A DNA stretch of 26,201 bases. It comes from a virus. The notes beneath the pieces are model-generated. The model did not search any database. It was not told the DNA's origin and saw only the letters and a program-made list of their open reading frames with translations. Each line of letters opens with the position of its first letter. Position 1 is the first letter of the stretch. The translations under genes were made by a program, and so were the position numbers. The DNA is taken from the IMG/VR virus record IMGVR_UViG_3300005532_000037, positions 1-26,201 of that record; one strand, given 5' to 3'. Below, in pieces: positions 1 to 26,201 of the stretch.

Positions 1-2
1 TG

Positions 3-383
3 CTCCAGGGCCTCATGGCGATCCCGGAGCCCTTCATCAAGCTGCTGGCCTTCCTGGCGAAAGTCATCATCAACACCGTGCTGTTGCCCTTCAAGCTCCT
101 GGCCGAAGCCATCAAGTTCATCTCCGAGGGAGTCAAAAGCCTGCTGGGCATCGAGCCCAAGGAAAAGAAGAAGTCCCGCCGCGGCAGCCTGGCTCGGCGC
201 GTTGGCGGATTGACGGGGGTCGGCGAGATCTACAACCAGGTGCAGCAAGCGGCCATCCAGGTCAGTTTCGGCAAGACCGGCACGGATCGGCAGATCGAGT
301 TGTCCGAGCGACAACTGGCCGAACAGCAGAAGACCAACCAGATCCTCGACAGCTCGCCCCCCGTCGTCAAGAAAGGGAGCTAA
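3..383 (+). CDS. C-terminal end of probable tail tape-measure protein (partial)
   Basis: The frame is open to the left edge, so this is probably the end of a longer protein; an internal ATG lies at 15. The visible part begins with a hydrophobic, amphipathic stretch (KLLAFLAKVIINTVLLPF), continues with a basic KEKKKSRR patch, and ends in a Gln/Glu-rich helical tail (ELSERQLAEQQKTNQIL). Tape-measure proteins set tail length and commonly have such hydrophobic and coiled-coil ends. The position immediately before a tail protein and a fibre-like protein fits this. The call rests on composition and position only, since the main body of the protein is outside the window. It could instead be a complete 122-aa membrane-associated virion protein starting at 15. 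Confidence 0.5.
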   Translation, partial: LQGLMAIPEPFIKLLAFLAKVIINTVLLPFKLLAEAIKFISEGVKSLLGIEPKEKKKSRRGSLARRVGGLTGVGEIYNQVQQAAIQVSFGKTGTDRQIELSERQLAEQQKTNQILDSSPPVVKKGS

Positions 384-384
384 C

Positions 385-1488
385 ATGTCCGAATTGGTCG
401 CCGGCGGCTGGCTGCCGGCCGACGAAGCCTTCGGTGGGATCGGCCAAAGCCAGTTGACCACCGCCAGCCGCCCCGGGGCCTTTCAGGCCGGCGGTATCGG
501 CGTGGTCGGCGCCAAGCTGCAAAACCTGCCGTTCTTTGAAGTCCGCAACTACTACCGCGAGCGCTTTGGCCCCGATGGCAGCCAGGAAGTGGTCGTGCGC
601 ATGGCCACACCGTGGAGCCAGCGCAAGAGTTTCGTCGACCAGATGCTGGGCTTTAGTTCGACGATCCGTCTGGGCGGCACCAACCACCTGCTGCGCACGA
701 TTCCCTACCAGTGCCCCGAGCTGGGCTATGAGCACCTCTACGCCAGTGAGTGCAACCTGGTCGAGCCGCAGGGCGTTTTTGCCAACGCCGGCATCGTGCC
801 CAACGATGCCCAGGGCAACCAGTTGAAGGCAGCCAATGGTTTGCCGCTCTTCGTGGACTGGCCGGCCTGGTATTCCGACAAGCCGCTCTGGGGACCGGAC
901 GGCTGCGCCGAGTACGATGTGGTGTTCCGGCCCCGGCCCTACGAGGTGCGCACTGATGGCGATCTGGATAGCCTGACCGCCGGCGAGCTGGAGCGCTATG
1001 TCTACCGCGAGAAGCGGGCCGCGCTTCAAGGTCAGCCCCTGCCCTCCAGTGGGCTCATCTACGTTGATGGTCCTCAGGCTGGTCAGTCTCTACCAGCTAG
1101 TGCTGCTTTCCTGTTCGTCTATACCGAGGAGCTGCTCTATCACTGGTATCAGGTGCCCGACGAGCCTATCGACGCGATCAAGGCTTGCGTTGGCAAGGTC
1201 AACGCCAACCCTTTTGATGGCGCGCGCGGCGCGCCGACCTATCCAGCCGAGACCCTGCTCTGTCAGGCTCCCGTGAAGCGACAGCGCTACCGGCACACGA
1301 CGGGACGCATCTACTGGGACATTACCTATAGCTTTCTCTACCGCCCCAATGGCTGGAATTACTATGTGGCCAGCGATGGCAATTACTACCTCGTGACCAA
1401 TGGCGGCACCGCCGGCGGCGCTCGCGTCTATAAGAGCGCAGACTTTGCCGAGCTCTTCAAGCCGCCGAATCCCGTGGTTTATCAGTGA
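385..1488 (+). CDS. Phage tail/baseplate-type structural protein, family unknown
   Basis: This 367-aa protein starts at an ATG one base after the previous stop, with a good ribosome site (GAAAGGGAG) upstream. It has no signal peptide or membrane segment and is rich in Tyr, Trp, Gly and Pro, as is common in beta-rich virion proteins. Recognisable stretches are a Gly-rich N-terminus, a central YREKRAAL helix near residue 210, and an aromatic C-terminal region (RIYWDITYSFLYRPNGWNYY near 305-325). I do not recognise a named family. Its place between the tape-measure end and the fibre-like gene suggests a distal tail or baseplate component. The gene ends 7 bp inside the end of the convergent gene at 1482-2048. 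Confidence 0.6.
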   Translation: MSELVAGGWLPADEAFGGIGQSQLTTASRPGAFQAGGIGVVGAKLQNLPFFEVRNYYRERFGPDGSQEVVVRMATPWSQRKSFVDQMLGFSSTIRLGGTNHLLRTIPYQCPELGYEHLYASECNLVEPQGVFANAGIVPNDAQGNQLKAANGLPLFVDWPAWYSDKPLWGPDGCAEYDVVFRPRPYEVRTDGDLDSLTAGELERYVYREKRAALQGQPLPSSGLIYVDGPQAGQSLPASAAFLFVYTEELLYHWYQVPDEPIDAIKACVGKVNANPFDGARGAPTYPAETLLCQAPVKRQRYRHTTGRIYWDITYSFLYRPNGWNYYVASDGNYYLVTNGGTAGGARVYKSADFAELFKPPNPVVYQ

Positions 1489-2048
1489 TCGGCCTTCCGG
1501 CCGCAGTGAGGGCAGACAAGGACGTAGGCGAGGTGGCGGTTGGGGCAGGTGCCGCACGATACCAGAAGCCCTCGTCGGCGTGACAACAGGTAAACAGGTA
1601 AGGTGAGCCAGCCCGACAAAAGAAGCGGAAAGTAGAGATCGGTCATAAGCATCGTGCCGGCGACTCCGGCAAGGAGCGGCCAGAGAGCAAGGAAAGAATG
1701 CGGCAGAAAAAAGACGAAGCCCCAAAGCGCCCCGTCGTGGCCACGATCGGAAGAGTCCCGCGCCACCCACACGGCAACCGCACTGGCAGCGAGCACGTCC
1801 GCGATGACCGCTAGCAACTTGGCCACCTGTTTCCATGACGGTCGGAAGGATGAGTCTTCATCAGACTCGACAGGAGTGGAAAGGCGAGGAGATTTGGCCG
1901 GAAGTGGTCGCAGCGGCTGTGGATGGTCCGGCGTGCGGCCTTCAGCCTTGCTGCTGCCCAGGAAGACCATCCCGAGTATTCCAGCGAAGACCAGACCGAC
2001 GATGCAGATAGCGAGAACTCCGAGGGCAATGGCGTTAGGGCGTTCCAC
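1482..2048 (-). CDS. Membrane protein with C-terminal zinc ribbon; candidate moron
   Basis: This 188-aa protein is encoded against the direction of all surrounding tail genes. It starts at GTG (2048) with AAGGAG 8 nt upstream. It has an N-terminal membrane segment (residues about 8-30), then a Pro/Ser-rich linker, then about three more hydrophobic segments (about 78-95, 107-130, 137-157). A C-terminal zinc ribbon follows, with CGTC and CPHC pairs about 13 residues apart. A lone reverse-strand gene inside a late operon, with its own start signals, is the classic pattern of a moron that can be expressed from a prophage to change the host. The actual function is not identifiable. Its 3' end overlaps the convergent tail gene by 7 bp. 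Confidence 0.7.
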   Translation of the reverse strand: MERPNAIALGVLAICIVGLVFAGILGMVFLGSSKAEGRTPDHPQPLRPLPAKSPRLSTPVESDEDSSFRPSWKQVAKLLAVIADVLAASAVAVWVARDSSDRGHDGALWGFVFFLPHSFLALWPLLAGVAGTMLMTDLYFPLLLSGWLTLPVYLLSRRRGLLVSCGTCPNRHLAYVLVCPHCGRKADH

Positions 2049-2120
2049 GACAGGGACTCCTTGGTGAAAGGGATGAAAGTTCCTTGCTCGTAATCAGCCT
2101 GGCCGAAGGAAGCAAGCGAA

Positions 2121-2723
2121 ATGACCCCCGAACCCTTCCACATCCTCGACGCTCGTGGCAAATCTTTCCGCCTAGGCGAGCTGCGAAGACTCCAGGAAGA
2201 AGCAGCCTATGCACGAGCCGTCTTGCCGGTTGGAGCTATCACTCAGTTGCAATCCTCGGTGGGTTTGGTGCAAGGACCTCCCGATATCTCCTCCGGCGGC
2301 AACACGTCCACCTTCGTCGGGGCTTCGTACTACGCGGGCGATGAGTCCATTCCCAACAACTCCTCGACGCCACTGACGTGGTCTGTTCAGTCCTTCGATA
2401 CCTCGGGCTTTGTCACGGCTCCCTCGGCCAACATTGTCATCCCCCAGGACGGGAAATATCTGCTCATCGCTCAGGTAGAATGGGATGGTAACGGTACAGG
2501 ACGACGAAGCATTTTCATCTCCAGCAACATCAATCCTGGGCCTTATCCAACCAGTTATGTGCAACCTTTGCCCGCCACCTATGCCACGATTCAGCAGTGT
2601 TCAGGAATGCTGAGCCTGGTTGCTGGCGAGATCGTGCAGGTGAGCGTCTTGCAGGATACGGGCGGATCGCTGACCGCCATCAATTTCAACACGCTGTTTT
2701 CCATTAGCCTGCTTGGCGACTAG
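2121..2723 (+). CDS. Tail fibre/tip protein with C1q-like jelly-roll domain
   Basis: This 200-aa protein has an N-terminal charged helix (residues about 1-35) and then a beta-rich domain from about residue 60 to the end. Features include FVTAPSANIVIPQDGKYLLI, the aromatic/hydrophobic strand AQVEWDG, a basic RRSIFIS strand and the closing strand NTLFSISLLGD. This spacing resembles the C1q/TNF-like jelly rolls found at phage fibre tips, which trimerise and bind receptors. A GAAGGA ribosome site lies upstream. The assignment rests on strand pattern and location rather than on a diagnostic motif. It would act outside the virion in host recognition. Confidence 0.55.
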   Translation: MTPEPFHILDARGKSFRLGELRRLQEEAAYARAVLPVGAITQLQSSVGLVQGPPDISSGGNTSTFVGASYYAGDESIPNNSSTPLTWSVQSFDTSGFVTAPSANIVIPQDGKYLLIAQVEWDGNGTGRRSIFISSNINPGPYPTSYVQPLPATYATIQQCSGMLSLVAGEIVQVSVLQDTGGSLTAINFNTLFSISLLGD

Positions 2724-2745
2724 TAATAAGCCACCTACTCGGGAT

Positions 2746-2775
2746 TTGTTAGCGCGCAACCGACCTCGGTAGAAT
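2746..2775 (+). promoter_or_regulatory. Candidate sigma70-type promoter before the holin-like gene
   Basis: TTGTTA (2746-2751) and TAGAAT (2770-2775) are separated by 18 bp in the 132-bp gap after the fibre gene. The match is moderate and could be chance. It would drive the holin-like and protease genes. Confidence 0.3.
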
Positions 2776-2855
2776 CGAGCCTGCCTTGAAGGGAATCGCC
2801 CGACAGGGATGCCCGTCCCGCGGAGTTCACTTTCTTGCCACCTACGGAGTCGCTC

Positions 2856-3152
2856 ATGACGCGCTGGCCCTGCGCTGTGCTGAGTCTGTTGGCCGAGCAG
2901 GCGCCGGCGACCGACTTGTTGGGGCCTTACAGCGGCCTCATCCAAATGGGCGGCGGTTTTGTGGCGCTGGCCGTGGTGCTCTGGTTGCACCGCGACTCCA
3001 TCAAGGCCTTTCGCGAAGAACTCACGGCGGAACGCACGGCCAATCTGGCCATTCACGAGCGCATCCTCGACAAGATCGACACCAAGCACGCCGAGGCCCT
3101 GGGGGTCTTGCAACGCATTGAGACGGCCATGGCGGGCCGACGCCCTGCTTAG
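2856..3152 (+). CDS. Small holin-like protein: one membrane segment plus coiled coil
   Basis: The start chosen is the ATG at 2856 because GGAG sits 6 nt upstream; an in-frame ATG at 2835 lacks a ribosome site. The 98-aa product has one hydrophobic segment (GGGFVALAVVLWL, about residues 33-45) followed by a long charged helix (FREELTAERTANLAIHERIL and onwards) with heptad-like spacing. That architecture resembles BhlA/UviB-type holin-like proteins. A location after the fibre gene and before a secreted protease fits lysis or envelope functions. The family was not identified by a diagnostic motif, so the lysis role is inferred. Confidence 0.5.
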   Translation: MTRWPCAVLSLLAEQAPATDLLGPYSGLIQMGGGFVALAVVLWLHRDSIKAFREELTAERTANLAIHERILDKIDTKHAEALGVLQRIETAMAGRRPA

Positions 3153-3160
3153 GAGACCTC

Positions 3161-3313
3161 ATGACCCTACGCTGGACGATACCGTTCTTCCTGCTGGTTG
3201 GTGCGGCGGGTGGGGCTCTGCTGGGCCTCGTGGCGCCTCCGCCAGTCCCCCAACTCGTCGCAGCGAACGAAGTCCAAGTGCCGCTGATCCTGGAGGATTG
3301 CGGCTCGGGCTGA
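3161..3313 (+). CDS. Signal-anchor peptide ORF, in frame with the downstream protease
   Basis: A 50-aa ORF starts at ATG 3161 with AGGAG just upstream. It has a classic signal or anchor segment (residues about 5-25: WTIPFFLLVGAAGGALLGLV) followed by a Pro-rich linker. It ends at a single TGA (3311-3313). The codons after this stop stay open in the same frame and run directly into the trypsin-like protease that otherwise starts at GTG 3377. This ORF is therefore probably the missing secretion signal of the protease. The separation could be a nonsense mutation, a sequencing error or stop-codon readthrough. An independent small membrane protein is the alternative. Confidence 0.5.
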   Translation: MTLRWTIPFFLLVGAAGGALLGLVAPPPVPQLVAANEVQVPLILEDCGSG

Positions 3314-3376
3314 CTGACCCCGCCAGCGCCTCGGTCGGAGGCGCCCAGGGTTCGGGAGAGTCAGGAAAGCCTCGGC

Positions 3377-4735
3377 GTGGCCGATTGTGTGGTCAATGTG
3401 GCCTGCAACACGCGCTATGGCGGCTCGGGCACGAATATCTATTGCGAGGGCTACGGCGTCGTCATCACGGCCGCCCATGTGACCAAGGGCGCCAGCGCGG
3501 CGACCATCACCTTCCGCAACGGCAAGAAGTTCCCTAGCACCATCCTGGCGCAAGAGCCCGACACCGATTTGTCCGCTCTCGAATTTCAGCCCGACGGTCC
3601 CCTGCCGGCGACGGCCGTGGCGGCCGCGCCGCCGCCGCGCGGCAGCCGCGTCTGGAAGATCGGCTATCCCGCGGGTCGTAGCTCGCCGTCGCGGCCGTCG
3701 ATCCTGATCGGCCGGCTGTTGCGTTGCGAGGGCCGGCTCTATGCGGATACCGAGGTGTACTCGGGCGATTCCGGCGGCGGCTGGTTTGATGAGCAGGGCC
3801 GCTTGCTAGGGGCCATCACGGGCTACGAGAATGGCCATCACGCCCAGGCTTTTGGGCCAGGCACGGCCCAGCTCAACCGCTTTGTGGCCGAAGTGTGCCT
3901 ACCCCGGCTACGCCGACGGCGGCCATCCACGCAGCCGAGTTGTCCGCCCAGCCAGCCCAGCCCGCAGGCGCCGCGTCCCACCCCACCGAGTCCAGCTCTG
4001 CCACCTGGCGGCGGGAGTATGCCACCGGCTCCCGCTCCGGACTCGGTGAAGCCCTCCCAGCCCAATGTGCCGCCGGCGGCTCCGCCGGGTAGTGGCCAGC
4101 CAGGTCAGCCGGGAACGGTGCCACCGGGGAGTTTCTCGGCGGAATACGCGATCTTGCTGCAGCGCCTGCAGACGTTGGAAGCCAGCCTCAACCTCAAGAT
4201 CGAGCAGCTTCAGAAAACGCCAGGTCCGGCTGGCCCGGCTGGCCCACGGGGCGAGCAGGGGTCGCCGGGCGAACGTGGGCAGCCGGGACCTGCTGGACCG
4301 GCGGGACCTCCCGGCAAGGACGGCGCCGATGGTGCTGCCGCCCTGGCCTCGGTCGGGGCCCTGTCCCAGCGACTCGATGCCCTGATCGCCAGCCTCCATA
4401 CCCGGATCACAGCCCTGGAAAAGGCTGGCGGCCCCACCGGCCCGCCCGGCCCTCCTGGCAAAGATGGCAAGGACCATACCACGGCAATCGTCCAGCTCCA
4501 GGCCCAGGTCACCGCGCTGGTGGCCGCCGTGCAGATCCTGCAAAAGCAGTCAGCTGGCGGCTCGGTCACGATCGACCAGGAGGCTCTGAAAAAGGCCCTG
4601 GCCGGCACGGGCCTCACGGTCGATGTCGTGGACTGCCACGGCAACATCCTGCAGAGCCAGTTCGTGCAGTTGGGTGGCACGTTGAAACTGGCGTTGGTGC
4701 CCAACAAGCAGCAAGGTAGCTCGCCTTCTCAGTGA
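3377..4735 (+). CDS. Trypsin-like serine protease fused to collagen-like repeats
   Basis: This 452-aa protein is read from GTG 3377, with AGGAAAG about 7 nt upstream. Residues 1-175 form a chymotrypsin/HtrA-type protease domain: His34 in VVITAAHV, Asp64 in PDTDLSALEF and Ser132 in SGDSGGGWF form a recognisable catalytic triad. A Pro-rich linker (about 180-250) follows, then a short coiled coil. Two collagen-like Gly-X-Y tracts come next (about 283-318 and 352-366, rich in GPAGP, GPPGKDG), separated by a second coiled coil. A C-terminal region lies at about 395-452. Collagen-like tracts in phage proteins usually form trimeric stalks. The protein may be a trimeric virion or surface protease. 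Its likely signal peptide lies upstream behind an in-frame TGA. Confidence 0.8.
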   Translation: MADCVVNVACNTRYGGSGTNIYCEGYGVVITAAHVTKGASAATITFRNGKKFPSTILAQEPDTDLSALEFQPDGPLPATAVAAAPPPRGSRVWKIGYPAGRSSPSRPSILIGRLLRCEGRLYADTEVYSGDSGGGWFDEQGRLLGAITGYENGHHAQAFGPGTAQLNRFVAEVCLPRLRRRRPSTQPSCPPSQPSPQAPRPTPPSPALPPGGGSMPPAPAPDSVKPSQPNVPPAAPPGSGQPGQPGTVPPGSFSAEYAILLQRLQTLEASLNLKIEQLQKTPGPAGPAGPRGEQGSPGERGQPGPAGPAGPPGKDGADGAAALASVGALSQRLDALIASLHTRITALEKAGGPTGPPGPPGKDGKDHTTAIVQLQAQVTALVAAVQILQKQSAGGSVTIDQEALKKALAGTGLTVDVVDCHGNILQSQFVQLGGTLKLALVPNKQQGSSPSQ

Positions 4736-4799
4736 GCCCTGTTTGGCAGGGGAAGAGGTTCCCCTGATTTTTCCCTTTTCCAAAGATAGGAGAGCATAC

Positions 4800-5072
4800 A
4801 TGGATCCAACCATCGCCGGGCAGCTCTTGGCTGGCTGGGGCCTTGCCGTACAGCGTCAGAGCGACGAGCAGGCGCTGCGCATTGGCCGTCAGAGCGATGG
4901 CGCGCAGGAAGATAACCGCGTCTTCGGTTACAACCTGACCGCCATGCTCATGCGGGCGGGCGACCCCGGGCAGATCGCGGATTTCAACAGCACCTCGCAT
5001 GTGCCGACTCCCCAACCTTTTGTTGCGCCGAACTGGATTTTGCCGACCGGCACGCTGCCCAAAGCTTCGTAA
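4800..5072 (+). CDS. Small hypothetical phage protein
   Basis: This 90-aa product starts at ATG 4800, chosen because AGGAG lies 7 nt upstream; an earlier in-frame start at 4743 has no such site. It has no membrane segment or cysteines. The first half is Gln/Asp/Arg-rich and probably helical, and the C-terminus is Pro-rich and ends in TLPKAS. I recognise no family. It sits in the same orientation between the protease and a run of small membrane proteins, so it is probably expressed with the late genes. Confidence 0.6.
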   Translation: MDPTIAGQLLAGWGLAVQRQSDEQALRIGRQSDGAQEDNRVFGYNLTAMLMRAGDPGQIADFNSTSHVPTPQPFVAPNWILPTGTLPKAS

Positions 5073-5108
5073 TCCTGTGGGACTCCGCGCCCGAGTCGAG
5101 GTCTTCCT

Positions 5109-5525
5109 ATGACGACCGACGCCACCACGGCCAGCCCAGCCCCTCCTGGGTTGTCTCAGGCCGAGTTGGATGCCTTCACGAGCACCATTCAGACCCAACT
5201 GGATGCGTTTGTGAAGGCATCCAACGACGCCGTAGCCCAGATGGCCGCGGCTTCCGCCGCAGCGCTCAAGAACATGCAACAGATGGCCCAAACGCCGCCG
5301 CCCGTGGCGCCCCCGGCCGCAACCTCTGGAGCAACCCCTGCCGTGCCGACACCTCGTACGCCTACGACGCCGCAACCGGCGGCCCAGCAACAGCCAGGCT
5401 TTACCGTTACTACGGATGGGATGAACCTGCTCGGCATTCTGCAAGCCAATCCCTTGCTGTCGTGTCTCGTGGTGGCCCTGGTCAATGCCTACAAGGCGGC
5501 AACCACAGCAACTCGCCCTCAGTAG
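5109..5525 (+). CDS. Hypothetical protein with Pro/Ala-rich linker and C-terminal hydrophobic segment
   Basis: This 138-aa protein has an N-terminal helical region (residues about 15-60, with SQAELDAFTSTIQTQLDAF and an Ala-rich AAASAAALKNMQQMAQ helix). A Pro/Thr/Ala linker follows (about 62-95), then a hydrophobic C-terminal stretch (NPLLSCLVVALVNAYKAA, about 114-131) that could be a membrane segment. No family is recognised. The layout of helix, linker and hydrophobic segment is similar to the next protein (5576-6091), which suggests related roles in the envelope or virion. Confidence 0.6.
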   Translation: MTTDATTASPAPPGLSQAELDAFTSTIQTQLDAFVKASNDAVAQMAAASAAALKNMQQMAQTPPPVAPPAATSGATPAVPTPRTPTTPQPAAQQQPGFTVTTDGMNLLGILQANPLLSCLVVALVNAYKAATTATRPQ

Positions 5526-5575
5526 CCCCCGGCAGCCGTGCGCGACGCGAGCTGAATATTCTCGGGGGATATGAC

Positions 5576-6091
5576 ATGAGTCCGGGATTAAAGGATCAGG
5601 TGCTCAGCTGGCTCTATACGCTGCACGCCCATGATCAGAACGAAACGCAGGCTCTGCTGCGCAAGGCAACCGCCAAGGGCCTGGGCCTCGACCCGGAGAC
5701 TAACGTGAGCACGTTCCCCGGATCGACTGTCAATATCCTGACGGCGCCGCAGCCGGCGGCGGCCGCCGTGCCTGCACCTGGGCCGGCCCAGACGCCGGCA
5801 GCGGCCGTGACTCCCGCCGGAGCACCGGCGGCCGCGCCGGCGTCGGCTGGCTCCTGCCAGGTGGGCCAACTGATGACGCTGGGCCTGGTCGCCGCGATGC
5901 TGCTGATCGGGACGATACTGGGAGCCGCCGCGATTTCTTGGCTGTCGCGGCCCGCTTCTTTTCCTGGTCAGCCACCCGCACCGCTTATCCTTCCTGCGCC
6001 GGCGCCGCCCCAACCTACCCCCCCCGTTCCGCCGCCTGTCTTCAACGAGAAAGATTGGCGTCTCGTCCTTCCGGATGCACCGCCCAAGTGA
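5576..6091 (+). CDS. Hypothetical membrane protein, single transmembrane segment
   Basis: The start chosen is ATG 5576 because GGGGGA lies about 6 nt upstream; the frame is open further left, but without start signals and overlapping the previous gene. The product is 171 aa. It has an N-terminal helical domain (DQVLSWLYTLHAHDQNETQA), an Ala/Pro-rich linker (about 55-95) and one clear membrane helix (LMTLGLVAAMLLIGTILGAA, about 101-120). A Pro-rich tail ends in LVLPDAPPK. Function is unknown. Its position among small late proteins suggests a lysis or envelope accessory role. Confidence 0.6.
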   Translation: MSPGLKDQVLSWLYTLHAHDQNETQALLRKATAKGLGLDPETNVSTFPGSTVNILTAPQPAAAAVPAPGPAQTPAAAVTPAGAPAAAPASAGSCQVGQLMTLGLVAAMLLIGTILGAAAISWLSRPASFPGQPPAPLILPAPAPPQPTPPVPPPVFNEKDWRLVLPDAPPK

Positions 6092-6103
6092 AAGGAGACC
6101 GTT

Positions 6104-6580
6104 GTGTACCGCTTGTGCCTTGCCCTTTTGTGTCTTTGTGCGGCAAGTCCACCCAGTCGCGCCGACTGTCCCTGCGGCCCGGCCTGCAGCCAAGCGTGCC
6201 CAAAAGCTTGCGACTGCTTGGAGAAAGCCTGCCAGCAAGCCACGGCCCAGAACAAGGCCCTCCTGATCTTCGTGCGCCAGCCGGCCCAGGTAGTCGAAGG
6301 CTGCGTCAGTGTGCGCGTCGAAGTCTACCCCGGCCAGCAGCATCTTCCCGGTGTCATCATGGCCTTACCGGATGGCAAGGGCGGCCTGATCGAGGTCGCC
6401 CGCCGCGACAGTTATCCCACCGTGGAATGGCTGAAGATCCGTGTCCAGGAGCTGCGCAGCCAGTGGTGTAGGCCGGCCGATCTGTGCGGCGGCATCGGCT
6501 ACTTCGGTCCACGGGTGCGCCTCGGTATCTGGTGGAGGCGCCCCCATCGTGGTTGTACCTCACCAGGGCCCTGCCAGTGA
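6104..6580 (+). CDS. Secreted Cys-rich hypothetical protein
   Basis: This 158-aa protein starts at GTG 6104 with AAAGGAG about 7 nt upstream. An N-terminal signal peptide is evident (residues 1-20, LCLALLCLCAASPPSRA). A dense cysteine cluster follows (CPCGPACSQACPKACDCLEKAC begins at about residue 22, seven or more Cys in some 22 residues). The domain from about residue 45 to 115 alternates hydrophobic strands (ALLIFVRQPA, VSVRVEVYPG, GVIMALPDG). The exported location makes disulfides likely. No family is recognised. The stop codon overlaps a possible GTG start of the next gene. Confidence 0.6.
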   Translation: MYRLCLALLCLCAASPPSRADCPCGPACSQACPKACDCLEKACQQATAQNKALLIFVRQPAQVVEGCVSVRVEVYPGQQHLPGVIMALPDGKGGLIEVARRDSYPTVEWLKIRVQELRSQWCRPADLCGGIGYFGPRVRLGIWWRRPHRGCTSPGPCQ

Positions 6581-6831
6581 GCGACCAATCCAGCAGGGAT
6601 GCACAAGTGAAACTCTACCAGGAACCACCCAAGACGCGTGCCGAGTTGCGGCTGAACTACGCCCGCGCCGTGGCCAAGATCCGCCGCCAGCAACTGCAGC
6701 GCTATCGCGAAGCCTACCAGACCAACGACGTGACCCTCGCTGCCGTCGAGGAGGCGGAAATTGCCAAACTGCAAGCTGAGCTGCACGAGGCGATCTGCCA
6801 GCTGGATGTCGAAGAGGAGAGAGACGCATGA
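6577..6831 (+). CDS. Small coiled-coil protein
   Basis: The start chosen is GTG 6577, which overlaps the previous stop (GTGA); GTG 6607 with AGGG upstream is an alternative. The 84-aa product is almost wholly charged helix: residues about 22-80 (TRAELRLNYARAVAKIRRQQ and EAEIAKLQAELHEAICQ) have coiled-coil spacing. It overlaps the next ORF by four bases (ATGA), so the small genes are translationally coupled. Function is unknown. Pairing with the following tiny membrane protein hints at a spanin- or holin-regulator-like role, but this is speculative. Confidence 0.55.
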   Translation: MSDQSSRDAQVKLYQEPPKTRAELRLNYARAVAKIRRQQLQRYREAYQTNDVTLAAVEEAEIAKLQAELHEAICQLDVEEERDA

Positions 6832-6950
6832 GCAGTGTTCGGGCGCGGGCCCCGCTGGGGTGTCTGCTGTTGAGTGTGTTTGTCTCGGGTTGCGTCTTCG
6901 CCCTGGCGCTCATCGCGGCCGCCTGCTTGATCGTCGCTCACCTGCTCTAG
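6828..6950 (+). CDS. Tiny single-pass membrane protein
   Basis: A 40-aa ORF begins at ATG 6828, overlapping the upstream stop (ATGA), with AGGAG 9 nt before the start. Nearly all of it is hydrophobic (CLLLSVFVSGCVFALALIAA and onwards to HLL), with a short basic N-terminus (VRARA). It may be a lipoprotein-like or holin-like peptide; SGC resembles a degenerate lipobox. The good ribosome site and coupling support translation. Confidence 0.5.
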   Translation: MSSVRARAPLGCLLLSVFVSGCVFALALIAAACLIVAHLL

Positions 6951-6959
6951 GGAGAGAGC

Positions 6960-7106
6960 ATGAAACGCACGTTCCAACGTTGGCTGTGCCGCCTCTTTCA
7001 TCGCTTCTGGTACTGGCAGGGCCCCTGGGAGGAGGACGGAGCCGGCGGCCGGGGCCGCCTGGTCCATTGTCCCTTGTGTCGCTCAATTTTCTCCCAGTTC
7101 AAGTGA
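6960..7106 (+). CDS. Tiny basic protein with CxxC motif
   Basis: This 48-aa ORF starts at ATG 6960 with GGAG 5 nt upstream, 9 bp after the previous stop. It has a basic, aromatic N-terminus (KRTFQRWLCRLFHRFWYWQ) and a CPLC pair near the C-terminus. Only one CxxC pair is visible, so metal binding would need a dimer or the earlier cysteine. Function is unknown. Confidence 0.45.
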   Translation: MKRTFQRWLCRLFHRFWYWQGPWEEDGAGGRGRLVHCPLCRSIFSQFK

Positions 7107-7126
7107 GTGCGGAGTACCGCGTTCGG

Positions 7127-7168
7127 ATCCTGATTCCTGAGCCCTGACTCCTGAATCCTGAGCCCTGA
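7127..7168. repeat. Short tandem repeat of TCCTGA/CCCTGA units
   Basis: About 42 bp between genes consist of TCCTGA/CCCTGA-type units. They include two copies of the 14-mer core TCCTGAGCCCTGA (at about 7135 and 7156) 21 bp apart. No hairpin is obvious. The rest of 7107-7213 holds only C-rich sequence and the ribosome site for the next gene. Confidence 0.55.
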
Positions 7169-7213
7169 CCGCCCTCTACCCACCGCCCTCTGGACGCCCT
7201 GGAAGAGACAACG

Positions 7214-7648
7214 ATGTCTTGCTCACCTTGCGAATCATCTCCTCGGGTCCACCTTTACGAGGACATAACTCGTGCGGAGGATCAGCGCCTAGGCCTGCGT
7301 CGCCTGCGCTGTCGTCGCTGCACGACGGAAGTGGAGTGCACCGATCCGGAAACGCCCGACCCGCCACCCGACCCGGCCGGGCCTACTCTGCTGGCTGCCG
7401 GCAGCGATGCCAAGATCGACCTGATGCGCCGCCGCGTCGAACAGGGCTTTAGCTGTTTCCACCCTTCGGACAATCCCGCCACGGGCTCCTGGCGTCGCGT
7501 GCGCACGCGAGCAGATGCGGGCCGCGGCAAGGGAGTCTACAAGGTCAAGAATAAGTGGCGTGCAGTGATCCGCATCGACCTGGGCCTGTTCGCCACCGAG
7601 GCCGAAGCCTTGGCTGCGGTGGCAGCTTATCGGCAAGACGCCGCCTAA
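7214..7648 (+). CDS. AP2-like DNA-binding domain protein with N-terminal Cys pairs
   Basis: This 144-aa protein starts at ATG 7214 with GGAAGAGA upstream. Two CxxC pairs (C3/C6 and C33/C36) could form a zinc ribbon. A Pro-rich linker follows (about 46-60). The C-terminal 40 residues read KGVYKVKNKWRAVIRIDLG then a helix FATEAEALAAVAAYR. This matches the AP2/ERF fold: a GVY start, a KWRA strand, an LG-F turn, and an EAEA helix. AP2 domains are common in phage HNH endonucleases and small DNA-binding proteins; no HNH motif is visible here. It is the last gene before two strong hairpins and the att region. Confidence 0.65.
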   Translation: MSCSPCESSPRVHLYEDITRAEDQRLGLRRLRCRRCTTEVECTDPETPDPPPDPAGPTLLAAGSDAKIDLMRRRVEQGFSCFHPSDNPATGSWRRVRTRADAGRGKGVYKVKNKWRAVIRIDLGLFATEAEALAAVAAYRQDAA

Positions 7649-7655
7649 AAGCAAC

Positions 7656-7697
7656 GGACCGGCCACGGGAGAAAGCGCAGCAGTCCCGGGCCGGTCC
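7656..7697 (+). terminator. Large hairpin after the late operon
   Basis: A perfect 9-bp inverted repeat GGACCGGCC/GGCCGGTCC (7656-7664 and 7689-7697) is extended inward by CGGGA/TCCCG, giving about 14 bp with one bulged base. It begins 8 bp after the AP2-like gene. There is no T tract, so it may act as an mRNA-end stabiliser or cooperate with the terminator at 7768. Confidence 0.55.
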
Positions 7698-7767
7698 TAT
7701 CACCGTGATCCTCGCCATTCTATACCCCTTCCCTGACAAGTCACCACGACGATAGATTCGCGCTCAG

Positions 7768-7795
7768 GCCGCCTGGCTCAGGCGGCTTCTTTTTT
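7768..7795 (+). terminator. Intrinsic terminator
   Basis: GCCGCCTG/CAGGCGGC (8 bp, 3-nt loop) is followed directly by TTCTTTTTT. This is a textbook rho-independent terminator ending the rightward late transcript before the attachment site. The remaining sequence to 7956 has no supported gene. Confidence 0.85.
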
Positions 7796-7956
7796 GGTCC
7801 GTGTCAGCAGCGCTACGACCTGCTGGCCGCAGCCGGCGGCACCTGGGCTCGATGTCTACCCTCCTTACCCTTTTCCTTTTCTCGGCCACGAAAAAACTCG
7901 TTGTTTTCCGCTGTAGTGGGCGGTGGTTTCTCCAGGAGGGTATCTTGCACAAGTTC

Positions 7957-7985
7957 TTGAAAAGTAAAGGCTTGAATGCTAAATT
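7957..7985 (+). promoter_or_regulatory. Candidate sigma70-type promoter upstream of attP and integrase
   Basis: TTGAAA (7957-7962) and TAAATT (7980-7985) are separated by exactly 17 bp. The transcript would cross the tRNA fragment and the 25-bp dyad before reaching the integrase start at 8159. Confidence 0.4.
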
Positions 7986-7999
7986 GGGGCCGGTCGATA

Positions 8000-8045
8000 C
8001 GGCCTCCGGAGCCGAAGGCTACAGGTTCGAATCCTGTCGGGGATA
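8000..8045 (+). other. 3' half of a tRNA-Arg(CCG) gene: candidate attP core
   Basis: The segment contains a 7-nt anticodon loop CTCCGGA (anticodon CCG) closed by CGGC/GCCG and a 5-nt variable region. A perfect T arm follows (ACAGG TTCGAAT CCTGT), then the 3' acceptor strand CGGGGAT plus discriminator A. No matching 5' acceptor strand (ATCCCCG) is found upstream, so this is only the 3' part of a tRNA. Tyrosine-integrase phages often carry such a copy so that integration restores the host tRNA. The integrase gene begins 114 bp downstream. Confidence 0.75.
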
Positions 8046-8104
8046 CTCAGCAAATCCCTAGTTTTGAAGGCTTTACGGATTGTGGCCCGAATCGGCCGGA
8101 AAGG

Positions 8105-8129
8105 ATTCCAGGGTAAATTACCCTGGAAT
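8105..8129. promoter_or_regulatory. Perfect 25-bp dyad upstream of integrase
   Basis: ATTCCAGGGTAA and its exact reverse complement TTACCCTGGAAT flank a single central A. It lies 29 bp before the integrase start and 60 bp after the tRNA fragment. A one-base centre favours a dimeric protein site (operator or integrase/excisionase arm site) over an RNA hairpin. Confidence 0.6.
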
Positions 8130-8158
8130 ATCCCCCACCAGGCTAGGAGGGTCAGGCC

Positions 8159-9472
8159 GTGGGCCGGCAAAAAGGCATTCCGCAGCTGCATTTCCACAAG
8201 GCGTCCGGGCAGTTTCGCGTCCATCTCGATGGCCACGACCACTACCTCGGCAAGGACCGCCAGGAGGCAGAAGTTCAGTATCGGCGACTCCTCGCCGAAA
8301 TGCTCCTGCAGCAACAGGGTGGGCCGCCACCTGGCGAGCGGGCGCCGACCGATCGTTATGAACTGCTCTCGGTGGCCGGGGCCCTGACCCGCTATCTGCG
8401 CTATGCTGAACACAAGTATCACGACCACCGCCAGCGCGCCCGCGTCCGGGCCGCCTGCGCCGTCGCCGTGGCGCACTATGGGACCAAGCCGGTCGCCGAC
8501 TTCGACCAGCTCGCGCTGCAGGCGGTGCGCGAGGTGCTGCTGCGCACCCAGAGCCGCCGGGTCAAAGACCCCAAGCGAGCGCCGACTCTCTCGCGTCGCT
8601 ACGTCAACAAGCTAGTGAGCTGTCTACAAACGGCCTGGACGTGGCTCGAATCCCAGAAGTACGCGCCGCCCGGCAGTGCGGCCGCGCTGCGTACCGTGGT
8701 CGCCCTCCGCAAGCATGAAGGGGGACGCGAGGTCAAGCGCAGCGTCGCCGTCGAGGATTGGGTCGTGGACGCCACCCTGCCCTATTGCAATTTCGCCGTG
8801 CGCGCCATGGTGCAGCTCGGCCGACTGACCGGCATGCGGCCCGGTGAGGTCTGCGCCATGCGCCGCTGTGACATCGCGACCACGGCCGAGGAAAAGCTGG
8901 AGGTCCCGGAAACCGACCCGCCCATGTATGTCACCGCCGTCGAGGCCGAGGGCGTGACCGTCTGGGTTTACGTCCCCGAGGGGCACAAGACGCTCTGGCG
9001 CGGCAAGCGGCGCCTGGTGCCGCTGGGGCCACAGGCGCAGGCCGTGCTCAAGCCCTTCCTCGAATACCGGGCCGCCGATGCCTATCTCTTCAGCCCCAAG
9101 GAGGTCATGGAGGCCTGGCTGCGCGAGCGCCGTCAGGACAAGGCGCACAAGCCGCTGGGCAAACGCCAGAAGATGCCGGGGCCGCGCTACAGCACGCATA
9201 CCTATGGCCGCAGCCTCCATGCTGCCATCGCCAAGGCCAACCGGGCACGGCACCGAGAACGCCTGGAAAAGAGTCTTTCCGAGGAGCAATTACCGCCCAT
9301 TCCGCTGTGGAACGCCGGGCAACTTCGCAAGGTCGCGGCCACCCTCTCGGATGAACTGGCCGATCGGGACACGACCTCGGCCCTGCTGGGGCACTCCAAG
9401 CCGGATACGGCCGCCATTTATGCGCAGACGGCCCTGCAACGCGCCGCCGCCTTTGTGGCCAAGAACGGCTGA
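8159..9472 (+). CDS. int: Tyrosine site-specific integrase
   Basis: This 437-aa protein starts at GTG 8159 with AGGAGG 8 nt upstream. The N-terminal 60 residues resemble an arm-binding domain (FHKASGQFRVHLDGHDHYLG). A core-binding helical domain spans about 70-185. The catalytic domain has the box-I Arg227 (GRLTGMRPGEV), a beta-hairpin Lys region near 276-284, box-II Arg390 (AGQLRKVAATL), His412 in LLGH, and the nucleophile Tyr421 in AAIYAQ. The first His of the usual HxxR is not visible; Gly387 occupies that place, which is unusual. The adjacent tRNA 3' half is the probable attachment site. Confidence 0.9.
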   Translation: MGRQKGIPQLHFHKASGQFRVHLDGHDHYLGKDRQEAEVQYRRLLAEMLLQQQGGPPPGERAPTDRYELLSVAGALTRYLRYAEHKYHDHRQRARVRAACAVAVAHYGTKPVADFDQLALQAVREVLLRTQSRRVKDPKRAPTLSRRYVNKLVSCLQTAWTWLESQKYAPPGSAAALRTVVALRKHEGGREVKRSVAVEDWVVDATLPYCNFAVRAMVQLGRLTGMRPGEVCAMRRCDIATTAEEKLEVPETDPPMYVTAVEAEGVTVWVYVPEGHKTLWRGKRRLVPLGPQAQAVLKPFLEYRAADAYLFSPKEVMEAWLRERRQDKAHKPLGKRQKMPGPRYSTHTYGRSLHAAIAKANRARHRERLEKSLSEEQLPPIPLWNAGQLRKVAATLSDELADRDTTSALLGHSKPDTAAIYAQTALQRAAAFVAKNG

Positions 9473-9487
9473 CTTCCAGGAGGGGAG

Positions 9488-9516
9488 TTGATAAGTGTAT
9501 TTGCGTACACTATAGT
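9488..9516 (+). promoter_or_regulatory. Promoter with embedded operator dyad
   Basis: TTGATA (9488-9493), a 17-bp spacer and TATAGT (9511-9516) form a good sigma70-type promoter. The spacer plus first -10 base is the dyad AGTGTA-TTTGCG-TACACT (9494-9511), so a repressor bound there would block RNA polymerase. It drives the winged-helix gene at 9559, whose product could be the autoregulator. Confidence 0.65.
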
Positions 9517-9558
9517 AGTGCCTGGCGATAGAGAGAAGAGACCGCCCGTGAGGTCGCC

Positions 9559-9921
9559 ATGCCACCCCTTCCCCAGGACCAATTCCTCCGCGATTTGTGG
9601 CTACGCATCTACCACCAGTACGGCATGTCCGCTCAGAGCGTCACCGTGCGGTTTGCCGCCGGCAAGCTGAAGCTCAGCCTGCCCGAGATGACCTTGGCGA
9701 CGCCCCCGGAGGCGAACACGGGGGACGTGGCTTCGCAGATTCTCGCCGTGCTGGCCGAGGCCGATCGGCCCCTCAAAGGCCAGGCCATCGCCAGCCGGGC
9801 CGGCCGCAAGTTCAACAGCCACTTCAAACAAACCCTGGCCCAGCTCAAACGCGACGGCGAGGTTGTCCTGGTCGCGGACGGTTACACGCTGCCACCGGAC
9901 CAGGACCTGACCGACACCTGA
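9559..9921 (+). CDS. Winged-helix DNA-binding protein
   Basis: This 120-aa protein starts at ATG 9559 with GAGG 5-6 nt upstream. Residues about 52-112 form a winged-helix-like unit. Helix 1 is DVASQILAVLAEADRPLKGQ, the recognition region is AIASRAGRKFNSHFKQTLAQ, and the wing is DGEVVLVADGYTL. The N-terminal 50 residues are of unknown fold. It follows the integrase in the same direction and has its own promoter containing a dyad, so it is a candidate regulator of lysogeny or integration. The target is unknown. Confidence 0.6.
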   Translation: MPPLPQDQFLRDLWLRIYHQYGMSAQSVTVRFAAGKLKLSLPEMTLATPPEANTGDVASQILAVLAEADRPLKGQAIASRAGRKFNSHFKQTLAQLKRDGEVVLVADGYTLPPDQDLTDT

Positions 9922-9926
9922 CCTGT

Positions 9927-9961
9927 CGCCTGACTGACTCACCGAACTCGTAACTCAGGCG
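9927..9961. terminator. Possible bidirectional terminator hairpin
   Basis: CGCCTGA (9927-9933) and TCAGGCG (9955-9961) form a 7-bp inverted repeat between the convergent genes at 9559-9921 and 9955-10176. The 21-nt loop is long and there is no clear T tract, so support is modest. Confidence 0.3.
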
Positions 9962-10176
9962 TCGTTGTGCGAAGGTAGCCCGCGGTCGTGGAGGGCCGCG
10001 GCCGGCGCGAAGGCACGCAGTCGGGAGATTTCGCGGTTGCGGGCCCGCAAGGCCTGCAGGAGACGGCGGATCAATAGGCCGTCGTCCAGCCAGTCCATGA
10101 CTTCCTCGGCGCTGACGCCCAGATCGAGGGCGACCGCGGCGGGGCTGACACGCTCGTATGACTGGGTCATGCCCAT
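9955..10176 (-). CDS. Small HTH-like protein
   Basis: The start chosen is ATG 10176 because GGAG lies 7 nt upstream on this strand; the longer frame up to 10260 has no ribosome site. The 73-aa product contains AAVALDLGVSAEEVMDWLDD, a helix-turn-helix-like pattern, followed by a basic helix (LLIRRLLQALRARNREISRL). This resembles small DNA-binding or excision-control proteins. Only the HTH pattern supports function. It is convergent with the winged-helix gene. Confidence 0.5.
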   Translation of the reverse strand: MGMTQSYERVSPAAVALDLGVSAEEVMDWLDDGLLIRRLLQALRARNREISRLRAFAPAAALHDRGLPSHNDA

Positions 10177-10293
10177 AGGGTGTCTCCATGAGGAAGGGCG
10201 CTTTGCCCTAATTATTCGACACGGAAGCAGTGCCAGGGTACGGATTTCCAGCAAAAACAAGGTCTCTGACTCCAGGAGTGATACAGTGGTAGT

Positions 10294-10363
10294 AGCCCCG
10301 TTCGGAGTTGAACCGAAGGCCCCTGGCTTAGCAGGCGAGGGCCCGGAATCCGCCGGCGGGGCT
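10294..10363 (-). tRNA. Unusual tRNA-like gene, anticodon loop CTGCTAA (GCT)
   Basis: Read on the reverse strand, this 70-nt segment has a perfect 7-bp acceptor (AGCCCCG/CGGGGCT) and a perfect 5-bp T stem (TTCGG/CCGAA). The T loop is canonical (TTCAACT), the variable region has 5 nt, and the anticodon loop is CTGCTAA with U33 and a purine at 37. The anticodon stem has one C-C mismatch and the D arm is reduced (CCGG/CCGG), lacking U8 and normal D-loop bases. GCT would be serine, but bacterial tRNA-Ser normally has a long variable arm that is absent here. It may be a degenerate or specialised phage tRNA. Confidence 0.5.
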
Positions 10364-10369
10364 CTTCTT

Positions 10370-10552
10370 TCACTTCGCGGGCGAACTTGCCGTCAGCGCT
10401 TTTTCCACCTCCGACCAGCGAAACCGCCAGCGTCCATCGGGCAGCCGCACGCGCGGCAACAGGCCCTTACTGGACCAGCGCGACACCGTGTCGGGACGTA
10501 CGCGCAGACGCCGAGCCAGATCGGCCGTCGTCAACAAGGGTTCTTCGGACAT
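10370..10552 (-). CDS. Excisionase/MerR-like HTH protein
   Basis: This 60-aa protein is almost entirely a winged-HTH of the excisionase/BldC type. It has LTTADLARRLRVRPDTVSRW, then the wing SSKGLLPRVRLPDGRWRFRW and a final helix SEVEKAL. Such proteins bend att DNA to promote excision or act as small regulators. It is encoded about 900 bp from the integrase on the opposite strand, just downstream of the RHH gene. Its ribosome site GAGGG overlaps a stable hairpin. Confidence 0.75.
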   Translation of the reverse strand: MSEEPLLTTADLARRLRVRPDTVSRWSSKGLLPRVRLPDGRWRFRWSEVEKALTASSPAK

Positions 10553-10563
10553 GGTTCAGGCCC

Positions 10564-10587
10564 TCAGCCGTTACAGGCGACGGCTGA
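10564..10587 (-). promoter_or_regulatory. Hairpin overlapping the excisionase-like ribosome site
   Basis: TCAGCCGT and ACGGCTGA (8 bp, 8-nt loop) lie directly upstream of the reverse-strand start at 10552. The mRNA 3' arm runs into the GAGGG ribosome site, so folding could limit translation. Confidence 0.4.
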
Positions 10588-10632
10588 AGGTAAGGGACGT
10601 GGTTGCGTGCGGGAGAGCGGGTGACAAGGAAG

Positions 10633-10677
10633 GGAAAGAGAAAAGGGCCCGCGCCGACCTCTCTGCGACGCGGGCCC
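10633..10677 (-). terminator. Intrinsic terminator after the RHH gene
   Basis: GGGCCCGCG (10645-10653) and CGCGGGCCC (10669-10677) form a 9-bp stem. On the reverse strand it is followed by TTTTCTCTTT, a good rho-independent terminator for the gene at 10740-10985. Some readthrough would be needed if the excisionase-like gene shares that transcript. Confidence 0.7.
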
Positions 10678-10739
10678 AAGACCGGCCGTCTCCGACGGCG
10701 GAGTTAGTGTCGGGAAGCAGAGGGCGGGAGTCAATCGCC

Positions 10740-10985
10740 TTAATGCTCGCTTTTGCCTTTAGATTTCTTGGACGTGGGAGGCTCGGGTGGAGGAGGAGGG
10801 GGAGGCCAAAGTCCGCTACGCTCTAACCGTTCCCTAATGGCAATCACAATCTCAGTCGTAATGTCGGTGGCATTGCGGTCAGCCAGTATTTCCAATCGAT
10901 CACGCAAGCGGTCTTCAAGACGGAGCGTGAAAGCGGTCTTTTTGTGCCGGTCTGCTTTACGTCCAGATTTAGCCATGAGCAACAT
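10740..10985 (-). CDS. Arc/MetJ-type ribbon-helix-helix regulator
   Basis: This 81-aa protein starts at ATG 10985 with GGTGG about 7 nt upstream; the ATG at 10976 is an alternative. Residues about 15-55 (KKTAFTLRLEDRLRDRLEIL then TDITTEIVIAIRERLER) match the ribbon-helix-helix fold: a short strand TAFTLRL and two helices. A Pro-rich, basic tail follows. RHH repressors bind short dyads as dimers of dimers. Divergent promoters lie upstream, and the rightward one contains the dyad GTGGATGTCCAC, a natural candidate for its operator. It would control the early operon. Confidence 0.75.
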   Translation of the reverse strand: MLLMAKSGRKADRHKKTAFTLRLEDRLRDRLEILADRNATDITTEIVIAIRERLERSGLWPPPPPPPEPPTSKKSKGKSEH

Positions 10986-11034
10986 CGTAATGCCACCTTC
11001 AATGCAATGTCAGTTGGAAGTCATGAATCAAAAA

Positions 11035-11062
11035 AGTATAAGCGCCTAATGTATGTCTGCAA
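11035..11062 (-). promoter_or_regulatory. Candidate leftward promoter for the RHH gene
   Basis: On the reverse strand TTGCAG (plus positions 11057-11062) is followed after 16 bp by TATACT (11035-11040). It lies in an AT-rich gap between divergent genes. Confidence 0.4.
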
Positions 11063-11095
11063 GAGTTTAGAATAAGAAAAAAAGATTTTCTTGTA

Positions 11096-11124
11096 TTGAC
11101 AGTGGATGTCCACCAGATTATCTT
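11096..11124 (+). promoter_or_regulatory. Strong early promoter with embedded operator
   Basis: A consensus TTGACA (11096-11101), a 17-bp spacer and TATCTT (11119-11124) precede the early operon. The spacer starts with the dyad GTGGATGTCCAC (11102-11113, arms GTGGA/TCCAC). The surrounding 11030-11100 is unusually AT-rich. This is the best promoter in the window and probably drives 11179 onward. Confidence 0.75.
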
Positions 11125-11178
11125 ACCCCACCGTTAGATGTACGAGTCAAGCACCGAGGCGAGGGAAGGAGACCAACG

Positions 11179-11493
11179 ATGAGCCGTCCGCCCCTGCCCC
11201 TGAAGCGATTCACCTGCCCGCAGTGCAGCCGGGACTTCTACTACCGGCGCTGTTACGTCCGCGTGTACTGCTCCGAGGCCTGCCAGTGGGCGGCGAAGGT
11301 CAAGGGCTGGTGGCGCAACTGTGGTCATTGTGCCCGAGCCATCTGGCAGGTGCCGCATCGTCCGCGGCCCTATTGCAACCAAGCCTGTTATTTCGCCTTC
11401 CGCAAGAAGGCCAAGCAAGAACGAAAGGAGATCCTATGCGTCGCAAGGAAGCTGACCGAAGTGTTCCGGGCTTGCACAAGCCGCGCATCCTGA
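11179..11493 (+). CDS. Early zinc-finger protein with paired Cys clusters
   Basis: This 104-aa protein is the first gene after the early promoter, with GGAAGGAG upstream. It has two similar modules. The first is CPQC then YCSEAC (residues about 14-35). The second is CGHC then YCNQAC (about 48-70). Each resembles a treble-clef or FCS/MYM-like zinc finger (CxxC, about 15 residues, CxxxC). The C-terminus is basic (FRKKAKQERKE). Early phage zinc-finger proteins often bind DNA or host factors, but no target is evident. The last 58 bp overlap the next gene. Confidence 0.65.
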   Translation: MSRPPLPLKRFTCPQCSRDFYYRRCYVRVYCSEACQWAAKVKGWWRNCGHCARAIWQVPHRPRPYCNQACYFAFRKKAKQERKEILCVARKLTEVFRACTSRAS

Positions 11494-11714
11494 GCCACGC
11501 CGGCCCGGTGGAAAGCCTGGAGGCCTTCGCCGCCTACTCGGCGGCCCTGATGCCGGACGTGGCCGAAGGCTTGATCCCCAGCGAGCAGGCCCGCATCGCC
11601 TGCCTGGCCGGCCGCAACTGGATCAACACCTGGCTCGTGCGCAACAGCCTGCGTCGGCTGGGCCAGGTGGGGGCTACCACGACCACGACGAAGGCGCGCC
11701 AGCGTTCCGCCTAA
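11436..11714 (+). CDS. Small hypothetical early protein
   Basis: The start chosen is ATG 11436 because AAAGGAG lies 5 nt upstream; it overlaps the preceding gene by 58 bp in another frame. The 92-aa product has a basic N-terminus (MRRKEADRS) and a helical core (VESLEAFAAYSAALMPDVAE and QARIACLAGRNWINTWLVRN). A Thr-rich tail follows. The core resembles small helical DNA-associated phage proteins, but no family is recognised. Confidence 0.6.
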   Translation: MRRKEADRSVPGLHKPRILSHAGPVESLEAFAAYSAALMPDVAEGLIPSEQARIACLAGRNWINTWLVRNSLRRLGQVGATTTTTKARQRSA

Positions 11715-11726
11715 GGAGGACAAGCG

Positions 11727-12014
11727 ATGGCGAATCTCGGAGTGCACTGCCACGACTGTCACACGAGCCTGCAAGGCAAATCCGCCTACTGCGTAGCCTG
11801 CTTCAACAAGCGCCTGCGGCCCTGCCACCACTGCCTGCACACCGACTTCACGGTCCTGCGCCGCTTCGTGCGCCACAAGCACATCGGCGGCCCCGAGGAG
11901 ACCTGCCTGAAGTGCGGCACCTGCCACTACGGCAAGTATTTCAAGCTGGAATGCCCTATCTGCAAGGACCAACGGTGGCTGCTGGACACGGGGCCGCGGG
12001 AGGTATGCGCATGA
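11727..12014 (+). CDS. Zinc-binding early protein (multiple CxxC)
   Basis: This 95-aa protein starts at ATG 11727 with AAGGAGG upstream. It carries five Cys/His pairs: CHDC, CVAC, CHHC, CLKCGTC and CPIC, which suggests two or three zinc-ribbon or rubredoxin-like knuckles. The spacing is compact and no enzymatic motif is present. The stop overlaps the next start (ATGA), so the two genes are coupled. It probably acts as a nucleic-acid or protein adaptor. Confidence 0.65.
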   Translation: MANLGVHCHDCHTSLQGKSAYCVACFNKRLRPCHHCLHTDFTVLRRFVRHKHIGGPEETCLKCGTCHYGKYFKLECPICKDQRWLLDTGPREVCA

Positions 12015-12175
12015 AGCAGCAGGACTTGCTGGAGGCGCTGGAGGAAATCCGCCGGCGCTTGCGGCGCTGCTTGATCGACTACTCCTTTCCCCTGAATCTG
12101 CGCCTGGAGTTGGAGGATCTGGCTTTCATCGCCGAATGCTGCCTGCGTGAGGGGAGAGACGATGACGCCTCATAA
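12011..12175 (+). CDS. Tiny helical early protein
   Basis: This 54-aa ORF is coupled by ATGA overlap to the preceding zinc protein. It is predicted all helical, with an amphipathic, Arg/Glu-rich pattern (LLEALEEIRRRLRRCLID and LRLELEDLAFIAECC). Function is unknown. The next gene starts inside its end (12162). Confidence 0.5.
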   Translation: MKQQDLLEALEEIRRRLRRCLIDYSFPLNLRLELEDLAFIAECCLREGRDDDAS

Positions 12176-12458
12176 AGATTTTTCGCTTAGGCACACGGTC
12201 CTCAGCCGCCAGATCGTGGAGCGGCATGGGCCGGAGGAGCCGCCCTTTGTCGGTATGGTGCTCGAAGAGCATTGCTCCGGGCCGCCCAATCGCCGGTTGC
12301 GTTATGAGACGGGCTTTTACTGGACGCAGGCGGAGGCCTTGGCCGCGGCCACGGTGCTCCTCCGCGAGAAGATTGATTACTGCGGCTGCCCGACCTGCCG
12401 CATCGCCAACCCGGCACGCTTCCGGCGCCGGGCCAGGTCGCCAGAACAAGGAGCCTGA
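12162..12458 (+). CDS. Small hypothetical early protein with CGCPTC motif
   Basis: The start chosen is ATG 12162, with GGGGAGAG about 5 nt upstream; it overlaps the preceding gene by 14 bp. The 98-aa product has a beta-rich middle (FVGMVLEEHCSG, RRLRYETGFYW), then a helix (AEALAAATVLLREKI), then CGCPTC and a basic tail. The GFYW strand followed by an EAL helix resembles AP2-like architecture only loosely. Function is unknown. Confidence 0.55.
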   Translation: MTPHKDFSLRHTVLSRQIVERHGPEEPPFVGMVLEEHCSGPPNRRLRYETGFYWTQAEALAAATVLLREKIDYCGCPTCRIANPARFRRRARSPEQGA

Positions 12459-12459
12459 C

Positions 12460-12684
12460 ATGGAGATCGTCCTGGTCGTGGGAGCTTTTTTCCTCGTGGC
12501 CGTGCTAGCCAGCATTGCACTCGAGCGCCGCCGGTTGCGTGACCGCCAACAAGCGCTGAGTTTTCCGGAGCCCCCAGCGAACGCAGAGCCAACGCAGCAG
12601 GTTCTCTGCGAGAGTTGCCATCGAGACATTCATTGGAACTACAACTACTGCCCGCACTGCGGGTACGAGCGCATCCCTTTCTGA
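12460..12684 (+). CDS. Membrane-anchored zinc-ribbon protein
   Basis: This 74-aa ORF starts at ATG 12460 with AAGGAG 6 nt upstream. An N-terminal membrane helix (IVLVVGAFFLVAVLASIAL) is followed by a basic stop-transfer region (ERRRLRDR), a linker, and a zinc ribbon with CESC and CPHC about 14 residues apart. The ribbon would face the cytoplasm if the basic segment is inside. It has the same design as the reverse-strand protein at 1482-2048, on a smaller scale. Confidence 0.65.
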   Translation: MEIVLVVGAFFLVAVLASIALERRRLRDRQQALSFPEPPANAEPTQQVLCESCHRDIHWNYNYCPHCGYERIPF

Positions 12685-12702
12685 GACCGAGAAGAGACCG
12701 CC

Positions 12703-13086
12703 ATGAACACGGAAACCCTCGCAGCCCAGACCCTGGCGCTGCTCAACGAGGAACAAGTCGAACCCATCACGCGGCTGGCCAAGGTGCTGCCGCCCATTCG
12801 CGGCGCCCGCCGCGATGCCAACACGCTGCGGCGCTGGATTCGCCAGGGCAAGCGCGGCCGCGCAGGGGAGGTCATTTACCTGGAAGGCTTTTATGGTCCT
12901 GATCGGGCCTGGTGGTCGAGCCGTCCGGCCCTGGCGCGATTCTTTGCGCGCTTGCAGGGTCAACTCGCGCCCCAGCAACCGGTGCCCAGCAACTTCGAGC
13001 GTCTGGCCGCCCAGCAGCTGGAGGAGTTTCAGAAGGAGCTGAAGAAGGGGCAGAAGAAGAAAAGCGGCCGGCGGGCTTACGGATAG
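12703..13086 (+). CDS. DUF1580-like small DNA-binding protein
   Basis: This 127-aa protein has an N-terminal PITRLAKVLPPIRGARRDAN, then TLRRWIRQGKRG, then EVIYLEGFYGPDRAWWSSR and PALARFFARLQG. This order (leading helix, RG-RR turn, RWI-GxRG helix, strand, then S-ALARFF) fits DUF1580, a family first described from Rhodopirellula. It probably folds like an excisionase or MerR-type winged HTH. The C-terminus is a Lys-rich helix. It is the best clue that the phage infects a planctomycete. Confidence 0.7.
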   Translation: MNTETLAAQTLALLNEEQVEPITRLAKVLPPIRGARRDANTLRRWIRQGKRGRAGEVIYLEGFYGPDRAWWSSRPALARFFARLQGQLAPQQPVPSNFERLAAQQLEEFQKELKKGQKKKSGRRAYG

Positions 13087-13112
13087 TCCCTACCCAGGAA
13101 ACCGCCGGCCGC
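13064..13112 (+). terminator. Inverted repeat at the end of the DUF1580-like gene
   Basis: GCGGCCGGCGG (13064-13074) and CCGCCGGCCGC (13102-13112) form an 11-bp perfect stem with a 27-nt loop spanning the stop codon. No T tract follows, so it may be an mRNA-processing or attenuating structure instead. Confidence 0.35.
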
Positions 13113-13158
13113 AGAAACCGAAAGCCGTCCATCACCCATCAACGAGAAGGGTTAACCT

Positions 13159-13401
13159 ATGATGCAACCTGCTCCCGAGACTTGCAAGACCATCGAGCCG
13201 CGAATCTTCCGCCGCCGGTTCCTGCACGGCCGTCACGTTCGGAACCTGCGCATCCGGGACGTGGCCCGCCTGGCCGGCACCTCGCGGCAGCTGCTGGATG
13301 ATTTGTCCGCCGGCCGCAAGCTGCCCACGCCCAGCCTGGTCAAGCGCCTGGCCGAGGTCCTGGGTGTGCGACCGGAATGGCTGGCGGGACTGGTTTCCTG
13401 A
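13159..13401 (+). CDS. XRE/Cro-type HTH protein
   Basis: This 80-aa protein has a single HTH_3-like domain: a leading basic helix (RRRFLHGRHVRNLRIRD), then VARLAGTSRQLLDDLSAGRK, then the closing helices SLVKRLAEVLGVRPEWLAGL. The pattern RDVARLAGTS...LSAGRK..P...LVKRLAEVLGV is diagnostic for the Cro/C1 family. It begins at ATG 13159 (a second ATG follows directly). It is followed by a structured non-coding gap and may regulate it or the downstream recombination and CRISPR genes. Confidence 0.8.
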   Translation: MMQPAPETCKTIEPRIFRRRFLHGRHVRNLRIRDVARLAGTSRQLLDDLSAGRKLPTPSLVKRLAEVLGVRPEWLAGLVS

Positions 13402-13407
13402 CCGGTT

Positions 13408-13551
13408 CCCGGCGGACGATGCGGCGCGGTCGTTAGGCTCTCCCTGCAGCCGGTAGTTGCAGCGCTACTCCGTATCGGTTGCGCGCCAACAGGGTGAGTT
13501 GAAGGACGGCGTCACGGAGCGATCTCAGGGGTTCGAGTCCCCCCGCCGGGA
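13408..13551 (+). ncRNA. tRNA-like structured element with long central insertion
   Basis: CCCGGCG (13408-13414) pairs perfectly with CGCCGGG (13544-13550), which directly follows a T-arm-like unit (AGGGG TTCGAGT CCCCC, 13527-13543). Near the 5' end ACGA/TCGT encloses a 10-nt D-loop-like segment. Inside are further stems, e.g. CTCCGT (13468) with ACGGAG (13514). At 144 nt it is too long for a normal tRNA and no 7-nt anticodon loop in a 5-bp stem is evident. It fills most of the 220-bp gap between genes. It could be a tRNA relic, a tRNA mimic or another small RNA. Confidence 0.35.
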
Positions 13552-13621
13552 CTGCTGCTCAGCGAGGGGCGGCTCCATTGGTGGCTCGGTTAGTGGCCAC
13601 CGCGACCAGCGAGGACAAGTC

Positions 13622-13921
13622 ATGCTGGAGGTGTATTACGCGCTGGGGGGTTGGGATGAGAGCAAGGATGAACCCGTGGCCGGCTGGGTCAAGATTGGCG
13701 AGGCCCGCTCCTTGCGCCAGGCGTCGCGGCTGGCCCGGCGGCTCAGCCTGGAGTGGCGGCGCCGCTACGGTCCTGGCGAGATGGTCGTCACCCAGACACG
13801 CTATCGGGAGGTCGGCGGCCGTCAGGTGCCCGATGTGCAGCGCGTGCCCGAGGAATTCCTGGAGGAGGTCGAGGACCTGGTCGAGGCCCGCTCGCACTCT
13901 GTGCCGAGTTGGCTGAGGTAA
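13622..13921 (+). CDS. Small hypothetical protein
   Basis: This 99-aa product starts at ATG 13622 with GAGGA 6 nt upstream; the frame is open further left but runs through the tRNA-like element. It has a strand-helix pattern (YYALGGWDESKDEP, WVKIGEARSLRQASRLARRL) and an acidic C-terminal helix (VPEEFLEEVEDLVEA). No family is recognised. It is part of the early rightward gene run. Confidence 0.55.
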   Translation: MLEVYYALGGWDESKDEPVAGWVKIGEARSLRQASRLARRLSLEWRRRYGPGEMVVTQTRYREVGGRQVPDVQRVPEEFLEEVEDLVEARSHSVPSWLR

Positions 13922-13948
13922 ACGTCACCCACGGAACAGGAGGAGGCT

Positions 13949-14152
13949 GTGAACTATACCGTCGTCATCAAGGCCCGCATCCTCGGGCCTAGCCCCAACG
14001 AGTTGAACCTGCTGGACGGCTATCTCTGGCTCCAGAAGGAGCGCTGCGAAGCCGCCGTGAAGCGGGTCGTCGAGAGGATGCCCGGTCTGGCGCGGGTTCT
14101 GGCCATTGAGAGTGACATCCACTTCGACGCCGAGACGCGCCATGTGGCTTGA
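13949..14152 (+). CDS. Small hypothetical protein
   Basis: This 67-aa ORF starts at GTG 13949 with AGGAGG 5 nt upstream. The pattern is a beta strand (NYTVVIKARIL), then a helix (RCEAAVKRVVERMPGL), then two strands (VLAIESDIHF). This beta-alpha-beta pattern is seen in many small phage proteins. Function is unknown. Confidence 0.5.
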   Translation: MNYTVVIKARILGPSPNELNLLDGYLWLQKERCEAAVKRVVERMPGLARVLAIESDIHFDAETRHVA

Positions 14153-14168
14153 TAAGAGGATCAGAAAC

Positions 14169-14576
14169 ATGAAAGAGATCGGAACATGGATTGTAGAGAG
14201 AGATTTTCCCTGCATTTATTTCATGCTTTGCAGAGACTCTTTGATTTACATCGGCGAGACTCTGAACTTCAGAAGGAGAATGGGGTCTCATGAATTTCTC
14301 AACCATCATGGTGTGGTTGATCAAGTTGTTTACCTGATCCTTCCAAAAGAACTTCAGAGTAACTCGGCCTGGGCAAAAGCGACAAGACAAGCCATCGAAC
14401 AAGTGTTCATTCACAAGCTAAAACCTAAGTCCAATCGCATGTTTCATCCAGTGACCGATAAGAGTTGGCGATGCTTTAGAAAGTACATTCCTGAGGAGAT
14501 CGAGCGGCAATTGATCGTGAAAATGCAGTCGCTCGGAATTCAGGGATTTGAAGCCGAGAATGCAAAGGCAGCCTGA
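14169..14576 (+). CDS. GIY-YIG nuclease domain protein
   Basis: The start chosen is ATG 14169 with AGAGGA about 9 nt upstream. The 135-aa protein has the GIY-YIG signature: CIY (15-17) and YIG (27-29), the following RRRMGSHE with Arg and His41, Glu77 in AIEQVFI, and Asn89 in PKSNRM. The first Gly is replaced by Cys. These residues make up the single-metal nuclease site. The gene is clearly less GC-rich than its neighbours and uses different codons (many TTT, ATT, AGA), suggesting recent acquisition, as with homing endonucleases. It sits just before the YqaJ/RecT genes. Confidence 0.8.
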   Translation: MKEIGTWIVERDFPCIYFMLCRDSLIYIGETLNFRRRMGSHEFLNHHGVVDQVVYLILPKELQSNSAWAKATRQAIEQVFIHKLKPKSNRMFHPVTDKSWRCFRKYIPEEIERQLIVKMQSLGIQGFEAENAKAA

Positions 14577-14590
14577 ACAGGAGGAATGCC

Positions 14591-15493
14591 ATGAAGGCGA
14601 CGGAACGGCAAAGCTGGCTGGCCGAACGCAAGGCGGGCCTGGGCAGCTCGGAGGCGGCCGCAGTGCTCGGGCTGGACCCCTACAAGACCGCGCTGGAAGT
14701 CGCCCTAGATAAGTGGGGCCTGCTGCCGGCACGCGACAGCGCGGCCCTGCGCTGGGGCCTCAAGCTCGAGGAAACCATCGCGGCGGCCTACACCGAGGAG
14801 ACCGGACTGCAGGCCGAGGCGCCGCCGGCGGCCATCCTCTGGCATCCGCAAGCGCCGTGGATGTTCGCCAGTCTAGACCGCGTCGTCGCCGGCCAGCGCA
14901 TCGTTGAGCTGAAGAACTCCCGCACCGGCGAGGGCTGGGGCCGGCCGGGCACCGATGAGATTCCCGAGCATTACGCCGTCCAGGTGCAGCACCAGCTTCA
15001 CGTCGGCCGGGCGCATGGGCTCGACGAGCGAGCCGATGTCGCCGTGCTCATCGGCGGCAGCGAGTTCCGCGTGTACTCGGTGAACTACCTGCCGCATTTC
15101 TGCGCGGCCCTGGAGGAGCAGCTCAAGTGGTTCTGGGAAAAGGTCCAGCGCAAGGACACCATCGGCTGGGAGTCCAGCAATCTGGAGTTGCTGCAGCTGC
15201 TCTACCATCCCCAGCCAGGGCAAGTCGTTTGGCTGGACGAACAGGGCGAAAAGCTCGTGGATGCCTACCAACAGCTGGGCCTCGACATCGCGGCGCTCGA
15301 GCTGCAGCGGCAAACGCTCAAGGCCCAGCTCATCGAGAAGATGGGCCACGCCTGCGAAGGCCATCTCAAAGATGGGAGATACATTCGCCGGCGCCAGATT
15401 ACCCGGCGCGAATACCGCGTTCCGGAGACGACCTACTACGACATGAGGATTCTAACCAAGGAGAAAGACCATGTCCGTCACCGTGCGAACTGA
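14591..15493 (+). CDS. YqaJ-family viral recombinase exonuclease
   Basis: This 300-aa protein starts at ATG 14591 with AGGAGG upstream. It shows the YqaJ/lambda-exonuclease motifs: GLGSSEAAAVLGLDPY (16-31), the acidic Glu60 in LRWGLKLEE, Asp96 in FASLDRV, and the E-x-K pair Glu106/Lys108 in IVELKN. The YAVQVQHQL motif (128-136) follows. This PD-(D/E)XK enzyme resects double-stranded ends to make 3' single strands for annealing. The C-terminal 80 residues are helical. The gene overlaps the start of recT by 23 bp, forming a two-component recombination system. Confidence 0.9.
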   Translation: MKATERQSWLAERKAGLGSSEAAAVLGLDPYKTALEVALDKWGLLPARDSAALRWGLKLEETIAAAYTEETGLQAEAPPAAILWHPQAPWMFASLDRVVAGQRIVELKNSRTGEGWGRPGTDEIPEHYAVQVQHQLHVGRAHGLDERADVAVLIGGSEFRVYSVNYLPHFCAALEEQLKWFWEKVQRKDTIGWESSNLELLQLLYHPQPGQVVWLDEQGEKLVDAYQQLGLDIAALELQRQTLKAQLIEKMGHACEGHLKDGRYIRRRQITRREYRVPETTYYDMRILTKEKDHVRHRAN

Positions 15494-16439
15494 CCCCGTG
15501 CAGACGCTGGAAAAGTTCCTGCTGGCCAAGGCCGACGAGTTCGGCCGGGCCATCCCGCGGCAACTGGCGCGCAGCCTGACGCCAGACCGCATGATACGGC
15601 TGGCGCTGACGGCCTGCCGCAAGAATCCGCAGCTGGCCGATTGCACCCAGGTCAGCCTCATCGCCTGCTTGATGCAGGCCTGCCAGCTCGGCCTGGAGCT
15701 GGACGACGTGCTGGGGCATGCCTACCTGGTGCCCTACCGCAACGGCAAGACGCGGCGGCTGGAGGCTCAGCTTATCATCGGCTACAAGGGCTTCCGGTCG
15801 CTGGCTTTTCGTTCGGGCCAGGTCAAGGCCTTTCCGGCCCACTGCGTCCATGCCGGCGACCACTTCAAATTCTGCCATGGCTCCAAGCCCTATCTCGACT
15901 TCGCGCCGGCGCTGAAGGGCCGCGGCGAGCCGATCGCCGTCTATGCCTCGGTGAGCCTGGCCAATGGCGGCTTTGACTTCGAGGTCCTCGGTTGGGAGGA
16001 AGTGCTGGCCTGCCAGGCTCGCTATGGCACGCTGCCGGATGGTCGCAAAAAGAATTCGCCCTGGTGGACGCATGTGGAAGCGATGGGCTGCAAGACGGCC
16101 GTGCGCCGCCTGGCCAAGCGCGTGCCGCTGACCGCGGACCTGGGCCGCGCTGCCAACCTCGATGAGTTGGCGGAGGAAGGACTGCCACAAGGACTACCCT
16201 TTGATCCAAAGTGGCTGGGCCAGGATGCCGTCAACGCCGAGGGCCGCGTCACGCAGCAACAGCTGCAAGAATTGCAGCTACTCTCGCAGATCCTGCAACC
16301 CGATGAGTTCCAGGCCCTGGTCGAACAGTATGGGGCGGAGCGGCCTGAGGAACTGATGGCAGAGCGGGCCGAGGAGCTCATCAGTCACCTGGAGGATCTA
16401 GGTGGTAAATCGGAGACGATGGAGGAGCCCCAGTCATGA
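15471..16439 (+). CDS. recT: RecT single-strand annealing protein
   Basis: This 322-aa protein starts at ATG 15471 with AAGGAG 7 nt upstream, inside the end of the yqaJ gene. Hallmarks are the helical N-terminus (RMIRLALTACRKNPQLADC), then SLIACLMQACQLGLELDD, LGHAYLVPYRNG and AQLIIGYKGFRSLAFRSGQ. Later come VYASVSLANGGFDFEVLGWE and PWWTHVEAMGCKTAVRRLAK. RecT coats single-stranded DNA and anneals it with the partner exonuclease. Its stop overlaps the next start (ATGA), coupling it to the Cas12-like protein. Confidence 0.93.
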   Translation: MSVTVRTDPVQTLEKFLLAKADEFGRAIPRQLARSLTPDRMIRLALTACRKNPQLADCTQVSLIACLMQACQLGLELDDVLGHAYLVPYRNGKTRRLEAQLIIGYKGFRSLAFRSGQVKAFPAHCVHAGDHFKFCHGSKPYLDFAPALKGRGEPIAVYASVSLANGGFDFEVLGWEEVLACQARYGTLPDGRKKNSPWWTHVEAMGCKTAVRRLAKRVPLTADLGRAANLDELAEEGLPQGLPFDPKWLGQDAVNAEGRVTQQQLQELQLLSQILQPDEFQALVEQYGAERPEELMAERAEELISHLEDLGGKSETMEEPQS

Positions 16440-17488
16440 GTGACTCGATAGTTCGCTGCACAACTCTCTCTGTCGCTTCCCCCGTGGAGGGTTCCTGGGA
16501 AGCACTTTGGCGCGATTTGCATGCTTGCTGGGCCCAGACTACGGCAGCCAGCAACTGGCTGATGACCGAGTTGGCCAAGGCTGATCACCAGCGGCTGCCC
16601 GGTGATGCCAAACTACCACCCATGCCGGCGACGTACTTTTACCCAAAGCTGACCCAACTCTTCCCCGATCTCGACACGCGCACCTGTGCCTCGCTGGAAC
16701 GCGCGGTGAAGCGCAAGTACAAAGCAGTCCTTTATCAAGTCCTCTGGCAACATGCGGCCAGCCTGCCGACGTATCGCTATCCGACGCCCTATCCGGTCCA
16801 TAACCAGGCTTGGCGCCCTTCTTGGGATCAGGGCAACCGGCCCCTGGTGAGCCTGCCACTGGGACGCGGTGCCGAGAAGCGCTGGCAGCTCCGACTCAAG
16901 GGCGGCCCGAACTTCGCCCGCCAGGTGGCACTCTTCCGCCAATTCGTGGAAGGTGCCGCCCTCAAGAGTGAAGCCAAAATCTACCGACGGGGTAACGCCC
17001 TGCTGGTTGGCCTGGTGGGTCGCTTTCCACCGCCCCTCTTGTCGGAGCGTACCAGGCTTATGAGAGTGCTCACCTCTTCGACCTGCCTATGGGTCGTCGA
17101 GATCGAGGGGCAGGAGCCGCGCTACTGGAACCACGATGACCTACGGCGCCTCTGCATCAGCCATCGCGCCTACCTGCAGCGTATCGCTGAGGACAGTAAG
17201 TATGAGTTGCGTCTACCTCCGGGCAAACTGCGGCACATTCGAGAGAAGCGGCAGGAGCGCTGTCAGAAGCACCAACGCCGTATCCATACCTCACTGCACC
17301 AGCTGACCGCCCAGCTGGTCGGCCTGGCGGAGCGACAAAAAGTGGCCAGGGTGATCTACACCGATCACGACAAGAGTTGGCTACCCCTGTTTCCCTGGTC
17401 CGAACTGCGGCGGCTGTTGGCTTATAAGCTCCAGGGACTGGGGATTACTTTTGGTGGAGGAGACGAGGACCCGAATGCTCACAATTGA
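16436..17488 (+). CDS. Miniature TnpB/Cas12-like protein, RuvC apparently inactive; CRISPR-associated
   Basis: This 350-aa protein overlaps the recT stop by ATGA and has GGAGGAG 8 nt upstream. The N-terminal half resembles TnpB/Cas12 recognition and wedge regions: WEALWRDLHACWAQTTAASN (21-40), then VSLPLG, then WQLRLKGGPNFARQVALFRQ (150-169). The C-terminal half has the bridge-like arginine helices (262-300) and the RuvC-II strand VARVIYTDHD (303-312). FPWSELRRLLAYKLQGLGI (319-337) is a strong TnpB/Cas12 signature. The catalytic Glu of RuvC-II is Thr309. No GxDxG-type RuvC-I Asp is seen (VLTSSTCLW instead). The zinc finger is missing, and the protein ends DEDPNAHN, resembling a RuvC-III motif with Asp345. 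It is followed at 211 bp by the repeat-spacer array. RNA-guided binding without cutting is inferred; a transposon TnpB relic is the alternative. Confidence 0.75.
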   Translation: MSDSIVRCTTLSVASPVEGSWEALWRDLHACWAQTTAASNWLMTELAKADHQRLPGDAKLPPMPATYFYPKLTQLFPDLDTRTCASLERAVKRKYKAVLYQVLWQHAASLPTYRYPTPYPVHNQAWRPSWDQGNRPLVSLPLGRGAEKRWQLRLKGGPNFARQVALFRQFVEGAALKSEAKIYRRGNALLVGLVGRFPPPLLSERTRLMRVLTSSTCLWVVEIEGQEPRYWNHDDLRRLCISHRAYLQRIAEDSKYELRLPPGKLRHIREKRQERCQKHQRRIHTSLHQLTAQLVGLAERQKVARVIYTDHDKSWLPLFPWSELRRLLAYKLQGLGITFGGGDEDPNAHN

Positions 17489-17699
17489 TTCAGACTATCC
17501 CAACGCGCCAAAGGTGTTCGACTTCAGTTTTTGCGCCCCATCGGGACAATAGAGGCCGCTCGCAAGGAATAAAGGCAATGGCGACAAACATTAGCGACCG
17601 CCACGCTAAGCGCGAATCACGGCCCTGGCGCTTGCCGCCAGGCACCGCTCGCGGAGGCCGCTGGAAATGCCTGGGATATTGGGCCTTATGGCCACGGCC
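17489..17699 (+). promoter_or_regulatory. Leader/structured region between the Cas12-like gene and the array
   Basis: This gap has no supported gene. It contains three short hairpins: TTAGCG/CGCTAA (17591-17609), CCTGGCG/CGCCAGG (17624-17642) and GGCC/GGCC (17682-17693). A 7-nt TCCCAAC (17498-17504) is complementary to GTTGGGA of the repeat, too short to prove a tracrRNA anti-repeat. No clear promoter is visible. It may be the CRISPR leader, a tracr-like RNA, or both. Confidence 0.45.
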
Positions 17700-18259
17700 C
17701 CAGGATCACTGGTTGGGACCAACAGGGTGATGCGGCAAGGTGCATTCCGGCCCGCACGAAGACTGGGGCGGACCCGCCCAGGATCACTGGTTGGGACCAA
17801 CAGGGTGATGCGGCGTCTGGAATCGCGCTCCTCACGCAACAGGGCTTCCGTACCAGGATCACTGGTTGGGACCAACAGGGTGATGCGGCAGGACCAAGGA
17901 GCCGCCAGCGATCGCCCTTATGGAGACCAGGATCACTGGTTGGGACCAACAGGGTGATGCGGCCACTTGAACTTTTGTCTGCTCATCCGCCTTCGTGGGA
18001 CCAGGATCACTGGTTGGGACCAACAGGGTGATGCGGCCTTATGGCGGCGGCCCTGCTTGGCTCGCGCCAGTTGTCCAGGATCACTGGTTGGGACCAACAG
18101 GGTGATGCGGCCTCAGCTAACGCCGCCGTGCTCGGATAACCCCCGAGCCCAGGATCACTGGTTGGGACCAACAGGGTGATGCGGCATCGTGTGTCTCCTT
18201 GAGCCATCAGGTATGGCCTGATCCAGGATCACTGGTTGGGACCAACAGGGTGATGCGGC
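17700..18259. CRISPR. CRISPR array: eight identical 37-bp repeats, seven unique spacers
   Basis: Repeats lie at 17700-17736, 17778-17814, 17853-17889, 17927-17963, 18001-18037, 18075-18111, 18149-18185 and 18223-18259. All are identical, beginning CCAGGATCACTGG and ending GGGTGATGCGGC. Each can fold by ATCAC/GTGAT and GTTG/CAAC around a GGAC loop. Spacers are 41, 38, 37, 37, 37, 37 and 37 bp and differ from one another. No integration genes (cas1, cas2, cas4) occur in the window; the only adjacent candidate effector is the Cas12-like protein upstream. No spacer was found by eye to match elsewhere in the window. The transcribed strand is not established. Confidence 0.95.
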
Positions 18260-18297
18260 TGCGGAGAAAAAGCCCAGCAAAGCCAGGGAGGCCACGG

Positions 18298-19323
18298 ATG
18301 GCTGGTGACTGGATACCTATGCGCGTCTGGCTGCGCCGCGACCCGCGCGTCATTGCACTGGCTGACTATCTCGCGGGCTGCCGTAGCTTTATGAATTGGC
18401 TCACCGATCCCGTACAACGCACCTGTTCGAAGACCGCCTATGAGCATGTGGACACGAGCGTGACACTCAGCGTGACAATTGCGGGACTGCTGCAAGTCTG
18501 GGGCGTGGCGCGCGAGCAGGGATACGCCTCCGGATATGACCTCGTGCTCGACTGCGCCGGCCTCGGCAGCCTCGACGTGCTGGCCGAAGTGCCGTGCTTT
18601 GGCGAGGCGATGGAGAAAGTCGGCTGGGCGAAGGAGACTGACGATGGCAGAGTCGTTTTCCCTAAGTTCTTTCGCAACAACGTCCCCAATGAAGACCTGC
18701 GGAGGCGGCGCGATGCAATCCGTAAACAGCGCCAGCGACAGAAAGGCATGGGACAACAGCGTGACAAGCCCTGTGACAGTGAGCGTGACATGTCACAGCC
18801 CTGTCACGCTGAAATCCGCTCTAAAGGAAAGGAAAGGAAAGAAGAGAATACAAATACACCCTCCGTAGGTTCCCGACGCAAACAACGACCAACCGAAGAC
18901 GCAGGCTTTCTCCGCTTTTGGGATGCTTACCCCAGGAAGGTCGCCAAGCGGGCTGCCGCCGATGCCTGGCTCAAACTCAACCCGAATGCGGAGCTACTCG
19001 AGCGCATCCTGGCGGCTGTGGAGAAGCAGCGTCATAGCGACCAATGGACACGGGAGGGGGGACGTTTCATTCCCAATCCAGCCACCTGGCTGCGAGGCCA
19101 GCGCTGGGAAGACGATTTGATGGAGGCCGTGCATGGACGGAGCCAAGATCTGGGACCTCGTCCTGGCAGAGTCGAAGCGCCGCCTGGCAAGTATGCCAAC
19201 GTCGCCATCCGCATCGGGCCGGAAGGTCCTGACACTCAGATCCCAGGCCCAACGCCACTGGCTGAAGGACAAGCCCCGGGAAGTGGCGCTAGTGGAGAAC
19301 CACCTCGGCCGGGTAATTCGTGA
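18298..19323 (+). CDS. Phage replication initiator-like protein
   Basis: The start chosen is ATG 18298 with GGGAGG 6 nt upstream; the longer open frame runs back through the last CRISPR repeat and is artefactual. The product has 341 aa. The N-terminal 130 residues look like a replisome-organiser HTH domain (SVTIAGLLQVWGVAREQG, FGEAMEKVGWAKETDDGRVV, FPKFFRNN). A Lys/Arg-rich linker follows (about 134-200). The C-terminal domain has FLRFWDAYPRKVAKRAAADA and GGRFIPNPATWLRGQRWEDD (205-273), typical of DnaT/phage replication proteins. The gene contains iterons and an AT/purine-rich tract. Its end overlaps the helicase-loader gene by 191 bp. Confidence 0.75.
   Translation: MAGDWIPMRVWLRRDPRVIALADYLAGCRSFMNWLTDPVQRTCSKTAYEHVDTSVTLSVTIAGLLQVWGVAREQGYASGYDLVLDCAGLGSLDVLAEVPCFGEAMEKVGWAKETDDGRVVFPKFFRNNVPNEDLRRRRDAIRKQRQRQKGMGQQRDKPCDSERDMSQPCHAEIRSKGKERKEENTNTPSVGSRRKQRPTEDAGFLRFWDAYPRKVAKRAAADAWLKLNPNAELLERILAAVEKQRHSDQWTREGGRFIPNPATWLRGQRWEDDLMEAVHGRSQDLGPRPGRVEAPPGKYANVAIRIGPEGPDTQIPGPTPLAEGQAPGSGASGEPPRPGNS
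18457..18860. other. Candidate replication origin (iterons plus AT/purine-rich tract)
   Basis: The 9-mer AGCGTGACA occurs at 18457, 18469, 18758 and 18782, with its inverted form TGTCACGCT at 18802. TGTGACA (18772) and TGTCACA (18791) are related half-sites. The cluster at 18758-18810 is nearly symmetric. It is followed by four GGAAA-type repeats and AATACAAATACA (about 18822-18858), an unusually AT/purine-rich tract for this genome. Iterons inside the initiator gene next to an easily melted tract match the lambda ori layout. Confidence 0.6.
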
Positions 19324-19771
19324 TTGCGTGGATGGCAGCTTGCCCTGGCCGTTGGTCCTCATTGGCAAGCCGGGCACGGGCAAGACGTGTGCGGCCCTGT
19401 GCCTGCTCGACCACGCCGGCGGCCTGTACTTCACCGCCGCCGGCCTGGCCGGCAAAATCCTCCTGGCCTACAAGGGTGAACTCTACAACCCAGATAGCAA
19501 ACTCCGCGTATCCGCTGCGTCCCTCTGGGAGGAAATCGCCCGCACGACCTTGGTCGTCCTGGATGAACTCGGCGCACGCCAACGAGTCAGCGATCATGCC
19601 TACGAATGCGTTTATCGCGTCGTAGACGAACGATCGGGCCGTCCCCTGGTCGTTGGGTCGAATTTGAGTCTCGACGTGCTAGCGGGCCTTTATGACGACC
19701 GGCTAACGAGTCGCCTGGCAGCCGGCACCGTGCTGGAGCTGACCGGGCCAGATCGGAGGTTGCTGCGATGA
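19133..19771 (+). CDS. DnaC/IstB-type helicase loader ATPase
   Basis: This 212-aa AAA+ protein starts at ATG 19133 with GGAGG 6 nt upstream, so it overlaps the initiator gene by 191 bp in a different frame. Walker A is GKPGTGKT (78-85) and Walker B is LVVLDELG (140-147). A sensor-like GRPLVVGSNLSLDVL and an arginine-finger-like DDRLTSRLAAGTVLEL follow near the C-terminus. Such proteins load the replicative DnaB-type helicase at the phage origin. The stop overlaps the next gene by ATGA. Confidence 0.88.
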   Translation: MDGAKIWDLVLAESKRRLASMPTSPSASGRKVLTLRSQAQRHWLKDKPREVALVENHLGRVIRDCVDGSLPWPLVLIGKPGTGKTCAALCLLDHAGGLYFTAAGLAGKILLAYKGELYNPDSKLRVSAASLWEEIARTTLVVLDELGARQRVSDHAYECVYRVVDERSGRPLVVGSNLSLDVLAGLYDDRLTSRLAAGTVLELTGPDRRLLR

Positions 19772-20001
19772 GTGACGATCACGAAGACTGCGCGGACGAC
19801 AACGAGATCATCACCTGCTGGTGTGGGGTCCGTGGCACGTTCGATCAGTTGTTTGACAAATCGGTGTGGGAAGAATCCTGTGGAGGCACTGGCATCCTGC
19901 ACTGCTTCTGCGGGGGTGACCTCTGTGTCTGTCACCATCATGGCTATATCGAATGTCACGGCTGTGAAGATTGTGAACCCGAAGATGATTTCGATGGTTA
20001 G
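19768..20001 (+). CDS. Small acidic Cys-rich zinc-binding protein
   Basis: This 77-aa protein is coupled by ATGA overlap to the helicase loader. It contains CWCG, then CGGTG, CFCGGDLCVC, HHH and CHGCEDC, about 11 cysteines and several histidines, with an acidic N-terminus and tail. The C-terminal CxCGGDLCVCxHHGxxxCxGCxDC pattern suggests two interleaved zinc sites. It has no known enzymatic motif and may be a replication or transcription accessory factor. Confidence 0.65.
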   Translation: MSDDHEDCADDNEIITCWCGVRGTFDQLFDKSVWEESCGGTGILHCFCGGDLCVCHHHGYIECHGCEDCEPEDDFDG

Positions 20002-20032
20002 GATCTGGGGGACTACAGGGAGGTAGATGGAA

Positions 20033-20902
20033 ATGCTTGACAAGAAAATCGTCGTGGGCTTTTCCGGCGGCATCGACAGTCAGGCCGTCGCGCTGTGGGC
20101 ACGCCAAACCTTCCCGCCGGAGGACATCCTTCTCCTCAACAGCGACGCGGGCGGTAACGAGCATCCGCTGACTGAGGGCTTCGTCCGCTGGTACTCCGCT
20201 CACGTCTTTCCCGTGATCACCGTCCGCGCCCTGGTCAAGGATCTGGGCAACGTGGGCACACACGAAGGCGCCACGCGCGAGCGACGGCTCACGTTGGGCG
20301 AAGAGGAGCCGCTGACCTTCGACAAACTCGCTTTCGTGAAGGGAAGATTCCCTTCACGAAAGGCCCAATTCTGCACGGAGTACCTGAAGCTGGCGCCGCA
20401 AAAGCGCTGGCTAGATGAGCATCTGACCGCCAAGGGGATTCGCTATGCTCGCTACATCGGCGTCCGTGCCGACGAGTCCCGAAATCGCGCCAGCTGTCCG
20501 GAGCAGGAATTCGATCGCTACTTCCACTGCATGCTCTATCGGCCCCTCTTCCGTTGGACCAAGCAGCAATGTTTCGATTACGTCCTGGCCGCCGGCGAGG
20601 AAATCAATCCTCTCTACAAGTTGGGTTTTAACCGGGTCGGCTGCGCGCCGTGCATCAACTCCAGTAAGGCCGACATCCGCAATTGGGTGGCCCGTTTCCC
20701 CGAGATGATCGACAAGGTGCGACGCTGGGAGCAGTCGGTCGGCCGCACATTTTTTGCGCCGATGGTGCCGGGCAAGGACATCAATTGGATTGATGAAGTC
20801 GTGGCCTGGTCGAAGACGGAGCGGGGTGGCCAGCAATACAGCCTGCCGTTCATCGAAGCGGAGGCTCACACCTGCGTGAGCAAATATGGGTTGTGTGAAT
20901 AG
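20033..20902 (+). CDS. PAPS reductase/PP-loop family protein
   Basis: The start chosen is ATG 20033, with GGGAGG 9 nt upstream; ATG 20027 is only 3 nt from that site. The 289-aa protein has the PP-loop KIVVGFSGGIDSQAV (SGGIDS 11-16) that binds ATP or PAPS alpha-phosphates, then LLLNSDAGGNEHP. Further motifs are QFCTEYLKLAPQKRW, YIGVRADESRNRA and GFNRVGCAPCINSS. The CAPC pair and the FCTEYLK Cys recall the iron-sulfur or zinc cysteines of DndC-like phage proteins. The role could be sulfur transfer or nucleotide modification; no DndA/B/D/E genes are present. A perfect 15-bp inverted repeat lies inside the coding sequence. Confidence 0.82.
   Translation: MLDKKIVVGFSGGIDSQAVALWARQTFPPEDILLLNSDAGGNEHPLTEGFVRWYSAHVFPVITVRALVKDLGNVGTHEGATRERRLTLGEEEPLTFDKLAFVKGRFPSRKAQFCTEYLKLAPQKRWLDEHLTAKGIRYARYIGVRADESRNRASCPEQEFDRYFHCMLYRPLFRWTKQQCFDYVLAAGEEINPLYKLGFNRVGCAPCINSSKADIRNWVARFPEMIDKVRRWEQSVGRTFFAPMVPGKDINWIDEVVAWSKTERGGQQYSLPFIEAEAHTCVSKYGLCE
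20331..20362. repeat. Perfect 15-bp inverted repeat inside the PAPS reductase-like gene
   Basis: CTTTCGTGAAGGGAA (20331-20345) and its exact complement TTCCCTTCACGAAAG (20348-20362) flank a central GA. The sequence encodes AFVKGRFPSRKA in frame. An exact 30-bp palindrome in coding DNA is unexpected and may be a protein-binding site, a structured mRNA element or an inserted sequence. Confidence 0.8.
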
Positions 20903-20909
20903 GGAGACG

Positions 20910-20966
20910 ATGATGGCCAATTCCCTCCCGAGAAACGCGAACACGAACAAGGAGTCCTCAGAATGA
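20910..20966 (+). CDS. Possible 18-aa leader peptide
   Basis: ATG 20910, preceded by GGGAG, opens an 18-codon frame whose stop overlaps the next gene's ATG (ATGA at 20963). The peptide (MMANSLPRNANTNKESSE) has no recognisable feature. It may only serve translational coupling, or may not be translated. Confidence 0.25.
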   Translation: MMANSLPRNANTNKESSE

Positions 20967-21484
20967 ATCTTCAACCTCTCGATATTGTTGACGATCGATC
21001 TGCCTTCCAGCGCTGGCTTGATGGAGATGGTCCGAAGGCCAAACCGTCTTACGTTTATGTCGCCTCCAGCTGGCGCAATCCCTTGCAGCAAGGCATCGTC
21101 GCGGCCCTGCGCTCGGTCGGCTTGCAGGTTTACGACTTCCGCGCGCCGGTCCCGGGCAACGACGGTTTTCGCTGGTCGAAAATCGACCCGCAATGGCTGG
21201 GCTGGACGCCGCGGGATTGGCAACAAGCCCTCTCTCACCCCATTGCCAAGCGCGGGTTCCATCATGACAAGGCCGCCCTCGGCCGCGCTGATTGTGGCGT
21301 GCTCGTATTGCCTTGTGGCCGATCGGCGCATCTAGAGGCTGGTTACCTGGCCGGCTTCGGTAAACCAGTCTTCACGGTTGCCTTTGATCATGTTGAACCC
21401 GAACTGATGGCGTTGTTGCTCGGTCCTCCCAGGAATATCTGCACGACGATGAACGAGCTTTTTGACCGCCTCGGGGTGGAGTGA
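20963..21484 (+). CDS. Nucleoside 2-deoxyribosyltransferase-like protein
   Basis: This 173-aa protein starts at ATG 20963 with AAGGAG upstream. It has the Rossmann-like NDT pattern: YVYVASSWRNPLQQGIVAAL (30-49), GLQVYDFR, a middle HHDKAALGRADCGVLVLPCG, and SAHLEAGYLAGFGKPVFTVA, where Glu125 in HLEAGY is the expected catalytic glutamate. These enzymes transfer deoxyribose between bases or hydrolyse nucleosides and are used by phages in nucleotide salvage or modified-base synthesis. It lies between PP-loop and DUF5131 genes, and one coordinated pathway is possible. Confidence 0.75.
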   Translation: MNLQPLDIVDDRSAFQRWLDGDGPKAKPSYVYVASSWRNPLQQGIVAALRSVGLQVYDFRAPVPGNDGFRWSKIDPQWLGWTPRDWQQALSHPIAKRGFHHDKAALGRADCGVLVLPCGRSAHLEAGYLAGFGKPVFTVAFDHVEPELMALLLGPPRNICTTMNELFDRLGVE

Positions 21485-21486
21485 CC

Positions 21487-22431
21487 ATGGCCGCTACGAA
21501 GATCGAATGGACGGATGAGACGTGGAACCCGCTCCGGGCGCGCCACCGCCAGACCGGCAAGGTAGGCCACTACTGCGAGATGGTTTCCCCTGGCTGCGCC
21601 CACTGTTACGCCTCGGCGTTGCAGCGGCGCTTCGGGCTGCCCTCCTACGGCGGCCCGGTCGGTCGGGAAGGGCGGCGGCAAGACCTGGAGCTGTTCCTGG
21701 ACAAACAGGTGCTGAAACAGCCCTTGCACTGGAAGAAGCCGCGCCGGGTGTTCGTCTGTTCGATGACGGACCTCTTCGGCGCTTGGGTTTCGGACGACGA
21801 CATTGATGACGTGTTCCGGGCGATGTGGAAAAGCCCGCAGCACCAGTTCCAGGTGCTGACCAAGCGGGCCGACCGCCTACACGCATATTGCTCGAAGCGC
21901 TGGGGGCGATTCGGCGGTGCGGAGTTCCAGCCCGCTCCCAACGTCTGGCTCGGCGTCTCCGTCGAGGACCAGGCCCGGGCAGACGAGAGGATTCCACTAC
22001 TGCTCCAGACGCCGGCGGCGGTGCGGTTCCTCAGTTGCGAGCCCTTGATTGCCCCTGTAGAGCTGGACATCTCCCGATGGGGAGGATGCTACCACGATGG
22101 CTACCGTGGTAGGGACCACGAAGCGGATCATGGGGAGTGTGCTTGCCACCTCGATTGGTGCATTATTGGCGGCGAGAGCGGACCTGATGCTAGGCCCTGC
22201 GATCTGACCTGGGTGCGGTCGCTGGTCGAGCAGTGCAAAGCCGCCGGCGTGGCCTGTTTCGTAAAGCAGCTCGGGGCCAACATCACCGGCTTCACCGACT
22301 CCAAAGGACTCAGTCACGATTTCATCGCCAAGGCCCTCGGCGCCACCTACCGCCTCCGCGACCCCAAGGGCGGTAATCCAGCGGAATGGCCGCAGGATCT
22401 GCAAATACGAGAGTTTCCCAAGGAGAAATGA
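21487..22431 (+). CDS. DUF5131 (phage Gp37/Gp68 family) protein
   Basis: The start chosen is ATG 21487 because GGAG lies 5 nt upstream; GTG 21481 overlaps it. The 314-aa protein opens with KIEWTDETWNPLRARH, then MVSPGCAHCYASALQRRFGL, whose cysteines (C30, C37, C40) recall a radical-SAM-like iron-sulfur site. Family-typical motifs follow: RRVFVCSMTDLFGAWVSDDD, HQFQVLTKRADRL, NVWLGVSVEDQARADERIP, RFLSCEPLIAPVEL, IIGGESGPDARP and CFVKQLGAN. The biochemical role of DUF5131 is poorly defined. The gene is common in temperate phages and lies beside other nucleotide-related genes here. Confidence 0.88.
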   Translation: MAATKIEWTDETWNPLRARHRQTGKVGHYCEMVSPGCAHCYASALQRRFGLPSYGGPVGREGRRQDLELFLDKQVLKQPLHWKKPRRVFVCSMTDLFGAWVSDDDIDDVFRAMWKSPQHQFQVLTKRADRLHAYCSKRWGRFGGAEFQPAPNVWLGVSVEDQARADERIPLLLQTPAAVRFLSCEPLIAPVELDISRWGGCYHDGYRGRDHEADHGECACHLDWCIIGGESGPDARPCDLTWVRSLVEQCKAAGVACFVKQLGANITGFTDSKGLSHDFIAKALGATYRLRDPKGGNPAEWPQDLQIREFPKEK

Positions 22432-22649
22432 TGATGTACGTCATTGACATCATTTGCCAAAACGGCCACACGCAGCAGCTCAAGCTGTCCCAGGATCTGG
22501 GTCGTGTTTGGGCCGAAAATTACGCCGCTCTGCTCGACGGTAGCTCGCCCCTGTACCTCTACCCGCCCGACGAGACCTCCTCCCTCGGCAAGTGCGGCCT
22601 TTGTGGCAAGCGTATCAAGGCTACCGTCATGGAGGAGCAACCGACGTGA
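22431..22649 (+). CDS. Small zinc-ribbon protein
   Basis: Three ATGs occur in a row (22428, 22431, 22434); 22431 is chosen because AGGAG lies 5 nt upstream. The 72-aa product has ICQNGHTQQLKL near the N-terminus and CGLCGK near the C-terminus, a CxxGH...CxxC arrangement typical of small zinc ribbons. It is probably coupled to the DUF5131 gene, whose stop is at 22429-22431. Function is unknown. Confidence 0.6.
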   Translation: MMYVIDIICQNGHTQQLKLSQDLGRVWAENYAALLDGSSPLYLYPPDETSSLGKCGLCGKRIKATVMEEQPT

Positions 22650-22870
22650 GTCTCTCGCACTTGCCCTGGTACATCTGGGCCGGCATCGCCCTGGCCCACG
22701 TGGGCCTGGCCTTGTTCTCTTGGTCGCTCGGCTTTCGCTCGGCCCGCCGTGACTGTCAGCTCGAAATCCGCTGGCTGCGCGCCGACTTACTCCGCAGCTT
22801 GCGCCGCGAGCACTACCTGCTGCGCCTGTTGCATCGCCGCCAACAGGCCGATTATTTGAACCAGAATTGA
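22646..22870 (+). CDS. Small single-pass membrane protein
   Basis: GTG 22646 overlaps the preceding stop (GTGA), and GGAGGAG lies 8 nt upstream. The 74-aa product has one membrane helix (YIWAGIALAHVGLALFSWSL) followed by a strongly basic cytoplasmic-type helix (RSARRD, RSLRREHYLLRLLHRRQQ). The layout suits a membrane anchor with a nucleic-acid or protein-binding helix. No family is recognised. Confidence 0.55.
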   Translation: MSLSHLPWYIWAGIALAHVGLALFSWSLGFRSARRDCQLEIRWLRADLLRSLRREHYLLRLLHRRQQADYLNQN

Positions 22871-22881
22871 GGGGATCTGAC

Positions 22882-23490
22882 ATGTCTGAAAAGCTTCGTC
22901 CACAACTGCCGATCCGCGTCGGCACCCTGGTGATCGCCCGGCGCGACTGTGGCCCCGTCTGCAGGGCTGGCGAGCGCGGTGTCTGCTATGAGGTCTACGT
23001 CTTGGGCGGCCGTCCGGGTTACAGCTTTATTTTCCAGCAAGGTGGCTACGATGGTTTCAGCCCCGAAGACGTGGCCCGCTCCATCGAAGTAACGGACCAG
23101 GTCTGCCCGACACTGCGAGACTACCACTTCTCGGGCGTCCTCCAGCTCGGCCGCGACTTCCGCAACGGCGTCTTCGCGCAGGCCTTCACGATGCCTCTGC
23201 CTCAAGAGGTCGTACCCGCGGACCCCGCAGCCATCATGTCTGAGGTCCGCGACAAGCTACTTGGCTTCCTGGAGGCACACCGTCTTGTCTGTCCCAAAGG
23301 CACGCAGTGCGCCGAGGCGGAGAACATGATGGCTTATCTCTGTCACAGCCTCGGCCTTCGTGGCCCGCGCCTGCTGAAGGTCAACGATTTGCTCCAGGAA
23401 TACGACCAGCGTTGTCCGGGTTGTCGCGGCTGCGATGTCAGCCAAGCGGCCCAGCAGGCGGCACGGCGGCTGAATGCCAAGAACAACTGA
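22882..23490 (+). CDS. Hypothetical protein with N-terminal SH3-like barrel and C-terminal Cys cluster
   Basis: This 202-aa protein starts at ATG 22882 with GAGGGG about 7 nt upstream. Residues 10-75 look like a small beta barrel (VGTLVIARRDCGPVCRAGER, GVCYEVYVLGG, YSFIFQQGGYDGFSPEDV). The middle is mixed. The C-terminus has VCPKGTQCAEAENMMAYLCH and CPGCRGC. Scattered cysteines could bind zinc. No family is recognised. It is expressed in the same direction as the packaging genes that follow. Confidence 0.55.
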   Translation: MSEKLRPQLPIRVGTLVIARRDCGPVCRAGERGVCYEVYVLGGRPGYSFIFQQGGYDGFSPEDVARSIEVTDQVCPTLRDYHFSGVLQLGRDFRNGVFAQAFTMPLPQEVVPADPAAIMSEVRDKLLGFLEAHRLVCPKGTQCAEAENMMAYLCHSLGLRGPRLLKVNDLLQEYDQRCPGCRGCDVSQAAQQAARRLNAKNN

Positions 23491-23508
23491 GTCCCTGCAG
23501 GAGATACC

Positions 23509-23967
23509 ATGAGTCTCGACGTTTACCTGGATCTGCCCGGTGCCACCGTTCCCGACACGGAGCCTCGACCACGTATCTTCGTCCGCCGCGCGGGGCGGAC
23601 CGTGGAGATCAGCCGGGAAGAGTAGGACCAACTATATCCCGACCAGGAACCAGTTACCGCTTGCGTGGGGCGGCCACCCGGACGCGTCTTTTCACGGAAC
23701 ATTACCCACAATCTCGTTCGCATGGCCGAGGAAGCCGGCCTCTACTTGGCCTGCTGGCGCCCCGAGGAGGTTGGCCTCACGAAGGCCTCCCATCTGCTGC
23801 CCTTGTTGCGTCAAGGATTGGCTCAATTGCGCAGCGACCCGGACTATTACCGTGGCTTCAATCCGCCCAACGGCTGGGGCAGCTACGAGGGCTTCGTGGA
23901 GTTTGTCGAGGCGTATTTGCAGGCCTGCGAGACCTGGCCGGACGCGGCCGTGTCCGTGGACCGATAA
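23509..23967 (+). CDS. Conserved-type phage protein interrupted by an in-frame TAG
   Basis: ATG 23509 with AGGAG 5 nt upstream opens a frame that ends after 38 codons at TAG (23623-23625). The same frame then stays open to the stop at 23965-23967. The joined product (about 152 aa) begins MSLDVYLDLPG and continues with RNITHNLVRMAEEAGLYLAC, ACWRPEEVGL, then FNPPNGWGSYEGFVEFVEAY and a final ACETWPDA. To my knowledge that order is typical of one small phage/bacterial family, which supports a single original gene. The residue at the stop lies in SREE-stop-DQLYP; a Trp codon changed to TAG is one possibility. It may be a pseudogene, an error or a suppressed stop. Confidence 0.6.
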
Positions 23968-24050
23968 AGGCCGACGAAGTCTCCCCCTCCCCCACCACCT
24001 CACGCTAGCCCGCGCGCAACGGCTGCCCCTATTCTGCGGCGGGGTAAGCC

Positions 24051-24608
24051 ATGGCGCTCGCACCGAAGCAACAGCGATTCGTCGAAGAATATCTCATTGA
24101 CCTCAATGCCACGGCTGCCTACAAGCGGGCCGGCTACAAGGCCCAGGGCAATGCCGCCGAGGTCAATGCCGCCCGCCTGCTCAGAAAGGCTCAGGTCCAA
24201 GAGGCCCTCCGCGAGGCCCAGCGGCAGCGGTCCGCCCGCACGCAGATTACAGCGGATGCCGTGCTCACGGAGTTGGCGAAAATCGCCTTCTCGGACATGC
24301 GGTCCTTCGCGGTCTGGGGACCGGATGGCATCGTGCTTAAGCCGAGTGCCGATCTCTCGCCCGAGGCGGGCGCCTGTGTGGCCGAAGTGTCCCAGACAAT
24401 CAGCGAGGGCGGCGGCTCGATCAAGTTCAAACTGCACAGCAAGACCGAGGCTCTTCGCGATCTAGGCCGGCACCTGGGCCTCTTCGTGGACCGCGTGGAA
24501 TTACAAGCAGGCGTGAAACTGCAAATTGTGGAGCAAATCGTCGATGCTCCCGACAGTGACCAGGGGGATCAAGCTGCACCGCGTGCAGCAAGCCTTCCGC
24601 CGCAGTGA
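24051..24608 (+). CDS. terS: Terminase small subunit
   Basis: This 185-aa protein starts at ATG 24051. The N-terminal region PKQQRFVEEYLIDLNATAAY then KRAGYKAQGNAAEVNAARLL is the diagnostic Terminase_2 HTH, which recognises packaging DNA. The central helical oligomerisation region (QVQEALREAQRQRSARTQIT) and an acidic C-terminus follow. It overlaps the large-subunit gene by 65 bp in another frame. No cos or pac site could be identified with confidence in the short gap upstream (23968-24050). Confidence 0.88.
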   Translation: MALAPKQQRFVEEYLIDLNATAAYKRAGYKAQGNAAEVNAARLLRKAQVQEALREAQRQRSARTQITADAVLTELAKIAFSDMRSFAVWGPDGIVLKPSADLSPEAGACVAEVSQTISEGGGSIKFKLHSKTEALRDLGRHLGLFVDRVELQAGVKLQIVEQIVDAPDSDQGDQAAPRAASLPPQ

Positions 24609-25809
24609 GGCGCTGTATCGAGGCTTCGTGGGCGGTCGCGGTGCCGGCAAGACCTGGATCGGCAGCTACGACCTGCTGCGCCGCGCCCAGAAGGGCCGTA
24701 CCTATCTCGTGGCCAGCCCAACCTCCATCCTGCTCAACGACACGACTTATCCCACCTTCACCGGCATGGCCCGCGATTTGGGCCTGTTTGCATCTGAACG
24801 CAAGACGCCTTACCCAACCGTGCAGCTGACCACCGGCGCTACCATCCGTTTCCGCACCGCCGAGGATCCGGAGAAGCTCCGCGGGCCCAACCTGTCGGGC
24901 GTCTGGCTGGACGAGGCCTCGCTGATGGAGGAGCAGGCTTTCAAGATCGCTATTGCCTGCTTGCGTGAGGGCGGTCAGCAAGGCTGGCTTTCCGCCACCT
25001 TCACCCCCAAGGGACGCTTGCACTGGACCTACGAAGTCTTCGGCAAAGGCGGTCCTGGCGTCGATCTGTTCCGCGCGCCCACGAAGGCCAATCCCTTCAA
25101 CCCTCCGGAGTTCGCCCGCCAGCTCGCCACCCAGTACCACGGCCTGCTGGCACGCCAGGAGCTGGGCGGCGAGTTCACCGACATCGAGGGGGCCGAATGG
25201 CCGAGCGAATTCTTCGATGGCCCCGGTTTCTGGTTCACCGACTGGCCGGCGCATCTGGACATCAAGGTGATGGCACTGGACCCTAGCAAAGGTGCTGATG
25301 CCAGGACGAGCGACTATCAGGCCTTGGTGATGTACGGCCGCGACCACCAGGGCGGCGAGTGGATCGAGGCCGACATGGGCAAGCGGCCGATGACCGCGGC
25401 GCGAGCGCCCGACGGGACGGCTTTGACCGATGGCATGGTAGAGCATGCCGTCGAAGTCTACGAGAGCTTCCGGCCCGAGGCCCTGGCCGTCGAGACCAAT
25501 CAGTTCCAGCAGCTGCTCCTGGTGCCCTTCCGACTGGAGGCGCAGCGACGTAAGCTCGACATTCGCTTCGTCGAACTGGACAACCGGGTCAAGAAAGAGG
25601 TCCGCATCCGCCGGCTGGGAGAACCCCTGTCGCAACGCCGACTGCACTTCCGTGCTACGCCCGATACACGCTTGCTCGTGGATCAGATGCGCGTCTTCCC
25701 CGAAGGGGAAAACGACGATGGCCCCGATGCGCTCGAGATGGCGCGACGCAGCGCCATTGAGCTATTCAACGGCAAAAGCAGAGGTCGCCCCACTATCTGG
25801 AGAACTTAG
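24544..25809 (+). CDS. terL: Terminase large subunit (packaging ATPase/nuclease)
   Basis: The start chosen is ATG 24544 with GGAG about 10 nt upstream; a TTG at 24526 is the longer option. The 421-aa protein has Walker A GGRGAGKT (30-37), the GPNLSGVWLDEAS Walker B (Asp123/Glu124) and the coupling-like GWLSATFTPKGRLHW. The RNase-H-like nuclease domain shows KVMALDPSKGAD (first Asp), ALAVETNQFQQLL (Glu) and NDDGPDALEMA (last Asp). It cuts concatemers and pumps DNA into the prohead. A typical size and intact motifs suggest a functional enzyme. Confidence 0.93.
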   Translation: MLPTVTRGIKLHRVQQAFRRSEALYRGFVGGRGAGKTWIGSYDLLRRAQKGRTYLVASPTSILLNDTTYPTFTGMARDLGLFASERKTPYPTVQLTTGATIRFRTAEDPEKLRGPNLSGVWLDEASLMEEQAFKIAIACLREGGQQGWLSATFTPKGRLHWTYEVFGKGGPGVDLFRAPTKANPFNPPEFARQLATQYHGLLARQELGGEFTDIEGAEWPSEFFDGPGFWFTDWPAHLDIKVMALDPSKGADARTSDYQALVMYGRDHQGGEWIEADMGKRPMTAARAPDGTALTDGMVEHAVEVYESFRPEALAVETNQFQQLLLVPFRLEAQRRKLDIRFVELDNRVKKEVRIRRLGEPLSQRRLHFRATPDTRLLVDQMRVFPEGENDDGPDALEMARRSAIELFNGKSRGRPTIWRT

Positions 25810-25811
25810 TA

Positions 25812-25982
25812 ATGGCCAGTTTCTACGTCGAAGTCTGGGACGGCTCCCAATGGAAGCGTCTACCCGATTCTTTCCCTACGCGCAGTGCTGCGGATCGCTG
25901 GTTGCAACAGCGGTGCTTGCGCAGCCCGCGCGTGGTGCGCGTGGAAGCATCCAGGTCCGAGCAAAAGGTTGAGGCGGCCTGA
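25812..25982 (+). CDS. Tiny hypothetical protein after terL
   Basis: This 56-aa ORF starts at ATG 25812, two bases after the terL stop. The product (FYVEVWDGSQWKRLPDSF then AADRWLQQRCLRSPRVVRV) looks like a small alpha-beta fold. Its stop overlaps the next start (TGATG), which argues for coupled translation. Function is unknown. Confidence 0.5.
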   Translation: MASFYVEVWDGSQWKRLPDSFPTRSAADRWLQQRCLRSPRVVRVEASRSEQKVEAA

Positions 25983-26201
25983 TGCCCGATTCGCCCAAGA
26001 TGTGGCGCAAGCAGTTGAGCCAGATCCTGCTGAGCACGGCCCTCGACCGGTCGGCCCAGGAGGAGAATCTCCGCTGTCTGCTGGCTCTGGGCGCCGCTCG
26101 GCGTTTCTGGCGCATCGGGCCGACCTACCAACTCTGCTTCGCTAAAGGTATCCATCAGCACCCGCAGTTCCCTAACGCCCAGGAAATCACCCTGACGCTG
26201 G
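25982..26201 (+). CDS. Hypothetical protein, partial at right edge
   Basis: ATG 25982 overlaps the preceding stop (TGATG) and the frame is open to the end of the window, 73 codons. The visible part is helical (KMWRKQLSQILLSTALDRSA, NLRCLLALGAARRFWRIG). Between terminase and the portal gene this could be a small head-module protein, but no family can be named from the fragment. Confidence 0.5.
   Translation, partial: MPDSPKMWRKQLSQILLSTALDRSAQEENLRCLLALGAARRFWRIGPTYQLCFAKGIHQHPQFPNAQEITLTL

What the first reader, a model, noticed from the sequence alone, without database searches (positions are those of the whole stretch)
17345..17488. RuvC motifs degenerate: Thr at the RuvC-II Glu position, no RuvC-I Asp, no zinc finger, abrupt DEDPNAHN end
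The segment VARVIYTDHD before FPWSELRRLLAYKLQGLGI aligns by eye to the RuvC-II region where TnpB/Cas12 have a catalytic Glu; here Thr309 takes that place. Upstream, VLTSSTCLW replaces the usual GxDxG strand. The CxxC...CxxC zinc finger is absent, yet the last eight residues (DEDPNAHN) look like a RuvC-III D-x-N-A motif joined directly to the helix. This pattern fits a binding-only effector reduced by deletion. The RuvC-III resemblance may be coincidental.
Basis: partly seen in the sequence, partly recalled or inferred. Interest (0 to 1): 0.75.

Follow-up and report, generated by a model that had tools for sequence, protein, structure and literature searches.

The report
Phage's cut-down, non-cutting CRISPR protein
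A phage carries a CRISPR array next to a very small relative of the DNA-cutting enzyme Cas12f whose cutting site has been lost; two other phages carry relatives that have also lost it, so the protein probably grips chosen DNA to block it rather than cutting it.

Summary
ORF 16436-17488 (350 aa) follows recT and precedes a CRISPR array of eight identical 37-nt repeats. It has no acid at the RuvC-I position (Leu212), Thr309 in place of the RuvC-II Glu, no CxxC zinc finger, and an abrupt end. I found two diverged homologues in other phages, L141 (39% identity) and L143 (25%). Both are followed by repeat arrays and lack the C-terminal zinc finger and RuvC-III helix; their RuvC-II residue is Asp. 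The family is a divergent, nuclease-dead branch of Cas12f: profile comparison E 2.6e-11; among solved structures the family profile hits only Cas12f below E 0.02; a blind scan of 392 Planctomycetota genomes returned one match, an intact Cas12f beside an array. An AlphaFold2 model (pLDDT 85) matches AsCas12f (Z 24.8) and the solved nuclease-dead dCas12f (Z 22.0). D345 of the tail is not conserved, so the RuvC-III resemblance stays unproven. Most likely it is a crRNA-guided DNA-binding roadblock used by phages. Targets are unknown: no spacer matched convincingly. No Cas1, sigma-70 region 2 or rve transposase was found in the three records. Novelty: new variant of a known kind.

The parts
16436..17488 (+). 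Nuclease-dead Cas12f-derived effector, 350 aa (P0001)
   Evidence: ATG overlaps the recT stop (ATGA) with GGAGG upstream
17054..17104 (+). RuvC-I strand pair, residues 207-223; Leu212 at the place of the catalytic Asp
   Evidence: AF2 strands 207-213 and 219-223; profile alignment
17342..17365 (+). RuvC-II strand, residues 303-310; Thr309 (17360-17362) at the place of the catalytic Glu
   Evidence: AF2 strand 303-309; Asp in L141 and L143
17396..17437 (+). RuvC helix FPWSELRRLLAYKL, residues 321-334; FPW conserved in all three family members
17462..17485 (+). C-terminal tail DEDPNAHN, residues 343-350; possible but unproven RuvC-III remnant
   Evidence: pLDDT below 50; D345 not conserved
17489..17699 (+). 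211-nt non-coding gap between effector and array; leader, or place of a tracrRNA if one exists
   Evidence: No anti-repeat better than shuffles
17700..18259 (+). CRISPR array: eight identical 37-nt repeats CCAGGATCACTGGTTGGGACCAACAGGGTGATGCGGC, seven unique spacers (41, 38, 5 x 37 nt)
   Evidence: repeat hairpin -12.8 kcal/mol, z -1.6
15471..16439 (+). RecT recombinase, overlaps the effector start
   Evidence: PF03837 E 8e-39
14591..15493 (+). YqaJ-type exonuclease; YqaJ and RecT also lie next to the homologous system in L143
   Evidence: PF09588 E 1e-28; L143 match

Best explanation
The ORF is a phage-encoded, nuclease-dead type V effector descended from the Cas12f (V-F/V-U3) stock. It has lost the RuvC triad, the C-terminal zinc finger (TNB) and the RuvC-III segment. 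With crRNAs from the adjoining array it most likely binds matching double-stranded DNA next to a PAM, opens an R-loop and stays there, blocking transcription or replication of the target (a natural CRISPRi roadblock, as shown for Cas12m). The most likely targets are competing mobile elements, less likely host genes. Shown here: homology, loss of catalytic positions in three family members, association with repeat arrays. Inferred: crRNA loading, PAM-dependent binding, blocking, and the identity of the targets.
For: Profile-profile match to nine phage Cas12f, E 2.6e-11 over 332 columns, ending just before the zinc finger. L141 matches PADLOC Cas12f at E 2.3e-13; P0001 at 1.6e-5. Family profile against PDB sequences: only Cas12f chains below E 0.02. 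Family profile against 392 Planctomycetota genomes: a single match, an intact Cas12f beside a ten-repeat array. AF2 model pLDDT 85.2, AsCas12f Z 24.8 and dCas12f Z 22.0. Catalytic positions Leu212 / Thr309 / no RuvC-III helix; homologues likewise lack the triad. Arrays follow the gene in all three loci. No Cas1 in the three records. Cas12m variants with D-E-D, H-D-D and N-D-D sites bind but do not cut dsDNA and interfere by binding (PMC11013384).
Against: No experiment. No tracrRNA anti-repeat was found although Cas12f uses one. No spacer target was found, so the purpose is a guess. The AF2 alignment contained Cas12f rows, so the fold match is not independent. P0001 alone scores weakly against my own Cas12f profile (E 0.2). 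Only three family members are known, one of them at 25% identity.
Confidence: 0.66

Rival explanations
1. RNA-guided regulator of host or prophage genes: the dead effector represses (or with a partner activates) chosen promoters, as TldR and dCas12f-sigma do, rather than fighting other mobile elements.
For: Phage-encoded TldRs silence host flagellin (PMC13418256). The solved dCas12f has the same length and C-terminal end.
Against: Seven different spacers, unlike the gRNA cassette described for TldR. No sigma-70 region 2 domain in the three phage records. No spacer matches the phage's own genome. The host genome is unknown, so host targets could not be checked.
Confidence: 0.2
2. RNA-guided targeting module of a transposition or integration system, like Cas12k in V-K CAST or CasMu-V, where Cas12 is dead through loss of RuvC-III.
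For: CasMu-V Cas12 lost its RuvC-III motif (PMC10910872). Cas12k is among the structural matches (Z 18). A DnaC/IstB-like ATPase is nearby (19133-19771).
Against: No rve-type transposase in any of the three records. The ATPase is a DnaC-like helicase loader by PHROGs. This phage has a tyrosine integrase.
Confidence: 0.04
3. Divergent but active nuclease: displaced acidic residues (D310, D343, E344, D345) form a working site.
For: L141 and L143 keep acids near RuvC-I and at RuvC-II. D-x-N-A in the tail is unlikely by chance (about 4e-4).
Against: P0001 has no acid from residue 205 to 221 and Thr at RuvC-II. The RuvC-III helix is missing in all three. The tail has pLDDT below 50.
Confidence: 0.05
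4. Decaying gene: a relic of Cas12f without function next to a fossil array.
For: Catalytic residues and two zinc-binding elements are missing; no spacer target found.
Against: Intact 350-aa ORF coupled to recT with a ribosome site and coding-type composition. 39% identity to L141 over 335 aa without frameshift. All eight repeats identical. The loss is shared by diverged relatives.
Confidence: 0.05

Closest known systems
Cas12f1 (type V-F / V-U3; AsCas12f, OsCas12f)
   Same: Fold over residues 3-346, profile homology, adjoining CRISPR array
   Different: Cas12f has an intact D-E-D site, the TNB zinc finger and the RuvC-III helix, and needs a tracrRNA; none of these was found here
dCas12f, nuclease-deactivated Cas12f (PDB 9n9c, 9n9m)
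   Same: About the same length (365 aa), nuclease-dead, ends at the same structural point; Z 22.0
   Different: No sigma-70 region 2 domain in the three phage records (the sigma-factor partner of dCas12f is from my own knowledge); only 13% identity in the structural alignment; here the gene is on phages
Cas12m (type V-M)
   Same: Dead RuvC, crRNA array, on mobile elements; presumed roadblock mechanism
   Different: About 600 aa with a zinc finger; more distant in structure (Z 14.1)
CasMu-V and V-K CAST effectors
   Same: Cas12 inactive; CasMu-V by loss of RuvC-III
   Different: Coupled to transposases; no rve transposase in these three phage records
TldR (TnpB-like nuclease-dead repressor)
   Same: Phage-borne, RuvC-dead, RNA-guided
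   Different: Derived from TnpB and uses a gRNA cassette next to the gene, not a CRISPR array
Landfill phage effectors of 300-399 aa with weak or missing RuvC motifs (PMC12607003)
   Same: Phage-encoded, tiny, near CRISPR arrays, degenerate RuvC
   Different: Identity with this family could not be tested; no function assigned there

Membership tests
Cas12f (type V-F) | Sequence and fold homology to Cas12f over WED, REC and RuvC-I/II | tested here: met
Cas12f (type V-F) | Catalytic D-E-D triad in RuvC | tested here: not met
   Leu212, Thr309, no RuvC-III helix
Cas12f (type V-F) | C-terminal TNB zinc finger (PF07282) | tested here: not met
   Absent in P0001, L141 and L143, present in L119; no CxxC
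Cas12f (type V-F) | Adjacent CRISPR array | tested here: met
   also L143
Cas12f (type V-F) | tracrRNA with anti-repeat | tested here: inconclusive
   No anti-repeat better than shuffles in the effector-array gap of the window; weak in L143 (11 of 200 shuffles as good)
Cas12f (type V-F) | Works as a homodimer on one guide RNA | not testable with these tools
   Needs biochemistry or cryo-EM
dCas12f-sigma RNA-guided transcription | Nuclease-dead Cas12f ending before the zinc finger | tested here: met
   9n9c/9n9m Z 22.0, model 1-342 against chain 2-365
dCas12f-sigma RNA-guided transcription | Partner sigma factor encoded with it | tested here: not met
   No Sigma70_r2 in the three phage records; L143's record is a fragment
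Cas12m (type V-M) | About 600 aa with zinc finger and H/N/D-D-D type site | tested here: not met
   350 aa, no zinc finger, Thr at RuvC-II; description from PMC11013384
V-K CAST / CasMu-V | Linked rve-type transposase | tested here: not met
TldR | gRNA cassette next to the gene, no CRISPR array | tested here: not met
   Eight-repeat array here

The most novel reading that the evidence does not exclude
A separate lineage of phage CRISPR systems in which Cas12f has lost its zinc finger and RuvC-III altogether and works as a minimal, multi-spacer, binding-only weapon against rival mobile elements, kept without any adaptation genes.
Probability: 0.5. Interest if true: 0.75.

Novelty: new variant of a known kind. 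Interest (0 to 1): 0.62.

Why it matters
It adds a phage-borne lineage of nuclease-dead Cas12, with three diverged members, in which the loss is family-wide and the C-terminal part of RuvC is gone. That lets one ask directly how little of Cas12 is needed for RNA-guided DNA binding, and what phages gain from binding without cutting. At 350 aa it is also a candidate for a very small programmable DNA-binding protein.

Tried and rejected
Single-sequence AF2 gave pLDDT 41 and was discarded. Exact-peptide scans with full-length P0001 found no other homologue in viral or genome contigs; a 65-aa N-terminal query did. I wrote randomised decoy rows to loosen the search patterns and did not use them. A profile of As-type Cas12f alone did not rank P0001 above shuffles; a profile with L144 added ranks all three family members above 3000 shuffles, P0001 only at E 0.2. 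The terminase relatives of this phage (L089-L117, several of them fragments) gave no effector match. L112's tandem repeat is a coding-type minisatellite, not a CRISPR array. L145 (E 6e-4) is an ABC-F ATPase, a false positive that marks the noise level against L144's 1.9e-6. 301 Chloroflexota and 398 Pseudomonadota genomes gave no true match. Spacers gave no convincing target in the phage itself, INPHARED, PLSDB or the fetched loci. Frameshift or readthrough to a lost RuvC-III: none seen. tracrRNA: not found. One script read a gapped row as P0001; its cysteine list and chance value were redone. Papers on dCas12f-sigma were not found in the held library.

Full report
WHAT IS THERE. The window is a stretch of a tailed-phage genome. 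It matches IMG/VR record IMGVR_UViG_3300005607_000005 at 99.99-100% identity. That record has a 110-bp direct terminal repeat, which suggests a complete genome of about 47.4 kb. The gene order is YqaJ (14591-15493), RecT (15471-16439), the effector (16436-17488), a CRISPR array (17700-18259), a replication-initiation protein and a DnaC-like loader. The array has eight identical 37-nt repeats and seven unique spacers of 37-41 nt. The repeat can fold into a hairpin, modestly better than shuffles (-12.8 kcal/mol, z -1.6).

THE OBSERVATION. All the stated sequence features are present. By profile register Leu212 takes the place of the RuvC-I Asp and Thr309 that of the RuvC-II Glu. There is no CxxC and no TNB domain. 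The tail DEDPNAHN follows the last strand directly.

FAMILY. Two diverged homologues were found in other phages. L141 (IMGVR_UViG_3300036792_000384; ORF 5722-6900, 392 aa) is 39% identical over 335 aa, E 2e-69. It lies among structural genes on the opposite strand and is followed by a repeat array. L143 (IMGVR_UViG_3300036045_000394; ORF 1632-2912, 426 aa) is 25% identical, E 2e-19. It is followed by a regular array (36-nt repeat GTTGCATCGACCGGCGAAACGAGGGCCGTGCGCAAC, 29-30-nt spacers, five full copies) and then YqaJ, a RecT-like gene and replication genes (only YqaJ was matched by search, the others are read from the ORFs). Both carry an N-terminal CxxC...CxxC ribbon that P0001 lacks, and both lack the C-terminal zinc finger. 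The three form one clade with full support on a long branch; where that branch joins the Cas12f tree is not settled.

RELATION TO Cas12f. Four tests do not depend on the structure model: PADLOC Cas12f on L141, E 2.3e-13; profile-profile comparison with nine phage Cas12f, E 2.6e-11, 332 columns, ending just before the zinc finger; the family profile against PDB sequences, only Cas12f below E 0.02; and the family profile against 392 Planctomycetota genomes, one match, L144, an intact Cas12f with GVDLG, TEDL, a zinc finger and NADYNAALNI next to a ten-repeat array. P0001 alone is weaker (PADLOC 1.6e-5; E 0.2 against my own Cas12f profile).

STRUCTURE. With an alignment of the three family members and twelve Cas12f/TnpB proteins, AF2 gave pLDDT 85.2 and pTM 0.65. 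The best solved matches are AsCas12f (Foldseek E 5e-19, Z 24.8, rmsd 7.5 over 332 residues) and the nuclease-deactivated dCas12f (Z 22.0, rmsd 7.1 over 324; model 1-342 against chain 2-365). Because Cas12f rows were in the alignment, this shows that the sequence is compatible with the fold and is not independent proof of homology. Residues 343-350 have pLDDT below 50.

CATALYTIC SITE ACROSS THE FAMILY. RuvC-II residue: Thr (P0001), Asp (L141), Asp (L143). RuvC-I in the profile register: Leu (P0001), Arg (L141), and a non-acidic residue in L143 where the register is less certain; L141 and L143 have an Asp about two residues further on, P0001 has none. RuvC-III: the helix is missing in all three. 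The D-x-N-A of P0001 reads N-x-N-A in L141 and is absent in L143. The site is lost most completely in P0001 but is intact in no member. Cas12m variants with D-E-D, H-D-D or N-D-D sites already fail to cut dsDNA (PMC11013384), so a site this incomplete is unlikely to cut.

MECHANISM. Shown: homology, loss of catalytic positions, association with repeat arrays in three different phage backgrounds, and absence of Cas1, sigma-70 region 2 and rve transposase matches in the three records (L143's record is a fragment). Inferred: crRNA loading, PAM-dependent R-loop formation, and blocking of transcription or replication, by analogy with Cas12m. Targets are unknown: no spacer matched the phage itself, INPHARED or PLSDB convincingly. 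Because the array holds seven different spacers and the system sits on phages, competition with other mobile elements seems likelier than control of one host gene; this is a judgement.

NOVELTY. Nuclease-dead Cas12 proteins are known: Cas12m, Cas12k, dCas12f, CasMu-V (loss of RuvC-III; PMC10910872) and the TnpB-derived TldR (PMC13418256). Phage-encoded effectors of 300-399 aa with weak or absent RuvC motifs have been listed from landfills (PMC12607003) without an assigned function, and this family may overlap with them. What is added is a defined, three-member, phage-borne, array-associated Cas12f branch with family-wide loss of the zinc finger and RuvC-III: a new variant of a known kind.

Noticed in passing
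L141:7330-7870: Downstream of the array-like repeats about 20 short units with a C(TCC/TTC/CTC/TC)GG core recur every 17-51 nt; the fuller motif GCSC(TYC)GG is about 50 times denser here than in the rest of the locus. It looks like an array in which only the 3' end of the repeat is kept. Folding is no better than shuffles.
   Followed up: partly
L141:5722-5840 and L143:1632-1770: Both homologues begin with a CxxC...CxxC zinc ribbon that the window's copy lacks.
   Followed up: partly
L143:3140-3490: Spacer 5 is an exact copy of spacer 1, and the last repeat is cut short.
   Followed up: no
L144:1003-2235 and 211-858: Intact Cas12f with a ten-repeat array in a Planctomycetota genome; its 36-nt repeat starts GTTG and ends CAAC like that of L143.
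   Followed up: partly
window 3377-4735: Phage ORF that by eye joins a trypsin-like protease segment to collagen-like G-x-y repeats.
   Followed up: no
window 20027-22431: PAPS-reductase-like protein, nucleoside deoxyribosyltransferase and DUF5131 in a row; the best DUF5131 relatives come from many phyla, so the host stays unknown.
   Followed up: partly
L112:1897-2680: In-frame tandem repeats of mostly 69 bp in a terminase relative of this phage; the ORF reads (GVELMKLISLSRDF...)n.
   Followed up: no
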